Below are positions 1 through 64,000 of a stretch of DNA of 64,000 nt, piece by piece. Made by a program: the position numbers and the translations under genes. Within the stretch, counting starts at the first letter, position 1. Each line of letters begins with the position of its first letter. Location of the stretch: positions 558,001 through 622,000 of the forward strand of contig NZ_BMXE01000003.1 of NCBI RefSeq assembly GCF_014651595.1, in the 5' to 3' direction. The notes beneath the pieces were generated by a model. It did no database searches. It saw only the letters and a list, made by a program, of their open reading frames with translations, and was not told where the DNA came from. Source of the stretch: Pseudovibrio japonicus. GTDB taxonomy: Bacteria; Pseudomonadota; Alphaproteobacteria; Rhizobiales; Stappiaceae.

Positions 1-153
1 CTGCTTAATGAGACCGGCGCATTGGCTGATACCGTTCAGCGTGCCCGCGACTACGGCGCCTCCGCCATTGACGCCCTGTCCAGTCTGCCTGATGGCCCTG
101 CCAAGGTGGCTCTGAAAGATGCCGTCGACTTCTGCATCGCCCGCGTCAGCTAA
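1..153 (+). CDS. Polyprenyl diphosphate synthase, C-terminal fragment
   Basis: The window opens inside a gene read in frame 1, giving 50 residues and a TAA stop at 151-153. The residues have the pattern of the last helices of class I trans-prenyltransferases: an Arg/Tyr helix (RARDYGASA), a Leu/Pro turn (LSSLPDG), and the final DAVDFCIARVS segment. Full-length family members make octaprenyl or decaprenyl diphosphate for the ubiquinone side chain. The Asp-rich catalytic motifs lie upstream of the window, so chain length and symbol cannot be given. A rho-independent terminator follows 25 nt after the stop, so this ends its transcription unit. Confidence 0.72.
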   Translation: MLNETGALADTVQRARDYGASAIDALSSLPDGPAKVALKDAVDFCIARVS

Positions 154-178
154 GCTGGCAAGAGTTTCAAGACTACCT

Positions 179-212
179 AAAGCGCCGAGCATTGCTGCTG
201 CGGCGCTTTTTT
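179..212 (+). terminator. Rho-independent terminator after the prenyltransferase gene
   Basis: The stem AAGCGCCG / CGGCGCTT (179-186 and 201-209, one further G-C pair) closes a loop that contains a small inner AGCA/TGCT pairing, and it is followed directly by a T run (207-212). Confidence 0.85.
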
Positions 213-874
213 ATTGGATGGTTTTTGAAGTGAAGAGCGTTTTTCGTGGTGTAAGGGCTCACTGCGGGAGAGGCATATGGATGCTCATTGGATCGAGGTG
301 CCCTAATCCGGAGCAGTTTGTCTCGTTCATGCATTTGAATAGTGAGGGTGTGGGACAAGCCGATCGTTTGCTGTAGGTGCTAAAATAAAAAATTCCAGAG
401 ATCCTGTTAGTCGCGAAGTGCTTGCGACGGACATTCGGATGTTTCTATCAAGAGTTGATACTATCTACGAAGAGAATTTTTTGAGTACCCGAGTGGGAGT
501 CTTTGTGCTTGGCCTCATATCTCACTCCTATCGTTGTGATCATGGCCAAAATACTCTCTTATTCAATTCAATCGATCTGCCATAAAGTGTCGATGACGAA
601 CACTCTAAATAGACGTAAGTATCTTTTCAAAAGTCTGGTATTCCTCACTGTAAAAATATTTATTATTATCAAAATAAAATCTTGTAAAATTATATGAATT
701 TCTTGCGATCATGACGTATTACTATTTCGTTAACTATAGAATATTCTACATAAATCGCCTATTTATTTGACATCAGATCAAAAAACAACTATCAGTGCGT
801 CGTACGTTTACAGCCATCATAGGCTATCTTTTCTGCGGTTTGCTAAGCTTCCCCTGATTTTGAGAATGTTGCGC
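213..874. other. Non-coding AT-rich stretch
   Basis: No convincing gene is visible between the first terminator and the cspA leader. Short open frames here (for example around 503-697) encode low-complexity Ile/Lys/Ser-rich strings typical of AT-rich DNA and lack a ribosome-binding site. Base composition is clearly lower in GC than the housekeeping genes further right. The right end presumably holds the promoter and long leader of the cold-shock gene. Confidence 0.6.
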
Positions 875-920
875 CCCATGTACATATCGAACATGGGCTA
901 CACGCCCGCTTAATTTCGGG
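875..920 (+). promoter_or_regulatory. Structured 5' leader of the cold-shock gene
   Basis: Two hairpins lie just before the cspA start: CCCATGT (875-881) pairs with ACATGGG (891-897), and CCCG (905-908) pairs with CGGG (917-920). The second ends about 20 nt before the ATG. Long structured leaders that change fold with temperature are known for cold-shock mRNAs. A thermosensor role here is inference. Confidence 0.45.
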
Positions 921-940
921 TATAGTTACAAGGTACAAAA

Positions 941-1150
941 ATGACAATCGGCACTGTAAAATTCTTCAACTCCACAAAAGGTTTCGGCTTCATCTCTCCT
1001 GATGATGGTGCAAAAGACGCGTTTGTTCACATTTCAGCTGTTGAACGCGCTGGACTTATGGGTCTCGAAGAAGGCCAGAAGGTCTCCTATGAGCTGGAAA
1101 ATGGCCGCGATGGCAAAGTTTCAGCTGTGAACCTACAGCTGCAAGACTGA
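941..1150 (+). CDS. cspA: Cold-shock protein (CspA family)
   Basis: The 69-residue protein is a single cold-shock domain, the usual length for CspA proteins. RNP1 (KGFGFI, about residues 15-20) and RNP2 (AFVHIS, about 27-32) are intact, with the opening MTIGTVKFFN and closing DGKVSAVNL typical of the family. Such proteins bind single-stranded RNA and DNA and melt RNA structure in the cytoplasm. A weak AAGG precedes the ATG. The leader has two hairpins and the stop is followed by a strong hairpin, so the message is unusually structured. A small Lys/Glu-rich gene follows 58 nt downstream and may be co-transcribed. Confidence 0.93.
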   Translation: MTIGTVKFFNSTKGFGFISPDDGAKDAFVHISAVERAGLMGLEEGQKVSYELENGRDGKVSAVNLQLQD

Positions 1151-1159
1151 TAAAAGATC

Positions 1160-1184
1160 AGGGCTACACTTATTGTGTAGCCCT
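1160..1184 (+). repeat. 10-bp hairpin between cspA and the next small gene
   Basis: AGGGCTACAC (1160-1169) pairs perfectly with GTGTAGCCCT (1175-1184) around a 5-nt loop. No T run follows, so it is not a classic terminator. It could be a 3' stabiliser of cspA mRNA or a partial terminator that sets the ratio to the downstream gene. Confidence 0.6.
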
Positions 1185-1208
1185 AACTCTGACAGAAAGG
1201 CCCTCAAT

Positions 1209-1382
1209 ATGCCTAGTATTTCAATATCAAGCGCTAAAGATCGTTTTGCTGCGATCGAAAAAAGCAAGAAAAAAGCACTTACCGATGAAGAAGAGCGGGC
1301 AATGAAGGTAAGCGAAAAAACGTCTCGCCTTAAAGCACTACGTCTTGCTAAAGAAGCTATTGGTAAAGAACTTCTCCGTTGA
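1209..1382 (+). CDS. Small basic helical protein of unknown function
   Basis: 57 residues, rich in Lys, Glu, Ala and Ser, predicted helical, with no Cys, no membrane segment and no signal peptide. The ATG at 1209 is preferred over the in-frame TTG at 1173 because GAAAGG lies about 9 nt upstream and because the TTG sits inside the preceding hairpin. The sequence is highly charged (AIEKSKKKALTDEEERAMK) and looks like a small RNA- or ribosome-associated protein, but I do not recognise a family. Its place 58 nt after a cold-shock gene suggests expression under the same conditions. It may be genuine because composition and RBS both fit. Confidence 0.55.
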   Translation: MPSISISSAKDRFAAIEKSKKKALTDEEERAMKVSEKTSRLKALRLAKEAIGKELLR

Positions 1383-1867
1383 TGAAGCAGATCACTCTGT
1401 GAGCGGCAGTCAGCGTTGAGACCTAAGTTTTTTAGGGGTGCTGGAAGATGCTGCAAATATGATCACACAGCACTCCAGTGCGACTATATTTACCCAAGAG
1501 ACCTAGTCTGACAAACGGGGCCATTCCTTTGGCCACAGTGTAGGGCATCGCTCAAGACGAAAAATCACGCCCTGCTGTAATTGAAAATAGATCTCTTCCA
1601 AATTATAATAATTGTTATGCCTTATCCCACTTAGCTTGATCTAATGGCAATAAGAGCAAGTTTTAGTTTACACAATCCATGTGCCTATACGCACCTCCTG
1701 ACCAGATCAACTAAAGCCATATTAAAGTTGAATTTCGTTGAAACAGTATGTCTGGGTGTGCAATATGTATACAACGAAATATTGCTTTTCATGAGGTAGT
1801 ATTTTCGGACCAAGCGACCGTACATAAGTACTGAACCGTTTTTGGTCATTACCGATTGCACCCCAAA
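1383..1867. other. Non-coding region with an inverted repeat
   Basis: No supported gene. The repeat ATTTCGTTG (1732-1740) / CAACGAAAT (1772-1780) with a 31-nt spacer lies about 90 nt before the cold-shock-like gene at 1868 and could form a leader hairpin, like the structured leader of cspA. A small GTGC...GCAC dyad is at 1681-1694. Confidence 0.45.
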
Positions 1868-2077
1868 ATGATCAATGGTTCCGTGAAATTCTTTAATTCT
1901 GAACAAGGTTTTGGTTACGTTCAGGAAGAAGGCACCAATTCCCAGTTTCGCGTCCTCCGTGCTTCCTTAACTTGTGCTGGTATAAAGAAACTGGCTGAAC
2001 GGCAAAAAGTACGTTTCGATACGCTTACAAATCCCGTGAATGGGAAAGTCGAAGTCAATAATATCGAAATTGTGTAA
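1868..2077 (+). CDS. Degenerate cold-shock-domain protein
   Basis: 69 residues that align along the whole cold-shock domain (INGSVKFFNSEQGFGYV opening, NGKVEVNNIEIV ending). RNP1 survives as QGFGYV. The RNP2 strand, normally (D/V)FVHIS, reads SQFRVLRAS, so the two aromatic/His stacking residues of RNP2 are largely lost. The ATG at 1868 is chosen because the family starts there; an in-frame TTG lies at 1856. No good ribosome-binding site is visible. It could be a decaying cspA copy or a diverged paralogue with altered nucleic-acid binding. The intact frame over the full domain argues for continued function. Confidence 0.65.
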   Translation: MINGSVKFFNSEQGFGYVQEEGTNSQFRVLRASLTCAGIKKLAERQKVRFDTLTNPVNGKVEVNNIEIV

Positions 2078-2312
2078 CTAGCGGTATTCCCCAGTCGCGT
2101 ATCTTCAGTACCGTTAGCACGTGTAACAATCAGCTTAGTAACTTGCATATTCATTATGCCACGGCTGCATCCGGCATTTCGTGCAAACCCTTAGTGCTGT
2201 GAAATCAGTTCCCTTAACCAGCACTGTGGGCATCCACTTATTCTTTATCAGTCAATCATCCTCGTCACGTCCTGTGCTCTGAACGAAGGGCCGGCAATCT
2301 GCTCATCAACTG

Positions 2313-3482
2313 ATGACTGAGCAGCGAAAGAACGATCTAATGACAAAACGAACTGATCTTGCTCAAGTTGGCTTAACTGCAGAAGTAATTGGCCCTCTCC
2401 AATTTTCCAATTCAGTTGCGAACAACAACCATCAGCAAAATTCTCAGGAACAAACCCCAAAACTAAAAAAGCACATTGCCATCGTCGCAACCAGTACACA
2501 TGAATTGAAAGAAACCGGATTTGGTTCGATCGAAACATGTCGCCATTTTTACAATGTTCTGAAAGACAAATACCAGACGGTCAGGTTTCACGAGATCTCA
2601 TCGATGTCTGGTTTAAGCGATGTTGTTACGTCTAAGCCAGACCTTGTTGTCCTTTGCAACAAGTACTTTCTGGATGTAAGTGACAATACAAAAACTTGGT
2701 TTTCAGATTACTTCTCCGAGCACGCAATTGCCTTTACTGGATCAGATCGCAAGAGCCTGGAGTTCGATTCCAATAAAGGAAAGGCCAAGGCGGCTATACA
2801 AAACCACGGTATTGCGACTGCAAAGTTTTTCCAGACCAGCCCCGGCCAGTTCGAAACAGAGGACAAGCTTCCTCTTTTTCTTCCTCTTTTCGTTAAGCCG
2901 ATAGATGCCGCCAATGGAAATGGAATAGATGAAAATTCTATAGTTCGTGACTTTGAAAGTTATCAGAACAAAGTCAAAGAACTTTTCGAAAGCTATGGCG
3001 CAGATGTTCTGGTCGAAGAGGTATTACCGGGGCGAGAGTTTACGGTTGCAATTTTCGACGATCCTGAAAGCGGCCTAAGATCAATTATGCCAGTAGAAAT
3101 CATCGCCCCTATGAACGAAAAGGGAGATCGGGTACTAGGATGCGCTGCAAAGCAGCAAAATCATGAGTTGCTCAGAACTATTACCGAACCCACTTTGAGC
3201 GCTGTATCCGAGCTTGCAGGCAGTGTCTTTACGGCATTAGAGGTTAAAAGTTTTGGCCGTATCGACATCAAACTCGATACCGAAGGAAAGCCTAACTTTC
3301 TTGAAGCAAACTTGGTGCCGGGCATGGCGCCCGATTCAAGCTACTTCCCGCGGGCTTGCTCTTTGCAACATGGATCGAAGTCGAAGAAAGACCTGCCGTC
3401 AGCAATGACGTATTCTGAGGTTGCTTTGAAGATCGTTGAACTTGGCCTCAGTCAAATCAACACATCGCAGCAAGTGAGCTAA
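2313..3482 (+). CDS. ATP-grasp ligase, D-alanine--D-alanine ligase-like, unknown substrate
   Basis: 389 residues. After a polar Asn/Gln-rich N-terminal tail of about 50 residues comes a pre-ATP-grasp fold (KKHIAIVATS), a lid and Lys segment (LFVKPIDAANGNGI), the strand VLVEEVLPGREFTVAI, and the metal-binding end GRIDIKLDTEG...NFLEANLVPGM, where Asp, Glu and Asn occupy the Mg-ligand positions of Ddl enzymes. The N-terminal Ddl signature (HGxxGEDG) is not present, so it is unlikely to be the housekeeping Ddl. A role in joining an amino acid or peptide to another acceptor is inference. An alternative start at 2340 has a better upstream GAAAG. It stands alone, codon use is AT-richer than the housekeeping genes, and transfer is plausible. 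Confidence 0.72.
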   Translation: MTEQRKNDLMTKRTDLAQVGLTAEVIGPLQFSNSVANNNHQQNSQEQTPKLKKHIAIVATSTHELKETGFGSIETCRHFYNVLKDKYQTVRFHEISSMSGLSDVVTSKPDLVVLCNKYFLDVSDNTKTWFSDYFSEHAIAFTGSDRKSLEFDSNKGKAKAAIQNHGIATAKFFQTSPGQFETEDKLPLFLPLFVKPIDAANGNGIDENSIVRDFESYQNKVKELFESYGADVLVEEVLPGREFTVAIFDDPESGLRSIMPVEIIAPMNEKGDRVLGCAAKQQNHELLRTITEPTLSAVSELAGSVFTALEVKSFGRIDIKLDTEGKPNFLEANLVPGMAPDSSYFPRACSLQHGSKSKKDLPSAMTYSEVALKIVELGLSQINTSQQVS

Positions 3483-3823
3483 CTCCAGCTGCTTGCTAGG
3501 CGCTCCTTGGCCTAAAGAGCTTCAGTAGCGCCCGCTTCCTCTCCTCTAAAACGTGCTGAATGGGATCCATATGTAGTTGAAAGCTAGCTATGGGGTGCCG
3601 CATTGGGTCCAAGCCAATGTCCGCGAAGGTTACACAGTAACATACTGCTCGAGTGCTGAGTTTTCGTATGATGAATAGCAACTAAGGGCTCAAATCTGCA
3701 TCTGCGTTTTCTGGGTGATATCATTGATGGTGAAGCAAGCAAATGCATGGACGAATGATCTGAATCACCCTAAGCTCACGCGGTACGTAAAAGCACCTAT
3801 TTTGAGCTGGGGAGTGGGAAGCA
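3483..3823. other. Intergenic region without a recognised gene
   Basis: A 61-codon frame on the minus strand (3496-3681) is open, but has no ribosome-binding site and no family resemblance that I can see, so it is not called. Nothing else was identified. Confidence 0.5.
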
Positions 3824-4222
3824 ATGCATCTTACCGGGAAATGCCTTTGTGGGTCTGTCAAGTTTGAAGCGCAGTCTGATGGAGAGGCAGCGGATCGCTG
3901 TCATTGCAAGATGTGCCGTCGTTGGGGCGGTGTTTATGACTCTGTGTTTGTGCCGAGTGAGACGGTTCAGATTGAAGAGGGAGAGGACCTGATTAAATGG
4001 TATGAATCTTCCGATTTTGCCCGTCGTGGGTTTTGCTCCAACTGCGGCTCAAACCTGTTCTACCACGCTGATCGGCATAAGGACTTCTCTCATCTTTATG
4101 CGGTTTCCGTAGGGACACTTGATGAGCCCACAAACCTGCGCGTGAAGAAGCATTACTTCTGTGCGTCAAAGGGCGATTATTATGAAATTGAAGACCAGCT
4201 GGAGAAGCTCGAGACCTACTAG
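3824..4222 (+). CDS. GFA / CENP-V family zinc protein
   Basis: 132 residues, the normal size for the GFA fold. It has the family's cysteine pattern: CLCG near the N-terminus, CHCKMC at about 27-32, and CSNCGS at about 67-72, which together bind two zinc ions. Family members were named after glutathione-dependent formaldehyde-activating enzyme, but most have unknown substrates and the name should not be read as proven activity. The gene stands alone between an intergenic gap and a long inverted repeat. GTGGGAAG precedes the ATG as ribosome-binding site. Confidence 0.88.
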   Translation: MHLTGKCLCGSVKFEAQSDGEAADRCHCKMCRRWGGVYDSVFVPSETVQIEEGEDLIKWYESSDFARRGFCSNCGSNLFYHADRHKDFSHLYAVSVGTLDEPTNLRVKKHYFCASKGDYYEIEDQLEKLETY

Positions 4223-4256
4223 GCGTTCCAAGTTTGTGGCGACCGGAGGGTAGCAC

Positions 4257-4300
4257 CTCTCGTCAGCTATGGGCTTGATCCTGCCCGTAGCTGATGAGAG
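4257..4300. repeat. Long inverted repeat between convergent genes
   Basis: The 18-nt arms at 4257-4274 and 4283-4300 (core TCAGCTA / TAGCTGA) match at 16 of 18 positions around an 8-nt loop. It lies between the GFA gene and ispE, which converge. No T run follows on either strand. It probably acts as a bidirectional transcription barrier or 3' stabiliser. Confidence 0.7.
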
Positions 4301-4333
4301 AGGAATTACACTTTCTGATACGATAGCGTCAGG

Positions 4334-5215
4334 TTAAACCCGTGCGGCCTTGATCCACCAGTTGCTGCGGATTTCATGCAAGTGTCGGGCGATTTTTTCG
4401 GCGGCTTCCAGTGTTTCGCAGAGGGCGAAGCAGGTGGCGCCGGAGCCGGACATGCGGGCGAGAAGGGTTTCTGGCTGGGAGGCGAGAAGGTCGAGGACCT
4501 CCGAGATTTCCGCAGTCTGTGAGATGGCCGGTTTTTGCAGGTCGTTGCGGCAGGTCTTGAGCCAGTTGGCCAGCGCCTTAATGCTTTCAAACTCTTCCGG
4601 CATATCTGGAAGCGGAGAATTGTCTTTCTTTTCCAACGCTTTGAAGATGGCTGGGGTGGAGATCTCAATCATGGGATTGACCAGCACCATGGCACCGGTT
4701 GGGAAGTTCATTACCGGTTCAACCACTTCGCCAATGCCACGGATGCGGGCTGGCTTTTCTTCCAGACACATGGGCACGTCAGCGCCAAGGGTTAGCGATA
4801 GATTGGAGAGGTCTTTGGGCGCGGGCGAGGCGCCCCAGAGTTTTGTGAGGGCGCGCAGCGTTGCGGCTGCATCGGCCGAGCCGCCGCCGATGCCTGCTGC
4901 AACTGGCAAGGACTTTTCCAATTCGATCAGTGCGCCTGATGAGGTTGGAAGGTGCTCTGCCAGTAATTGGGCAGCTTTGTAGACCAGATTATGTGCCGGG
5001 TCGCCCTGGATTTTCTCCGAGAACTCACCAAAGATTTCCAGCGAGAGCTGCGGGGCTGGTTTGACTGCTACCACATCCCCCAGTTCCGGAAAGACAACCA
5101 GACTGTCCAGTGTGTGGTAGCCGTCCTCCCGCTGTCCGGTAATATGGAGCGCAAGGTTTACCTTGGCACGGGCCAACTCCTCAACCAGTGCTAGTTTTGT
5201 ATCATCAAAGGTCAT
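4334..5215 (-). CDS. ispE: 4-diphosphocytidyl-2-C-methyl-D-erythritol kinase
   Basis: IspE phosphorylates CDP-methylerythritol with ATP in the MEP pathway to isoprenoid precursors. The 293-residue protein is of normal length. It has the substrate-binding opening ELARAKVNLALHI with the conserved Lys/Asn, GYH shortly after, the GHMP ATP loop PVAAGIGGGSADAAA (about 104-118), and the C-terminal MSGSGATCFAL loop. It follows the TPR gene by 22 nt on the same strand, so the two form an operon. The prenyltransferase at the window start acts later in the same branch of metabolism, but is separated by about 4 kb of unrelated genes. Confidence 0.95.
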   Translation of the reverse strand: MTFDDTKLALVEELARAKVNLALHITGQREDGYHTLDSLVVFPELGDVVAVKPAPQLSLEIFGEFSEKIQGDPAHNLVYKAAQLLAEHLPTSSGALIELEKSLPVAAGIGGGSADAAATLRALTKLWGASPAPKDLSNLSLTLGADVPMCLEEKPARIRGIGEVVEPVMNFPTGAMVLVNPMIEISTPAIFKALEKKDNSPLPDMPEEFESIKALANWLKTCRNDLQKPAISQTAEISEVLDLLASQPETLLARMSGSGATCFALCETLEAAEKIARHLHEIRSNWWIKAARV

Positions 5216-5237
5216 CGCTATCTGATCGTTTTATGAA

Positions 5238-7058
5238 TTACTTGTTGTCTGCAGAGCTTGCCAGTCCAACAGGAACAGCGTCTTTCATTCCGTTCTCGAT
5301 CTTGTCGAGAATACGTGCCAGATCTTCCGCTTCCGGCTCAAGGTCGCGCGCATGGTTCCACTTGTAGCGTGCTTCCAGCTTGCGGCCGATCTGCCAGTAA
5401 GCGTCGCCCAGATGGTCGTTTATGATTGGATCATGGGGGCGCAGGGAGACGGCACGTTCCAGCTTTTCGACAGCTTCTTCATAGCGGCCAAGGCGGTAGT
5501 ATACCCAGCCCAGACTGTCGACGATGTACCCATCAGTCGGGCGCAGGCGCACTGCGCGTTCGATCATTTTCTGGGCTTCATCCAGTTTCAGACCGCGATC
5601 CACCAGGGAGTAGCCGAGGTAGTTCAGGATCATTGGCTGCTCTGGTTTCAGCGTCAGCGCTTCGCGGAAATCTGCTTCGGCGGCTTCCCACTTATCCTGC
5701 CGTTCGCGGGTGATGCCGCGGAAATAGAGCAGGGTCCAGTGGTTTGCCTGAATTTCGTTGATGGTGCCAAGGCCCTGATTGTAAGAGCTTTCAGCCTCTT
5801 TGAAGAGGGAGTGGCCACGCAGCACGTTGCCCAGTGAGGTAATGGCTTCCAGATCCGTCGGGTCGGATTCCACCAGCTTCTCCAGATGGGCGCGTGCTTC
5901 TTCCAGATTGTCCAGAATGTTGTAGTGCAGGGCGATCTGGATCTCGGTTTCGCGCTTCATTGGTGAGTTGTCTGATACGGCAGACAGGTACTTAATGGCG
6001 CGCTCGTTATCGCCAAGCTGCTCAAACAGGGAGGCCAGACCAATGAGGGCAGAGTCATTGTTTGGATTGAGGTAGATGGCAAGCTGCAAGTAATTTGCGG
6101 AGAGCTCTTCGCCTTCCTTGCTGACAGCAATGCCCAGACCGTGGAGTGCTTCAGCCAAACCTTCTGCGGGTGTTTTTGCAACCCGCTCAATAACTTGCCC
6201 GCTCTCGATTTTCTCTCTCAAGGTCACCAGAAGTGGGTGGCCGGGAATGAGCTGCTCGTATTCGGCGATGATATCAAGCGCTTCCTGCTGCCGGCCAGAG
6301 GCGGCCAGCATGCGGGTGTAGGAGAGAGCGTTGCGCAGGGCGCCGCGGTCAATCTCGTAGGCTGCTTTGTAGAACTCAGCGGCCTGACGCGGGTTATTGT
6401 TGTATTCTGCTAAGAGGCCCGCATTAAAGTTGATGAAGAGCTCAAACCAATTTGCGCCGGTTGTCGCAGTCAGGTCTTCGATGGCTTCTTCGGTCTTGCC
6501 CTGACCGGCTTTTTCCCATGCGGAGACAAGGGCAAAAGTCAGGTGAGATAATGGGTTTACGTTCTGCGCGACAGTGCTGGTCATGTCGGCGTTGAAGTTA
6601 CCTTCGTGTATACGCTGAACGTCGATGGCGAGCTGGGCGAGGAAGTGGTCCCTGTCTTCTGCCAGAATGCGTTCAGCCAGTAGCTGTGCCGCGGTGACAT
6701 TGCCATTGGCCAGGGATGTGACAAAAGCGCGGTCGAGAATGTAAAAATTATCGGGATCGCGTTGCAATGCCGCGGTGAAGTAGTTGGAGGCAGCGGCCAG
6801 ATCCTGCGCGAGCAGGGCGCTTCGTCCTGAAAGGTAACTTCCTGACAGGGAACTTGCCACAGGAAGGGGCTGCGGGCTTGCCTTGACTCTTTTGGCGGCG
6901 ACAAGTGGCGAACCCAACATGACAAGTGCCAGCGCTGAGGCCATGAATGCCTTTTTCGAGAAACCGCTTTTACTAACAGAATGATAGGGTATACGGCCAT
7001 TGTTCTGAGCAGAAGCGGAATTGGAGCGGAGCTGCGCTAAATAGCTTGTCAGGGTCAT
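5238..7058 (-). CDS. Tetratricopeptide-repeat protein with N-terminal membrane anchor
   Basis: 606 residues. A basic N-terminus leads into one hydrophobic segment (about 38-55), which reads as an uncleaved or late-cleaved export signal, so the repeat domain is probably periplasmic. The rest is a solenoid of TPR units; the C-terminal ones are the clearest (NYLGYSLVDRG, VDSLGWVYYRLGRYEEAVEKLERAV, INDHLGDAYWQIGR). GAGAG precedes the ATG. It lies just upstream of ispE. TPR proteins of this type scaffold envelope complexes; the partner here is not known. No catalytic motif was seen. Confidence 0.85.
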   Translation of the reverse strand: MTLTSYLAQLRSNSASAQNNGRIPYHSVSKSGFSKKAFMASALALVMLGSPLVAAKRVKASPQPLPVASSLSGSYLSGRSALLAQDLAAASNYFTAALQRDPDNFYILDRAFVTSLANGNVTAAQLLAERILAEDRDHFLAQLAIDVQRIHEGNFNADMTSTVAQNVNPLSHLTFALVSAWEKAGQGKTEEAIEDLTATTGANWFELFINFNAGLLAEYNNNPRQAAEFYKAAYEIDRGALRNALSYTRMLAASGRQQEALDIIAEYEQLIPGHPLLVTLREKIESGQVIERVAKTPAEGLAEALHGLGIAVSKEGEELSANYLQLAIYLNPNNDSALIGLASLFEQLGDNERAIKYLSAVSDNSPMKRETEIQIALHYNILDNLEEARAHLEKLVESDPTDLEAITSLGNVLRGHSLFKEAESSYNQGLGTINEIQANHWTLLYFRGITRERQDKWEAAEADFREALTLKPEQPMILNYLGYSLVDRGLKLDEAQKMIERAVRLRPTDGYIVDSLGWVYYRLGRYEEAVEKLERAVSLRPHDPIINDHLGDAYWQIGRKLEARYKWNHARDLEPEAEDLARILDKIENGMKDAVPVGLASSADNK

Positions 7059-7384
7059 ATATGTCTCTCATTGAGAGCCGATTGCGACTCAATATTACAT
7101 AAATCTGTTAGTGGCGAAGAGTGGCGTTTTTATAGCAGCCGGATAACTCACCGCATGGTGTTGAGTGTATCCGAACATTCCTTCATTTAAACCTACATTT
7201 TTTCAAGTATCTGCGGATAAGTAAGTGTATTGATATTTCTCGATAAATCAGAAGTATTTACGCAATAAAACTAAGGTCGAGGTCTGAGTCTCTTGCTATA
7301 ATGAGCCTGTTCATTGCAGATAGTAGGCAGTGGTGCAATTCCAAGTGAGATTGGTTAAGGTCTCACTCAAAAAAGGGGGGTGTT
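7059..7384. promoter_or_regulatory. Divergent promoter region of the TPR-ispE operon and ppdK, with a leader hairpin
   Basis: The region must hold promoters for both directions. Immediately before the ppdK ribosome-binding site, AGTGAGA (7344-7350) pairs with TCTCACT (7361-7367) around a 10-nt loop. The GGGGGG Shine-Dalgarno starts at 7375. The hairpin is close enough to affect ribosome access. No other motif was recognised. Confidence 0.45.
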
Positions 7385-10057
7385 ATGACCAAGTGGGTCT
7401 ACATCTTTGGAGAAAACAAAACCGAGGGCGATGCTTCTATGAAGGAGCTGCTTGGCGGTAAGGGTGCCAACCTTGCCGAAATGAGCAGACTAGGATTGCC
7501 TGTTCCTCCCGGCTTTACAATTACAACGCAAGTTTGCACGCACTATTATGACAAAGGCCAGCAGTATCCTGCGGAGCTGAAAGAGCAGGTGCATGCTGCG
7601 ATTTCTGCGGTTGAAGACCTGACAGGTCGCAAATTCAACTCTACGACAGAGCCATTGCTGCTTTCTGTGCGCTCCGGCGCCCGTGTCTCCATGCCTGGCA
7701 TGATGGATACGGTTTTGAACCTTGGCCTGAATGACCTCACCGTTGAGGCGCTTGCAAAAGATGCCGATGACGAGCGGTTTGCCTATGACAGCTATCGTCG
7801 TTTTATCCAGATGTATTCCGATGTGGTTTTGGGTGTTGACCATGATCACTTTGAAGAAATTCTGGAAGACTTCAAAGATGAGCATGACTACTCCCTTGAT
7901 ACGGACCTTTCCGGCGCTGACTGGAAGGGGATCGTTGTTGCCTATAAGGACAAGGTTGAAGAAGAGCTTGGTCGTCCTTTCCCCGAAGATCCGGAGGAGC
8001 AGCTTTGGGGGGCTATTGGTGCGGTCTTCAAGAGCTGGATGATCCCACGGGCGAAGACCTACCGGGCGCTGCATGAGATCCCTGAGGATTGGGGCACTGC
8101 GGTGAACGTGCAGGCGATGGTGTTTGGTAATACGGGCGAGAACTCTGCCACTGGTGTTGCCTTTACCCGTAACCCTTCTACCGGTGAGAACGCGCTTTAT
8201 GGTGAGTTTCTGATCAACGCGCAGGGTGAAGATGTTGTGGCGGGTATTCGTACGCCGCAGGACATCACGGAAAAGGCCCGTATCGAAGCGCATTCCGAAA
8301 AACCGTCCCTTGAAGCAACTATGCCTGAGGTGTTTGCGGAGTTCCAGGCTGTCTGTGACAAGCTGGAGAACCACTACCGTGATATGCAGGATCTTGAGTT
8401 CACCGTTGAACACGGCAAGCTTTGGATGTTGCAGACCCGTAGCGGCAAGCGGACACTGAAAGCGGCGCTGAAGATTGCGGTTGATATGGCAGAGAATGGC
8501 CTGATCACCAAAGAAGAGGCTGTTGAGCGTATTGCTCCGGCGTCTTTGGACCAGCTGTTGCACCCAACCATTGACCCGAATAGTGAGCGCGATGAGCTGA
8601 CCGTTGGTCTGCCGGCTTCTCCGGGGGCTGCTTGCGGTGCGATTGTGTTCAACTCTGATGATGCCGAGACCGAAAAGGCCAATGGCCGTTCTGTGATTCT
8701 GGTGCGTACTGAAACCAGTCCGGAAGACATTCACGGTATGCATGCTGCAGAAGGTATTTTGACAACGCGCGGTGGTATGACCAGTCACGCGGCTGTCGTG
8801 GCGCGCGGCATGGGTAAGCCTTGTGTAGCTGGTGCAGGCACGATCCGCGTTGATGCGCGTAATGAGATCATGACGGTTGCTGGCCGCAGCTTTGGCAAGG
8901 GCGACGTGATCACCATTGATGGCGGCAACGGCCAGGTACTTGCTGGTAAGGTGCAGATGCTGGAGCCAGAGCTTTCCGGTGACTTCAAGAAGCTGATGGA
9001 ATGGGCTGATAGCATTCGCCGCATGAATGTGCGAGCCAATGCTGAAACTCCTGCTGATGTGAAGGTAGCGCTTTCCTTTGGCGCAGAAGGTATCGGTCTT
9101 TGCCGTACGGAGCATATGTTCTTTGAAGGTGAGCGCATTCTTGCGGTGCGTGAGATGATCCTATCTGACACGGTTCAAGAGCGCAAAGCTGCGCTTGCGA
9201 AGCTGCTGCCAATCCAGCGTCAGGACTTCATCGATATCTTTGAACTGATGGTTGATCGTCCGGTCACCATTCGTCTGCTTGATCCGCCGTTGCATGAGTT
9301 CCTTCCCAAGACGGAAGAGGACATTGCTGAAGTTGCCAAGCAGATGGATATTGATCCGGAAGAGCTGCGCGAGCGTGCGGATGAGTTGGAAGAGTTCAAC
9401 CCGATGCTTGGTAACCGTGGCTGCCGCTTGCTGATCTCCTATCCTGAGATTGCAGAGATGCAGGCCCGCGCGATCTTTGAGGCTGCTCTGGACGTTTCCA
9501 AGCGTCATGGCCGCAAGGTAGCACCTGAGATCATGGTGCCGCTGGTTGGTCTGAAGAGCGAGCTGGATATTGTTCGTGCGACCATTGAGAGTACGGCTGA
9601 GATTGTGGCACGAGAGCTGGGCGAGAAGCCGGAGTTTTCCGTTGGTACCATGATCGAGCTGCCACGGGCGGCGTTGCTTTCTGAAGATATCGCTGCTTCT
9701 GCAGAGTTCTTTTCCTTTGGCACCAACGATCTGACGCAGACCACGTTCGGTATCTCCCGCGATGATGCGGCTTCCTTCCTGGGCAAGTATCAGGAACGCA
9801 AGGTGATCGAGAAGGATCCCTTTGTATCGCTGGATGTGAACGGGGTTGGTCAGCTAGTGGAACTTTCTGCCCGCAATGGCCGCAAGACCAAGGCTGACAT
9901 CAAGCTTGGTATCTGTGGTGAACATGGTGGTGACCCAGCGTCTATCGCTTTTTGTGAGGAAGTTGGCCTGAACTATGTGTCCTGCTCTCCGTTCCGCGTT
10001 CCTGTTGCGCGTCTTGCAGCGGCGCAGGCTGTGCTTGCTCAGCGGAACAAAGGGTGA
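7385..10057 (+). CDS. ppdK: Pyruvate, phosphate dikinase
   Basis: 890 residues, full length for the bacterial enzyme, which interconverts pyruvate + ATP + Pi and PEP + AMP + PPi. The N-terminal ATP-grasp domain opens with WVYIFGENKTEG and GGKGANLAEM. The swivelling phosphohistidine domain has the GGMTSHAAVVARGMGKPCVAG motif (about residues 461-481) with the catalytic His and the regulatory Thr two residues before it. The C-terminal TIM barrel has RLLDPPLHEFLP, FGTNDLTQTT and the catalytic Cys in GICGEHGG. In alphaproteobacteria it supports gluconeogenesis from C3/C4 acids. A hexa-G ribosome-binding site precedes the ATG. The stop overlaps the next start by 4 nt. Confidence 0.97.
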   Translation: MTKWVYIFGENKTEGDASMKELLGGKGANLAEMSRLGLPVPPGFTITTQVCTHYYDKGQQYPAELKEQVHAAISAVEDLTGRKFNSTTEPLLLSVRSGARVSMPGMMDTVLNLGLNDLTVEALAKDADDERFAYDSYRRFIQMYSDVVLGVDHDHFEEILEDFKDEHDYSLDTDLSGADWKGIVVAYKDKVEEELGRPFPEDPEEQLWGAIGAVFKSWMIPRAKTYRALHEIPEDWGTAVNVQAMVFGNTGENSATGVAFTRNPSTGENALYGEFLINAQGEDVVAGIRTPQDITEKARIEAHSEKPSLEATMPEVFAEFQAVCDKLENHYRDMQDLEFTVEHGKLWMLQTRSGKRTLKAALKIAVDMAENGLITKEEAVERIAPASLDQLLHPTIDPNSERDELTVGLPASPGAACGAIVFNSDDAETEKANGRSVILVRTETSPEDIHGMHAAEGILTTRGGMTSHAAVVARGMGKPCVAGAGTIRVDARNEIMTVAGRSFGKGDVITIDGGNGQVLAGKVQMLEPELSGDFKKLMEWADSIRRMNVRANAETPADVKVALSFGAEGIGLCRTEHMFFEGERILAVREMILSDTVQERKAALAKLLPIQRQDFIDIFELMVDRPVTIRLLDPPLHEFLPKTEEDIAEVAKQMDIDPEELRERADELEEFNPMLGNRGCRLLISYPEIAEMQARAIFEAALDVSKRHGRKVAPEIMVPLVGLKSELDIVRATIESTAEIVARELGEKPEFSVGTMIELPRAALLSEDIAASAEFFSFGTNDLTQTTFGISRDDAASFLGKYQERKVIEKDPFVSLDVNGVGQLVELSARNGRKTKADIKLGICGEHGGDPASIAFCEEVGLNYVSCSPFRVPVARLAAAQAVLAQRNKG

Positions 10058-11046
10058 GTGGCTTGGCCAAAAAGGTGAGGAGCTGGCCCAGATCAGCTCC
10101 TACCAGTCTTAAAGAGTTGAGAGCTGGCGGTAAGCCAGCTCTTGCTCGTTTGCTTAGCGCAATCGAGAGCTATGAGGGGCACCCTCAGTTGACGGCTCTT
10201 TTGGATGAAGCGCTGCAAAACCCGATTGCGCATGTGGTTGCGCTGACGGGGCCTCCTGGTGTCGGGAAATCTACGCTTACAAACGCAATGATCTCCCAAT
10301 ACCGCAGCGCTGATCAAAGCGTTGGGGTGATTGCGGTTGATCCTTCCTCTCAGGTCACCGGCGGCTCGCTGCTGGGGGACCGGACACGGCTTTCAACAGA
10401 CCCGGAAGACCAGAAGGTATTTGTGCGCTCCATGGCGGCACGGGACCGTCTGGGCGGGCTTTCTGAACATGCTATCGCGGCTGTGATCCTGATGCGGGCC
10501 GTGATGGACCGCGTGATCGTAGAAAGTGTTGGTATCGGGCAATCCGAGGCGGATGTGGCTCTGGTTGCTGATACTTGCGTTTTGTGTATTCAGCCGGGGT
10601 CCGGTGACAGCCTGCAGTTCATGAAGGCGGGCATCATGGAGCTGCCGGATATTATCTGCGTGACCAAGGCTGACATGGGTGACATTGCCAGACGCGCACG
10701 GGCGGATGTGGAAGGGGCCATGAGCCTGAGTGCGCGGCGCGGGGACTGGAAGGTTCCGGTGCTGATGTTAAGCGCGCTGGACAATCACGGGCTGGCTGAT
10801 CTGATCGAGGCCAGTGACCGTCATCATTCTGCATTGCTGTCTGCTGGCGCACTTTCCGCTCAACGCTCCAATCAAGTGAAAGCGTGGTTGAAAGACCAGC
10901 TTCAGGTTAAGTTTGGACAGCATGGGGTTGCTGTGTTGCAACGCACTGGAGTGAACTGGGATGAAGCGATCCGGCAGCCATTTGCCTTCAAACAGGACAC
11001 CAGCGAGACCTTCGCTGCGTTCTGGAATGGTTTTTCCAAAAGCTAG
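10054..11046 (+). CDS. meaB: MeaB/ArgK-type G3E GTPase
   Basis: 330 residues, usual for MeaB/MMAA, the GTPase that protects and reactivates adenosylcobalamin-dependent acyl-CoA mutases. Walker A is GPPGVGKST (66-74). Further family marks are VIAVDPSSQ, the SMAARDRLGG switch region, ESVGIGQSE, IQPGSGDSLQFMKAGIMELPD and the guanine-specificity NKxD variant TKAD. It starts with GTG inside GTGA, sharing 4 nt with the ppdK stop, so translation is coupled. No mutase gene is in the window, so its client is elsewhere or different. A 16-bp palindrome (CAAAAGCTAGCTTTTG, 11036-11051) covers its stop codon and may terminate transcription. Confidence 0.88.
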   Translation: MSGLAKKVRSWPRSAPTSLKELRAGGKPALARLLSAIESYEGHPQLTALLDEALQNPIAHVVALTGPPGVGKSTLTNAMISQYRSADQSVGVIAVDPSSQVTGGSLLGDRTRLSTDPEDQKVFVRSMAARDRLGGLSEHAIAAVILMRAVMDRVIVESVGIGQSEADVALVADTCVLCIQPGSGDSLQFMKAGIMELPDIICVTKADMGDIARRARADVEGAMSLSARRGDWKVPVLMLSALDNHGLADLIEASDRHHSALLSAGALSAQRSNQVKAWLKDQLQVKFGQHGVAVLQRTGVNWDEAIRQPFAFKQDTSETFAAFWNGFSKS

Positions 11047-11077
11047 CTTTTGTCAGGGCGCTTAGAGCAGCTGCGGC

Positions 11078-13411
11078 TTATTTTACCGCAGCCACTCTGA
11101 TCTTGCGTGGTTTTGGGATGCGCTCTTCGTGGATGTCGTCACGCCATAAACGGAACTTGCCAAGCGGGATCGGGCGGGAGAACAGGTAGCCCTGCATCAT
11201 TGGGCAGTCCATGGTGAACAACAGTTCTTTTTGCTCTTCTTCCTCAACGCCTTCCACACAGACCAGCATGCCAAGGCGCAGGCCGAGCGAGATCGAACTT
11301 GCCAGAATTTCGCGGGCTTTTGGATCTGCGACGGCGCCGTTGATGAATGAGCGGTCGATCTTGATCTTGTCGAACAAATCCCGGCGCAGATAGCTGAGGG
11401 ATGAGAAGCCGGTCCCGAAATCATCAAGTGCGATCTTCACACCGGAGCTGCGTAGACGCTCAATCACCTCAACCACGTTCTCAGAGTAGTTGATGAGTAC
11501 ATCTTCGGTTACTTCCAGCTCCAGACGAGCGGGCTCCAGCTGGTATTTATCCAGCAGGGCGTTGACCAGCTCAGGGAACTCGGGATGGCGTAGCTGGGTT
11601 GGTGAGACGTTCACGCACATGGTGACATCGTCAAGGGAGGAGCCATCCTTGATTGCATTCTCCAGCACCCATTCGCCGATGCGGTTGATGAGCATGGATT
11701 CTTCTGCAACCGGCAAGAAGGCCGCAGGTGGTAACAGACCTTTTTTCGGGTGGTTCCAGCGAATAAGGGCTTCAGCAGCGAGAATGTTTTTGCCGGTGGC
11801 GTCCATAATCGGCTGATAGTAGTTCTGGAACTCGTTTGCGCTGAGTGCGCGCTTGATGTCTTCCTCAATCTCACGAGAGATCTGAAGGCTGTTCTCCATC
11901 TCTTTTTCAAAGATAACGTAGCGCCCACGGCCCAGTTTCTTGGCTTCGTAAAGGGCAATATCCGCTCTGCGCAGAAGGGCTGTCAGTTCGTGGCCATGCG
12001 CAGGTGAGAGCGCCACACCCATGCTGGCGGTGGTCAGAATCTTGTGTTTTTCAACTTTGAAGGCATCGGAGAGCATCTTTTCGATATACATGCAGGTCTC
12101 GATGATCTCTTCTACGTTGGTGCGCTGCGAGAGGACCAGAAGGAATTCATCGCCACTAACGCGGGCGACGCGGTCTTCCGGGTTAATTGCAGCTTTCAGA
12201 CGCTCGGCGACCAGTTTGATGACTTCATCGCCAATGGTATGGCCCAGACTGTCGTTGACCTGTTTGAAATGATCCAGATCCAGGAACACAATACCGGTAA
12301 TGAACTGTTTCTGGCGGTCGCGCCATAACACGTTCGCCGCAAAAATCTCAAACCAAGTTCTGTTGGGCAGGCCGCTCAAGGCGTCATGGAGGGCGGCATG
12401 TGTGGCGTCCGCTTCGTTCTGTAGGATCCGATCTGTCATCTTGATATAGCGGAGCAAGATCAGCACCGTCATGAGCAGGATTGCGCCGATGGTTCCCAGG
12501 AAGTAGGGCCAGGAGTTGGTGAAGATCGCGCCGGAGGCTGCCGTGGTTTTCCAGCTCAGGTTCGCGATTGTCTCTCCGTTGCGCCGGAGCAAGGGCAGGG
12601 ACACACGCTGGAAGTCGGTCTGCGGCTTGTCGAGGGTGATGAACATCTCCGACAGACCGGTGGAATCCTCAAAGGAGCGGATGGAGCGGATGTCCAGCGA
12701 GCGGACCCACAACAGATAGCCTGCAACAGCTGGCATGCCTTCGGGCGGCTCGGTGGAAGGGGTGATTGCTGCAACGGTGACAAGGCCGATCATGCCGTCA
12801 ACCATCACAATGTCGCGCATGCTTAGCGCAAGCGGCGCATGGCTGCGCAGGGGCTCCGGCACCCGAAACTTCATTTGCGTAGTGTTGGCCTGGGTTGCCA
12901 GTTCCTTCATTGTGTCATGAAGCTGGTTATGAAGCTGTTCCTCAAAGACCTCGCTGTGCCATGGCAGGTCACGGCGATAGGTCAGGAGCGGCTTCATTTC
13001 CCGGTTGAGGAGGACAAAGATGTCCCTGTCGCCACGGATGCTTGGGGTGGGCGTCAGGTCTTCATCAAGCAGGATGTTGCTTTCTTCAGAAAGCACCGAG
13101 GCGTAGGCCTTGTTGGAGATCGCGATGCGCTCAGCTTCGTTGGCGAGCCCGTTGCGGAAGACTTTGAGATTGCTCTGTACGAGCCGGATTTCTTTTTCCA
13201 CCTCGAAAGTGAGGGCGCGCTGAGTGGACCAGTAAAACGCCAGATACCCCACCGCCAACGCTGCGGCCACAACACCCAGAATCAGCAGAGCCATCATCCG
13301 GGCTCCGACCTTTTTGCCGCGTGTGATTGTATTGCCGAAAGTACTTCCCAATACCGCTGAAGTAATTGGGTTCTTCGGACCCGGTTGTCCCGCCATCGGC
13401 ACTTTACTCAT
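11078..13411 (-). CDS. Membrane-bound GGDEF-EAL protein with periplasmic CHASE4-type sensor
   Basis: 777 residues. Membrane segments at about 38-61 and 301-323 enclose a periplasmic sensor of about 240 residues that resembles CHASE4. Then come a GGDEF domain (LHDALSGLPNRTWFE, LDLDHFKQVNDSLGH, signature SGDEF at 419-423) and an EAL domain (AAEALIRW at about 545-552, LDDFGTGFSSL). The EAL domain keeps its signature metal-binding motifs and should hydrolyse cyclic di-GMP. The GGDEF signature has Ser for the first Gly, which is tolerated in some active cyclases. It is the last gene of a map-radC-GGDEF series, 147 nt after radC. A hairpin (11070-11092) spans its stop codon. Confidence 0.92.
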   Translation of the reverse strand: MSKVPMAGQPGPKNPITSAVLGSTFGNTITRGKKVGARMMALLILGVVAAALAVGYLAFYWSTQRALTFEVEKEIRLVQSNLKVFRNGLANEAERIAISNKAYASVLSEESNILLDEDLTPTPSIRGDRDIFVLLNREMKPLLTYRRDLPWHSEVFEEQLHNQLHDTMKELATQANTTQMKFRVPEPLRSHAPLALSMRDIVMVDGMIGLVTVAAITPSTEPPEGMPAVAGYLLWVRSLDIRSIRSFEDSTGLSEMFITLDKPQTDFQRVSLPLLRRNGETIANLSWKTTAASGAIFTNSWPYFLGTIGAILLMTVLILLRYIKMTDRILQNEADATHAALHDALSGLPNRTWFEIFAANVLWRDRQKQFITGIVFLDLDHFKQVNDSLGHTIGDEVIKLVAERLKAAINPEDRVARVSGDEFLLVLSQRTNVEEIIETCMYIEKMLSDAFKVEKHKILTTASMGVALSPAHGHELTALLRRADIALYEAKKLGRGRYVIFEKEMENSLQISREIEEDIKRALSANEFQNYYQPIMDATGKNILAAEALIRWNHPKKGLLPPAAFLPVAEESMLINRIGEWVLENAIKDGSSLDDVTMCVNVSPTQLRHPEFPELVNALLDKYQLEPARLELEVTEDVLINYSENVVEVIERLRSSGVKIALDDFGTGFSSLSYLRRDLFDKIKIDRSFINGAVADPKAREILASSISLGLRLGMLVCVEGVEEEEQKELLFTMDCPMMQGYLFSRPIPLGKFRLWRDDIHEERIPKPRKIRVAAVK

Positions 13412-13558
13412 GCTGCCTTAAAACTCTTGCTTGTGTGCGCAAACGCACTTGCCCTCATCTATGTTCGGGGAGTTTTCTTGAGTGAGCCTGTATCGTTGGT
13501 GCGTTTTGGCGGTGGGCCGGGAAATATATGTGAATGGAATCCAGATCCTGAGGGGCTC

Positions 13559-14386
13559 TCAGATCAGCTGAAGACCTCTGAAACTGACATGGCCCTGACC
13601 GGCGATGATGATGTGATCGTGCAAGATAATTCCAAGCGGCTCCAGCGTTTTTGCGATTTTTGTTGTCATCTCAATATCTTGCCGAGATGGGGTTGGATCG
13701 CCTGAGGGGTGGTTGTGGACCAGAATGATGGCGCAGGCAGAGAGTTCCAAGGCCCGCTTGGTGACCTCGCGCGGATAAACGGGGGTGTGGTCGACGGTAC
13801 CGGTTTGCTGGACTTCATCGGCGATGAGGCGGTTTTTCTTGTCCAGAAACAGTATGCGGAATTCTTCCTTGTCGTTGTGGGCCATGGCAGCACGCACGTA
13901 TTCTAAAACCTTGCTCCATGAGGAGAGGGGATCGCGCTCAACCACCTGAGCTTTGGCGTAAAGAATGGCTGCAGCTTGCATTTCCTTGATAAAGCTGGCG
14001 GTGCGCGGCCCGCATCCGGGGACTTCTTCCAGTCGCTGCTTTGGTGCTGCGAGCACTTGCGCAAAGGACCCGAACTGGGCCAGCAATGCTTTGGCCAGAG
14101 GTTTCGTGTCGCCCTGTTTTATGGAGGAGAACAACAGCATTTCCAGCAGCTCGTAGGACTGGAGGCCGTTGACCCCTGTTTCCTCAAAGCGCTCGCGCAG
14201 GCGGGCACGGTGGCCGTGGTAATGTTTGGCTGCAGGCTTGGATGATTTTCCTGATTTGGCAGGGGATGCTACGGGCAGAGATTCCGGCTTTTCCAGCGGG
14301 ATCTGCGGTTCGATGGCTGGCCCGGTTGGAGCCTGCTCCTGAGGAGAGGGAGTTGCCTCATGAAACCCGAAACTTGTTTGCTTCAT
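13559..14386 (-). CDS. radC: RadC family JAB-domain protein
   Basis: 275 residues: a Pro-rich, variable N-terminus (about 1-50), a helix-hairpin-helix segment (about 74-150, [12 protein letters not shown]), and a C-terminal MPN/JAB domain with the complete JAMM zinc motif [15 protein letters not shown] (223-237) and upstream Glu175. The old name comes from a mis-assigned E. coli repair mutant; the molecular role is unsettled, although the fold is that of a metal-dependent peptidase or nuclease. It follows map by 22 nt, an arrangement that I recall from other alphaproteobacteria. Confidence 0.93.
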
Positions 14387-14408
14387 TCCCCCTCCTTATC
14401 TTGTGCGT

Positions 14409-15254
14409 TTAGGCCGCTGCTCCGGTTTGTGCATCTAACGGGTTGAAAAGGCCAGCTGGTGATGTTGTGAAGATATCGCAGCCTGATGACGTGATGCCGA
14501 TGGAATGCTCAAACTGTGCAGACAAGGATTTGTCTCTTGTTTCAGCGGTCCAACCGTCTTTGAGAACTTTCACATCTGGGCGCCCCAGATTGACCATAGG
14601 CTCGATTGTGAAAATCATTCCCGGCATCAATTTGGTGCCGGCGCCTTTCTGGCCGTAGTGCAGAATATTCGGCATGTCGTGGAACAGTTTGCCAACGCCG
14701 TGGCCGCAGAAGTCACGGACCACCGAGCAGCGCTCTGATTCCACGTACTCCTGAATGGCATGGCCGATGTCGCCTGTGGTGTTGCCCGGCTTGGCAACTT
14801 CCAGAGCGCGCATCAGGGATTCATGGGTGACTTCGATCAGGCGTTTGGCTGCAGGCTTGAGCTTGCCAACCGGATACATGCGGGAGCTATCGCCGTGCCA
14901 GCCGTCAACGATGTAGGTGACGTCGATGTTGACGATGTCGCCTTCTTTCAGCTTCTTCTTGGGATCTGGGATACCGTGACAGATAACGCGGTTGATGGAG
15001 GTACAGCAGGACTTGGTGTAGCCACGATAGTTCAGCGTTGCCGGAACACCGCCGCGCTCCTTGCCAAACTGGAAGACAAAGTCATCAATTTCCTGCGTTG
15101 TGACGCCCGGTTGCACCAGTGGCACAAGTGCGTCGAGGCACTCGGCAGTCATCTGGCTTGCTTTGCGCATACCTTCAAAATCTTCCTGGCTGTAGATCTT
15201 GATCTGGCCAGTGTTTTTCAAGGGCGCTTTGTCAGCGTCTACGTACTCAATCAT
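14409..15254 (-). CDS. map: Type I methionine aminopeptidase
   Basis: 281 residues. The enzyme removes the initiator Met from nascent proteins. The pita-bread fold metal ligands are visible: Asp in NIDVTYIVDGWHGDSSRMY (two Asp), His in HGVGKLFHDMPN, Glu in FTIEPM, and the C-terminal SAQFEHSI Glu. An extension of about 20 residues precedes the catalytic domain (GQIKIYSQEDFEGMRKAS). It is first of the map-radC pair. It is essential in most bacteria unless a second copy exists. Confidence 0.95.
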   Translation of the reverse strand: MIEYVDADKAPLKNTGQIKIYSQEDFEGMRKASQMTAECLDALVPLVQPGVTTQEIDDFVFQFGKERGGVPATLNYRGYTKSCCTSINRVICHGIPDPKKKLKEGDIVNIDVTYIVDGWHGDSSRMYPVGKLKPAAKRLIEVTHESLMRALEVAKPGNTTGDIGHAIQEYVESERCSVVRDFCGHGVGKLFHDMPNILHYGQKGAGTKLMPGMIFTIEPMVNLGRPDVKVLKDGWTAETRDKSLSAQFEHSIGITSSGCDIFTTSPAGLFNPLDAQTGAAA

Positions 15255-15632
15255 TTTCCCGTTTTTTCCTTGTTCCGTGCCGCGCAGGGACGAACGCAGA
15301 TTACATCATGAGGAACTGTAAAATGTCGTTATGCGTGCTCGCAAGCCCTGCTTCTCCGTAGAAGCTTCTCCTATTTTTTTAGGGGCGCTCTATGGAAATA
15401 TCTCGTGTTTCCCCACTTATATCGGTTATTTTTGAAAGAGGTAGAGAAAAAACAAGATCACATCCTGAACTTCGCACGCATTTTATTCAGGCTGTTGCAT
15501 TCTCTTGATTGGGGCCGGATTTACGTGGTTTTGATGGTTGCCGGGTTCGGGGAAAGTCATCGGAACTTCTTGGATAACGAAAAACAGGCACTTGCACGAT
15601 GTTGCTTTGCTCGTGTACTCAGGAGCCTGCAA
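15255..15632. other. Promoter region of map and of tRNA-Leu, no gene
   Basis: No supported coding frame. A small hairpin GCTTCT / AGAAGC lies near 15349-15364, soon followed by a T-rich run, so on the plus strand it resembles a weak terminator. The promoter of the tRNA should lie in the last 60-80 nt. Confidence 0.4.
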
Positions 15633-15717
15633 GCGGTCGTGGTGGAATTGGTATACACAGCAGACTTAAAATCTGCCGCCCTTGGGCTTGCGGGTTCGAG
15701 TCCCGCCGTCCGCACCA
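15633..15717 (+). tRNA. tRNA-Leu (anticodon UAA)
   Basis: 85-nt class II tRNA with encoded CCA. The anticodon stem GCAGA/TCTGC encloses CTTAAAA, giving anticodon TAA. The T arm is GCGGG-TTCGAGT-CCCGC. The variable arm follows the anticodon stem (CGCCCTTGGGCTT). The acceptor strands GCGGTCG and CGTCCGC pair except at position 5, a U-U mismatch. The remaining six pairs are standard. It reads UUA codons. Confidence 0.93.
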
Positions 15718-15810
15718 AATTTTCTTTTCTTTAAAATCAATTGGTCCGTCCGTAGCGCGTTGGTGTCAGGCATTAATTGTGCCTGTTCGATGGGTTCGGT
15801 CTGCGTTTGT

Positions 15811-16725
15811 TTAAGCTGTGTCTCCGACCTCTTTCCTGTGTTTGAGCTGGCAGTGCTCGCTCAGGAAATCCAGGAGTACGCGGACGCGCCGTGGCAGGTG
15901 TTTGCTGCCCGGATAAAGGGCATGCATACCGAAGGGCTCCTGCTTAAGATCATTCAGGACCGTTACCAGCTTCCCGCTGGATATGTAGTCACTGGCGAAG
16001 AAACTTGGGAGCCGGGCCACCCCCTTTCCGGCAGCTGCGGCGGCTAGCATGAACTCGGAGTTATTCGTGTTCATGTGGGATGACAGTGAAACTGAGAACT
16101 CCTTGTTTTTGGGTCCGATAAAATTCCATTTGAAACGCTTGAGAGGGCCGTATTGGATCAGCTTATGGTTCTTAAGGTCTTCTGCGGTGTTAAGTGGGGG
16201 GGCTGACTTCAGGTAGTCTGGGCTTGCATAGAAAAGGTGGGTTACGTCGGCGAGCTTTCGGGAGATCAGGGAGCTGTCCTTTAGCTGAGAAATCCTGATC
16301 GCTAAATCGTAATTCTCTTCAATCAGATCGACGAGGCGATCCGTGAAGTCTACGGTTAGATTAATGTTCGGGTACTCATCCGAAAACTTCAGCAAAACCG
16401 GGCTTAAATAGCTTAAGCCGAACTGCATCGGTATGGATATGCGTATCTGGCCATGCTCGTCGTGTTTTTGCGCCGACAAGTCTGCGAAAATGTCATCTAC
16501 ATCCACCATCACCTGTTGTGTGCGCTCGTAGAGAAGGCGACCTGCCTCGGTGATTTGCCACTGCCTCGTAGTTCGTTGGATCAACGCTGTCCCGAGCTGA
16601 TCTTCCAGCAGGCTCAATCTGCGGCTTACCGCAGATTTCGCTATTCCCATATGGTCTGCTGCTTTGCTGATGCTCTCCTGCTCAACAATAAGCGCGAACA
16701 TTCTGAAGTCTTCTAGTTGCCCCAT
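15811..16725 (-). CDS. LysR family transcriptional regulator
   Basis: 304 residues from the ATG at 16725, which has GGAG five nt upstream; the longer frame begins with a poor TTG. The N-terminal winged helix-turn-helix (MGQLEDFRMFALIVEQESISKAADHMGIAKSAVSRRLSLLEDQLG) belongs to the CrgA/AaeR-like LysR branch, and the rest is the periplasmic-binding-like effector domain. It is transcribed divergently from the metallo-beta-lactamase-fold gene, with about 100 nt between the starts, so that gene is the likely target. A perfect ATACGCGTAT palindrome lies between them. Confidence 0.92.
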   Translation of the reverse strand: MGQLEDFRMFALIVEQESISKAADHMGIAKSAVSRRLSLLEDQLGTALIQRTTRQWQITEAGRLLYERTQQVMVDVDDIFADLSAQKHDEHGQIRISIPMQFGLSYLSPVLLKFSDEYPNINLTVDFTDRLVDLIEENYDLAIRISQLKDSSLISRKLADVTHLFYASPDYLKSAPPLNTAEDLKNHKLIQYGPLKRFKWNFIGPKNKEFSVSLSSHMNTNNSEFMLAAAAAGKGVARLPSFFASDYISSGKLVTVLNDLKQEPFGMHALYPGSKHLPRRVRVLLDFLSEHCQLKHRKEVGDTA

Positions 16726-16781
16726 GTGTTCTCCAAATTTGAACTCTGAATCCAATTTTTTATGTTTGTTCTATCAATAGC

Positions 16782-16791
16782 ATACGCGTAT
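16782..16791. promoter_or_regulatory. Candidate operator in the LysR / MBL intergenic region
   Basis: ATACGCGTAT is a perfect 10-bp palindrome 37-46 nt before the MBL start and about 57 nt before the LysR start. Divergent LysR promoters normally carry such a dyad. The assignment is by position only. Confidence 0.4.
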
Positions 16792-16827
16792 CACCTCACC
16801 AGTAAAAACGCTGATAAGGGCTAGGAT

Positions 16828-17787
16828 ATGAAAAACTTGATTATGGCCGCCGTTCTTGGCCTAAGTGCCGCTGGTGTGGCGCAAGCACAAGAACCCATCT
16901 GGGATGGCAACAAAGTCGTTCTTGAGTCACAAAAACTCGCAGATGGCGTTTATGCTGTGATCCCGACTGGTGCTGATGAAATGTCGGTTGAGGGCCTCCC
17001 GATTGCAACCACATCAGGCTTCGTTATTGGTGACAATGGTGTGCTTGTTATCGACTCCATGCTGAATGAGCGACTGAATACGCAGTTGTTTGATCTCATC
17101 GCCGCAGAAACCGATAAGCCGGTCAAGTATCTGGTCAATACAAGCTTTCATGGTGACCACTCCTACGGCAACTACTACGTGCCCGATGAAATTGATATCA
17201 TTCAGCACGAAACAACAGCCGATTACATCGACAATCATTTTGTCGCCGACACGGAATTCATGATCCAGAACTTTGGTGAAGGTCGCGGCATTGAGGAAAT
17301 CAAGCCTGTGTCTGCTGAAATTCTGGTCGGCAAAGGCGGAAGTATCTCGATTGATCTGGGCGACAAGGTCGTAAAGGTCGAAGACTTTGGTTTTGCGCAA
17401 ACCGGCGGCGATCTGTTCGTCTCTGTCCCGGACGACAAAGTGCTCTGGACCGGTAACCCGATTATTGCTCGTGCCCCTGCGGTGCCATGGCTCCTGGACG
17501 GCCACCTGCTGGAAACACTTGCAACGCTTGAAGCCGTTTATGAGGAGTTTGATGCGGATACCACGGTCGTTCCCGGTCACGGTCCAACAACTGACATGGC
17601 TGCAGTGAAATGGAACATTGATTACCTGACGGCTGTACGCAACGGCGTTCGAGACGCTTTGGCAGAAGGTTTGACACTGGAAGAAACCGTAGAAAAGGTC
17701 AGTCTTCCAGAGTTTAAAGGTTATGCAATTTGGGATTGGGTGCACCCAAGCCTTAATGTCCCTGCTGCCTATAATGACCTGAAATAG
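16828..17787 (+). CDS. Exported metallo-beta-lactamase-fold protein with altered metal site
   Basis: 319 residues with a clear Sec signal peptide (cleavage after AQA, about residue 20). The body has MBL-fold landmarks, but the ligands differ from the consensus: HxHxDH reads S106-F-H108-G-D110-H111, the second His position (GxAHTxGD) is Gln191 in FAQTGGD, and the bridging Asp is Asn210 in LWTGN. His251 in VVPGHGP remains. Three of the usual ligands are thus replaced, so a standard di-zinc hydrolase is doubtful; a mono-metal or non-hydrolytic role is possible. The adjacent divergent LysR gene probably regulates it. A 13-bp terminator follows. Confidence 0.83.
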   Translation: MKNLIMAAVLGLSAAGVAQAQEPIWDGNKVVLESQKLADGVYAVIPTGADEMSVEGLPIATTSGFVIGDNGVLVIDSMLNERLNTQLFDLIAAETDKPVKYLVNTSFHGDHSYGNYYVPDEIDIIQHETTADYIDNHFVADTEFMIQNFGEGRGIEEIKPVSAEILVGKGGSISIDLGDKVVKVEDFGFAQTGGDLFVSVPDDKVLWTGNPIIARAPAVPWLLDGHLLETLATLEAVYEEFDADTTVVPGHGPTTDMAAVKWNIDYLTAVRNGVRDALAEGLTLEETVEKVSLPEFKGYAIWDWVHPSLNVPAAYNDLK

Positions 17788-17795
17788 AGCACCCC

Positions 17796-17826
17796 AAAAA
17801 GGCCAGATAGAACATCTGGCCTTTTT
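17796..17826 (+). terminator. Terminator after the MBL-fold gene
   Basis: A perfect 13-bp stem, AAAAAGGCCAGAT / ATCTGGCCTTTTT, with a 5-nt loop and a built-in T run. The A run on the other side makes it potentially bidirectional. Confidence 0.93.
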
Positions 17827-17916
17827 GTCAGAAGTTCATGGATCTTCGTGAACTACGTAAATATACTGTATAGTCTCTAATGCCGACAAATCCATCAGAT
17901 GTAATTGGAAAGAAGT

Positions 17917-19467
17917 ATGGCCCAATCCCCAATTATTGCAGCTAAACATCCTCAGAAAGTCACTCTAGAAGAAGGGAAAACGTACTTTTGGTGCGCCTGT
18001 GGGAGGTCAAAGAACCAGCCTTTCTGTGATGGATCCCATAAAACGACCGGCTTAAACCCGCTTGAGTATAAAGCGAAGGAGAGTGGGGAAGTCTTTTTCT
18101 GTCAGTGTAAGTCTACAGGCAACGCGCCGCTTTGTGACGGGACACACACACGGCTTGGCGACCTGAAGGTGGGCGATGACATTCCGGCAAAAGAGCAGCA
18201 AGATACCATAGAAGCTGTGCCAACCCCTGAGGAACCAACGGTCGCGCGTATTCACGCACTGGCGCGTGATGGATTGTCTAAAGTGGGCCATCATGGTGAA
18301 ATCGGCGCTATGGGAGTGCCACGCTCTCAGCTGCCGCATTGGGATGACATTCAAGTTCTGCCAGCGCAAATGGCACGTAAACCACTGCTGGATGAGGTGC
18401 CGGTCTCAACTGAAGTGGTTATCGGACCGAAAGCCGAGCGGCCCCTGAAACTTAATATCCCGCTCTTTGTCTCTGACATGAGCTTTGGCGCGCTTTCCAG
18501 AGAGGCAAAGGTTTCATTGGCAAGGGGTGCGGAGCAGGCCGGTACTGGCATTTGCTCGGGCGAAGGCGGCATGTTGCCTGAAGAGCACGACGAGAACAGT
18601 CGTTATTTCTATGAGCTGGCATCTGCACAGTTTGGATGGGCACCCGAGAAAGTAAAATATGTTCAGGCGTTTCATTTTAAAGGTGGGCAAGGTGCCAAAA
18701 CAGGCACCGGAGGACACTTACCTGGATACAAAGTTACTGAGGAGATTGCTGCTGTAAGGCACCAGAAGCCTGGAACAGATAGTATTTCGCCTGCAACCTT
18801 CGATAAGCTCATTACGCCAGCCGATTTTGCCAAGTTTGCTGATATGGTGCGTGAGCTATCAGGCGGTGTTCCAATTGGGTTTAAGCTATCAGCAAATCAC
18901 ATTGAAGACGATATAGATTTTGCGCTGGAAGCCGGTGCGGATTACATTATTCTTGATGGCCGCGGCGGTGGTACTGGGGCAGCGCCTTTGCTCTTCAGAG
19001 ATCATATTAGCGTGCCCACTATCCCAGCACTTGCCCGTGCGCGCCGACATCTTGATAATCGCTGCGGCAAAGACGTAACGCTGGTTATCACTGGCGGGCT
19101 GCGCGTGGCTGAGGACTTCGTAAAGGCAATGGCTCTTGGGGCTGATGCTATTGCCATATCGAACTCAGCAATACAAGCAGTCGGCTGTGTCGCTGCACGT
19201 ATGTGTCATACAGATAACTGCCCGACTGGAATAACAACACAGAAGCCTGAGTTGCGCCAACGGTTGAATGTACAAAAGAGTGCTGACCAACTGGAACGCT
19301 TCTTTGGCTCCAGTGTGGATCTGATGAAAATATTGGCAAGGGCCTGTGGCCATGACAGCCTCTCACAAATGAGGCTTGAAGATCTAACCACGTGGAAGAG
19401 AGAGATCTCAGATTTGAGCGGTATTCGTTATGCCGGCGTAAATCCGTTGCCGGTAGGACAACGGTGA
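17917..19467 (+). CDS. Fusion of two CDGSH iron-sulfur domains with a glutamate synthase FMN domain
   Basis: 516 residues from the ATG at 17917, with GGAAAG just upstream. Residues 20-42 and 56-78 each have the CDGSH pattern of a 3-Cys-1-His [2Fe-2S] cluster: C26, C28, C37, H41 and C62, C64, C73, H77. The rest is the FMN/3Fe-4S part of the glutamate synthase large subunit (FKLSANHIEDDIDFAL, DGRGGGTGAAP, and CHTDNCPTGI in the cluster region). The glutaminase domain is absent, so it cannot take ammonia from Gln on its own. A role as an electron-transferring FMN oxidoreductase is inference. No gltD-like gene adjoins it. Confidence 0.9.
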   Translation: MAQSPIIAAKHPQKVTLEEGKTYFWCACGRSKNQPFCDGSHKTTGLNPLEYKAKESGEVFFCQCKSTGNAPLCDGTHTRLGDLKVGDDIPAKEQQDTIEAVPTPEEPTVARIHALARDGLSKVGHHGEIGAMGVPRSQLPHWDDIQVLPAQMARKPLLDEVPVSTEVVIGPKAERPLKLNIPLFVSDMSFGALSREAKVSLARGAEQAGTGICSGEGGMLPEEHDENSRYFYELASAQFGWAPEKVKYVQAFHFKGGQGAKTGTGGHLPGYKVTEEIAAVRHQKPGTDSISPATFDKLITPADFAKFADMVRELSGGVPIGFKLSANHIEDDIDFALEAGADYIILDGRGGGTGAAPLLFRDHISVPTIPALARARRHLDNRCGKDVTLVITGGLRVAEDFVKAMALGADAIAISNSAIQAVGCVAARMCHTDNCPTGITTQKPELRQRLNVQKSADQLERFFGSSVDLMKILARACGHDSLSQMRLEDLTTWKREISDLSGIRYAGVNPLPVGQR

Positions 19468-19524
19468 AGGCAGGCTTTGATTTTGTATTAGTTACGCTGT
19501 TTTGGCAGCGTAACTCCACTGCCT
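19468..19524. repeat. Nested inverted repeat after the GltS-like gene
   Basis: An inner 10-bp perfect stem (AGTTACGCTG 19490-19499 / CAGCGTAACT 19506-19515) sits inside an outer AGGCAG / CTGCCT pair (19468-19473 / 19519-19524). No T run follows. It is either a terminator of unusual form or a relic of the element edge next to the tRNA-like remnant. Confidence 0.55.
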
Positions 19525-19543
19525 GAGATCGTTGATCCAATTT

Positions 19544-19608
19544 GCCGGATATTCAAAATGGGGGCGGCGTGCACGATCTTGCGGAGTCGAGACACGTCAC
19601 CTACACCA
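19544..19608 (+). pseudogene. Degenerate tRNA-Leu-like 3' half
   Basis: Compared without gaps to the tRNA-Leu at 15633-15717, the stretch 19579-19620 matches 15688-15729 at about 31 of 42 positions, covering the T arm, the acceptor strand, the CCA and 10 nt beyond. Just upstream, GCCGGATATTCAAAAT looks like the anticodon arm of tRNA-Leu(CAA) with a small insertion. The 5' half is not recognisable and the T loop is GTCGAGA instead of TTCGAGT, so it cannot be functional. It is probably an old tRNA copy or attachment-site duplicate. Confidence 0.45.
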
Positions 19609-19627
19609 AACTTTCTTCTCCAGAAAC

Positions 19628-20371
19628 TCAGATCGAAAACAGGTACTGACCTTGTCTTGCCGAGACTGTTGGTGGTTTGCGGTGGTGTTCGAAGAGGTCG
19701 TAGCCTTGCTTGAGGTTGAGCCAGAAGTCCTGCCAGTTTGAGTCAGCGTGCTTGCTAAGATTTTCCTGTGTCATTTCGAAGGGGAAGATGTGAACCGGGA
19801 CGTTGTCTTGTCCGTTCTGTAGGGCCGCTTCGACGAGCAGGTAGATTTCCTCGACATTGTGGTTCGTCATGGCGTAGCAGCCTACGGAGAGGCAATTGCC
19901 GTGGACCATCAGGTAAGAGCCGGTGCGTCCGAGTGATTGATCGAAGGCGTTCGGAAAGCCGAGGTTGAAGGATAAATGGTAGTTGCTGTTGGGGTTCAGC
20001 TGTTTTGCGGAGACATTGTAAAAGCCCTCAGGAGACTGGCCGTCCCCTTCTTTGAGCTTCGGTCCGAGATCGCCAGAGTACTTGCAGATCTCCCAGTACT
20101 TGTAGGGCTGATAGGTGTCGCCGGACTTGACCCATGCCTCTAGCCGGCTTTCTTCTTTAAAGATGCGCAGGTAGACCGGGCTTCCTAATTCCATTCCTTT
20201 GAAGGTCAGGTCTGCGCGCAGGGCTGGCAAGCGCTCTTCCTTCACCTTTGCCAGATCAGCAGTGCCGGGCAGGTCATAGGGCAGGAGAAGATAGGTGGCG
20301 GAGACTGCCAGCGTTACGAGAAAAGCCGGAGCGAGGGCCCAAAGGAGCGGGCGTGAAATGGTTTTTGCCAT
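19628..20371 (-). CDS. L,D-transpeptidase family protein (YafK type)
   Basis: 247 residues. One membrane segment near the N-terminus (about 10-30) anchors it, with the catalytic domain in the periplasm. The YkuD catalytic motif is HGNCLSVGCYAMTN (158-170) with His158 and Cys165; the AMTN ending and the WEICKYSGDLGPKLKEGDGQSPEGFY block are typical of the YafK subgroup. Such enzymes act on peptidoglycan stem peptides or on lipoprotein crosslinks; which one here is not known. It stands alone, convergent with the CDGSH-GltS gene and ending 20 nt from the tRNA relic. Confidence 0.9.
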   Translation of the reverse strand: MAKTISRPLLWALAPAFLVTLAVSATYLLLPYDLPGTADLAKVKEERLPALRADLTFKGMELGSPVYLRIFKEESRLEAWVKSGDTYQPYKYWEICKYSGDLGPKLKEGDGQSPEGFYNVSAKQLNPNSNYHLSFNLGFPNAFDQSLGRTGSYLMVHGNCLSVGCYAMTNHNVEEIYLLVEAALQNGQDNVPVHIFPFEMTQENLSKHADSNWQDFWLNLKQGYDLFEHHRKPPTVSARQGQYLFSI

Positions 20372-20703
20372 GGAGCGTCCGATTGAAAATCACAAAAGCA
20401 GTCAGTCACTTGTTTGTGTCAGTCACGCTGCTTTGGCCTCGTTTGTTTTGCGTTGGTGTTGCTCGCAAATATGAGAGGCATTGTGGCTAAGTGATGTTTT
20501 CCAGTTTAAACGCTGTGAAATGACAACTTTAAGGTTCGTTCGCGTTGCGAGCATGGTGCGGTTGTTTTGCTTTTATGTCGCATTGTCTGGAAATCGCCTT
20601 TCAACATCAGGTGATACAAGATAGTGTCCGTGCCCGTTCTGAATTGATTGCTTTCTTGTGTTATAGAGCATTGCTTTTAGGCATTGTGTGAAGGGAAGGC
20701 TCC
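20372..20703. promoter_or_regulatory. Divergent promoter region with a GTTATAGA half-site
   Basis: It lies between the L,D-transpeptidase gene and the next LysR gene. GTTATAGA occurs at 20660-20667, 37 nt before the LysR start. The same octamer is the left arm of two inverted repeats found upstream of the MFS and DUF3360 genes, so this is a likely autoregulatory site of the LysR protein. Confidence 0.45.
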
Positions 20704-21606
20704 TTGGATATACGGCAGTTACAATACCTTGTTACTTTGGCTCAGGAGCGACATTTCACGCGTGCGGCTGCGGCTTGTAATGTGACACAGCCAACGCTGT
20801 CAGGTCGGATTCGTCAGCTGGAGATTGAGCTGGGCGTTCCTATCATCGAACGGGGCAAGAAGTTTCATGGGCTGACGCCGGAAGGGGAGCGAATTCTCGT
20901 CTGGGCGAAGAAGGTGCTTGCGGACTGCAATAGCTTGCGTAACGAGGTTGTGGGCAAAAGCACTGAGATGTTTGGTAAGGTCAATATCGGCGTAATTCCT
21001 TCTGCCGATGTTGCGATTGCGTCCCTCATTCTGGACCTGAAGAAAAAACACCCACATGCGCATGCAACAATCCATCTGATGAGCCATGGTGAGATCCATA
21101 AGGCTCTGGAGGATTATCAGATTGATGCGGGCATCACCTACACCCAGTTCAGCGATGCAAAGAGGCACAGCAGCTTCACGCTTTATGAAGAGAACTACCG
21201 GTTGTTCGTGCCTGTCGGGCATCATCTTCAAGGCGCTGATGCTGTGGAGTGGGAGGCCGCTGTAAATGCGGGGCAAATGGTGGCGGTGTCTCCGAATATG
21301 CAGAACCGGATGATGGTGGACAGCACGCTACGGTTCCTGGGCGTTGAGCTGGATCCGGATATTGAGGCGGAGACCATTCCGGCGCTGGGTGGTTTTATCC
21401 GCGCTGGTTATTGCGCAATCCTGCCGGAGCTTTCGGCATTGTCCTTGGGGGCAGGGATCGTGTCGGTTCCGCTGGTCAAGCCAGCTGTTTCGCACAGTGT
21501 TGGTATGGTGATGACAAAGCGTGAGCTGGAGCCTGCGATTATTACTTCTCTTGTGGAATGTGCTGCCCAGTATAAGAGACCTTTGCTGCCAACGCAAAAA
21601 GATTAG
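20704..21606 (+). CDS. LysR family transcriptional regulator
   Basis: 300 residues starting with TTG at 20704, supported by AAGGGAAGG about 8-15 nt upstream and by the family's usual first residues (MDIRQLQYLVTLAQERHFTRAAAACNVTQPTLSGRIRQLE). The C-terminal part is the effector-binding domain. It converges on the MFS gene and shares its bidirectional terminator. The GTTATAGA octamer in its own promoter recurs as a full dyad upstream of both the MFS and DUF3360 genes, so I infer that it controls those transporters. The effector is unknown. Confidence 0.92.
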   Translation: MDIRQLQYLVTLAQERHFTRAAAACNVTQPTLSGRIRQLEIELGVPIIERGKKFHGLTPEGERILVWAKKVLADCNSLRNEVVGKSTEMFGKVNIGVIPSADVAIASLILDLKKKHPHAHATIHLMSHGEIHKALEDYQIDAGITYTQFSDAKRHSSFTLYEENYRLFVPVGHHLQGADAVEWEAAVNAGQMVAVSPNMQNRMMVDSTLRFLGVELDPDIEAETIPALGGFIRAGYCAILPELSALSLGAGIVSVPLVKPAVSHSVGMVMTKRELEPAIITSLVECAAQYKRPLLPTQKD

Positions 21607-21640
21607 AGCAACTTTGACGGTCAGGTTTACACATGAAAAA

Positions 21641-21661
21641 AGCCCGCGATAATCGCGGGCT
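21641..21661. terminator. Bidirectional terminator between LysR and MFS genes
   Basis: AGCCCGCGA / TCGCGGGCT, 9-bp perfect stem with a 3-nt loop, preceded by six A and so ending in a T run on the minus strand. It serves the MFS gene and probably the LysR gene. Confidence 0.85.
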
Positions 21662-21682
21662 TAGTTGTGTGGGTTTGCTTGC

Positions 21683-23461
21683 TTATTCGGCAGGCGCTGG
21701 CACAGGTGCTTGTTTGCCAGCCGCTACCGGTTTTGTTGTTGGTGCTTCTCCTTCACCCAGTGCATCCTCGGCCATGTGGTACTTCGGATTGACTGGTTTC
21801 ATGAGAAGGTTGGAGACAAGTGCTGCGACGAGCAAACCAGCCATCACATACATTGTTGTGTTGTAGAGGCTCGGCGTTGGATCAACTGTTCCTTCCGGTG
21901 CCACTTCCATCAGTCTAGAAACAGAGATGGATTTTGCTGCGATGAGTTCTGCCAGTTTGTCTTTGCCTTCGCCAAAGGTCTGCAGGAACAAAGCCGGATC
22001 AACCTTTTCTGCCAGCTCATGGATCTTGGCGTTTACAGAGCGTTCGCGCAGGAAGGTGATGAGGAAGGGACCTGCCACACCAGCTGCTGACCACGCGGTA
22101 AGCAGACGGCCATGGATGCCTCCGACAAACTTGGTGCCGAAGATATCTGCCAGATACGCAGGGATTGTTGCAAAGCCACCGCCGTACATAGTGAAGATGG
22201 TCATGGTTGCTGCGTAGAACATTACCAGCCACATCACGGAGGGACTTGCGCCTGCTTCTGCTGCGATGAGCGGAATGGACAGGTACAGGAAGGACCCTAG
22301 TACGAAGAAGACTGTGTAGGTGTTCTTGCGGCCAATATAGTCAGATAGGGTAGACCAGCCGAGGCGGCCCATGGCGTTGAAGACAGAGATCATCAGGACG
22401 TAGGTTGCGGTGAATGCACCGTCAACGATGGTTGGCATGCCATTGCCGAAGATCTCGTAGATCATGGTTTTGGAGACAGAGATGACGCCGATGCCTGCGG
22501 TCACATTGAAACAGAGCACGATCCAGAGCTGGTAGAACTGTGGTGTGCGCAGTGCAGTATCAATGTGCACATGGTGGCGGGTGATCAGGCCCTGTTTGGC
22601 AGGATCTTCCTGTGGTGGTTCCCAGCCTTCCGGTTTCCAGCCCGGTGCCGGGATGCGGTAGGCGAAGGATGCCAGGATCATCACCACGAAATAGACAATG
22701 CCCAACGTGAGGAAGGTGGAGGCTGCGCCGGTGTTGCCTGTGCCTGCAACGTATACGCCTGCCTTTGCGCCTTCGAAGGTGGCCTCTGCCTGAGAGGCGC
22801 TCACAACGATGGCTTCCAGCTTCTCGCCTGCGACCTGCACGTAGCGGATGCCGTGCTCAACGGTTGTCTGGACGTCAGCGAGTGGGCCGAGATAGTCGGG
22901 AGCTTTGGCATAAAGGCCCAAAAGCCAGCTTTTGAGTGGCACTGCGATGATTGCGCCACCGCCAAAGCCCATGATGGCCATACCGGTTGCCAGACCGCGG
23001 CGGTCTGGATACCAGCGGATCAGGGTGGACACTGGTGAGACATATCCAAGACCCAGACCGCAGCCGCCGATGACACCGTAGCCAAGGTACAGCAGCCAGA
23101 GCTGGTGGGTCATGATGCCGATGGAGCCGATGATGTAACCGCCGCCCCAGCAGAAGGCTGCGGTTGTGCCGACACAGCGCGGGCCGACTTTTTCAAGCCA
23201 TTTGCCTGCAAACGCAGCAGACAACCCAAGGAACAGAATGGCGACTGAGAAGATCCAGACAACTGAACTGAGAGACCAGTCTTCAGCCGCCGGTGCGATG
23301 CCGCCAATTTCTCTGATGAGAGCCGGGTTGTAGATACTCCATGCATAGGCAGAACCGATGCACAGGTGAATTGCAATGGAAGCCGGTGGTACGAGCCAAC
23401 GATTGAAGCCCGGCTTGGCAACAATCGCGTCTTTCAGCATAAAGCTTGGTATTTTAAACAT
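21683..23461 (-). CDS. OFA-type major facilitator transporter
   Basis: 592 residues from the ATG at 23461, which has AGGGG upstream; a longer frame adds 26 polar residues without support. It has about 12 membrane segments, with the MFS motif RWYPDRRGLATGMAIMG and the oxalate/formate antiporter-like opening (GSAYAWSIYNP). A soluble insert of about 70 residues (about 185-255) between the sixth and seventh helices is longer than in OxlT. The C-terminus ends in a Pro/Ala tail. The substrate is probably a small carboxylate, by family only. It shares an operator with the DUF3360 gene behind it. Confidence 0.88.
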   Translation of the reverse strand: MFKIPSFMLKDAIVAKPGFNRWLVPPASIAIHLCIGSAYAWSIYNPALIREIGGIAPAAEDWSLSSVVWIFSVAILFLGLSAAFAGKWLEKVGPRCVGTTAAFCWGGGYIIGSIGIMTHQLWLLYLGYGVIGGCGLGLGYVSPVSTLIRWYPDRRGLATGMAIMGFGGGAIIAVPLKSWLLGLYAKAPDYLGPLADVQTTVEHGIRYVQVAGEKLEAIVVSASQAEATFEGAKAGVYVAGTGNTGAASTFLTLGIVYFVVMILASFAYRIPAPGWKPEGWEPPQEDPAKQGLITRHHVHIDTALRTPQFYQLWIVLCFNVTAGIGVISVSKTMIYEIFGNGMPTIVDGAFTATYVLMISVFNAMGRLGWSTLSDYIGRKNTYTVFFVLGSFLYLSIPLIAAEAGASPSVMWLVMFYAATMTIFTMYGGGFATIPAYLADIFGTKFVGGIHGRLLTAWSAAGVAGPFLITFLRERSVNAKIHELAEKVDPALFLQTFGEGKDKLAELIAAKSISVSRLMEVAPEGTVDPTPSLYNTTMYVMAGLLVAALVSNLLMKPVNPKYHMAEDALGEGEAPTTKPVAAGKQAPVPAPAE

Positions 23462-23669
23462 CAGCAAACCCCTAGAGCGATCAAAACAGTTGGCATTGCT
23501 TCGCCCGGCAAACTGTCCCGATCTTTTTATTGCGATCACATCCGTTTCTTCCGAAAACTAAGCCCCGTTTCGGGAATGTGTCTGGGAGGCAGGCGGGAGG
23601 AATAAGCCTGTATCCGTAAGGGGAGTTTGCGCTTGTTCCGCGTACGGTTGAAATCGTCAGACTCTATGA

Positions 23670-23691
23670 CGTTATAGATATAATCTATAAG
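23670..23691. promoter_or_regulatory. Inverted-repeat operator upstream of the MFS gene
   Basis: CGTTATAGA (23670-23678) - N5 - TCTATAAG (23684-23691); the 7-bp arms TTATAGA/TCTATAA are perfect. TAGA-N5-TCTA fits the LysR T-N11-A rule. The same dyad is at 25863-25885. It lies about 210 nt before the MFS start. Confidence 0.6.
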
Positions 23692-23898
23692 AGACAGGGC
23701 CGATTGGGAGAGGTAAGGGGCTGATGACGTTCTGTCAGGCGCGATAACGTACTGTGTGGTCTGATTTATTTCTAAAAAACAAGGTGCTAGCGTTATCCCA
23801 TGCCTATTACTATGACGGGCCAGAACATTTTGCCATGCGTACTGGAGGTTACGGGTCTGGATTTTACTCAGGTGCGTATTGTCGCAGCAGAAACGAAA

Positions 23899-23925
23899 AA
23901 AGCGCACCGCTGGGCGATGCGCTTT
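23899..23925 (-). terminator. Terminator of the DUF3360 gene
   Basis: AAAGCGCA / TGCGCTTT 8-bp stem with an 11-nt loop. On the minus strand it is followed by a run of T, about 30 nt after the DUF3360 stop. Confidence 0.82.
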
Positions 23926-23954
23926 CTTCAGATTTGGTCGGGTGTGGTTTCGGC

Positions 23955-25472
23955 TTACAGGAGTGCCGGAATACCCGGCAGCATGCCAACTGCTGCCATT
24001 GCCAGAGTACAGATGATGACTGCACCTGATGGAATGATGATGCGATCCGCAAAGCTCAGGCGTTTTGCGCGTTCCTTGTCGCCAATCAGGCCGTTGTTAT
24101 CAAGGAACATGGTGACTGCCCATGCGAGCACAGGGTTGGTTACGAGTGCTGCGAAGATGCAGATACCGGCTGAATTGGTATCGTTGTTGGACTTTACCAT
24201 CTGCAGGCCTGCTTCCAGAAGCGGGAGGAACACGCCTACGAGCAGGGCAATAGACATCACCGGCTGCCATACGGCCACGTCCATTGGGTAGCCCATGGTT
24301 GCGATGATGATGGTAAGTGCGCCGAGCAGGATGGCGCCTGCAGGGATTGGACGCTTGGCGATTGCAGCCGGGATCATGTAGGTGCCCCAGGAGGAGGTGA
24401 TGTTACCGCCGCCGAAGAACGTACCGGTGAACTGGCGCAGGGAGCAGCAGGTCATGGTGTCGTCAACATCCATCAGAACTTTATCGGTGTTCTTTGGATA
24501 GTTGAGTTCCTGGAAGATCCTGTGTCCGAGGAAGTCCGGGGACCACATTGCGACGGCCAGGATTGCCCAAGGCAGGGATGCTACAAAGTGGCTGAAATTC
24601 GGGATGCCGAGCTGCCAGCCGGTCTCGGTGGAGCCCCACCAGTACCATGGGTTCATGTTTGGCAGACCGGGTGCTGTGGTGAACTGGAGGTCAACGCCAG
24701 CGCCAAGCGCAAGCGCCAGAACCACTGCAACGATGGAGCACGCTGGAATTGCGAGCCAACGTTTGCCGACCTTTGCGAGAAATGCGTAAAGCAGAATGTT
24801 GACGGCAAAGATCGCCAGAGCAACGTAGGAGAGGCTATAGGCAAGGTCATGCTTGCCCTGCAGGCCGCCTGCCCACGAGAAGAGGGAGGTGATTTGACCC
24901 TTTGCCCCCATGAAGCCGAGGAACACCAGCAGGCCACCAGCCACGCCCTGACTGGTCAGGTTCACCAGACGTGATCCGCCTTTGAAGTAGCTGAGCAGTA
25001 GGCCGAAGATGCAGACCAATGCTGCCAAAGCCAGTGGGTGAGCGCCTGCCAGGGCGATGGAGCCAATGAGAGGGATCATTGGGCCATGGTTGCCTGCAAG
25101 GTTGGCGCGTGGGTTCAGGAAGCCGGACCCGATGATGCAAAAGATCAGTGCGGGGATGAGCATTTCAACACGGACGACTTCGATGATCCATTCTGCGCCG
25201 AGATTAACGTGAGGCCACTTTGCGGTCAGGCCACTTGCCCAAGCGGTCATAACTGCTGAGTACATCACGGAGATGCCGATGGTGCCTGCGATTGCCGGGA
25301 CGAAGTCTTCCATTTCGAAGCGGAAGTCGCGGCCTGGCAGATTCAGACCCCAGCGGCGGGGTTTCATGATCTGGAGTTCGTGGTCGAGATAATCGGAACG
25401 TGTTTCGAACTCGCTGGCAGGCTTGTGTGCCTCACTATAGGATTCTTCGTATCTGTCTGTTTGCTGCAGCAT
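23955..25472 (-). CDS. Polytopic membrane protein, DUF3360-like putative transporter
   Basis: 505 residues from the ATG at 25472, chosen over the ATG three codons earlier because GGAGA lies at a proper distance. The soluble N-terminus (about 60 residues) carries YLDHELQIMKPRRWGLNLPGRDF, which I associate with DUF3360. About 12 membrane helices follow, with NLAGNHGPMIPLIGSIALAG and GGSRLVNLTSQGVAGG, patterns reminiscent of nucleobase/sulfate-type (NCS2/SulP fold) carriers. The function of the family is not established. The shared dyad with the MFS gene suggests that both move related compounds under one regulator. Confidence 0.75.
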   Translation of the reverse strand: MLQQTDRYEESYSEAHKPASEFETRSDYLDHELQIMKPRRWGLNLPGRDFRFEMEDFVPAIAGTIGISVMYSAVMTAWASGLTAKWPHVNLGAEWIIEVVRVEMLIPALIFCIIGSGFLNPRANLAGNHGPMIPLIGSIALAGAHPLALAALVCIFGLLLSYFKGGSRLVNLTSQGVAGGLLVFLGFMGAKGQITSLFSWAGGLQGKHDLAYSLSYVALAIFAVNILLYAFLAKVGKRWLAIPACSIVAVVLALALGAGVDLQFTTAPGLPNMNPWYWWGSTETGWQLGIPNFSHFVASLPWAILAVAMWSPDFLGHRIFQELNYPKNTDKVLMDVDDTMTCCSLRQFTGTFFGGGNITSSWGTYMIPAAIAKRPIPAGAILLGALTIIIATMGYPMDVAVWQPVMSIALLVGVFLPLLEAGLQMVKSNNDTNSAGICIFAALVTNPVLAWAVTMFLDNNGLIGDKERAKRLSFADRIIIPSGAVIICTLAMAAVGMLPGIPALL

Positions 25473-25862
25473 AACAGCCATTCTCCATCAAAACTGACGG
25501 GGGAAAGGAGAGTTTGGCTCCATGGTGCTTACTGCCCGAGCGAAGCTGATGAAGACATTCCGGTCCATGATCTTGAATTGTGGTTTGCGGAAAAGCCCTC
25601 AGGATTTTCAGGGTTTGAGCTACAGCTTTTTTGGGAGGTGTAAAAGTGCAACTGTGCCAGCAGAATTAAACTCGCTGGCCCTTTCCTTCCGGGCGTGCTG
25701 GTCTTTTTGAGACCTTGCAAACCACAAATCTAGATCATGAGTACCCTTCCCCTGTTCTTCAGTTCCGAAAGGCTCCCGGTGTGGATGACGCTGGGAGACT
25801 TTCGGTGTTCAGCGAGAACTTGCAGAAGGTTTTAGATTAAATAAAATCGTATGAGTCTATTG

Positions 25863-25885
25863 CGTTATAGATTTTGTCTATAACG
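25863..25885. promoter_or_regulatory. Inverted-repeat operator upstream of the DUF3360 gene
   Basis: CGTTATAGA (25863-25871) - N5 - TCTATAACG (25877-25885): perfect 9-bp arms. It matches the dyad before the MFS gene in arms and spacer length; flanking bases (GAGTCTAT, GACTCTAT) are also similar. It lies about 390 nt before the DUF3360 start. Confidence 0.65.
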
Positions 25886-26024
25886 AGAAAAACTGCGACA
25901 TTATGGTCTATCTATTTGATTTTGCTAGATTGATGAGATTTTGGTGTTGTGAAATTTCAGTTTGCAATAACGTATTTAAAACAAAGATATAACAAAATTC
26001 GCTCATATTGGGCGTGTGCAACGC

Positions 26025-26051
26025 TTGATTTAGATCATGACCTATAGGTCA
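26025..26051. promoter_or_regulatory. FNR-like box abutting a 14-bp palindrome
   Basis: TTGAT-TTAG-ATCAT (26025-26038) matches the FNR/FnrL consensus TTGAT-N4-ATCAA at 9 of 10 positions. The next bases, TGACCTATAGGTCA (26038-26051), are a perfect 14-bp palindrome. The pair lies in the roughly 990-nt gap between the DUF3360 and trkH starts; no gene was seen elsewhere in that gap. Confidence 0.5.
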
Positions 26052-26464
26052 CATCCTGTCGCGGTAGAATGACTTATCGGTAGTATTGTCGCAGCACTGT
26101 GGGAATGTGCTAGCCAAGTGGTTTTGCGGGCTAAAATTGGCTGTGCAGTCGCCAAGTAGGCCATGCTATTGCGTTGAGCGCTGCACTCTGCTTTTGCACT
26201 TTGCTGGACTGAACTGGGTTCAATTAAAGAAAAAACTTGGCTGTGTGATACTTTTGGCGTAGATATGCGCACCATTCGGCCAGACCTTTTTACGGGTTCG
26301 GCTCATAGTTTCAGATTTTCACTTCCCAGTAACCTCGAAAATCATCAGACCGATTTGTTAGGCCGGCTTGCTGAGATGCTTAACCGAGTTTCTGTAGGAT
26401 TTGAGATTAAAACTTGTTGGTGCATTCGCCTTGGGGTGAAGCCCATCTTGAGATGAGAGATATT

Positions 26465-27907
26465 ATGGCGCTGGTGGGTCCCGTATTACGGGTGCTTGGA
26501 TACTTTATGGTTGGTCTGGCCATTTTGATGCTGGCGCCTGCATTTGTGGACATTTACTTTAGCAATCCTGACTGGATTGCGTTTGCGCTTTCCTCCTTGT
26601 TTGTTGGTCTGTTCGGCCTGCTGCTTGCTGTTTCAACGGCCAACTATGAAGTCACGCACTTAACCATCCGTCAGGCCTTTTTGCTGACTACGGCGTCATG
26701 GCTTGTGATGCCGATTTGTGGTGCTCTGCCGTTTCTCAGCCTTGGTATCGGTTTTGAGAATGCGTTTTTTGAGAGTGTGTCGGGCTTTACCACAACAGGC
26801 TCTACTGTTCTGATTGGTCTGGATGGTATGCCGCCGGGACTGTTGTTCTGGCGCTCATTGACCCAGTGGGTTGGCGGAGTGGGCATTATTGTTATGGCCA
26901 TGCTGCTCATGCCGCTGCTGCGTATTGGCGGTATGCAGCTGTTCCGGACCGAGAGTTCGGACCGGGGTGAGAAGATTGTTGCGCGGGCAACTGATCTGAC
27001 ACGCCTGATCAGCGGCGTTTACATCATGCTGACGCTGACTTGTGCGGTGCTTTATGTCTTTTCCGGCATGACGCCTTTTGATGCGGTGAACCATGCGATG
27101 ACTACTCTGTCATCAGGCGGTTTTTCCACCCACGATGCGTCCTTTGCCCATTTTGAGAACACGGCCGCCGAAGGGATTGCGATTGTCTTCATGATTGCCT
27201 CAGGGTTGCCGTTCGTGGTTCTGATCAAGTCTTTGACGAAGAATCCAATGGCGCTGTTTCAGGATCCGCAAGCACGCGCGTTTCTTTATTTGCTCGTCAT
27301 CCTGTCGTCTCTGACGGCGCTCTATCTTGGTATCGAGAATAACTTCACGTTCACACGCGCTGTTGTTGAGGCGATGTTTGTGGTGGTGTCCATCATCACG
27401 ACGACCGGTTACGGCTTGGGCGATTATACAGCGTGGGGTCCACCGATGATGGGCTTTTTCTTGATGCTGACCTTTATCGGTGGCTGTACTGGGTCAACCA
27501 GCGGCGGCATCAAGATCTTTCGGTTTATCGTCTTCTTTGGCACGGTCCGGGCGTATATGAACAAGATGATCCGGCCGGACCAGGTGGTTCCAGTACGATA
27601 CGGTGAGACGAACATTACGCCTGATCTTGCGTTCTCGGTTCTTGCTTTCCTCGTGGTTTATATGGCGACAGTGGGTCTGATCACTGTTCTTTTGGGGGGG
27701 CTTGGGCTGGATCTGATCACCGCGATGAGTGCGGCGACCACAGCGGTTTCGAATGTGGGGCCGGGTCTTGGGGATGTGATTGGGCCTGTCGGAAACTTCT
27801 CCGACATCCCAAGCAGCGCGAAGATTGTGCTTGCTGGGGCAATGCTGCTCGGACGGTTGGAACTGTTCACCGTGCTGGTGTTGTTTAACCCAGGATTTTG
27901 GCGGTAA
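26465..27907 (+). CDS. trkH: TrkH family potassium uptake protein, copy 1
   Basis: 480 residues from the ATG at 26465, which has GAGAG just upstream and aligns with the start of copy 2. It is a polytopic K+ channel subunit of the Trk/Ktr type. The four pore loops with their filter glycines are visible: SGFTTTGSTVL, TLSSGGFSTHD, TTTGYGLGDY and AVSNVGPGLG. TrkH is energised and gated by cytoplasmic TrkA, which is not in the window. It is followed after 236 nt by a closely similar paralogue. Confidence 0.94.
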   Translation: MALVGPVLRVLGYFMVGLAILMLAPAFVDIYFSNPDWIAFALSSLFVGLFGLLLAVSTANYEVTHLTIRQAFLLTTASWLVMPICGALPFLSLGIGFENAFFESVSGFTTTGSTVLIGLDGMPPGLLFWRSLTQWVGGVGIIVMAMLLMPLLRIGGMQLFRTESSDRGEKIVARATDLTRLISGVYIMLTLTCAVLYVFSGMTPFDAVNHAMTTLSSGGFSTHDASFAHFENTAAEGIAIVFMIASGLPFVVLIKSLTKNPMALFQDPQARAFLYLLVILSSLTALYLGIENNFTFTRAVVEAMFVVVSIITTTGYGLGDYTAWGPPMMGFFLMLTFIGGCTGSTSGGIKIFRFIVFFGTVRAYMNKMIRPDQVVPVRYGETNITPDLAFSVLAFLVVYMATVGLITVLLGGLGLDLITAMSAATTAVSNVGPGLGDVIGPVGNFSDIPSSAKIVLAGAMLLGRLELFTVLVLFNPGFWR

Positions 27908-28143
27908 CGCTTCTTTACCCACAAACATGGGAGATCGCGCTGCGTCAACATATTCAAATGTTTGCCCGCAATCTTACTGTGTGAGTAAGTTTTTACCCGA
28001 TTAATTCAATTGCCAGATATCACTAAGTGCCCTAAAACCAGTCTCCAACAGATATTTAAGAGTACGCCGTTCCAATCTCGTCCGTGACGGGACACTATGT
28101 GGCTAGCGGGCGGGCTAATTTGGGTTTCATGTCGGCGGTATAG

Positions 28144-29595
28144 ATGTTGGTTTCAATACGACCGGTTTTAAGTGTGCTTGGGTACCTTTATGTCGGCCTT
28201 GCTGCTGCTATGCTCATCCCGGCCCTTGTGGATGTTGTGTCGCGTAACGCTGACTGGCAAGCCTTTATCATTTCAGCGCTCATTACCGGTCTTGTTGGCA
28301 TGCTGTTCATCGTCGCCATGGGTGGTGCGCTACGTGACGGGTTGGATACACGCCAGACTTTCATCCTGACAACACTGTGCTGGGTAACACTGCCTGCCTT
28401 CGGTGCGCTGCCGTTTTTGTGGCTTGGTATTGCGTATGTGGATGCGGCGTTCGAGGCTGTGTCCGGGTTTACCACCACTGGTTCGACTGTACTGACAGGG
28501 CTTGACTCGCTGCCGCCGGGCTTGCTGGTCTGGCGCTCCTTGATGCAGTGGATGGGCGGTGTTGGTATTGTCGTTATGGCGATTGTGCTTTTACCGTTCC
28601 TGCGCATTGGCGGAATGCAGTTGTTTCAGACAGAGAGCTCTGACCAAAGCGAAAAGATTGTCAGCCGTTCTGTAGAGTTGATCCGGTTGATTGGCCTGAC
28701 TTATTTGCTGCTGACCAGTATTTGCATTGTGCTCTTCTGGTTCTCCGGGATGACTATGTTTGACGCGGTCAACCACGGAATGACCACGATCGCAACAGGT
28801 GGCTATTCCACTCATGATAACTCCTTTGGTTATTTTACAAACCCGGTGACCGGGTGGATTGCCGTGGTTTTCATGATTGTCGGGGCGCTGCCGTTTGTGT
28901 TGATCATTCAGTCCTTGCGCGGTCAACCGATGAGGCTGTGGCTGGATCCGCAGGTGCGGGCGTTTTTGTGGCTGGTTGGACTGATTTCTCTTGCTCTGAC
29001 AATCTATCTTGGAACCTCCGGGAATGCTGATAGTTTTGGCAGTGCGCTTTTGCAGTCTGCGTTCAACGTGACTTCTGTGATCACCGGTACCGGCTATGCC
29101 ATGGGGGATTACACAGCCTGGGGTGCGCCGGTGATTGGTCTGGCGTTCCTTTTGAAGTTTGTGGGCGGGTGTACCGGGTCGACAACGGGCGGCATCAAGA
29201 TCTTCCGCTTTCTCGTCTTCTTTGGCACTGTGATCGCGCATATGCGCCGTATGGTACGCCCGAACCGGGTGATCACGGTGAGCTACGGTAATACGCGCCT
29301 TACGCCGGAACTGACATTTTCTGTTCTCGCGTTCCTTGTGGTCTATATTGGTACCGTTGGTATTCTCACGCTGATCCTGTCACTGTTCCATCTGGATCTG
29401 GTGACCGCTGTTTCTGCTGCTGCCACGTCCGTTGGCAATGTTGGACCGGGCCTTGGCTCCGTGATCGGGCCGTCCGGCACCTTTGCGGCGCTGCCTGATC
29501 CTGTGAAATGGATTTTGTGTGCAGCCATGTTGCTGGGACGTCTGGAGCTGTTTACAGTGCTGATCCTGCTGGACCCTGATTTCTGGTCCAAATAA
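28144..29595 (+). CDS. trkH: TrkH family potassium uptake protein, copy 2
   Basis: 483 residues, colinear with copy 1 from MLVSIRPVLSVLGY to the final FTVLILLDPDFW, so the two arose by tandem duplication. The pore loops are SGFTTTGSTVL, TIATGGYSTHD, TGTGYAMGDY and SVGNVGPGLG. The second and third loops differ from copy 1, which may change ion selectivity or regulation. sfsA follows after 24 nt and is probably co-transcribed. Confidence 0.94.
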   Translation: MLVSIRPVLSVLGYLYVGLAAAMLIPALVDVVSRNADWQAFIISALITGLVGMLFIVAMGGALRDGLDTRQTFILTTLCWVTLPAFGALPFLWLGIAYVDAAFEAVSGFTTTGSTVLTGLDSLPPGLLVWRSLMQWMGGVGIVVMAIVLLPFLRIGGMQLFQTESSDQSEKIVSRSVELIRLIGLTYLLLTSICIVLFWFSGMTMFDAVNHGMTTIATGGYSTHDNSFGYFTNPVTGWIAVVFMIVGALPFVLIIQSLRGQPMRLWLDPQVRAFLWLVGLISLALTIYLGTSGNADSFGSALLQSAFNVTSVITGTGYAMGDYTAWGAPVIGLAFLLKFVGGCTGSTTGGIKIFRFLVFFGTVIAHMRRMVRPNRVITVSYGNTRLTPELTFSVLAFLVVYIGTVGILTLILSLFHLDLVTAVSAAATSVGNVGPGLGSVIGPSGTFAALPDPVKWILCAAMLLGRLELFTVLILLDPDFWSK

Positions 29596-29619
29596 TCTAG
29601 CTAGTTTTGGAAGGTCGTC

Positions 29620-30324
29620 ATGCGATTTGATGTGCCGCTGGTTACGGGCCAGTTGATTAAGCGTTACAAACGGTTTTTGGCAGATGTGACGCTGGATGAC
29701 GGCGGGACCGAGGTGACCGCACATTGCGCGAATTCTGGTTCCATGATGGGTCTCAAAGAGCCAGGCATCAAAGTGTGGCTGACGCCGAATGATGATCCAA
29801 AGCGCAAGCTGAAATACTCATGGGAAATGCTCGAGATTGATGGTGCAATGGTGGGCATCAACACCAGTCGCCCGAATGGCCTTGTTGAAGAGGCGATTGA
29901 GGCTGGTCGCATTCCAGAACTGACCGGCTACGACAAGCTGCGCCGGGAAGTGAAGTACGGTAAGAATTCGCGCATTGATATCCTGCTGGAAGGCGAAGAC
30001 GACAAGCGCACCTATGTTGAGGTGAAGAACGTTACGCTGGCTCGTGAAGATGGCGTTGCAGAATTTCCTGATGCGGTGACTGCTCGTGGTGCGAAGCATC
30101 TGGATGAGCTCTCTGATATGGTTCGTGAAGGTCACCGCGCTGCCATGGTGTTTCTAATCCAGCGTGATGACTGCGATGCGCTTGTTCTGGCCCGTGATAT
30201 TGATCCTAAGTACGGCGAGGCATTTGATGCGGCTGTGAAAGCAGGCGTTGAAGTCTATGCAATTGGTTGCCGCCTGACGGCGGATGAGATCATCGCTGAT
30301 CGCGCCATCAAGGTGCGGTGTTAA
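29620..30324 (+). CDS. sfsA: SfsA family protein
   Basis: 234 residues, the normal length. Family blocks seen are RYKRFLADV, AHCANSGSM, NTSRPN, YGKNSRIDILL, YVEVKNVTL and EFPDAVTARGAKHL. The E. coli protein was linked to sugar fermentation and has an OB-fold and a PD-(D/E)xK nuclease-like domain; the acidic residues of that site (Asp in RIDILL, Glu-x-Lys in VEVK) are present. GGAAGG precedes the ATG. It follows trkH copy 2 closely. Confidence 0.94.
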   Translation: MRFDVPLVTGQLIKRYKRFLADVTLDDGGTEVTAHCANSGSMMGLKEPGIKVWLTPNDDPKRKLKYSWEMLEIDGAMVGINTSRPNGLVEEAIEAGRIPELTGYDKLRREVKYGKNSRIDILLEGEDDKRTYVEVKNVTLAREDGVAEFPDAVTARGAKHLDELSDMVREGHRAAMVFLIQRDDCDALVLARDIDPKYGEAFDAAVKAGVEVYAIGCRLTADEIIADRAIKVRC

Positions 30325-30848
30325 AGCGGATGAGAACCTAACTTTTGGTGGGTGTTCTCCTGCACTGAACGCACCACATGGCCTTCCATGCAGTGTTGAA
30401 CCAGAGTTCCCGGAAATCGGGATGAGCAAGGCGGCAGGCGATGCCTGCGCTAATTGTTAGAAATGAGTCTTCGGCATCAGCTATCGCCTTGCCCGGATGT
30501 TTTTGTAGGAGGCTATGGCCAAGGTCCAAAAGACACTGTGTATGGCACATCTCGCAGAGAAGTGTCAGCAGTGCTGGTGCCCTTTGGTTCGGCCGCGCAT
30601 CCTCCCGCCCCAACACTCATGGCGCTTGGGCAACCTCCACGGACCTGCTGCGAAATGCGTTACCTCTCACAGTAGCCCCATCCAGCCTGCGACCAACTGA
30701 CGGACGGTCCGTCAGCAGCCCATTACGCAGGCATAGGATTAGTATGACTTTATATTTGGGGGAGGGGATAAATATTCTCAGGTATAGCTGAGTTGGCTCG
30801 AGCGCTGTCTAATCTGCTGTGGCCTTGATGGGCTGAGGCGCGAATGAA
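30325..30848. other. Gap with a palindromic operator but no intact gene
   Basis: Several open frames overlap here on both strands, and none has both a ribosome-binding site and recognisable family features. The only sharp signal is the TetR-like palindrome at 30697-30715. The region may be a decayed gene with its operator. Confidence 0.45.
30697..30715. promoter_or_regulatory. 19-bp palindrome resembling a TetR-family operator
   Basis: CTGACGGAC-G-GTCCGTCAG, perfect 9-bp arms around one central base. GAC/GTC-rich dyads of this size are typical of TetR-family sites. No tetR gene lies beside it. Confidence 0.5.
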
Positions 30849-30876
30849 AAAGCCTCGGCGGTGAGGCCGAGGCTTT
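30849..30876 (-). terminator. Terminator of the gpt operon
   Basis: AAAGCCTCGGC / GCCGAGGCTTT, 11-bp perfect stem with a 6-nt loop, 30 nt beyond the gpt stop, followed by T residues on the minus strand. Confidence 0.88.
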
Positions 30877-30906
30877 GAAACTCTTATGCAGAATTCCTAT
30901 GGCTGA

Positions 30907-31410
30907 TTAGCCTGCGGTATCCTTGGAGATTGGTGGCTGGAACTGCATGCCCAGATCCCATGGGAAGTAGACCCATGTGTCCTGTGAGACTTCAGTTACG
31001 ATGGTATCAGCCAGATCGCGGCCCATTGGCTTGGCGTAGACGGTTGCAAAGTGTGCTTTTGGCAGCATTTCGCGAACTACTTTTGCAGTTTTTCCGGTAT
31101 CGACCAGATCGTCGATAATGAGAATACCTTCGCCGTCGTTGCCACCGATCACTTTTGGATCGATTGGCTTGATGACCTTCAAGTCACCCTGATCGTCGTA
31201 GTCGTGGTAGGAGGCGATGCAAACTGTTTCGATGGTGCGAACACCCAACTCGCGTGCAATAATGCCAGCTGGAACAAGACCACCACGTGTGATGGCTACA
31301 ATCGCTTTAAATTCGCCCTTGTCGGCGAGGCGCCAAGAGAGGGCACGGCAATCGCGGTGGAATTGGTCCCAAGAGACCGGGAATGCTTTGGATTGCTGCT
31401 GATTATCCAT
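30907..31410 (-). CDS. gpt: Xanthine (guanine) phosphoribosyltransferase
   Basis: 167 residues. The enzyme salvages xanthine and guanine with PRPP. The PRPP loop [14 protein letters not shown] (about 95-108) with its two acidic residues is intact, as are the base-side blocks [16 protein letters not shown] and WVYFPWD. It starts 10 nt after the cinA-like stop and has GAAAGAAGA upstream, so it is the last gene of a four-gene minus-strand operon that ends in a strong hairpin. Confidence 0.95.
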
Positions 31411-31420
31411 GTGTCTTCTT

Positions 31421-32161
31421 TCAAAGATATTTTGTCTTTGCAGCTTCTACGGCTGCTCGGACGGCTTCACTGGCCTGTTCCAGTACATCATTTGACCTAG
31501 ATCGCACAACAACCTGTGTGGAAAATACTCCATCTTTTGACTGCGGATACGAGCCAATTGACGTTTGGGGGAAGTTTTTCTGGATTTCCCCTAGGTCGGG
31601 GGCAATGCGACTCTCAGGAAGAGGGGCCTCAATTGTTACTGAAAGCATTTTTTGACCGGTTTTTAGTGTCGGTACGATCGCATCAAACATTGCCTGCATG
31701 ATGGTTGGAACGCCTGCCATGACGTGGACGTTTTCCATTCTGAAACCCGGTGCAATGGAGACCTTGTTTTCTATCAGGTCGGCACCCTCGGGAATGCGCG
31801 CCATACGCTGACGGGCAGGGGTGAACTCTCCCGGCCCATAAAAATCTTCCAGCAGCTTATAAGCGCGTGGGTCCAGATCAATAGGAACGTCAAAGGCTTT
31901 GGCGATTGCTTCTGCCGTGATGTCATCATGGGTGGGGCCGATGCCGCCGGAGGTGAAGACATAGGTGTATTCGGCACGCAGAGCGTTGACAGCCTCGACG
32001 ATCTTTTCCTGAACATCGGGGACCACGCGGACCTCACAAAGGTCTATACCGATGTCTGTCAGGTAGGACGCCAGGAAGCCGATATTCTTGTCTTTGGTCC
32101 GGCCCGACAGGATTTCGTCGCCAATGACGACATACCCAGCTGTGATGATTTCATTGGTCAT
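31421..32161 (-). CDS. CinA N-terminal domain protein (molybdopterin-binding fold)
   Basis: 246 residues from the ATG at 32161; the upstream extension in frame is basic and unsupported. The MoCF/MogA-like fold is clear: [39 protein letters not shown] and the [15 protein letters not shown] block. In the CinA family this domain has ADP-ribose/NAD-derived pyrophosphatase activity. The C-terminal nicotinamide mononucleotide deamidase domain of full CinA is absent, which is common in alphaproteobacterial copies. Neighbours are a monooxygenase upstream and gpt 10 nt downstream. Confidence 0.88.
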
Positions 32162-32220
32162 GGCGTTTTTGTATTCCTGACTAGATCGGGCCTGACTATG
32201 TCGGGCTCTGATAGTTTGTT

Positions 32221-33420
32221 TTAGTTGGTGGTGTCTTCCGGTGTCCATTCATAGACCCAGTTCAAACGATCAAGAAGCTGGGTTGGTGTGTTGGATCTCA
32301 TAACAAGGTCGCGCGCAATGCGTAGCGGGAAGCCCATGTGGTAGACCCAGTCGTTTTTCTTCACGAGCTTGGCCATCTTATCAATGCGTGGCCGGCGTGC
32401 CGCCTCGTAGGCTTGTAGGGCCTGTGGTGTTGCGCCGTGTTTGTCGACCATTTTGGATAGGACTGCCGCATCCTCAATTGCCATGGCCGCTCCTTGCGCG
32501 GAAAACGGCAGGATGGCGTGGGCTGCATCACCAATGAGAGTGACGGGGCCTTTTGTCCACGCAGGGCGGGTATCCACCTCACACAGGGACCAGCGGGTCC
32601 ATGTGTCCGGCAGGTAGACAAGGCGCAGAGCGTCCGGTGTCCAGTTGCGGAAGTGTTTGCGCACATGATCGCGCCCGACCGGGTGGGACCAGGTGTCTTC
32701 CTCCCATTTTTCTTTGGCGATGGCGACGATATTGAGCAGCTTACCGTTCTTAATCGGGTACTGGACCAGGTGAGCGTCGCGTGCCAACCAGAGGCCAGAG
32801 GTGCTGAGCAGGTGCTCCAGATCAAACGGTGGTTCTGCTGTTGCTCTGTAGGCCACAAAGCCAGTGTGTTTGGCTGGCGCTCCGCCCACAGTGTTCTGGC
32901 GGATCTTGGAGCGCACCCCGTCAGCTCCAACGAGCAGGTCGAACTGCTCCGGCGTATCGGCCAGAGGCTGTGAGAATGCCGGGCCCATGAGCTTGATTCT
33001 TTCACCGCTGATCTCAGCACTTTCGATAGGGGTGCCCAGATGCAACGTGATCTCCGGTGTGTTCAGGACAGCATCCAGCAGCAGTTGCTGCAGGTCTGCG
33101 CGGTGGATCACGTAATAAGGCGCGCCGTAACGGTCTTCTGCAATGCGCCCAAGCGGGACTGTGGCAAGTTGCGAGCCGTCATGACCGGAGCGAATGTTGA
33201 CGCTGGCCGGGGAGACTGATCTGGACATGAGGGCAGGGCCTAAACCGAGCGCCTGCAAGCACCTCATTGCGTTGGGTGATAACTGAAGTCCCGCACCGAC
33301 CTCGGAAAGCTCTGGAGCCGCGTCGAACAGGAAAACACTGTGGCCCTTACGGGCAAGGTATAACGCAGCTGTAAGTCCGGCGATCCCGGCTCCTGCGATA
33401 GCGATATTTTTGGGTATCAT
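32221..33420 (-). CDS. FAD-dependent monooxygenase (salicylate hydroxylase-like)
   Basis: 399 residues, single-component class A flavin monooxygenase length. The N-terminal GAGIAGLTAALYLARKG dinucleotide motif, the central DG motif (LLVGADGVRSKIR) and the FAD-ribityl GD motif (LIGDAAHAILPFSAQGA) are all present. Substrates of this family are aromatic acids or similar rings; nothing here fixes the substrate. It is the second gene of the zinc finger-monooxygenase-cinA-gpt run. The cinA start is 59 nt after its stop. Confidence 0.9.
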   Translation of the reverse strand: MIPKNIAIAGAGIAGLTAALYLARKGHSVFLFDAAPELSEVGAGLQLSPNAMRCLQALGLGPALMSRSVSPASVNIRSGHDGSQLATVPLGRIAEDRYGAPYYVIHRADLQQLLLDAVLNTPEITLHLGTPIESAEISGERIKLMGPAFSQPLADTPEQFDLLVGADGVRSKIRQNTVGGAPAKHTGFVAYRATAEPPFDLEHLLSTSGLWLARDAHLVQYPIKNGKLLNIVAIAKEKWEEDTWSHPVGRDHVRKHFRNWTPDALRLVYLPDTWTRWSLCEVDTRPAWTKGPVTLIGDAAHAILPFSAQGAAMAIEDAAVLSKMVDKHGATPQALQAYEAARRPRIDKMAKLVKKNDWVYHMGFPLRIARDLVMRSNTPTQLLDRLNWVYEWTPEDTTN

Positions 33421-33519
33421 TGCGCAGCTTGCCTGCCGTGCTTTGCCCGAGTTATTGGGGGTTCAGGCAAAGCAGCGAGATTGATGAGTGTTGGAATTAT
33501 CGTTCAAGTGACACGGCGC

Positions 33520-33765
33520 TTAGGCTGCGTCAGGTGTCCATACACAATCAGCCGGGTTGGATTCCTTGGCACCCAGTTTTGGATCGTAGTGATAAAGGGT
33601 AGAGCAGTACGGGCAGATCACATTGTCATCTGCACCCATATCAAGGAAAATGTGCGGATGATCGAGTGGTGGTTTTGCACCGATGCACATGAACTCTTTG
33701 GCGCCAATTTTGATGGCATCAACGCCAATGGTGTTGTGGAAATGAGGTACGACATTATCGGCCAT
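33520..33765 (-). CDS. Small zinc-finger protein (NDUFS6-like)
   Basis: 81 residues from the ATG at 33765, chosen because the family starts with MAD(N/S)VxPHFHN. Zinc ligands are in EFMCIGAK, DHPHIFLDMG and ICPYCSTLY. The fold is that of the complex I accessory subunit NDUFS6, and free-standing copies are common in alphaproteobacteria. It leads the operon with the flavin monooxygenase (99 nt downstream). A role in respiratory complex I is suggested by homology only. Confidence 0.85.
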   Translation of the reverse strand: MADNVVPHFHNTIGVDAIKIGAKEFMCIGAKPPLDHPHIFLDMGADDNVICPYCSTLYHYDPKLGAKESNPADCVWTPDAA

Positions 33766-34055
33766 TGTTTCGCCAAGCTCCATGGAACAGAAATTTGCCG
33801 CCGACAATAAATTGGTTCTGTGCAAAAAAACAGGTTTTCCTGAAAAATGATTGCGTTAGAGCGTGTGCGGTCCACAACTGTACCGAAGTTCATTGCGATG
33901 GATTGCGTTTTTTGGGTGGATTCAGCGTTGGTTTGTTCTGTGTGAATAGGTGAGGGACTAATCCAAATTGATAGGCCTTTGGTCTTTTCTTTCTTGATAG
34001 TTACATTTACGCTCCCATGATCCCATAGTTTTCCTTTACGTAAACGTTAGGTAAT

Positions 34056-34808
34056 ATGCCAATATTCAACAATAACGATCATCCTATCGCTTATCTTGAT
34101 GAAGGAGAGGGCGATCCAATCCTGCTGATCCACGGATTCGCATCCAATAAACTTATCAACTGGGTGTATCCTGGTTGGGTTGATCTGCTGGTGAAGGATG
34201 GCCGTCGTGTGATCGCGATTGATAATCGCGGTCATGGCGAAAGTCATAAATATTACAATGCCGAGGACTATGGCGCGCCAGTCATGGCTGAGGACGCCCT
34301 GAAACTGCTCGATCATCTTTATATCGATCGGGCGGACCTGTTTGGCTACTCCATGGGCACGCGTATCTCCGTGTTTTGCGCTGTGCAGGCGCCGGACCGA
34401 GTGCGTTCGCTGACGCTTGGTGGTTTGGGTTATGGCCTGATCTCCGGTGTCGGGAATCCTCAGCCGATCATTGATGCCCTGTTGGCTGACAAACTTTCAG
34501 ATGTGACGGATCGGGGCGCTCGTATGTTCAGAGCGTTTGCTGAACAGACCAAGTCTGATCGTCGGGCGCTGGCTGCGTGTATGCAATCTGCCCGTACGCC
34601 GATTTCTGAGGAGATGGTGTCGACGATTACGGCGCCAACGCTGGTTGCGGTTGGCACTGATGATGATGTGGCAGGCGATCCGCAGGCCCTCGTGGATGTG
34701 ATGCAAAACGCCAGTTATCTGGAAATCCCCAACAAGGATCATATGACCTCTGTTGGCGATAAGGTTTTCAAAAAAGGTACATTAGAGTTTTTGGAGCAAT
34801 TTTCATGA
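34056..34808 (+). CDS. Alpha/beta hydrolase
   Basis: 250 residues. The fold's elements are in order: oxyanion strand LLIHGFASN, IDNRGHGES, nucleophile elbow GYSMGTR (Ser about 97), acid region VGTDDDVAG, and catalytic His in NKDHMTSV near the C-terminus. No signal peptide, so cytoplasmic. The substrate is not evident. Its stop overlaps the start of the next hydrolase in ATGA, so the two are translationally coupled. They are not close copies of each other. Confidence 0.9.
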   Translation: MPIFNNNDHPIAYLDEGEGDPILLIHGFASNKLINWVYPGWVDLLVKDGRRVIAIDNRGHGESHKYYNAEDYGAPVMAEDALKLLDHLYIDRADLFGYSMGTRISVFCAVQAPDRVRSLTLGGLGYGLISGVGNPQPIIDALLADKLSDVTDRGARMFRAFAEQTKSDRRALAACMQSARTPISEEMVSTITAPTLVAVGTDDDVAGDPQALVDVMQNASYLEIPNKDHMTSVGDKVFKKGTLEFLEQFS

Positions 34809-35677
34809 AGAAAGGCACCCACGAATTTATCGGAGCCGATGGAAACCGCATTATTGCAGACAGGTTTGGCACAGAAGGCCAGGTGGTCATGATGATGCAT
34901 GGCGGTGGGCAGACGAGGCATTCGTGGGGCAAGACTGCTGAGCGGATTGCCGATGCAGGGATGCAGGCTTTCTGTCTTGATATGCGGGGGCATGGCGATA
35001 GCGCGTGGGTTGAGGGAGATAAGTACTTCTTTTCTGACTTCGGCGCCGATGTTGCTGCGGTTGCCACGCAGATCCTTGAGGAAACCGGTGTCAAACCAGT
35101 TGCTATCGGAGCTTCTCTGGGCGGTCTTGCGTCTCTTCTGGCAGAGGGCGCTTTGCGTCCTGGTGTGCTGGCCGGTGTTGTCTTAGTTGATGTGACGCCT
35201 CGTCTGGACGAAAGCGGGGTGAATAAGATCCTCTCATTCATGACAGAAAAAGTGGAAGACGGGTTTGGCAGCATTGAAGAAGCAGCTGATATGATTGCGT
35301 CTTACCTGCCTCATCGGAAACGCCCGAAGACGCTGGACGGACTTTCCAAGAATCTGCGGCTGCGGGAAGATGGTCGCTATCGCTGGCATTGGGACCCGCG
35401 TTTCATCACGCAGCATGCAGAGCGGGCTCATATGAAAGACAAGATACAAGGTGAGCTGTTACAGGCTGCGGCCAATCTAAAAGTGCCGAGCATGCTGGTG
35501 CGCGGAGCGGCTTCAGAGCTTGTGAAGCAGAGCCATGTGGATGAATTTCTTGAATTGGTGCCACACGCCAAGTTCACAGATGTGAAAGAAGCTGGTCATA
35601 TGGTTGCAGGTGATGTGAATGATGCATTTACTGCCGCGATCATGCCGTTTCTGAAAGAGTACCAAGCTGCCGCGTAA
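34805..35677 (+). CDS. Alpha/beta hydrolase, second of a coupled pair
   Basis: 290 residues. Marks are MMMHGGGQTRHSW, LDMRGHGDS, nucleophile GASLGGL (Ser about 102), and His in EAGHMVAGD. The cap region between core strands (about 135-205, rich in Arg/Lys/Glu) is longer than in the first hydrolase. It resembles haloperoxidase-like or epoxide-hydrolase-like enzymes in layout. The 4-nt ATGA overlap with the first hydrolase suggests a joint or sequential function. Confidence 0.9.
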   Translation: MKKGTHEFIGADGNRIIADRFGTEGQVVMMMHGGGQTRHSWGKTAERIADAGMQAFCLDMRGHGDSAWVEGDKYFFSDFGADVAAVATQILEETGVKPVAIGASLGGLASLLAEGALRPGVLAGVVLVDVTPRLDESGVNKILSFMTEKVEDGFGSIEEAADMIASYLPHRKRPKTLDGLSKNLRLREDGRYRWHWDPRFITQHAERAHMKDKIQGELLQAAANLKVPSMLVRGAASELVKQSHVDEFLELVPHAKFTDVKEAGHMVAGDVNDAFTAAIMPFLKEYQAAA

Positions 35678-35882
35678 TTTTAGAACGAGATTTGGTGGTC
35701 TGATATGAAAGTAGTTTCACTTTCTATTTATGTGGGTGGGTTTGGTACATACTTTCTCTAATGGCAATACTGCGTGATGTACTATAGGCGGATCAGTCAT
35801 TGTGAGTAGGTGGGGTTGGGTTTGATACAACCAGCACCTATGTAGGTTTGAATAGATCCTCTCTATAAAGGAACATTCTTTT

Positions 35883-36731
35883 ATGGTGCAATTTTCTTCA
35901 AGTAGCCCTAAAGAGCTCGCGTCGCATGATCCAGTTTGGGATCGTGTTAAGGCCGAGGCTCAGGCTATGGCCAGCTCAGAGCCTGCGCTCGCGTCTTTTG
36001 TGTACGAGACGGTGCTAAACCATTCTTCTTTGGAAGAAGCGATCGTTCATCGTGTGGCTGACCGGTTGGGCCATGTGGTTGTTTCCTCTTCTCTTATTCG
36101 TCAGACCTATCTGGATGCGCTGGAACAGGCCCCTGAGATTACTCAGGCGTTCCGCGTTGATCTCTCTGCTGTTTTTGATCGTGACCCTGTGTGCGCGCGG
36201 TTCCTGGAGCCTCTGCTGTATTTCAAGGGCTTCCACGCGCTGCAGACGCACCGGTTGGCAAACTGGCTGTGGGAGCGGGGACGTGAGGACTTTGCGCTTT
36301 ACCTTCAAAGCCGCAGTTCTGAAGTGTTCCAGATGGACATTCATCCGCAGGTTCCGATGGGGCGTGGTGTCTTCTTCGATCATGGTACTGGTATCGTGAT
36401 TGGTGGAACTGCCGTTATTGAAGATGATGTCTCCATCTTGCAAGGTGTTACGCTTGGCGGGACCGGCAAGGCTTCCGGTGATCGTCATCCGAAGATCCGT
36501 CAGGGTGTTCTTATCGGTGCCGGTGCCAAGATCCTCGGCAATCTGGAAATAGGGCGGTGCTCGCGCATTGCTGCCGGATCTGTCGTCTTGAAAGACGTTG
36601 AGCCATGCACCACAGTGGCGGGTGTTCCTGCTAAGGTTGTTGGAGAAGCTGGTTGCGACCAGCCCGCTCGGGCCATGGATCAGATGTTGGGTCAAGGTCA
36701 AGGACTTTCCTCGCAAAACAAACAAGGATAA
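35883..36731 (+). CDS. cysE: Serine O-acetyltransferase
   Basis: 282 residues. CysE makes O-acetylserine from serine and acetyl-CoA, the first step of cysteine synthesis. It has the helical N-terminal domain (DPVWDRVKAEAQAMASSEP) and left-handed beta-helix repeats with the active-site block DIHPQVPMGRGVFFDHGTGIVIG, then GGTGKASGDRHPKI and VVLKDVEPCTTVAGVPAK. AAAGGAA precedes the ATG. A DUF3126 gene follows after 82 nt, an arrangement I recall from other alphaproteobacteria. Confidence 0.95.
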   Translation: MVQFSSSSPKELASHDPVWDRVKAEAQAMASSEPALASFVYETVLNHSSLEEAIVHRVADRLGHVVVSSSLIRQTYLDALEQAPEITQAFRVDLSAVFDRDPVCARFLEPLLYFKGFHALQTHRLANWLWERGREDFALYLQSRSSEVFQMDIHPQVPMGRGVFFDHGTGIVIGGTAVIEDDVSILQGVTLGGTGKASGDRHPKIRQGVLIGAGAKILGNLEIGRCSRIAAGSVVLKDVEPCTTVAGVPAKVVGEAGCDQPARAMDQMLGQGQGLSSQNKQG

Positions 36732-36813
36732 GCTGATTTCCGAGGGTTGGCACGCGGAGAAACTTGTATAGTTTGTGCCCCAAGTTTGAAGCAAAACCGG
36801 TAAGGAGACGGCT

Positions 36814-37029
36814 GTGAAGCCTGATGAAATTCGTAAGGTGCAAACCTACATGCGCAACACTTTCAAGTCGCCAGAACTTGAAGTGCGCGCGCGTCCTCGT
36901 AAAGATGACTCTGCAGAAGTTTATATCAATGATGAGTTTCTCGGCGTTATTTTCCGCGACGATGAAGATGGCGAACTGAGCTGGAACTTCCAGATGGCTA
37001 TCCTTGATATCGACGTGGAAGGCCTCTGA
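36814..37029 (+). CDS. DUF3126 family protein
   Basis: 71 residues starting with GTG at 36814, with GGAGA upstream. The sequence (KPDEIRKVQTYMRNTF, AEVYINDEFLGVIFRDDEDGELSWNFQMAILDIDV) is the DUF3126 pattern found in alphaproteobacteria, a small acidic alpha-beta protein with no known activity. It is downstream of cysE and ends in a terminator. Confidence 0.88.
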   Translation: MKPDEIRKVQTYMRNTFKSPELEVRARPRKDDSAEVYINDEFLGVIFRDDEDGELSWNFQMAILDIDVEGL

Positions 37030-37057
37030 GGCTCTACGCAAAATCAGCGAGATTTGA

Positions 37058-37082
37058 AGGGCTCCGTTTCGGGGCCCTTTTT
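37058..37082 (+). terminator. Terminator after cysE-DUF3126
   Basis: AGGGCTCCG / CGGGGCCCT stem (one G-U pair) with a TTT loop, followed by T5. Confidence 0.88.
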
Positions 37083-37283
37083 GCATCAAAATGAGACTTG
37101 GAGGGTGTGAGTGTCCTCATTTGAAACGGGGCTGAGGGCCGTGTACCCTCGCTAATTTGCCATTCCGTTTCAAAAGGTAATTTCTATCAATAGGTTAAGT
37201 GAGGATAGCGGGCGGCACAGGAATTGCTTTCAACTGCACTGTAACGGGTTTGAGCTGGGGGGAGCCAGCTGAAAGGGGAGTGC

Positions 37284-37598
37284 ATGCTGGGCGAGTTGTT
37301 TGTTGCTGCATTTGTAGCGTCTTCTGGTTTTGTGGCTGCAGGTGTTTTGGGTAGTTTCTATCATTTGGTGACGGGGGAGCCTCCGCGATTTTTTGCGGAG
37401 ATGACGGGACCTGCTTCCTTGCTTATCGTGGTTGGCCTGTGGCTCGTTGCGGGCCCGTTCATTTTCATGCGCAATGCGATCCAGGGGTATTACCGGGAAA
37501 CGTTTAGCCCCAAGATGCTGGCGGCTGCGGGAGGGCTGGCGGCTATGTGGAGCATTCTTTCCGGTACTTTTGTCCTAAGTTTTCTCTTGGCACTCTAA
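37284..37598 (+). CDS. Small membrane protein of unknown function
   Basis: 104 residues with three hydrophobic segments (about 5-25, 43-62, 78-102), so a small inner-membrane protein. GAAAGGGGAG sits well before the ATG. A conserved-looking polar loop (NAIQGYYRETFSPKM) lies between segments 2 and 3. No family could be assigned with confidence. It is followed after 54 nt by a gamma carbonic anhydrase gene, possibly in the same transcript. Confidence 0.7.
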   Translation: MLGELFVAAFVASSGFVAAGVLGSFYHLVTGEPPRFFAEMTGPASLLIVVGLWLVAGPFIFMRNAIQGYYRETFSPKMLAAAGGLAAMWSILSGTFVLSFLLAL

Positions 37599-37652
37599 AC
37601 AAGCCCTATGCTAGATTGACCGGGATTTGGTTTGTCAGTCTAGGAGAGTCCT

Positions 37653-38180
37653 GTGCCTTTTTATAAGCTTGGAGACAGAAGCCCCAAGGTTCCGGAAAGC
37701 GGAAACTATTGGGTTGCGCCATGTGCCAGTTTGATAGGCCATATACAGCTGGATGAAGAGGCCAGTGTTTGGTTTGGTGCCGTTTTGCGCGGTGATAATG
37801 AGCTCATTCATATTGGCGCACGGTCCAACATACAGGACGGGTCTGTGTTACACACGGACCTTGGGTATCCGCTTGTTGTGGGGCCGAACTGTACGGTTGG
37901 TCATAAGGCGATCTTGCACGGATGTACGGTTGGGGAAGGCTCGCTGATTGGTATGGGGGCGACGATCCTGAACGGCGCGAGGATTGGCAAGGGCTGCATT
38001 ATTGGTGCTAACGCGCTTGTTCCAGAAGGTAAGGTCATTCCCGACGGCTCGCTGGTGGTTGGCATGCCGGGCAAGGTTGTGCGCGAGCTGGATGAAAACG
38101 CACAAGCGATGCTTATCCGCTCAGCAGATGGCTATGTGATGAATGCGAAGCGCTTCAAAGACCAGTTGGTTGAGATCTAG
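37653..38180 (+). CDS. Gamma-carbonic anhydrase family protein
   Basis: 175 residues of left-handed beta helix, GTG start with AGGAGA upstream. The three zinc His positions are present ([15 protein letters not shown]), and the opening [30 protein letters not shown] is typical of the YrdA/PaaY/CaiE branch. Whether it hydrates CO2 or serves as another metal enzyme is not settled for this branch. A terminator follows. Confidence 0.92.
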
Positions 38181-38208
38181 TGGCCGTGGGCCTACTTCAA
38201 GAACAAAG

Positions 38209-38237
38209 AAGCTGCGGGGTTACTCCGTGGCTTTTTT
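38209..38237 (+). terminator. Terminator after the carbonic anhydrase gene
   Basis: AAGCTGCGG / CCGTGGCTT, 9 pairs including two G-U wobbles, 7-nt loop, T6 at the end. Confidence 0.82.
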
Positions 38238-38258
38238 CTTATCCCGATTTTGGATGGC

Positions 38259-38879
38259 TTAATCCGGAATGCTTGCCACTGTGGTGATGCGCTTGTCGGA
38301 AATCGCCGACCATGCTGATGCGTGGTGGGCGGACTGTCGTTTTACATAACGATATGGGGTTGAATACCACGGCAAGATTGAAGAGATCTGATTGTCGAGA
38401 ATAAGATCTCCCTGATCGGTGCGTACGCTCAGGACTGCATGACCACCATTGTTCAGATCTTTGACGACCGTGATGAGCAGCGCGCTCGGGGGCCATCCCA
38501 GAGAGATAAGCTGACGCTGCTTTTCAAGAACATACTCCTCACAATCACCGGCGCCTTGAGGATACGTCCAATATTCTGGCACGCCGAAGAGTTGCGCATC
38601 TGTGAAGGGGCGAACCTGCGTATTGACAGAGGCGTTGACATCCAACAGTTCCTGCCAGCGCTCTTTGTTCAAGCGGACAACAAGCGGCGTGGTGGCGCTA
38701 TAGCGGCACTGCTCTGGGTAATTCTGGCAAAATTCGACATGACCAACAGGGGCGCTGGTTTGACCGGTCACTGGCATAAAACGTCCTGGAACCTGCTCCG
38801 CATTCGCGTGAGACAGGCTGAGCAATCCACTCAATACGAGACCCAAAAGACTTTTTGTGACCAGCTGATACTCAAACAC
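38259..38879 (-). CDS. Periplasmic transglutaminase-like cysteine peptidase (BTLCP)
   Basis: 206 residues with a signal peptide (cleavage near AHA/ANA, about residue 27). The Cys-His-Asp triad of BTLCP proteins is visible: Cys113 in AGDCEEYVL, His147 in GGHAVL, Asp162 in LILDN. LapG, the adhesin-cleaving protease controlled by cyclic di-GMP, belongs to the same family, but this is the short alphaproteobacterial type and no LapD or large adhesin gene is nearby. A tandem PilZ gene lies 360 nt upstream on the same strand, so a link to cyclic di-GMP is possible but not shown. Confidence 0.9.
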   Translation of the reverse strand: MFEYQLVTKSLLGLVLSGLLSLSHANAEQVPGRFMPVTGQTSAPVGHVEFCQNYPEQCRYSATTPLVVRLNKERWQELLDVNASVNTQVRPFTDAQLFGVPEYWTYPQGAGDCEEYVLEKQRQLISLGWPPSALLITVVKDLNNGGHAVLSVRTDQGDLILDNQISSILPWYSTPYRYVKRQSAHHASAWSAISDKRITTVASIPD

Positions 38880-39238
38880 AAGTCGTGCCCTCCAATCTTG
38901 GCTGGCTCCACTTTCAGACCTGTGCTTTTATTTGGTTATAAGCTTTAGAGGTAGTATTTAATCAAATTAAATTAGAATTTGAATTGTAGTTAAATCAATA
39001 TCAAATAAAATACAGATTAAATTTAATTAAAATTCTAATTAAAATGAGTGGCCGCAGAAAACCGGAGTTTTCAAATGATACGCGGTGCGAAGTTTATGGT
39101 TTAAATACAATTAATTAAACAGAAATCGCGCATGTTTGTGCTTGATGCATGTAATTCTTGTCGAAGAAATTTTTTCGCGACCTTGTCGAACTTCTGATGT
39201 TTTGCCACTGAGAAAACGAGAATCAGTGCGTTTATGAT
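38880..39238. repeat. Very AT-rich gap with a 16-nt inverted repeat
   Basis: The stretch about 38945-39060 is almost entirely A and T. AATTAGAATTTGAATT (38970-38985) and AATTAAAATTCTAATT (39025-39040) are inverted copies with one mismatch. It lies before the BTLCP gene and probably contains its promoter. Such tracts bind MucR/Ros or H-NS-like proteins; that role is inference. Confidence 0.55.
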
Positions 39239-39874
39239 TTAGCGCTCTTCCGTGGTGGAGATCTGGTGCTCCAGCAGTTCCTGGTTCTGGATGGCGGCGA
39301 ACTCAAGTGCAATACCGCCGTCAAAGTGACGGACGACCCGTGCGCGCATCTTGCCGAGTGTAACTGGCGTGCCCATGGCCGGACGCACATCTGTCTTAAG
39401 GGCTGCGCCTGAAAGTGAGACATCGACGATGCGGCAGGCGTACTCCCGTCCGTCCTCCAGTATCATTCTGGTTAGTGGGTTCTTTGGCACGAAGCGGTCA
39501 AATCTGCGGTCTTCCGGCAAATTGAGTTCGTCTTTGTTTGCCAGCCAGGTCAGGATGGAAGCCAGCTTGTCGCGCTTACGGGAGCTTGCATTAATCGTCA
39601 TCGCAAAACCGCCATCGATTTCGCGCGTGATCTGACCTTCGACACGGCCAATGTGATCGAGATAGGCAACAACACGTTCGCCGACTTCACCGATAACGGG
39701 AGAAACCAAGGCCGCACTGCCGGGTGACATATTGATCACCTGACAGGGATATTCGCGTCGGTTCTCTAGCATGAACCGACCCAGCACGTTGATTTCAACG
39801 CGAGAAAAACGGCGTCTATCAGGTTCTTTTGCTGCCAGTGCAGCGATTCTGTTGGTCGCTGTGCGCCCTGCCAT
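39239..39874 (-). CDS. Tandem PilZ-domain protein
   Basis: 211 residues with two PilZ domains. In the first (about 18-105) RRRFSR and NMSPGSA stand for RxxxR and (D/N)xSxxG. In the second (about 120-205) RRFDRF and DVSLSGAAL do. Both keep the Arg and the small-residue motif needed to bind cyclic di-GMP, with Asn for Asp in the first. It is cytoplasmic and without an output domain, so it would act by binding a partner. Upstream at about 39942-39957 TTAACAGAACGGTAA resembles an imperfect CtrA site. Confidence 0.88.
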   Translation of the reverse strand: MAGRTATNRIAALAAKEPDRRRFSRVEINVLGRFMLENRREYPCQVINMSPGSAALVSPVIGEVGERVVAYLDHIGRVEGQITREIDGGFAMTINASSRKRDKLASILTWLANKDELNLPEDRRFDRFVPKNPLTRMILEDGREYACRIVDVSLSGAALKTDVRPAMGTPVTLGKMRARVVRHFDGGIALEFAAIQNQELLEHQISTTEER

Positions 39875-39979
39875 TTTTCTAGGGATCCCGAATACGCGAT
39901 TATTGACTAATAAGAAATTCGGCTCTCACCCTAGGAATACAAGGTTAACAGAACGGTAACTCAGAGAGGGCTGGGCAGG

Positions 39980-40669
39980 TTATATTTTGCCGCCATCAAC
40001 AACTCTAAGGTGTCCGACTTGTCTGCTGTTTGGAATGCTGACGGTCTTGGCTGCGGCCCTAGGAGTTTGGTGTGTTCCGCGGCTGACCCTTGGTTCCATT
40101 GGGCCAACTGTTCGATGGGTTGGTGTGCCAAAGTGTGGGACGTAGTCTTTATCATCACTGAAAAGAGGGGCGTCTTCGTCCGGCCAAATCAGGCGCAGAC
40201 TGTTGATTTTTTGTTTGGAAATGGCCTGTACGCCAAGCCAGAACGGGCGTTTAAGTGGGGCCATGCAGCCAAGGATGCGTGTGCAGCCTTCGCCCTGGAC
40301 ACGGATGGGGAGCAGCAGAAGCTCCAGATCCACGGATTGGCCCAGCTCCGTTGTGCCGTTGAAGCTGATTACCGCTGCTGCGCCGTCCTGTGTGATTGCG
40401 GAGAGCATGGCGGTTACTGCTTGCTGGTCCTTTTCGTCCCAGCCATCAAGGAAACTGCGGCCCTTCAGCTCGCGGCAAAACAGGGAACACAGTCTTGTGC
40501 CTGCAAGGCGGAAGCGGAAACTGTTTTGATGTGTCAGTTCCAGAATAAAGGTATCACCCAGAACACTCTTGATTGCCGAGGGTTGAATGTCGCCGCGCTC
40601 TGGTGCCGGACGCGCGGCGCGAATTTCGTCCCAATATTCAAAGAGTATGCGTGATGCGCCGTGCTTCAT
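39980..40669 (-). CDS. PAS_5 domain protein
   Basis: 229 residues from the ATG at 40669, with AGGAAC upstream. Residues about 5-150 form the PAS_5 type domain common in alphaproteobacteria (LFEYWDEIRAARPAPERGDIQPSAIKSVLGDTFILEL, FRLAGTRLCSLFCRELKGRSFLDGW). The C-terminal 70 residues are polar and probably disordered. No enzymatic output domain is visible. A TGTCCAT/ATGGACA dyad lies 46 nt before the start, and the tandem PilZ gene follows on the same strand, 105 nt downstream. Confidence 0.85.
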   Translation of the reverse strand: MKHGASRILFEYWDEIRAARPAPERGDIQPSAIKSVLGDTFILELTHQNSFRFRLAGTRLCSLFCRELKGRSFLDGWDEKDQQAVTAMLSAITQDGAAAVISFNGTTELGQSVDLELLLLPIRVQGEGCTRILGCMAPLKRPFWLGVQAISKQKINSLRLIWPDEDAPLFSDDKDYVPHFGTPTHRTVGPMEPRVSRGTHQTPRAAAKTVSIPNSRQVGHLRVVDGGKI

Positions 40670-41000
40670 GTTCCTACCTTCCCCACTCCGCTTATTGGGC
40701 TTCCCAGGGGGTAGTGTCCATTTTATGGACAACTTTAACTATCCGCTGGTCTATGGTAGGGAATAAGCAGGGATCATGCCAAATACGGAAATGTATAAGA
40801 TTTTAGTAAAATATTAACCTTAACAAAAGGTTTAGGTTGTCGTTCGTGCGGACATATATCATCTTGTTTGCAGATGCCTCGCCGCAGAGTTTGAGGCCCT
40901 GAAAATTGAGCTGTTTTTTGGCAGAAAACCTGAGACTTCAGCGCTTTTATGCTGCTGCAAATTTGGGAAACACCAAGCCAAACAGGGAGATGCTCCAAAA
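40670..41000. promoter_or_regulatory. PAS gene promoter with a TGTCCAT dyad
   Basis: TGTCCAT-TTT-ATGGACA (40715-40731) is a perfect 7-bp dyad just before the PAS start. Nothing coding was found in the rest of the gap, which is AT-rich and includes TTAACCTTAAC near 40813. Confidence 0.5.
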
Positions 41001-41040
41001 AACCGCTGGCACTGGGGGGAGTGCTGGCGGTTTATTGTTT
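41001..41040 (+). terminator. Orphan terminator upstream of the rhomboid gene
   Basis: AACCGCTGGCACT / AGTGCTGGCGGTT form 13 pairs on the plus strand RNA (two of them G-U wobbles) around a G-rich loop, then TTTATTGTTTT. On the minus strand the two wobbles become A-C mismatches, so plus is the favoured sense. No plus-strand gene lies upstream for more than 1 kb. Confidence 0.6.
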
Positions 41041-41133
41041 TCAATTGATCCTTACATAGTGTTGTAAACCTTGCGAACTGTGCCAAGTTGACCTAGTTCA
41101 AAATGGGACAACAACTTTCGGATCTGTAGTGAA

Positions 41134-41910
41134 ATGAACCAATCCAATGAAGACCATCAGGTGCCTCGCGATCCCTACGTTCAAAGACCAGTGCGGGAGC
41201 CGATGTTCAATCTGCCGCCTGTGGTTGTCGGACTTTCTCTGATCTTTATTGGGATACATCTAGTTCGCGTTTATGTTTTGTCGTCAGATGCTGAACTGCA
41301 AACCCTTTTATTGTTTGCCTTCTGGCCGGTCCGCTATGTGAGTGATTTTTCAGCGCAGTATTCCTGGCCGGGAGAGAGCTTTTCAGCGGTCTGGAGTTTC
41401 CTGACCTATGGCTTTTTGCATGGTAGCGCTCAGCACATTGGTTTCAACATTCTCTGGATGGCTGTGTTCGGAAGTGCTGTGGCGCGCCGTTTTGGTGCGA
41501 TGCGTTTTCTGCTGCTTTCTGCGATTTGCGCTATTGCCGGAGCCGGAGCCCACCTTGCCACCAATTGGGGACAGAGCATTCCGGTGATTGGTGCTTCTGC
41601 GGCTGTTTCAGGACAGATGGCGGCGTCACTGCGCTTTATCTTTGAGGCCGGGGGGCCGATGAGTGCGTTCCGGCGGCATGATAGTGTGGCGTACTCCGTG
41701 CCTGCACGTCCGTTGATGGAGGCGCTAAGTGACAGCCGCGTCCTTACCTTCATGCTGGTTTGGTTTGGACTGAACGCCCTCTTTGGTATCTGGTCGGCGC
41801 CAATTGCAGGTGAGGGAGCAAATATTGCATGGCAAGCACACGTGGGCGGGTTCATCGCTGGTCTGATTTTGTTCCCGCTGCTGGATCCGATTAAAGCTCG
41901 TAGAACTTAG
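41134..41910 (+). CDS. Rhomboid family intramembrane serine protease
   Basis: 258 residues with about six membrane helices. The active site dyad is visible: Ser155 in VIGASAAVSG and His236 in WQAHVGGFIAGL. The helix-2 motif LHGSAQHIGFNILWM matches the family's oxyanion His/Asn. These proteases cut within or near transmembrane helices; the substrate is unknown. It stands alone, with an orphan terminator about 95 nt before its start. Confidence 0.93.
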   Translation: MNQSNEDHQVPRDPYVQRPVREPMFNLPPVVVGLSLIFIGIHLVRVYVLSSDAELQTLLLFAFWPVRYVSDFSAQYSWPGESFSAVWSFLTYGFLHGSAQHIGFNILWMAVFGSAVARRFGAMRFLLLSAICAIAGAGAHLATNWGQSIPVIGASAAVSGQMAASLRFIFEAGGPMSAFRRHDSVAYSVPARPLMEALSDSRVLTFMLVWFGLNALFGIWSAPIAGEGANIAWQAHVGGFIAGLILFPLLDPIKARRT

Positions 41911-42065
41911 AAGTTTAGTAGTCAGCTAACTACATATGTTAACAGCACGTGAGTTGGTGACTAGGCAAGCATCGTTTTTTTGTGTCATGATACCGTTGGG
42001 TTAGATTTGTTCTCTTCCTCTTTTTTCATGAGAAGAAGGTTGGCATAGCAAACGAGGAGGTCGCC

Positions 42066-42497
42066 ATGACAGTTGCTGCCATATTAAACAGCAAAGGGCG
42101 GGATGTTTATACGGAGCCTAGCACACGTAGTTTGAGCGAGATATGCGCAAGCCTTGGAGGACGGCGTATCGGTGCGATTGTGCTTTGTGATGAACCGGGT
42201 GTAATTGTTGGGATTGCGTCGGAGCGTGACGTGGTACGGGCGATTGCGATGGAAGGACCGGACTCGCTTGCGCAACCTGTTAGCGAATACATGACGAAAG
42301 AAGTCGCCGTTTGCAATGAGACGGATTCCGTGAACGGTGTTATGGCGCGCATGACCGAAGGACGGTTCCGTCACATGCCTGTGGTGGAAGACGGCAAGCT
42401 TGTCGGTCTTGTTTCAATCGGTGATATCGTGAAGTTCCGAATTGCCCAGGTTGAACGCGAGGCGGATGATATGCGGAACTATATTCAGGCTGTTTGA
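42066..42497 (+). CDS. Two-CBS-domain protein
   Basis: 143 residues made of a CBS pair (about 10-70 and 78-130), with typical ends GIASERDVVRAIA and GLVSIGDIVKFRI. CBS pairs bind adenosine nucleotides such as AMP, ATP or SAM and control a partner. AGGAGGT precedes the ATG at good spacing. It is soluble and without a fused enzyme domain. Two strong hairpins follow the stop. Confidence 0.92.
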   Translation: MTVAAILNSKGRDVYTEPSTRSLSEICASLGGRRIGAIVLCDEPGVIVGIASERDVVRAIAMEGPDSLAQPVSEYMTKEVAVCNETDSVNGVMARMTEGRFRHMPVVEDGKLVGLVSIGDIVKFRIAQVEREADDMRNYIQAV

Positions 42498-42508
42498 GCT
42501 GATAGTTT

Positions 42509-42552
42509 GCTGCTGTGCTGTCAAAGCACAGCAGCCCTGATTGCATCAGGGC
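42509..42552. terminator. Tandem hairpins between convergent CBS and patatin genes
   Basis: GCTGCTGTGCT / AGCACAGCAGC (42509-42535, 11 bp, 5-nt loop) and GCCCTGAT / ATCAGGGC (42534-42552, 8 bp, 3-nt loop) follow each other directly and share the bases at 42534-42535, so only one can be complete at a time. No T run is present. Confidence 0.6.
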
Positions 42553-42610
42553 ACCCCTCCCAAACATCACAATAAATGAGTGGGATCACAGCGTGATTTC
42601 CAGGTTATTG

Positions 42611-43618
42611 TTATGGCCGTATTTCCGCCAGCTGTTTAATGTCGGGGAGTGCGCGGCAGGTGGTTTCATACCCTACGCGAATTGCTTCTTCACCGCGGTG
42701 GAAATCGAACAACCCCAAATGGGACAGGCGAAGTGTCAGGATTGAATCCGGAGGATCTCCGGCGAGCCGTGAGCGGCCAATCCGGTCCTGAATGATGTTG
42801 TAGCTGTCCATCATGACGCCAGAGATGCCGGGCAACCCTCTTGGCTTTGTGCCAAAGATCTGACGACGCAACATGCGCTTAATGGGGCCGCCTGGCTCGT
42901 TTTGGAGCTGGTTGCCAATCTCCGGGATCATGTCTTTGGGGATCGGCGGAAGCTCATGCACCACAGTGGATCCGCGCCCAAAGGTGTCGGAGTTCAGGTT
43001 GATTGCGATGACGGCTCTTGCACCCATGGCCCGGCAGACCGAGACAGGGATCGGGTTGACCAACGCGCCGTCGACCAGCCAGCGGCCTCCATATGCGACC
43101 GGTTCGAAAACACCGGGAAGCGAGGTGGAGCAGCGCAGGGCTTGTGTGAGCAGGCCCTTCTTGAGCCAGATTTCGTGACCGGTCCCAAGCTCGGTTGCGA
43201 CCGCTGCAAACGGGCGATCGAGGTCTTCGATCATGATCCCGCCGAAGTGGTCTTCGAACAAGGCCAGTAGCTTTTTGCCGGAGATGAGGCCGGAGCCACC
43301 AAAAGAGAGGTCGACCATGCTGAAGACGCGGCGGCGGGAGAGGGAGAGAACCCATTCTTCCAGTTGATCGAGCTTGCCGCATAGATAACAACCGCCGACG
43401 ACTGCGCCAATTGACGTGCCTGCGATGAAGTCCAGCTGAATGCCGGCTTCCGACAGCGCTTTCAGAACGCCAATGTGGGCCCAGCCGCGGGCTGCCCCGC
43501 CACCAAGTGCCAAACCAATACCGGGTGTTATCTCCGGTTCTGGAATGGCGACAGGTGTTTCAGGCTCTGTTTCAACGGGTTGTTTGCTGTTTGGCCACAG
43601 ACTGAGATTTTGCAGCAC
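42611..43618 (-). CDS. Patatin-like phospholipase
   Basis: 335 residues. Oxyanion loop GGGAARGWAHIG (about 39-50), nucleophile Ser69 in AGTSIGA, and Asp183 in LVDGALVNP make up the patatin Ser-Asp dyad. It belongs to the RssA/NTE-like bacterial branch. A Pro-rich N-terminal tail of about 30 residues precedes the domain. No signal peptide. It would cleave acyl esters in the cytoplasm or at the inner membrane. It lies 102 nt after hisI on the same strand. Confidence 0.92.
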   Translation of the reverse strand: MLQNLSLWPNSKQPVETEPETPVAIPEPEITPGIGLALGGGAARGWAHIGVLKALSEAGIQLDFIAGTSIGAVVGGCYLCGKLDQLEEWVLSLSRRRVFSMVDLSFGGSGLISGKKLLALFEDHFGGIMIEDLDRPFAAVATELGTGHEIWLKKGLLTQALRCSTSLPGVFEPVAYGGRWLVDGALVNPIPVSVCRAMGARAVIAINLNSDTFGRGSTVVHELPPIPKDMIPEIGNQLQNEPGGPIKRMLRRQIFGTKPRGLPGISGVMMDSYNIIQDRIGRSRLAGDPPDSILTLRLSHLGLFDFHRGEEAIRVGYETTCRALPDIKQLAEIRP

Positions 43619-43720
43619 TGGCTTCTCCCCGGTTGTCTTCAGGTCAGATCAGTCCATATTACCCTAAGGTAACTATGGGGCTTAAACCTATAAAAAGACT
43701 GAATCAGGGCGAAGTTAAAC

Positions 43721-44191
43721 CTAGGGTTTATTCCCGTAGACTTCTTGGGGGTCATAAACCGGAGCAGCTTCAGCCTTTTCAAGCCAGACTTCGCCGCTGT
43801 TGTTTGAGTTCACTTTGCGGAAGAAACACGAGCGGTATCCGACGTGGCAGGTTGCACCGTTGCCGTGGACTTTGACGCGGAGCCAGATGGCGTCCTGATC
43901 GCAATCCGTACGGATTTCGAGGACTTCCTGCACCTGACCTGACGTGCCACCCTTCTTCCAGTATTCCTGACGGGAGCGGCTCCAGTACCAAGCTTCGCCT
44001 GTTTCGATTGTGCGGCGCAGGCTCTCGGCGTTCATGTACCCCACCATGAGTAGCTCGCCGGTTTCGAAATCAGTGACAGCTGCTGCAATCAGGCCGTGTT
44101 CATCAAATTTCGGGCAGAGTTCATCGCCCAGCTCAACCGTATTTTTGTCAGCACGCGGCGCGAAGCCGTCGGCTTTTATATTCGTTGACAT
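43721..44191 (-). CDS. hisI: Phosphoribosyl-AMP cyclohydrolase
   Basis: 156 residues, the single-function type that is not fused to HisE. The enzyme opens the purine ring of PR-AMP in histidine synthesis. The metal ligands are visible in RTDCDQDA and CHVGYRSCFFR, with the usual WYWSRSRQEYWKKGGTSG core. It follows folE by 34 nt on the same strand, so the two are probably co-transcribed. Confidence 0.95.
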   Translation of the reverse strand: MSTNIKADGFAPRADKNTVELGDELCPKFDEHGLIAAAVTDFETGELLMVGYMNAESLRRTIETGEAWYWSRSRQEYWKKGGTSGQVQEVLEIRTDCDQDAIWLRVKVHGNGATCHVGYRSCFFRKVNSNNSGEVWLEKAEAAPVYDPQEVYGNKP

Positions 44192-44225
44192 GAAATGCTC
44201 GAATTTTCCAGTGAATGGCCCGTAA

Positions 44226-44858
44226 CTACGAACGGACCATTGTCATAAAGCGAACCTGCTCGGACACGTTATCTTCAAAAACGCCGGAGAACCGGTTGGT
44301 GAGTGTTGATACACCCTGCTTTTGAATACCGCGCATGGACATGCACTGGTGCTCGGCTTCGATCATGACGGCAACGCCACGAGGAGCCAGATAATTTTCC
44401 AATGCCGTTGCGATCTGAACGGTCAGGTGTTCCTGTGTCTGAAGACGGCGTGCGTAGATTTCTACAACCCGCGCGATCTTGGAAAGCCCCACCACAGCGT
44501 GATCCGGATAGTAGGCAATGTGTGCTTTGCCTGTAAACGGCAGCACGTGATGCTCACAGAATGAGGTGAAAGAGATATCTTTCAGCAGAACGATATCGTT
44601 GTATCCACCGACTTCTTCAAAAGTACGTTCCAGATGCTCGCGAGGATCTTCCTTGTAACCAGAGAAAAGATCTTCGTAGGCTTTGATGACGCGCTTTGGG
44701 GTATCCAGCAAGCCTTCACGCTCAGGATCGTCGCCAATCCATTGGAGAAGTACGCGCGCAGCAGCCTCAGCTTCAGCCCGGCTAGGGCGGTTGGGGAGCT
44801 TGTTGTCTTCTGTAGCCGTGGGATCGGTTTGCGTAACCGGTCTCAAAACAGCGTCCAT
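44226..44858 (-). CDS. folE: GTP cyclohydrolase I
   Basis: 210 residues. FolE converts GTP to dihydroneopterin triphosphate for folate and other pterins. The zinc and catalytic residues are present in [20 protein letters not shown] and in [16 protein letters not shown], and [24 protein letters not shown] matches the family core. The N-terminal 35 residues are variable. It is first gene of folE-hisI. Confidence 0.96.
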
Positions 44859-45272
44859 ATTATGTCTCCAACAATACGCAGGCGATGAGTGTCATTCAGA
44901 ACATACTTCTCTTAAAAAAACACTGAACCCGCCATAGGTTCCTGCGCAACAACTAATTTCGTTGGCCTGTTTTACGTTCAGGCTCTTCCCATTGTGATAC
45001 GCAAATCTAGGCTTTACCTTAGGAGATAGGAGTATGGCGCAGGGTATATACTGCGACAACCCGTTTAGATAGCCAATGAATTGGCGCCTATGGTTTCTTC
45101 TAGGTAATGTGTGCTAGATTGCGATATTCCGCTTTTGACCTCTAGCAAGGTCTCGGCAGCAGCCCCTATATAAGATAGTTGTCTTGGTTAGGAAAGGGTC
45201 TTCCCTTATTAGAGTGAGCCAAGATCGCTTTAGGTTAAGAAGCAGATTTCTAAATAGTAGCCAGAGTTTTGC
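44859..45272. other. Divergent promoter region, no gene
   Basis: It lies between folE and the Fe-S scaffold gene. Short frames on both strands have no family features. No clear dyad was found. Confidence 0.5.
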
Positions 45273-45707
45273 ATGTTGGACGACATTTACAATAGTAAGA
45301 TCCTTGAGTTTGCAGGGAATATTCCTCTCTTGGGACATCTTGATGCCCCGCAGGCTCAGGCGAAAGCGCACTCGCGACTGTGTGGTTCGACGGTGAGTGT
45401 AGAGGTCTGTCTAGCCGATGGTCTAATCTCTTCTTTTGCGCAGGACGTCAAAGCATGTGCGCTAGGGCAGGCATCTGCGTCTATTTTGGGGCAGCATGTG
45501 ATTGGTGCCACACCCGCTGAAGTGCGGGACGCCTACGCACAGCTTTATGCGATGCTGAAGGAGAATGGCCCGCCGCCAACTGGGCGCTTTGCAGACCTGT
45601 CTTTCTTAGAACCAGTGCGTGACTACAAGGCGCGTCATGCATCAACCATGCTTGCGTTTGAGGCTTTGGTGAAGGCGCTTGATGATGTTGAAGCTGAAGT
45701 TGCTTAA
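45273..45707 (+). CDS. Iron-sulfur cluster assembly scaffold protein (NifU/IscU-like)
   Basis: 144 residues with the alphaproteobacterial IscU-like pattern: CGSTVSVEV (about 38-46), DVKACALGQASASIL (about 58-72), and a C-terminal RHASTMLAFEALVKAL in which the third Cys of true IscU is replaced by His/Ser. Two of the three scaffold Cys are thus kept. Such proteins are often found by yidD, as here, 11 nt downstream. Its role in cluster delivery is by homology. Confidence 0.88.
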   Translation: MLDDIYNSKILEFAGNIPLLGHLDAPQAQAKAHSRLCGSTVSVEVCLADGLISSFAQDVKACALGQASASILGQHVIGATPAEVRDAYAQLYAMLKENGPPPTGRFADLSFLEPVRDYKARHASTMLAFEALVKALDDVEAEVA

Positions 45708-45718
45708 GGCATTTTGCA

Positions 45719-46072
45719 ATGTGTAAGCGTGAACCGCTCCCATCTCATAGGTCTACCAGTTTGATGGCGCGCTTCGGGATCGGGCTTATCTGGATCTACC
45801 AGCACAGTTTGTCTTTGATATTGGGGCGAGCCTGTCGCTATCAGCCGTCCTGCTCTCATTATACCGCTCAGGCTATGGCGCAGTTTGGTTTTTGGCGTGG
45901 TGGTTGGGTCGGTCTATCACGGATCGTGCGTTGCAATCCGTACGGGGCGAGTGGATATGACCCTGTTCCGGTGCGTCTGCCCGAGAATTCAAGATGGTAT
46001 CTGCCCTGGCGCTACGGGCACTGGACTGGTGATCATATTGATCCCAAGACCCGTTTTGACTTGAAAGACTAG
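45719..46072 (+). CDS. yidD: Membrane protein insertion efficiency factor
   Basis: 117 residues. The YidD core is clear: YQHSLSLILGRACRYQPSCSHYTAQAMAQFGFWRGGWVGLSRIVRCNPYG in overlapping blocks, with the two conserved Cys in QPSCS and VRCNP. The protein assists YidC-dependent insertion at the inner membrane by an amphipathic N-terminal helix. The start at 45719 has AAGG upstream; a shorter start is possible at the MARFGIG Met. In many genomes yidD sits by rnpA-yidC; here it pairs with the Fe-S scaffold gene. Confidence 0.94.
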   Translation: MCKREPLPSHRSTSLMARFGIGLIWIYQHSLSLILGRACRYQPSCSHYTAQAMAQFGFWRGGWVGLSRIVRCNPYGASGYDPVPVRLPENSRWYLPWRYGHWTGDHIDPKTRFDLKD

Positions 46073-46090
46073 TGGCTGTGCCTGCAATTG

Positions 46091-46657
46091 TTAGGGGCAG
46101 GCGAAGTTAGTTTGTTGTTCCTCGGTTGGCACCGGGAGAATTGCAAACTCACCCATGATGGAGAGGTTCTCGTAGGGCTGTGAGTTCACCACCACGCCGT
46201 ATGCCTTACCGCTGGTGGTGTCCAGTGTCCAGATCCAGCCCAGATTGGATTCCTGCGGATCATCCTTCCATGAGATCTGAATGACGTCTGGTGTGACCTG
46301 CTGCACGGTGTATCTAGCCGAGCCTTTGCTTCTGCCAAGTTCCGAGGTTGTGTTCCAGGCGAGGGCTTCCGTGTCGCAAATGAAGGCTGTAAATTTTTCC
46401 TCCACGGTGCCTGCGCCTTCCTTCATTGCCGACCATGCGAAACTCAGTGATTTGCCGAGCCATGGTTCTGACGCCTGATCAGGAGAAGTGGTGTCGTTGT
46501 CTGCTTGCGCGAGTGTGCTGACGTCGCTGTCAAGGTTTTTGCTTACCGGAACAGGCGGGCCATCGCCAGCGCTCTGGGCGTGCAGCTGCGCTCCTGTCAG
46601 ACCGGCTGACTGGATCAGGAACATTGCGCTAGCACTCAGGATTGCTATGGTTTTCAT
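46091..46657 (-). CDS. Secreted protein of unknown function
   Basis: 188 residues from the ATG at 46657, with AGGA upstream. A signal peptide runs to about residue 28 (AQLHAQS). A disordered acidic part follows (about 30-65), then a domain with repeated beta strands (QQVTPDVIQISWKDDP, GWIWTLDTTSGKAYGVVVNSQPY), which resembles a MoaF/calycin-like barrel, though I cannot confirm this. Two Cys (in FICDTE and at the very end) could form a disulfide. It converges on yidD. Confidence 0.65.
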   Translation of the reverse strand: MKTIAILSASAMFLIQSAGLTGAQLHAQSAGDGPPVPVSKNLDSDVSTLAQADNDTTSPDQASEPWLGKSLSFAWSAMKEGAGTVEEKFTAFICDTEALAWNTTSELGRSKGSARYTVQQVTPDVIQISWKDDPQESNLGWIWTLDTTSGKAYGVVVNSQPYENLSIMGEFAILPVPTEEQQTNFACP

Positions 46658-46704
46658 TGTGGTATCCTGTTTCAACCCAACCGTTTTGTGAGTGGAGAAG
46701 AGGT

Positions 46705-47004
46705 TTAGGGAAGAAAACGCGACCAGAAGCTATTTTCGTCTTCCGAAGGTTGCTCTTCCTCTTTGATTTCCGGCTCTTCATTCATGGCAGAGGGGGAAGG
46801 GATCTGCGGTGCCGGGCTCATTTCGAAATTCGACGTGTCATCCATCATGGAGGGGTCGCTCTGTTCCTCACGGGGATCTGGTTCGTCGCTATCGGTTGAT
46901 CCGAGTGACGGCTCTACGGCAATTTGAGCAAAGGCAGGCGGTGATACGGACGCGAAGACTAGTCCGGCGACCAGAAGATAAGATAAAATCGTTTGCCTGC
47001 TCAT
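46705..47004 (-). CDS. Small acidic exported protein
   Basis: 99 residues with a signal peptide (cleavage after AFA, about residue 26). The mature part is a low-complexity, Glu/Asp/Pro/Ser-rich chain, ending in SFWSRFLP. No Cys and no fold can be predicted. It is 47 nt upstream of the previous secreted gene on the same strand and is probably co-transcribed. It may be a disordered periplasmic partner of that protein. Confidence 0.6.
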   Translation of the reverse strand: MSRQTILSYLLVAGLVFASVSPPAFAQIAVEPSLGSTDSDEPDPREEQSDPSMMDDTSNFEMSPAPQIPSPSAMNEEPEIKEEEQPSEDENSFWSRFLP

Positions 47005-47354
47005 TTGGATGCCTTGTGATGGTTATCGTGTGTCCATTCCACAATAGAAACTCATAATTTCATTTAAAGATAATGGCTTAATGTAGAAGTGCTGCCAGAA
47101 ACCAGTGGTGGTTCCCGGTCCTTGGCTTAATAAAATGCTACTTTCCGGTGTCGGAATGCGTGAAACTTTTTGGGAAGCAGTCACGTGAAAATGCGTAGGA
47201 AAAACCTATGCTACGGTGTGTTGTTCACAGATTGGCGATGAAAAAGGGTTTTTCCTATGTTTTTCAATCGAATTTTCAAACGGGGCGTTGACAAGAGGGC
47301 CCCAAATGAAGATAACCCGTCCTCACACGGCGCGGCCAACTTGGCCAATGCGAC
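47005..47354. other. Upstream region of tRNA-Tyr with a small frame that runs into the tRNA
   Basis: A 39-codon frame (47257-47376, starting MFFNRIFKRG) is open and ends inside the tRNA. It may be chance. Nothing else was recognised. Confidence 0.35.
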
Positions 47355-47439
47355 GGAGGAGTGCCCGAGTGGCTAAAGGGGGCGGACTGTAAATCCGCTG
47401 GCTATGCCTACGTTGGTTCGAATCCAACCTCCTCCACCA
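47355..47439 (+). tRNA. tRNA-Tyr (anticodon GUA)
   Basis: 85-nt class II tRNA with encoded CCA. Acceptor GGAGGAG pairs fully with CTCCTCC; the anticodon arm GCGGA-CTGTAAA-TCCGC gives GTA; the T arm is GTTGG-TTCGAAT-CCAAC; the variable arm follows the anticodon stem. Confidence 0.96.
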
Positions 47440-47479
47440 CCTTTCCTTTTATGAAATCAATTCGTTACGGTGGACGCGC

Positions 47480-47908
47480 ATGTCTTCACAGGACTTCGAA
47501 CATCTTCCTAGTTTTGCCTTTGGCGACAGCCCTGATCTGGCTGACAAGTTGCTTGAGCTTGTTCTGAATGGAACAAAAACGGCAACCTGCAGTGACCTGC
47601 TCTCCTTTGAAAAAGAAGGTGAACCGCTGCCTCAGCCGGGTGATCAGTTTGTTGTGGTGGATGGTAAGGGGCAGGCAGCCTGTGTCATCGAGTTGGTTAC
47701 GGTTGATGTGCGCCAGTTCAATGAGATTGATGAGGTTTGGGCCGTGCTGGAAGGCGAGGGAGACCTTAGTCTTGAGTTCTGGCGGGACGCGCACCGCGAC
47801 TATTTCGAGCGTAATGGTGTTTTCTCTCCTGACATGAAGCTGGTTTGTGAGTACTTCCAGCTGGTGAAGATCTTCAAGCGCGATCAGGCGGAACCTAAGC
47901 CGAACTAA
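47480..47908 (+). CDS. ASCH domain protein
   Basis: 142 residues. The ASCH beta-barrel core is recognisable from DLADKLLELVLNGTKTATCS through QPGDQFVVVDGKGQAACVIELVTVDVRQFNEID to the end. The domain binds RNA or nucleotide-like ligands; some members are amidohydrolases for acylated cytidines. The Lys of GTKTAT and the Glu in CVIEL are candidates for catalytic roles. It starts 40 nt after tRNA-Tyr. Its stop overlaps the glycosyltransferase stop in CTAA. Confidence 0.88.
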   Translation: MSSQDFEHLPSFAFGDSPDLADKLLELVLNGTKTATCSDLLSFEKEGEPLPQPGDQFVVVDGKGQAACVIELVTVDVRQFNEIDEVWAVLEGEGDLSLEFWRDAHRDYFERNGVFSPDMKLVCEYFQLVKIFKRDQAEPKPN

Positions 47909-49245
47909 ATCTCCTCCAGTTTCCGCACTCTACTTTGCGATCCAGGCGGGCGTTTGTCCGTTGGCGTGCTGTTGCTTTGAATAATCTGCCAGATATCCAG
48001 CTCGACATCTTTCCATCGCCGAAGCTCTGCGCGTGTGGGCAGTTCTGCGCGCAAAGTTTCTTTTGATTTCAGTGCAGACAGGATTAAGCCTGCCAGCTCC
48101 TGCGCGTTGTGTGGGTCAAAGTAATGGCAATGCGCGCCGCCGACTTCCGGAATGGATGTTGCATTGGAAGCCAATACGGGTGTTCCCATCCAGAGAGCTT
48201 CGCCAACGGGGAGGCCGTATCCTTCAAACAAGCTGGGATAAATAAGTGCAATCGCTTCCATATAAAGAGCGGTAAGCTCGGCTTGAGTTGGAGAATGGAC
48301 GATCGTCACGTATTTGCCGATGGACGTGTATCTTTCATCTTTGTTGAGGCTGGAGAACGCGCCGTTTGGAATTGCGCCTGCGCACACGAGCTGTGGGAGT
48401 TCAGCGTCCGGATACTGGTTCAGGATGCGAAGGTAGGCCTCAAAGGCCAATTTGGCGTTTTTGCGATACCGAATATCTCCCAGTAGCAGAAAAAAGCCGT
48501 TCGTGGGGCGATGCCGCAACGGGGAGACTGGCTGCTTCTCCTGAAACTCATGTGCAAGATGAACGATGCTTGTGCTTTGCGGGGAGGGGAGCTTCTGCTC
48601 GGCAAGGAACGCCAGAAGGTCGTTCCTTGTGTATTCCGAGTTTGCAAGAACGTGCGGCCTTGTGGTGACGGTTCGTCTCAGATGCTCCAGCCAGAGCTTT
48701 GCGCCAAGATCCTCTTCAAAATCATTGAGGCGGAGAGGTGAGATGTCATGGATCATCACATAGACGGGCACATAGGGCGCGCGGCTCTTTACATATTCCG
48801 TCAGGTGCCTTGCCTCTTCCAGATTGCCGAGTGAGAGGAAGGGGGCGTCGATGTTTTTGAGTGGTTTGCCTAATGCTGCGCCATCATAAGCGCCTGCGCT
48901 CTGGTTCGCTTTGAATTTCAGGGCGTGCCTTACTTTGTGAAACAGGCCTTTGAGCTTACGCTTCCTGTATTTTTCCGAGTGGAATTTCTTTACGGGAGCG
49001 CCGAGCAAGTTCGGTAGGAGGGTCGGATCCAGTTCCTCAGAGGCAAATAGGGCTTCTGCCTTGACGTTCACGTATTCATTCTTCCTCACGTGATGGCAGA
49101 TGAATGTGACGTGGATGTCGTCCTGATAAAAGCGCTTGGCGGTTTCATAGAGCGTTCTGGTGACGCCGTTGGCCTGCAATGAGGTGGAACGGTTCTGCCT
49201 CAAGGTGGTTAAATCAAAATAGAGCTTTGGCTTTGGCGTCTTCAT
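47905..49245 (-). CDS. Glycosyltransferase of the GT4 / GT-B type
   Basis: 446 residues from the ATG at 49245, which has GGAG eight nt upstream. It has a GT-B layout: N-terminal acceptor domain (KLYFDLTTLRQNR, VMIHDISPL), linker, and C-terminal nucleotide-sugar domain (FFLLLGDIRYRKN, IYPSLFEGYGLPVGEALWMGTPVLAS) with the E-x7-E motif. No membrane segment. The acceptor and sugar are unknown; no polysaccharide cluster surrounds it. Its stop overlaps that of the convergent ASCH gene. Confidence 0.9.
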   Translation of the reverse strand: MKTPKPKLYFDLTTLRQNRSTSLQANGVTRTLYETAKRFYQDDIHVTFICHHVRKNEYVNVKAEALFASEELDPTLLPNLLGAPVKKFHSEKYRKRKLKGLFHKVRHALKFKANQSAGAYDGAALGKPLKNIDAPFLSLGNLEEARHLTEYVKSRAPYVPVYVMIHDISPLRLNDFEEDLGAKLWLEHLRRTVTTRPHVLANSEYTRNDLLAFLAEQKLPSPQSTSIVHLAHEFQEKQPVSPLRHRPTNGFFLLLGDIRYRKNAKLAFEAYLRILNQYPDAELPQLVCAGAIPNGAFSSLNKDERYTSIGKYVTIVHSPTQAELTALYMEAIALIYPSLFEGYGLPVGEALWMGTPVLASNATSIPEVGGAHCHYFDPHNAQELAGLILSALKSKETLRAELPTRAELRRWKDVELDIWQIIQSNSTPTDKRPPGSQSRVRKLEEI

Positions 49246-49555
49246 GCTTAGCTCCTGACAGCTGGGATAGTGTGTGTCATGCATTCCTTGTGGTGGTGAC
49301 TACGAATCCTGCTCTGGCGGGCAGTATGCGGAGCCTCTGAGCTAATATCTAGCCAAACCGGCGCTTACCCCTTGTTAGCCCGTCACAATTCAAGGTGTGT
49401 AACCTGTCGATGAGGCGTATGCAGCTGCTGAAAACCGAGGTGGGCACCCTGAATTTCGTCTGGACGCCTGAGAGAGAATTGGTTATTCAGGCTCTTCATG
49501 ATTAACACCAAACCGCTTACCTGCCTTGTTTGCAGGAGTGAGCTGGAGACTTGAT
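49246..49555. promoter_or_regulatory. thrS leader region
   Basis: It lies between the glycosyltransferase start and thrS. GCCTGA (49466-49471) and TCAGGC (49487-49492) could form a small leader hairpin about 64 nt before the thrS start. No T-box features were seen. Confidence 0.35.
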
Positions 49556-51502
49556 ATGCTGCAATTTACCTTCCCTGACGAATCCGTTCGCGAATATGAC
49601 GCTGGTGCCACCGGCGCCGATGTTGCAGGGAGCATTTCCAAATCTCTCTTGAAGAAAGCTGTTGCCGTTGCTGTTGACGGTGCGCTGCGGGATCTTTCTG
49701 ATCCTATTGAAACGAATGCTGCGATTGAAATCGTAACCCGTGATGATCCACGTGCGCTGGAATTGATCCGCCACGACGCGGCGCACGTGATGGCGGAAGC
49801 TGTGCAGGAGCTGTGGCCTGATACCCAGGTGACGATCGGCCCTGTTATCGAGAACGGCTTTTACTACGACTTCAAGCGCGATACGCCTTTTACCACTGAA
49901 GATCTGCCGAAAATCGAAAAGAAGATGCAGCAGATCATTCAGCGGAATGCCAAGTTCACCAAAGAGGTCTGGAGCCGCAACGAAGCAAAGGAATACTTTG
50001 CTGCCAAAGGGGAAGACTACAAGGTTGAACTGGTTGACGCGATCCCTGAGGATGAGAGCGTAAAGATCTACAAGCAGGGTGACTGGCTTGATCTTTGCCG
50101 TGGGCCGCACATGGCGTCTACTGGTCAGGTCGGTCAGGCTTTCAAACTGATGAAAGTTGCTGGTGCCTACTGGCGCGGTGATGCAAATAACGAAATGCTG
50201 ACCCGTATCTACGGCACTGCCTGGTCGAATGAGAAAGATCTGAAGGCTTACCTCCATATGCTTGAGGAAGCTGAAAAGCGCGACCACCGTAAGCTGGGCC
50301 GCGAGATGGATCTGTATCATTTTCAAGAGGAAGGTCCGGGTGTTGTCTTCTGGCACCACAAGGGCTGGCAGCTGTTCCAGAACCTGACGAATTACATGCG
50401 TCGCCGTCTTGAAGATGACTATCAGGAAGTGAACGCACCGCAGATTCTGGACAAAGCTCTCTGGGAGACTTCCGGTCACTGGGAATGGTACCGTGAGAAC
50501 ATGTTCGCGACCGAGACCGAAGACCACCGCGTTTTTGCGATCAAGCCGATGAACTGTCCGGGGCACGTGCAGATCTTCAAGCATGGCTTGAAGTCCTATC
50601 GTGATTTGCCACTGCGTATGGCTGAGTTTGGTGCAGTTTCCCGCTATGAGCCATCGGGTGCGTTGCACGGTTTGATGCGCGTTCGTGCGTTCACTCAAGA
50701 TGATGCACACATCTTCTGTACTGAAGAGCAGATGGCTGCGGAATGTCACAAGATCAATGATCTGATCCTGTCCGTTTACAAGGACTTCGGTTTTGAAGAG
50801 ATCGTTGTGAAGCTCTCAACCCGTCCTGAAAAGCGTGTTGGTTCTGATGAGGTCTGGGATCACGCTGAAGCTGTTATGGCGGAAGTGCTGAAAGAGATTG
50901 AAGCGAACTCTGGAGGCAAGATCAAGACTGGCATCCTGGAAGGCGAAGGGGCGTTCTACGGTCCTAAGTTTGAGTACACCCTGCGCGACGCGATTGGTCG
51001 TGAGTGGCAGTGTGGTACCACGCAGGTAGACTTCACCTTGCCAGAGCGTTTTGGTGCGTTCTATGTCGATAGCGACGGCGAAAAGAAGCAGCCGGTCATG
51101 ATCCACCGTGCGATCTGTGGTTCTCTGGAGCGCTTCCTGGGCATCCTTATTGAGAACTTTGCAGGTCACTTCCCACTATGGCTGACGCCTCAGCACTTCG
51201 TTGTTGCTGCGATCACCTCTGATGCTGATGATTATGCAAAAGAGGTGCATGCGGCACTGAAGAAAGCTGGGCTGCGTGGTGAGCTGGATCTTCGCAATGA
51301 GAAGATCAACTACAAGGTTCGTGAGCACTCCCATGCCAAGATCCCGGTGATCATTGCAGTTGGTAAGCGCGAAGCGGAAGAGAAGACAGTTAGCATCCGT
51401 CGCCTTGGTTCACGTGCTCAGACATCTATGACTTTGGATGAGGCCGTTGCAAGCCTTACAGAGGAAGCAACAGCACCAGACCTGAAGGAACAGGCGTCCT
51501 AA
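49556..51502 (+). CDS. thrS: Threonine--tRNA ligase
   Basis: 648 residues from the ATG at 49556, with GGAGA upstream; the frame extends 10 codons further without support. Domains in order: TGS (1-62), the SAD editing domain ([19 protein letters not shown]), the class II core ([28 protein letters not shown] in overlapping motifs; zinc Cys in NCPGH, His in FTQDDAHIF, and motif 3 [18 protein letters not shown]), and the anticodon-binding domain. All are intact. A terminator follows. Confidence 0.98.
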
Positions 51503-51527
51503 TCTTTACAGATTACGTGAAATTTTG

Positions 51528-51562
51528 AAGGCTGGCAGCGCGTTTGTGCTGCCAGCCTTTTT
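51528..51562 (+). terminator. Terminator of thrS
   Basis: AAGGCTGGCAGC / GCTGCCAGCCTT, 12-bp perfect stem with an 8-nt loop and a T run. Confidence 0.95.
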
Positions 51563-51660
51563 CTTTGCGATCTCACTGTCGCCAAAACTTTATGCAAATT
51601 TGAGATATCTTAGACAGGTCAGCCCCTAAGCAAAATAACCTGGGCGAAGTGAGGTTAGCA

Positions 51661-52485
51661 GTGAACTACGCGGAATTGAGTTATGCCAATGACGATCATC
51701 CTCTCCTCAAGAGATGGTTCATTCGCAGTGTTGAAGGACTTTCTGGCAGGAAGAAGCTGCTGGGATATTATGAAGCCTGGCGTGAAAGCGTTGCTGAGTC
51801 TGATCACGCGCAATGGCGTAACTTGCTCGATCTCGTTGATCTGCGTGTCTCCTGCTCCGGGTATAGCTGGCCGCCAGCTGTACGGGATGATGAGCCGCTG
51901 GTTTTGATTGCGAACCACCCTTACGGGATTGCTGACGGCATTGCGATCCTCTCGCTTGCAGAGCAATTGAAGCGTCCTTACCGCATACTTATCAATAAGG
52001 AACTGCTGAAGGTTCCTGAGGTCAGGCCTATTGCGCTGCCCGTGGATTTTGATGAAACGGAAGAGGCGCTGCACACCAACCTGAAAACACGGCAAGAGGC
52101 GCTCAAACTTCTGGGGGAAGGGGTAACGATTGTGATCTTCCCGAGTGGTGGTGTTGCGACAGCTTCCAAAGTGTTTGGCCGCGCGGAAGAGTTGCCGTGG
52201 AAGACCTTCAGTGCCAAACTTATCCGGAGTGCGCGGGCGACGGTTTTACCGGTTTACTTTGAGGGACAGAACTCCCTGTTGTTTCATCTGGTCAGTCGCT
52301 TCTCGCTGAGCTTGCGTGTGTCATTGCTGATGCGTGAGTTCAGGACAATACTTGGCCAGACAATCCTTGCAAGGATAGGTAAGCCCATCCGCTTTGAGGA
52401 TATTGAAGGGGCGAAGTGCAAACGGGAGATGATGGATCAGCTTCAGTCTGCTGTGATGGACCTGCAGGAGCGTGGGAAGACCTGA
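51661..52485 (+). CDS. PlsC-like lysophospholipid acyltransferase
   Basis: 274 residues from the GTG at 51661, with GAGG six nt upstream; GTG at 51649 is the alternative. The acyltransferase motif is ANHPYGIADG (NHP-x-G-x-x-D type, seen in OlsA-like and hemolysin-like members), followed by PYRILINKELLKVPEV, IFPSGGVAT and the fourth block VLPVYFEGQNS. It would acylate a lyso-lipid or amine at the inner membrane. Ornithine lipid synthesis (OlsA) is one option, but no olsB lies beside it. Confidence 0.82.
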   Translation: MNYAELSYANDDHPLLKRWFIRSVEGLSGRKKLLGYYEAWRESVAESDHAQWRNLLDLVDLRVSCSGYSWPPAVRDDEPLVLIANHPYGIADGIAILSLAEQLKRPYRILINKELLKVPEVRPIALPVDFDETEEALHTNLKTRQEALKLLGEGVTIVIFPSGGVATASKVFGRAEELPWKTFSAKLIRSARATVLPVYFEGQNSLLFHLVSRFSLSLRVSLLMREFRTILGQTILARIGKPIRFEDIEGAKCKREMMDQLQSAVMDLQERGKT

Positions 52486-52537
52486 GGCCCTTTCGCTGCC
52501 TATGGGTTGTTCCATGATGAATAGCTCAGCAAATAAA

Positions 52538-52561
52538 AAAGGCGCCTTTCATGGCGCCTTT
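52538..52561. terminator. Bidirectional terminator
   Basis: AAAGGCGCC / GGCGCCTTT, 9-bp perfect stem with 6-nt loop, preceded by A6 and so followed by a T run on the minus strand. It separates convergent genes. Confidence 0.88.
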
Positions 52562-52584
52562 GTCGTGTGCGGTGAGCGGTTGGC

Positions 52585-53664
52585 TTACAGCGGGTTTTGT
52601 GCAAGCACTTCGACTTCCACGTTGTTTACGCTTGGGCTCACGGTGAACTCGTCGCGGTACATCTCACCTTTGTTACGTGCCATGACTGTGTAGGTGCCGG
52701 CAGCAAGTGTCAGGTCAAGGAATGCGCCATTGCCGCTGGCCACTGTATCTCCGCCCGGAGACAGGATAGTCCATGAGGTGTTTGCCAGAGAGGTCTTGTT
52801 CTTCGCGCTTACCAGCTTCAGTGTGATGTTGCCTGCCTGATGGTAGAGGGTTGCCTCTGTCAGTTTGCCTGCCTGGACGTGGATGTCTGCGCGTACGACG
52901 GCATTGACGTCTCCGTAGCGGCTCTCCACGTGGTAGGTGCCTGCGCTGACAGGAACAAGTTCGCCCGCTTTGACGCCGGAAGCGATGACGCTACGGTTGC
53001 CCGTTGCATCATATGTCATGTCGTAGACGTTGAACCGTACATCCTCGCGGGGCATCTTCTGCTCGTTGCCGAGGGCCGCGTCCAGACGAATGCCACCTGC
53101 GTTCAGGATGATGGTGCCGGTCTTTACGCCGCTCTTAAGCTCATAGCGGGTGGTTGCTGTGACTTTGCCGAATGAGGTATGCACCAGATAGGTGCCCGGA
53201 TCGAGGCGGAACTCCGCGTCCTGATCCTGAGAGGAGGCGACCAGATTTAAAGAACCGTCCTCATTTTCCTTGGAAGAATAGACGCGCCATTTCAGGCCGC
53301 GTGTAAGGTTGGGCGTGCCTTCAGCCAGTTTTGCCACAAGGTAAAGGACAGGCTTGGCGCCCACTGGCGCCCGCTCTGCGCTCACAGACGGTGGGGCGTA
53401 TGGCAGAAAGCTGGTGCCCATCGTTGGGGCGAGAGATTGCCCTTGATATCCACTGAGTGGATCATAACTGATAGGAGAGGCGGCGTTTGGCTTTGCAGAC
53501 AGATCCAACACTTCTTTGGAGAACGGCAATGCTGGCTTGGCAACAGGGATAGGACCTGCGGCCTGAGCTGCGTTTCCAAGCAAAGACAGCCCAGCTAAAA
53601 GAGCTGTTGCGGCTGCTGCGCGTTGTAGTGCTTTGTTGAACGTTGATATCCGCTCTAACTTCAC
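52585..53664 (-). CDS. Exported protein with three Ig-like/carboxypeptidase-regulatory repeats
   Basis: 359 residues with a signal peptide (cleavage near AQA, about 36). A Pro/Ser-rich linker (about 37-100) is followed by three beta-sandwich repeats, each ending with the same kind of string: LDPGTYLVHTSFGKVTAT, VSAGTYHVESRYGDVNAV, LAAGTYTVMARNKGEMYR. The pattern (x-x-G-T-Y-x-V) is that of prealbumin-like or CarboxypepD_reg-like domains. No enzyme domain and no anchoring signal are seen. The function is unknown; it is probably a periplasmic structural or binding protein. Confidence 0.8.
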   Translation of the reverse strand: MKLERISTFNKALQRAAAATALLAGLSLLGNAAQAAGPIPVAKPALPFSKEVLDLSAKPNAASPISYDPLSGYQGQSLAPTMGTSFLPYAPPSVSAERAPVGAKPVLYLVAKLAEGTPNLTRGLKWRVYSSKENEDGSLNLVASSQDQDAEFRLDPGTYLVHTSFGKVTATTRYELKSGVKTGTIILNAGGIRLDAALGNEQKMPREDVRFNVYDMTYDATGNRSVIASGVKAGELVPVSAGTYHVESRYGDVNAVVRADIHVQAGKLTEATLYHQAGNITLKLVSAKNKTSLANTSWTILSPGGDTVASGNGAFLDLTLAAGTYTVMARNKGEMYRDEFTVSPSVNNVEVEVLAQNPL

Positions 53665-53922
53665 GTTTGCTCTCGCTGCTAGTTCAGAAAGTGTTACCCG
53701 TGTGCGACAGTAAATACAAAACCGACACCCGATCGATAAAATTAGATTACAGTGACAAACTGTGTTTTGGAAGTGTTTTATAAATTTTTAAAGAGTGGGC
53801 TGGGGATTGGTAATGAATGTGTCAACAATAGGGCAGTGCCATCCTTTAATTGACACAGTTGATATTCTGTATAGGACTATTGCTTAGCTTTAAACGTTGA
53901 AATCCTGAAAAGAATTGAGACC

Positions 53923-54528
53923 GTGGAAACTAAAGACCTCCCTGAACTGAAAAGTTTTCTAAAAACCCGTCGCTCCCACTTAGCGGCAACACTCATGCAT
54001 CCCGGTCCTGATCAAGCCCAGATTTCCGAGCTGCTTGAAATGGCGTGCCGTGTTCCCGATCACGGAAAAATTTCTCCTTGGCGGTTTGTTATCTACGATA
54101 GTTCACAGGCTGAGGCGATCGGCGTGGAGCTTGCTGACATCGCAGAGAAACGGCAGGGGCCGCTTGGCGAGAATACCAAAGCGATGGAACTGGAACGCTT
54201 CTCGCGTGCGCCTCTGGTTATTGGGGTTCTGTCCTCCCCAAACCGGGAACACAAAGTCCCTGTCTGGGAGCAGGAGCTGGCGGTCGGTGCGGTTTGTATC
54301 TCGCTGCTTAACGCTTGTTTTTCCATGGGATTTGTAGGGCAGTGGCTGACCGAGTGGTATGCGTTTGATGCTGAGGCAGCAGCCTATCTTGGTGCGCGTG
54401 ACGGTGAGCGGTTTGCAGGTTTCATTCATATCGGTAGCCCGAGCGTGGTACCTAAGGACCGGCCGCGGCCTGATGTAGCCCAACTGACCGAATATTTTAA
54501 GAACACTCCTGCCGGCGCCGATGCATAG
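53923..54528 (+). CDS. Nitroreductase family protein
   Basis: 201 residues with a GTG start and GAGA upstream. The FMN-binding pattern of small nitroreductases is present: LKTRRSHLAATL near the N-terminus, RVPDHGKISPWRFVIY, and the AVGAVCISLLNACFSMGFVGQW core. The subgroup resembles YdjA. It reduces nitro or quinone-like compounds with NAD(P)H. A flavin reductase gene follows after 16 nt, so the two flavoproteins form an operon. Confidence 0.92.
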   Translation: METKDLPELKSFLKTRRSHLAATLMHPGPDQAQISELLEMACRVPDHGKISPWRFVIYDSSQAEAIGVELADIAEKRQGPLGENTKAMELERFSRAPLVIGVLSSPNREHKVPVWEQELAVGAVCISLLNACFSMGFVGQWLTEWYAFDAEAAAYLGARDGERFAGFIHIGSPSVVPKDRPRPDVAQLTEYFKNTPAGADA

Positions 54529-54544
54529 GATCTGAGGCAAGTAT

Positions 54545-55156
54545 ATGTTTTATGAAGCAAATAAGCCGCATGGGTTGCCCCACAATCCATTCAAAGCGAT
54601 CGTAGCGCCGCGTCCGATTGGCTGGGTTTCGACCGTCTCCAGTAGTGGCCAGCGTAATCTGGCACCCTACAGCTTCTTTAATGCGGTTTGCGACGCGCCT
54701 CCCATGGTGGCGTTCGGGTCTACTGGGTACAAGGATTCTGTTCGCAATATCGAAGAGACCGGCGAGTTCGTGTGTAATCAGGCTACAATAGATCTGGCGG
54801 AGGCTATGAACCGATCCTCTGCAATGGTTGGTTCTGATGTGGACGAATTTCAGCTTTCCGGGCTGACTCCCATTGCTTCCAATTTGGTCAAAGCTCCGCG
54901 TGTTCTGGAAGCAAAAACGGCGCTGGAATGCAAGCTTCTCAATGTTCAGCGTCTGACCGATCTTGACAGAAATGAGACTGAAACCTGGCTTATCTTAGGC
55001 CAGGTGGTTGGTGTGCACATAGACGAAAGTGTACTCGAAAATGGATTGCTGAATGTGGCGAAAATGAAGCCGCTTGCCCGGCTGGGGTACATGGATTACT
55101 CGGTGGTCAACGAAGTTTTCCAGATGAAACGACCGGCCCCACCGGAAAAGTCATGA
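54545..55156 (+). CDS. Flavin reductase family protein
   Basis: 203 residues of the FMN-binding split-barrel type. FKAIVAPRPIGWVSTVSSSG and LAPYSFFNAVCDAPPMVAFG are the FMN-binding blocks, and VCNQATIDLAEAMNRSS follows. Related proteins reduce flavin for two-component monooxygenases or act as oxidoreductases. GAGG lies before the ATG. It is co-transcribed with the nitroreductase gene and ends in a terminator. Confidence 0.92.
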   Translation: MFYEANKPHGLPHNPFKAIVAPRPIGWVSTVSSSGQRNLAPYSFFNAVCDAPPMVAFGSTGYKDSVRNIEETGEFVCNQATIDLAEAMNRSSAMVGSDVDEFQLSGLTPIASNLVKAPRVLEAKTALECKLLNVQRLTDLDRNETETWLILGQVVGVHIDESVLENGLLNVAKMKPLARLGYMDYSVVNEVFQMKRPAPPEKS

Positions 55157-55160
55157 TTGT

Positions 55161-55183
55161 GGGCGCTTCGGCGCCCGTTTCTT
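55161..55183 (+). terminator. Terminator of the nitroreductase-flavin reductase operon
   Basis: GGGCGC-TTCG-GCGCCC, a 6-bp stem with a UUCG tetraloop and T-rich tail, starting 5 nt after the stop. Confidence 0.82.
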
Positions 55184-55202
55184 ATTCGGCATTCCTTAGT
55201 GT

Positions 55203-55886
55203 TTATGCGGGAAACACCTGCTGGATCTGGCGCGCTTCTTCAAGTGTGTTTGCGGCCATGCCGTTAAATCCAAAGCCTGCCGATTTTCCGGGCCCGGCAG
55301 GCGTGACAGGTGCTGCATCCATCGCGAATAGGTGAGCGGACTTTGCTATAAACAGGATTTGTGTTTGTGCATGCTGAAACGGTGGCAGCAGGGCGCCCTT
55401 GTCGTCTCTGGAGCGCTTTGCCCCAAGTGCGAGTGTGAGCGCCTCTTCGTTCCATGTCAGAGCCGTTAGCCGTGTACTGACACCGGAGAGATTGACGAGC
55501 TTGTGAAATGCTGAAGGGTATCTGCCGAGTTCAGGAATGATCTTCATGCTTCCATCTTGCAGCGCGTGCTCTGCTTCAGACACGGATAGGATTGCGTGCA
55601 GACGCTCAATGTCCGCGCGGGACTTGATGAACGTGGGTATGACACCGCTTACGCCAATTTTTGCGTAGGGGCTGAGCACTGACAGGATCGTGTGTTCGGA
55701 GGGCTCATGCAGCACCAGATAGATGTGGTGGTGCTTAGCCAGTTGTGACAGACTAAGTTGAGCGCCGTATGGCTCCAGCTTGTTGACGGGTTTTTCAGGC
55801 TGGATCGCGAGGGAAAGGGGCTGCAGTGTTTGCAGCTCTTTGAGCTGGTCAAATGTTGAGCTCGTCATGGTCAACAAGCAGTTCAT
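55203..55886 (-). CDS. HpcH/HpaI aldolase (CitE)-like protein, probably degenerate
   Basis: 227 residues from the ATG at 55886, with GGGAGAGA upstream. The shape follows the CitE TIM barrel (GVIPTFIKSRADIERL corresponds to the usual LPKVES-EDV; KIIPELGRYPSAFHKL to the IET block; LTALTWNEEALTLALG to the xxFGxxDLAxxLG block). The Asp of the last block is replaced and the usual Arg/Asp metal motif is not obvious. It is shorter than functional CitE (about 290). Either a diverged lyase or a non-enzymatic relative. Confidence 0.6.
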   Translation of the reverse strand: MNCLLTMTSSTFDQLKELQTLQPLSLAIQPEKPVNKLEPYGAQLSLSQLAKHHHIYLVLHEPSEHTILSVLSPYAKIGVSGVIPTFIKSRADIERLHAILSVSEAEHALQDGSMKIIPELGRYPSAFHKLVNLSGVSTRLTALTWNEEALTLALGAKRSRDDKGALLPPFQHAQTQILFIAKSAHLFAMDAAPVTPAGPGKSAGFGFNGMAANTLEEARQIQQVFPA

Positions 55887-56021
55887 TGGTTCTCTCCCGA
55901 TCCATTCTGAGATAGCAGTGTAATGCATAACCGGTTTAGAGCGGGATATGCGAGGCTTTACAATGAATCAAAAACTATGAGTTAAAATAACTCAGTGATT
56001 TCAGTGCTGGTAAATAAACTA

Positions 56022-56036
56022 TTAACCAATTATTAA
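56022..56036. promoter_or_regulatory. CtrA-type binding site
   Basis: TTAA-CCAATTA-TTAA is a perfect TTAA-N7-TTAA box, 45-59 nt before the start of the transglycosylase gene, in an otherwise AT-rich tract. Confidence 0.6.
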
Positions 56037-56080
56037 TTTATATTAAGTCATATTAATTAGCTATATTATAGGGGCAAATT

Positions 56081-57046
56081 TTGGTGAAGGTTGCGGGCGA
56101 TCCTTCTATTGCTGGGCGTATTGAGTTGGCTTTTCACAAGGCCAGTTCCAAAACTGGTACGTCCTTTGATTTCCTCTTGCAAGCTGCTGCCCGTGAATCT
56201 TCTTTTGATCCCAATGCTAAGGCTAAAACCTCCTCTGCCTCAGGTTTGTTTCAGTTCATTGAAAGCACCTGGCTTGAGACCCTCAAGAAGAATGGCGAGG
56301 AATTGGGGCTTGAAGATTACGCCCAACATATTCGCGTAGATGCGGGTGGCAAGTACCGGGTAGATAACAATCACCTGAAGAAGCAGATTTTGGATCTGCG
56401 CCATGATCCTGAAGTTTCCGCGCTTGTGGCTGGTGCTCTGGCTAAGGACAACGCTTCCGGCCTCTACTCAAATCTGGGGCGTGATCCGTCTGCAGGTGAG
56501 CTGTATCTTGCGCATTTTCTTGGAGTGAATGGCAGTCTGCGGCTTTTGAATGCGGTGCAGGACAGGCCTGAACATCCAGCGGCAGATTTGTTTCCACTGC
56601 AGGCCCGGGCCAATAAGGCTGTGTTCTTCAGTGGTGACGGGCAGGCGCGGACTGTTGGCGACGTTCATGGTCGGTTGGTTGGTCAATTCAACGAGACAAT
56701 CGCTGGAGCTGAGCGTCCGGCTGTTGGATACCGTAAGGGGCCGATTTCCAAGCCGATTGACAGTCACCGCGTTGAAAGCCGTATCCTGACGGCATGGCGT
56801 TCTACAACCGCTGATAAAGTGGAGCAGCCGTTCCAGTCTCTGTTCCGGACGGATGAACCAGCGGCTGTGGCTGCTTCCAGAGCTGTGAGTGATGCGAAGC
56901 GGTCTGGCGTTGAGCTGCAGGAATCCATTAGTCAGCAGTTTGTTGCTCCCAAACCTGTTGCGCGTCCTTCCGGGGCTCCGTTAGATCTGACGAAGTTTTT
57001 AGCGCCAGGCCAGGCCAGCGGAAAATCGCTCAGCAAGAAGGTTTAG
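56081..57046 (+). CDS. Lytic transglycosylase (SLT domain), no signal peptide
   Basis: 321 residues with a TTG (or GTG three nt later) start and GGGG upstream. The SLT domain is N-terminal (FLLQAAARESSFDPNAKAKTSSASGLFQFIESTW in overlapping motifs), with catalytic Glu39 in ARESSFD; the LFQFI block and the NNHLKKQILDLR segment follow. The C-terminal 150 residues are polar and probably disordered. There is no Sec signal, as in muramidases that leave by the flagellar export apparatus. The CtrA box upstream fits such a role, but no flagellar gene is in view. Confidence 0.85.
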   Translation: MVKVAGDPSIAGRIELAFHKASSKTGTSFDFLLQAAARESSFDPNAKAKTSSASGLFQFIESTWLETLKKNGEELGLEDYAQHIRVDAGGKYRVDNNHLKKQILDLRHDPEVSALVAGALAKDNASGLYSNLGRDPSAGELYLAHFLGVNGSLRLLNAVQDRPEHPAADLFPLQARANKAVFFSGDGQARTVGDVHGRLVGQFNETIAGAERPAVGYRKGPISKPIDSHRVESRILTAWRSTTADKVEQPFQSLFRTDEPAAVAASRAVSDAKRSGVELQESISQQFVAPKPVARPSGAPLDLTKFLAPGQASGKSLSKKV

Positions 57047-57192
57047 AGCCTCAGGTTTGCAGCTGGTTCTCGCTTCCCCATGCAATTAAAAATTGAACTA
57101 TTTTCCGAAACTGCTGATGCGGTGAACGAAGCCTTAAGAATTATAATTAATTATTTCTACCAGTAGTTGGTGGATACAGGTTTCTGGGTACC

Positions 57193-58332
57193 ATGATCAT
57201 CAAGAGTTTCCTACATTGGGTGCAGTATGCGCCAAGTGGAAGTCGCGCACAGGCAGCTGGTGCTTTGGCACGTGCCTTCCTTTATTCTGATCTTGATGGT
57301 TCTGAGCGTGAGGAGGCGGAGGCGGCGCTGACGTTCCTGCTGGATGATCATGACGTTGCGGTCCGAGTTGCTCTTGCCGAGGTCTTTGGCGCTGTATGGG
57401 TTGTGCCTGCCCACATTCTTTCTGCTTTGCTGGTTGATGAGGACGAAGTCGCGCTGCCCTTGCTTTCAGGTTTTACGACTATTCCCGAGGGCGAGCTGGT
57501 TGACCTTGTTGCGACGGGGTCCGCTGACCGCTGCGTGGCTGTTGCCAGCCGCGCGGAAATCTCCGTGAGCCTATCTGCAGCCATTTGCGAGGTTGCTTGC
57601 GAAGAGGCTTGCGTTGCTTTGTTGGCCAATAATACTGCGCAAATCACATCCAGCAGTATGGAGCGTATTGTCGGGCGGTTTGGTGGGAGCCGCGATGTTA
57701 AAGATGCGCTGATGTCTCGTGATGATGTTCCTCTGCAAACCCGCCATATGATGCTGCGCCGATACACGGAAAGCCTTCGCGATCATCCGCAGGTACTTGG
57801 GGCTCGGAATATGCGGGCACCTGAGCAGTTGGTGGCTGATGCGCAGGACCGGTCCACCATCTCATTGGCATGGAGCGCATCTGATAGGGAGCTTCCCGGC
57901 CTTGTGGAACATCTGGTGGTGTCCGCTCAGATGACGAGTGTCTTGTTGCTGCGTGCTGCCGTAACCGGTTGCTTTAACTTGCTGACCAGCTCTCTGGCAC
58001 GACTGTCGGAGTATGATCAAGAGCAGGTGTTTGATGCGCTTGCAAGCCCGTTCGGAGCGGTGCTGCCTCGCATTTTGTCAGCAGCGGGTTTGCCGGTTCG
58101 CACGCATGCGCTGTTTCAGGAGTGTATCGCCAGCTGGCAGCGGGTTGAGACGATGGAGATCGACCACTGGTCTAAGTCCCGGCTGGTTGTCGCTGATCTG
58201 ATTGCGCTTGAAGATGATCTGGGTATCGAGGATCTGGGCGATCTACAGGATCTGCTACATCGGCTTTCCAACGAAGCCGCGCGTGAAAGTGCGCGAACCC
58301 GTGTTGCTTTGATGATGAGCGACGTGGCTTAA
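57193..58332 (+). CDS. DUF2336 domain protein
   Basis: 379 residues of alpha-helical, HEAT-like repeats (SEREEAEAALTFLLDDHDVAVRVALAEVFG, then VPLQTRHMMLRRYTESL). The family is almost restricted to alphaproteobacteria and its role is unknown, although it is often linked to regulation. It sits between the CtrA-box transglycosylase gene and the Hpt gene, which is convergent. The ATG at 57193 has only a weak ribosome-binding site. Confidence 0.82.
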   Translation: MIIKSFLHWVQYAPSGSRAQAAGALARAFLYSDLDGSEREEAEAALTFLLDDHDVAVRVALAEVFGAVWVVPAHILSALLVDEDEVALPLLSGFTTIPEGELVDLVATGSADRCVAVASRAEISVSLSAAICEVACEEACVALLANNTAQITSSSMERIVGRFGGSRDVKDALMSRDDVPLQTRHMMLRRYTESLRDHPQVLGARNMRAPEQLVADAQDRSTISLAWSASDRELPGLVEHLVVSAQMTSVLLLRAAVTGCFNLLTSSLARLSEYDQEQVFDALASPFGAVLPRILSAAGLPVRTHALFQECIASWQRVETMEIDHWSKSRLVVADLIALEDDLGIEDLGDLQDLLHRLSNEAARESARTRVALMMSDVA

Positions 58333-58354
58333 TCTTACCAGCAGGATTTTCCAA

Positions 58355-58870
58355 TTAACTGTCGCTGCGCTGTGTGAGTGGTTCGCTGGCTTCTTCCAGG
58401 CGTTCGACCAATGTAACGCCCAGCTGATTTGTGTCGTCTCTGGCGTCTTCAGAAATCATCGCGTTGATCGCATCCACGTGCTGAGAGATGAGTTCCTTTG
58501 GGTAGGTCTCTTGTTCTTTGGCAGCGACGAGCAGCAGTGTCAGATTGTTTGCGACGCGGCCCACCAGCGGGAAGCCGAGTGTTTCGGCCTGACCTTTGAT
58601 GTCATGTGCGCAGCGGAACAGGGCGTCGTAGCCTTCTTCTGCAAAGTCAGAGGTTTGCGCGGCCTGATTGGCTTTTTTCAGGGAGTCGACTTCAGTGCCC
58701 ATCCAGCTTTCAAATTTGTCGGAGAGCTTTTGGACGGCTTCTTCGGCAGCTTTGACTGGATCGAACTTGGCGGCTTCAACGGCAGTTAGTTTCCGCACCT
58801 TCTTGGAAAGGTCATTCGGAACGCGGATGTGTTCCTGAGAAGGTTTGTCTGAACTGGATGAAAAAGCCAT
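58355..58870 (-). CDS. Histidine phosphotransfer (Hpt) domain protein
   Basis: 171 residues from the ATG at 58870, with AGGAA upstream. The Hpt helix is AHDIKGQAETLGF (88-100), phosphorylatable His89 and the KG pair intact. An N-terminal helical part of about 70 residues and a C-terminal helix flank it. It is a single-domain phosphotransfer protein with no receiver or kinase beside it, so its partners are encoded elsewhere. It converges on the DUF2336 gene with 22 nt between stops. Confidence 0.85.
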   Translation of the reverse strand: MAFSSSSDKPSQEHIRVPNDLSKKVRKLTAVEAAKFDPVKAAEEAVQKLSDKFESWMGTEVDSLKKANQAAQTSDFAEEGYDALFRCAHDIKGQAETLGFPLVGRVANNLTLLLVAAKEQETYPKELISQHVDAINAMISEDARDDTNQLGVTLVERLEEASEPLTQRSDS

Positions 58871-59018
58871 TGTTCTGCGCAATTCCTGAGCCTGCATTCT
58901 TGTGGCGGCGATTATATTTCGAATTCGCAATAATATCTAACGATTTTATCGGTAATCGCAGCCGAACCTGTGTCTTATGGCAGATTGGGTCAAGATTGCC
59001 TTATGAATAGGCTGTTGC

Positions 59019-59795
59019 TCAATACTTAAACATCTCGGAGAGGATACGTTCGTCCCAGCTGTGTTCATGATCAAACATGATGCAGCTATGGGCTGTGGCG
59101 TCCTGATAGATGGTAGTGCTGATAACATCGCGGAACTCGCGGTGATCAGCTGCTGCGTTCACAGGGCGTTTGTCTGCCTCAAGTACCTCAATCTTCACAG
59201 TGTTTTGCGTAGACAGCAGGGCGCCGCGCCAGCGTCTTGGGCGGAAAGCGCTGATGGGCGTAAGTGCCATCAGGGGCGAGTCGATTGGCAGAATGGGTCC
59301 GTGAGCGGACAGGTTGTAAGCTGTGCTGCCCTGGGGCGTAGAAATAATAATACCATCACACGCCAGCTCCTCCATACGGACGCGTCCATCAACTGAGATG
59401 CGTAGTTTTGCAGCCTGATGGGATTTGCGCAGGAAAGAGACTTCGTTAATTGCGCGGGCAGTGAACTCGTTTCCGTTCTTGTCGACGGCTTCAATGTTGA
59501 GTGGATGCAGAGGCGTTATCTCAGCTTCTTCAAGCCGTTCGATCAGGTTTTCGGTCTTGTACTCATTCATGAGGAAGCCGACGGAACCGCGATTCATGCC
59601 GTAGATGGGCATGTCAGTGTTCATAAACTTATGTAGACAAGAGAGCATAACTCCATCACCACCGAGCACGACAATGACGTCCGCATCATCTTGTGAGACA
59701 GATCCGTACATCTTTTCAAGAGTTTGGCGTGCAGCAAGTGCTTCTGGCGTGTCGCTGGAAACAAAAGCGATGCGGTTGATAGTTCTTCTCTTCAA
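59019..59795 (-). CDS. nadK: NAD kinase
   Basis: 258 residues, typical of the alphaproteobacterial short type. The GGDG motif (VVLGGDGVML, Asp47), GMNRGSVGFLMN and the NE/D site (LACDGIIISTPQGSTAYNLSAHGPIL) are intact. It starts with TTG: GGAGG lies 7-8 nt upstream and the residue pattern begins there. NADP+ made here supports the reductive pathways. It is followed at some distance by the Hpt gene on the same strand. Confidence 0.95.
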   Translation of the reverse strand: MKRRTINRIAFVSSDTPEALAARQTLEKMYGSVSQDDADVIVVLGGDGVMLSCLHKFMNTDMPIYGMNRGSVGFLMNEYKTENLIERLEEAEITPLHPLNIEAVDKNGNEFTARAINEVSFLRKSHQAAKLRISVDGRVRMEELACDGIIISTPQGSTAYNLSAHGPILPIDSPLMALTPISAFRPRRWRGALLSTQNTVKIEVLEADKRPVNAAADHREFRDVISTTIYQDATAHSCIMFDHEHSWDERILSEMFKY

Positions 59796-60189
59796 AGACG
59801 GCTCCTCCCTAAAAAAGGAGGTAGCATGACTTTCTGAAAATTCAAACTACCTTTATGTCGCTTCTCGTCTGTTTGCCAAGGCAATAGACCCAATGGGCGC
59901 AGTTCATGCTGTGAAAATTGCCGAGTTACACTAAGTATTGTGTTGTGTGTTTGCACAATACTACTTGTTTGTGTTCGAATAAACATCGAGGTACTGAATT
60001 GCAACAGTTGTTCAATTGGTTGTTTGTGGGGGTTTTGGCCCGAATAACTTTCTAGTATGTTGGTTGTGTTGTAGGTGGTTGGAATTATTACGTGATATCA
60101 ATTAGCTACAATGTTGCGACCGGAGTATACTTCTTACCTTTTCTTGTCGATATTTGATCGAGGACCTTTTGAACCTTAAGCAAGGGGAT
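59796..60189. other. Gap with candidate small-RNA locus
   Basis: No supported gene. It is read leftward by nadK from 59795, but a strong plus-strand terminator ends it at 60230, so a plus-strand transcript must begin here. No firm promoter can be given. Confidence 0.4.
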
Positions 60190-60230
60190 GGTGGGAGCGT
60201 TTGCGCGGCGGCAAAGGCTCCCACCTTTTT
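60190..60230 (+). terminator. Strong orphan terminator
   Basis: GGTGGGAGC / GCTCCCACC, 9-bp stem with an inner TTTGC/GCAAA pairing, followed by T5 (60226-60230). On the minus strand no T run follows. No plus-strand gene precedes it after 58332. Confidence 0.8.
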
Positions 60231-60239
60231 CCTATTCGG

Positions 60240-61382
60240 CTAGTTGGTGCTTTGGTGTGGTACTGCCTTGATACCGCCTGACATGGCGGTTGGAACGCCG
60301 GTGGTTCCCGGAAAACTGATGGGCAGATTGCGGTTGCATCTGGCGGCGAGGAAGGCAAAGCACTCTGCCTCTACGGCGTCACCGCGCCAGCCAAGTTCTT
60401 CTGCGGGAACGATTTTTACGTTTGCCCGTGCTTCAATCTCTTTCAAAAGCTGTGGGTTTTTTCTCCCGCCCCCGCAAGCGACCAAGCGAGCAGGGTGTTT
60501 TGGTAGCATGTCCAGAGCTTTACCAACTGCGCTAGCGGAAAAGGCGGTTAGGGTTGCTGCGCCGTTTTCCAGAGAAAGGCCGGTTGCCATGTCTTTGGTG
60601 AAGCTGTTGCGGTCGAGGGATTTGGGGAAGGGTTCTGTCAGGTAGGGGTGTTTGAGGAGATTTTGCAGGCGGGGTTCGTCTACTTGTCCACGTGCGGCGA
60701 TGAGGCCGTCGCGGTCCATGTCGCCGTGATTATGTGTACTGACCCAGTCGTTTATGGGGGCGTTGGCTGGTCCGGTGTCGAACGCGATCAGGGTGTTATG
60801 CCCGTCCCACCAGGAGATGTTGGCAACGCCGCCGAGGTTGAGAATTGCGGTGTCCGTCGGATCTTCGGAGAGACCGGCGCTGCGCAAAAGGGCCTGATGG
60901 TAGATCGCAGCGAGGGGGGCGCCTTGGCCGCCTGCTTCAATATCCTGCGTTCTGAAATCGTAAATCACTGGAATGCCAAGCATATCGGCGATGATCTGAC
61001 CATCTCCGAGCTGGCGTGTTGCGCCTTTTTTACCGTCTTTTGGAGCGCGATGCAGGACGGTTTGGCCGTGAAAGCCGATTAAGGAGATGGTTTGCGTTGA
61101 AATGGAGTTTTTTGCGATGAATTGTGAAATGGCGTGGGCTTGCCCTTCGCTCAGTGCTTTTTCTGCGCGTGCAAAAATCTCAGGCTCCTCTCCTGCGAAG
61201 TTCCAGTCCTGCGCTGCTGCCATCGCCTCGGCGATCAGCTGGTTGGTTTCGGGGGGATAACTTGCAAGTGTGTAGGGTCCGAACTCCTCGATGGTTTCGC
61301 CATCGGTTTTCAGCATGGCAATATCAACGTTGCCGTCCATTACTGTTCCGGTCATGAGACCGATGCACCATTGTGCTGCCAT
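60240..61382 (-). CDS. anmK: Anhydro-N-acetylmuramic acid kinase
   Basis: 380 residues. AnmK hydrolyses and phosphorylates anhMurNAc to MurNAc-6-phosphate in cell-wall recycling. The N-terminal phosphate loop reads [15 protein letters not shown], the alphaproteobacterial form of GLMSGTSLDG; later blocks are [50 protein letters not shown] and [15 protein letters not shown] precedes the ATG. MurQ is not in the window. Confidence 0.93.
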
Positions 61383-61674
61383 TTATTCCCCCACTGACAA
61401 AACCCGGTAGACTTAAAAGTGAAATGATCTCGCTGGCGCTGCTGTTTTGCAAGAATGGGTGTCCTTTGAAGAACAACGCTTGCGAAGTGCCCACTTCATA
61501 ACTGGTTCCGTTGATGGTGACAAACATCTGTCGGAAACCCTGTGGCTCCTGTGCCTCGTGGATGCGGTTTGCTCTTGCGTTGCTGCAACTAAGCCGAAGG
61601 GCTAGGTTGCCCATTAGGTAAAGTGGAAATAGCTTCTTTAAGCGAAGTTAAATTGATGGAGGCCGGTGCCCGGG

Positions 61675-62187
61675 ATGAGTGGAGCGCGACGAAGCTTTGC
61701 TGGAATTGATTGTGCGGTTGCCCAAGCGATTGAGCAGATGGGTGATCCATGGATCCTGCTTATCCTGAGATGCCAGTTTCAGGGCATCAAGCGCTTTGAT
61801 GATTTTCAGGGTCATTTGCAGATTTCGACCAGCGTATTGACGGACCGTCTGCGGCGACTGGTAAAGGCGGGGATGCTGCGTAAGGAGCAGGACCAGCAGG
61901 ACAAGCGTGGCACTGTCTATCTGCTCACCGAAAAGGGAATGGACTTTTATCCGGTCATGATTGCGCTGCACCAATGGAGTGAGCGCTGGGAGGCTCGCGA
62001 AGATGGACCGCGGCTGGAGCTGCTGGACAAGCAGAGCAGGGAGCCCGTGCGAGCAGTACGTGTGCTTTCACAGGATTATAGAGAGTTAAGTGCAAAGGAT
62101 GTTCTGGCTCTGGTTGACGACCGGAGCGGCGAGATGATGCAGGACATTCAGGAGAGATTGAAGCGTCGCAGAGGTGATGCTGCCTGA
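61675..62187 (+). CDS. HxlR family transcriptional regulator
   Basis: 170 residues from the ATG at 61675; GGAGG lies 12 nt upstream, and the in-frame GTG at 61666 would have only 3 nt of spacing. The winged helix is typical of HxlR proteins (CAVAQAIEQMGDPWILLIL, FDDFQGHLQISTSVLTDRLRRLVKAGML, YLLTEKGMDFYPVMIALHQW). The C-terminal 60 residues are an extension with Arg/Asp/Glu-rich helices. It lies 50 nt before the nitronate monooxygenase gene and probably regulates it. Confidence 0.9.
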   Translation: MSGARRSFAGIDCAVAQAIEQMGDPWILLILRCQFQGIKRFDDFQGHLQISTSVLTDRLRRLVKAGMLRKEQDQQDKRGTVYLLTEKGMDFYPVMIALHQWSERWEAREDGPRLELLDKQSREPVRAVRVLSQDYRELSAKDVLALVDDRSGEMMQDIQERLKRRRGDAA

Positions 62188-62237
62188 TTTTCAGATCAGT
62201 CAGGTGGCCTTTTGAGTTGTTAGGGAGTGTATCTGAA

Positions 62238-63224
62238 ATGGCTTTGCCAGATATTTTGAAAAATAAGCTACGTCTGCCTGTCGTTGGCAGTCCTTTGTTT
62301 ATCATCAGTAACCCGGAGCTTGTGATTGCACAGTGTAAGGCTGGGGTTGTTGGTTCCTTTCCGGCGCTGAATGCACGGCCAAAGGAGAAGCTGGAAGAAT
62401 GGCTGATCCAGATTACCGAGGAGCTTGCTGCTTATGATGCGGCAAATCCTGATAAGCCGTCTGCTCCGTTTGCGGTCAACCAGATTGTGCATCGCTCCAA
62501 TGATCGTTTGCAGCATGATGTTGAGCTTTGCGTCAAGTACAAGGTGCCGATTGTGATCACCTCTCTTGGGGCGCGTCCTGAGGTGTTTGATGCAGTTCAC
62601 TCCTATGGCGGTATCGTGCTGCATGACATCATCAACAACACCCATGCCCGCAAAGCGATTGAAAAGGGCGCCGATGGCCTGATTGCTGTCGCTGCCGGTG
62701 CTGGTGGCCATGCGGGCACCACTTCACCGTTCGCGCTGATTCAGGAGATCCGTGAGTGGTTTGACGGGCCGCTGCTGCTTTCCGGCTCCATTGCCTCTGG
62801 TCAGGCGGTTCTGGCCTCTCAGGTTATGGGGGCAGATCTGGCCTATATCGGGTCTGCGTTTATTGCGACCGAGGAAGCCAATGCGCAACAAGCCTATAAG
62901 CAGATGATCGTGGACAGCGGCGCTGAAGACATTGTCTACTCCAACCTGTTTACCGGTGTGCATGGCAACTACCTGAAGCCATCCATTGAAAATGCAGGTA
63001 TGGACCCGAACAATCTGGCTGAAGGCAATCTGAAGACCATGGACTTTAACAGTGGTGCCGATAAGCCAAAGAGCTGGAAAGAGATCTGGGGCTGTGGTCA
63101 GGGCATTGGTGCTGTGAAGTCCATTGGTACTGCCGGTGATCTTGTTGCGCGTCTTTCTGATGAATATGCCGCCGCTCAAAGAGCTGTTGCTGGCAATGTA
63201 CCATCATTGGAAGCTGCTGAATAA
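62238..63224 (+). CDS. Nitronate monooxygenase (NMO) family protein
   Basis: 328 residues from the ATG at 62238, with AGGGAG upstream. FMN-dependent TIM barrel: PVVGSPLFIISNPELVIAQCKAGVVGSFPALNARP, AVNQIVHRSNDRL, GGIVLHDIINNTHARKAIEKGADGLIAVAAGAGGHAG (class II/NMO His in GAGGHAG), LSGSIASGQAVLASQVMGADLAYIGSAF. These enzymes oxidise nitronates such as propionate-3-nitronate, or act on related FMN substrates. The HxlR gene precedes it. Confidence 0.93.
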   Translation: MALPDILKNKLRLPVVGSPLFIISNPELVIAQCKAGVVGSFPALNARPKEKLEEWLIQITEELAAYDAANPDKPSAPFAVNQIVHRSNDRLQHDVELCVKYKVPIVITSLGARPEVFDAVHSYGGIVLHDIINNTHARKAIEKGADGLIAVAAGAGGHAGTTSPFALIQEIREWFDGPLLLSGSIASGQAVLASQVMGADLAYIGSAFIATEEANAQQAYKQMIVDSGAEDIVYSNLFTGVHGNYLKPSIENAGMDPNNLAEGNLKTMDFNSGADKPKSWKEIWGCGQGIGAVKSIGTAGDLVARLSDEYAAAQRAVAGNVPSLEAAE

Positions 63225-63286
63225 GCTGCCTTTTGGGGCGCGGTGTGCGCTTCCTAGGGTTTCTGACGGTCTGAATGAGACCTACC

Positions 63287-63320
63287 AGACCGCCGGGTGT
63301 TTGCCTGGCGGTCTTTTCTT
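63287..63320 (+). terminator. Terminator of the HxlR-NMO unit
   Basis: AGACCGCC / GGCGGTCT, 8-bp perfect stem, 12-nt loop, T-rich tail. Confidence 0.9.
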
Positions 63321-63401
63321 TCACAGAGAGTCGGCTTTTTCGTCCTTATGAGTGTCCTGCCATGAATAGGTTTTGGTGGGGCCAACAAAAAGGGAAGAAA
63401 A

Positions 63402-63779
63402 ATGCGTATGTTTTGGTGTCTGGGCCTTATGTTGGCCGGTACTTTTATGACAGCTTCAGAAGGCTATGCTCAGGGAAGCTCTAATCAAGTTTCTCCTCCG
63501 GTGACGCAGTATTGTAATCGCGGCTCAGCGGTTTATGCGGACGGGTCCACGACAGATGGCCCTTTGCCGATGATCAAGTGTGGTCAGACCTCGATGACTT
63601 ACCAGCGCAGCAACACCAGCTTTTCGTTGTCTGTGGTGCGTAACGGAAGACTTTCGGTCAGTAATGCAAATGCTGTCTGTCGTAGTGCAAAAGCTGAAGG
63701 AGCGGATGCGATTGTGAGCAGCATCAGGTCTCTTTGCAACTCTACACTGTGGCCATCTTCTTGCTCTTCTTGTGATTGA
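63402..63779 (+). CDS. Small cysteine-rich exported protein
   Basis: 125 residues with a signal peptide (cleavage after YAQ/AYA, about 23). The mature part has seven Cys (in QYCNRG, IKCGQT, AVCRSA, SLCNST, and SSCSSCD at the end), so it is probably a disulfide-rich periplasmic or secreted protein. AGGGA precedes the ATG. Ser, Asn and Thr are frequent. No family was recognised. The region after it, to the window end, shows no gene. Confidence 0.72.
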   Translation: MRMFWCLGLMLAGTFMTASEGYAQGSSNQVSPPVTQYCNRGSAVYADGSTTDGPLPMIKCGQTSMTYQRSNTSFSLSVVRNGRLSVSNANAVCRSAKAEGADAIVSSIRSLCNSTLWPSSCSSCD

Positions 63780-64000
63780 TAGTAAGATATATCAGTTGTA
63801 GTATTGATTGCTGGGCGCTTAAAGTAATCAATACTACTTATCATCTTGAGTTAATCTCACTGTATTGCTCGTAGTACTCAGTATTACACTTTTATTGGCG
63901 TCGTGACTTCCGATAGTTAGATATGAGAAACTCTGTTGCATGAAAGTGGTAGAAGTCTTGCGTTATATTGCTAGACTCGGGCAACTTGTGAAAGTTGATT
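63780..64000. other. AT-rich end of window, nothing recognised
   Basis: No open frame with a ribosome-binding site and no strong hairpin was found. A small direct repeat (AGTATTGATTGCTGG / AATCAATACT forms a local dyad near 63798-63838) may be part of a promoter of a gene beyond the window. Confidence 0.35.

Follow-up and report, generated by a model that had tools for sequence, protein, structure and literature searches.

A very probable one-zinc member of the chlorothalonil hydrolytic dehalogenase family encoded beside tRNA-Leu in Pseudovibrio japonicus

Genes and features of the locus

The window, i.e., the whole 64,000-nucleotide stretch of Pseudovibrio japonicus DNA that was analysed, carries a tRNA-Leu gene followed by a LysR-type regulator, a divergently transcribed gene for a metallo-beta-lactamase (MBL) fold protein, here called chd, and a gene for a protein that joins two CDGSH stretches to a glutamate-synthase domain (CDGSH/GltS), with a decayed copy of the tRNA 3' end beyond them (Table 1). 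An earlier, sequence-only reading had described chd as an intact frame with a signal peptide, its own divergent LysR gene and three replaced metal ligands. The intact frame was borne out, the LysR gene lies upstream in the opposite direction, and residues 1-20 were likewise read by eye as a Sec-type export signal, with cleavage between A-Q-A and Q. The Pfam model Lactamase_B covers the protein only in part, from residue 60 to 128.

Table 1. Features of the chd locus, with positions counted from the first letter of the window
Feature	Position	Strand	Remarks
tRNA-Leu (TAA)	15633..15717	+	Left boundary of the inserted segment
LysR-type regulator	15811..16755	-	Divergent from chd; PF03466/PF00126
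LysR/chd intergenic region	16726..16827		
MBL-fold protein assigned to the Chd family, 319 aa	16828..17787	+	Intact open reading frame, ATG start; match to 6UXU
S-F-H-G-D-H, codons 106-111 (S106, H108, D110, H111)	17143..17160	+	D110 and H111 predicted zinc ligands by equivalence to Chd
Codon 191, Gln	17398..17400	+	Canonical residue His
Codon 210, Asn	17455..17457	+	Canonical residue Asp; predicted zinc ligand by equivalence to Chd Asn216
Codon 251, His	17578..17580	+	Predicted zinc ligand by equivalence to Chd His257
Intrinsic-terminator-like stem-loop and T run	17795..17827	+	Directly 3' of chd; -21.1 kcal/mol
CDGSH (two stretches) and glutamate-synthase domain protein	17905..19467	+	
Decayed copy of tRNA-Leu 3' end	19578..19613	+	Right boundary; 26/36 positions identical

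Read by eye, LysR more likely begins with the ATG at 16725 than with the listed TTG, and the intergenic palindrome ATACGCGTAT (16782-16791) could be a candidate operator. Since a strong terminator-like stem separates chd from CDGSH/GltS, an operon of the two is unlikely and chd is probably transcribed alone. Within the genus, the full-length CDGSH/GltS fusion was found only at this locus, the other copies matching from residue 107 on.

Insertion next to tRNA-Leu

The segment bounded by the tRNA-Leu gene and the copy of its 3' end measures 3.9 kb and holds the three genes LysR, chd and CDGSH/GltS. Four of the 15 sister species were inspected, and in them the flanks are colinear, with proteins 76-96% identical and tRNA-Leu between them. 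The flanking genes lie at 14409 and 13559 on the left (read as map and radC) and, to the right, at 19628, 20704, 21683 and 23955; in one of the four the gene at 19628 went undetected. None of the three genes had a match at the site in these species, in a comparison that reported only matches above 40% identity. Three of the four comparisons place the return of similarity to the sister species at 19578, the fourth (L085) at about 19689.

Integration targeted at a tRNA gene usually leaves a repeat of the tRNA 3' end behind. By direct comparison the copy agrees at 22 of 33 positions; the next best in the window reaches 19, and 2 of 5000 local single-base shuffles were as high. No direct repeats of at least 16 nt were found at the ends of the island and no integrase gene was recognised within the three-gene segment. 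We infer that the segment arrived via tRNA-targeted integration and that its carrier element has since decayed. Composition was considered as proof of transfer and is weak: the GC content of the segment is 0.503 against a mean of 0.525 for windows of the same length, 15 of 301 being as low. GC3 is 0.52 in chd, 0.48 in GltS and 0.63 in LysR, with eight other genes at 0.56-0.68. At 26414-27907 and 28144-29595 lie tandem paralogues whose sister-species copies cross-match at about 54-63%; by eye they were read as TrkH-type transporters.

Homologues and the metal site

Strict peptide patterns run against 84,980 species genomes hit 13 loci, of which 11 are family members (44-62% identity). Another three, G660, G817 and G1220, came from whole-genome searches; G994 is the record of L040. 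L044 and L045, which are 27% identical and lack the pattern, were not counted as family, and neither was L076, which is identical to L040. The homologues span at least three phyla, and one is a MAG contig.

The residue numbering of the sequence-only reading (S106, H108, D110, H111, Q191, N210 and H251) is right. It had proposed an alignment of homologues as a check, and Ser, Gln and Asn occupy the three columns in all 14 homologues (44-62% identity) as well as in 6UXU, the solved chlorothalonil hydrolytic dehalogenase (Chd) of Pseudomonas sp. CTN-3; none of the 14 keeps the canonical His/His/Asp. All 16 family rows, i.e., the window protein, the 14 homologues and 6UXU, show the complete pattern S-H-D-H-Q-N-H, and the replacements exceed chance.

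In Chd, according to PMC12784990, the catalytic zinc is held by Asp116, His117, Asn216, His257 and a water, each monomer contributes His143 and Asp146 to a third, dimer-interface zinc, and His114 is drawn in the proposed mechanism (figure legend). An older review calls the centre binuclear, in the portion available to us (PMC6100074); the crystal structure is preferred here. In our alignment with 6UXU the numbering shifts by 6 at these positions, so D110, H111, N210 and H251 are the predicted zinc ligands, and Ser112, Gln197 and His114 of Chd become Ser106, Gln191 and H108. The three replacements are real, but N210 corresponds to a ligand of the Chd family and was not lost. The suggestion that a different metal content is under selection is supported: all 16 rows share the pattern, and the solved member has a mononuclear catalytic zinc.

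For the tree, open-frame residues upstream of the proteins were removed from L078 (100) and L043 (190) before alignment. Of the 17 paralogues included, 11 have the canonical H-H-D-H-H-D-H, three H-H-V-R-H-D-R and three other patterns; these were our selection, and across all compared rows HYHAVR-type relatives are the commonest. In the resulting 33-row tree a single branch (100/100) separates the 16 family rows from the 17 paralogues; Chd falls within the family, beside L078 at 100/99, and the H-H-D-H-H-D-H rows cluster elsewhere at 89/85. The label of L029 is unsure because position 210 is N in the pairwise match and D in the multiple alignment.

Two further groups were seen outside the family. 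L046 (G373), 34% identical, reads N-H-D-H-N-N-H, keeping the Chd zinc-ligand positions with Asn in place of Ser and Gln; it is the nearest outside row and possibly the sister group of the Chd family, but sits on a long branch flagged by the tree tool. The second, with an altered site of its own (H-H-V-R-H-D-R; HYHAVR motif, PGRG for PGHG), comprises L031, L003 and L093 and has the solved relative 8d2z. L031 lies in the window's own genome (C7:110847-111620), and L093 is flanked by a fumarylacetoacetase and an FAD oxidoreductase inside a homogentisate cluster.

Fold and family membership

Among solved sequences 6UXU is the top match (E 6.1e-100, residues 24-318, 50-52% identity), followed by 8d2z at 1.7e-15. 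Structure prediction, also proposed by the sequence-only reading, gave the same answer: an AlphaFold2 model built from the 12-row alignment A1 (pLDDT 81.8, pTM 0.82) had 6UXU as its first Foldseek match (E 2.6e-35, 51% identity, TM 0.86/0.91), and VIA-align 2 of the predicted model with 6UXU gave Z 37.4 and an rmsd of 2.1 over 293 residues, the next match having Z 25.8.

The two best curated NCBIfam profiles were TIGR04559 and TIGR04558, both quinoprotein relay hydrolases (SoxH-related), at 124.9 and 84.8 bits, far under their curated cut-offs of 280 and 300. The quinoprotein relay zinc metallohydrolases have the MBL fold in common with the window protein, but L094, which is so annotated, has the canonical H-H-D-H-H-D-H site. 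That canonical dinuclear site, consisting of HxHxDH, a second-site His, a bridging Asp and a last His, is absent from the window protein, which has S, Q and N at three of the positions.

The gene product almost certainly belongs to the Chd family and is very probably a mononuclear zinc hydrolase. Judged by its sequence it is not a degenerate MBL, and the apparent losses of the sequence-only reading are the normal one-zinc site of the Chd family. It is a new member of a known rare family with one solved enzyme, Chd, with which it shares the Asp/His/Asn/His ligands, the predicted fold and the equivalents of His114, Ser112 and Gln197. For annotation this means that seemingly broken MBL motifs can be a different functional metal site.

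Distribution of the family

The Chd family is rare. A search of the window's genus at E 1e-25 found the gene in one genome of 16, namely the window's own; matches were also found in two of 385 genomes of its class (E 1e-30), the window and the outlier L046; and in two of 398 genomes of its phylum (E 1e-50), the window and G660. In the class of G660 it occurs in 3 of 369 genomes and in the genus of G660 in 2 of 148 (both E 1e-50). At E 0.001, 54 of 61 relatives' genomes have a match, but outside the window's own gene all of these are at E 1e-22 or weaker and are therefore distant paralogues.

Viral origin and plasmid carriage were both considered and rejected. The viral-contig scan gave 82 pattern matches with no relative among them, and the phage collection a single weak 25% match; the 173 matching plasmid records were all below 60% identity, with the 30 listed at 27-32%.

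Neighbourhoods of chd homologues

Neighbours were compared in 14 loci with upstream sequence, the window included; L041 starts inside the gene, and L078 offers about 600 bases downstream only. Ten of the 14 loci have a LysR gene next to chd or separated from it by a single gene, upstream and divergent in eight of them and convergent in two. Enzymes of the quinone/electrophile type lie near chd in five (L033, L035, L036, L042 and L077), the window not being one of them: YqjG-type glutathionyl-hydroquinone reductases in L033, L042 and L077, pirins in L035 (closest to YhhW), L036 and L042, a YqjF relative beside chd in L077, a nitroreductase in L035 and, in L036, an FMN reductase closest, among named solved chains, to chromate and azo reductases. 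In the other nine loci no quinone genes were seen among the annotated or matched neighbours, the flanks being partly annotated. The window locus itself has just LysR and CDGSH/GltS and no quinone-type gene, while its genome holds two pirins and two glutathionyl-hydroquinone reductases, all away from chd.

Neighbour statistics cover 13 of the 15 chd genomes, which together have 26 pirins and 13 glutathionyl-hydroquinone reductases; the genomes of L034 and L041 were left out, and no such neighbour was seen at either locus. A pirin lies within 2 kb of chd in three of the 13 genomes (expected 0.026, P 2e-6) and a glutathionyl-hydroquinone reductase within 4 kb in three, from two genera (expected 0.024; P 2e-4 with one of the two Kangiella dropped). 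Both P values are guides only, the gene families having been chosen once the neighbourhoods had been seen.

Hydroquinone induces yhaK and yhhW of E. coli by way of the regulator YhaJ, which is required for this and also regulates yqjF (PMC5031710). Among known systems this YhaJ hydroquinone/DNT regulon (yqjF, yhaK, yhhW) is one of the closest, as relatives of YhaJ, YqjF, YqjG and YhhW adjoin chd homologues in other genomes. YhaJ shares 37-38% identity with the LysR proteins of L036 and L039 and only 26%, over 174 residues, with the window LysR. No annotated MBL gene was found in the 13-kb K-12 stretch around yhaJ. Taken together, the quinone-response-type neighbours suggest an ancestral role against electrophilic aromatics.

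Relatives of CDGSH/GltS (65-66% identical) occur downstream of chd in both Kangiella loci, immediately after it in L033 and 3.6 kb beyond it in L042. Three chd genomes (G660, G1291 and G1292) also have full-length copies away from the chd loci that were compared, so the link to chd is not exclusive.

Proposed function and alternative explanations

Overall, the best explanation, and one we consider probable, is an exported one-zinc enzyme of the Chd family with a role on electrophilic aromatics, carried on a tRNA-Leu insertion. With Ser106 and Gln191 the usual second metal site would be gone, and a single zinc would be held by D110, H111, N210 and H251. This zinc would activate a water molecule to attack an electron-poor carbon of an aromatic ring and replace its leaving group, as Chd does with chlorothalonil, and H108 (Chd His114) would assist. 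More speculatively, the native job might be the periplasmic clearance of electrophilic aromatics, be they halogenated, nitro- or quinone-like, and the LysR regulator might sense such compounds. An electrophilic aromatic as substrate has, in our estimate, a slightly better than even chance.

Three replaced ligands could mark a pseudo-enzyme, i.e., a once canonical dinuclear MBL now devoid of metals and serving as a ligand binder or chaperone. This is very improbable, because all 16 rows carry the same replacements and these match the functional zinc site of Chd, each of whose four ligands is present. A non-hydrolytic function, as proposed by the sequence-only reading, found no support because the solved member, Chd, is a hydrolytic dehalogenase. 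Subclass B2 metallo-beta-lactamases have one zinc and an Asn in the first motif, and enzymes such as CphA and Sfh-I are likewise one-zinc MBL-fold hydrolases, with a metal-site layout and substrate of their own. A B1/B2 enzyme, for which weak profile matches and the similar fold would speak, is nevertheless scarcely credible: the general models score far under their cut-offs (B1 61.2 vs 200, B2 34.1 vs 240), 6UXU is far closer, and the Asn of the window protein sits at the bridging-Asp position, outside the first motif.

Chd is known from the breakdown of the man-made fungicide chlorothalonil, which it hydrolyses to the 4-hydroxy product; we are not aware of a reported activity for other members of the family, and the literature looked at contained none. 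A dehalogenase recently selected on xenobiotics and spread by fungicide use would fit a gene on an insertion in one of 16 genus genomes, and transfer of chd at contaminated sites was reportedly described by Liang in 2011. This is improbable all the same, as homologues 44-62% identical across at least three phyla make the family old, and the decayed tRNA repeat at the right end means that the insertion is not fresh. The same zinc chemistry might instead serve a non-aromatic native substrate (an ester, lactone or thioester), with dehalogenation by Chd as a side activity. Quinoprotein relay hydrolases as the best curated profiles and the placing of distant relatives next to fumarylacetoacetate hydrolase or homogentisate genes lean that way, but quinone/electrophile enzymes are neighbours in several lineages, and we hold this reading to be rather unlikely.

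Returning to electrophilic aromatics as substrates, we tentatively entertain, at less than even odds, a wider reading in which the Chd family is an old, natural and horizontally moved part of the quinone/electrophilic-aromatic response, chlorothalonil breakdown being a recruited side activity. The response set would then comprise LysR, glutathionyl-hydroquinone reductase, pirin, YqjF and flavin/nitro reductases, to which Chd enzymes would add one-zinc hydrolytic substitution on activated rings in the periplasm. Chd is described as removing halogen from an aromatic ring hydrolytically, with no requirement for CoA or ATP (PMC6100074), and no natural role for the family is named in the open literature searched, as far as its texts were accessible, with most subscription journals missing from it. 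Wild relatives of Chd and their neighbours supply candidates and a testable natural function.

The window protein also differs from Chd, standing on a separate branch of the family tree. The equivalent of the interface-zinc residue Asp146 is Asp in none of the 15 non-Chd rows (Ala140 in the window protein), although the His143 equivalent is kept in 14 of the 15, including the window (H137), and the residue after Ala140, D141, is Asp in all 15; the interface zinc is a trait of CTN-3 Chd and no defining character of the family. The channel ring L28/I29/L307/F310 of Chd becomes P23/I24/I301/W304 in our mapping from the 6UXU alignment, so the substrate range may differ from that of Chd. Activity on chlorothalonil itself is conceivable, if somewhat short of an even prospect.
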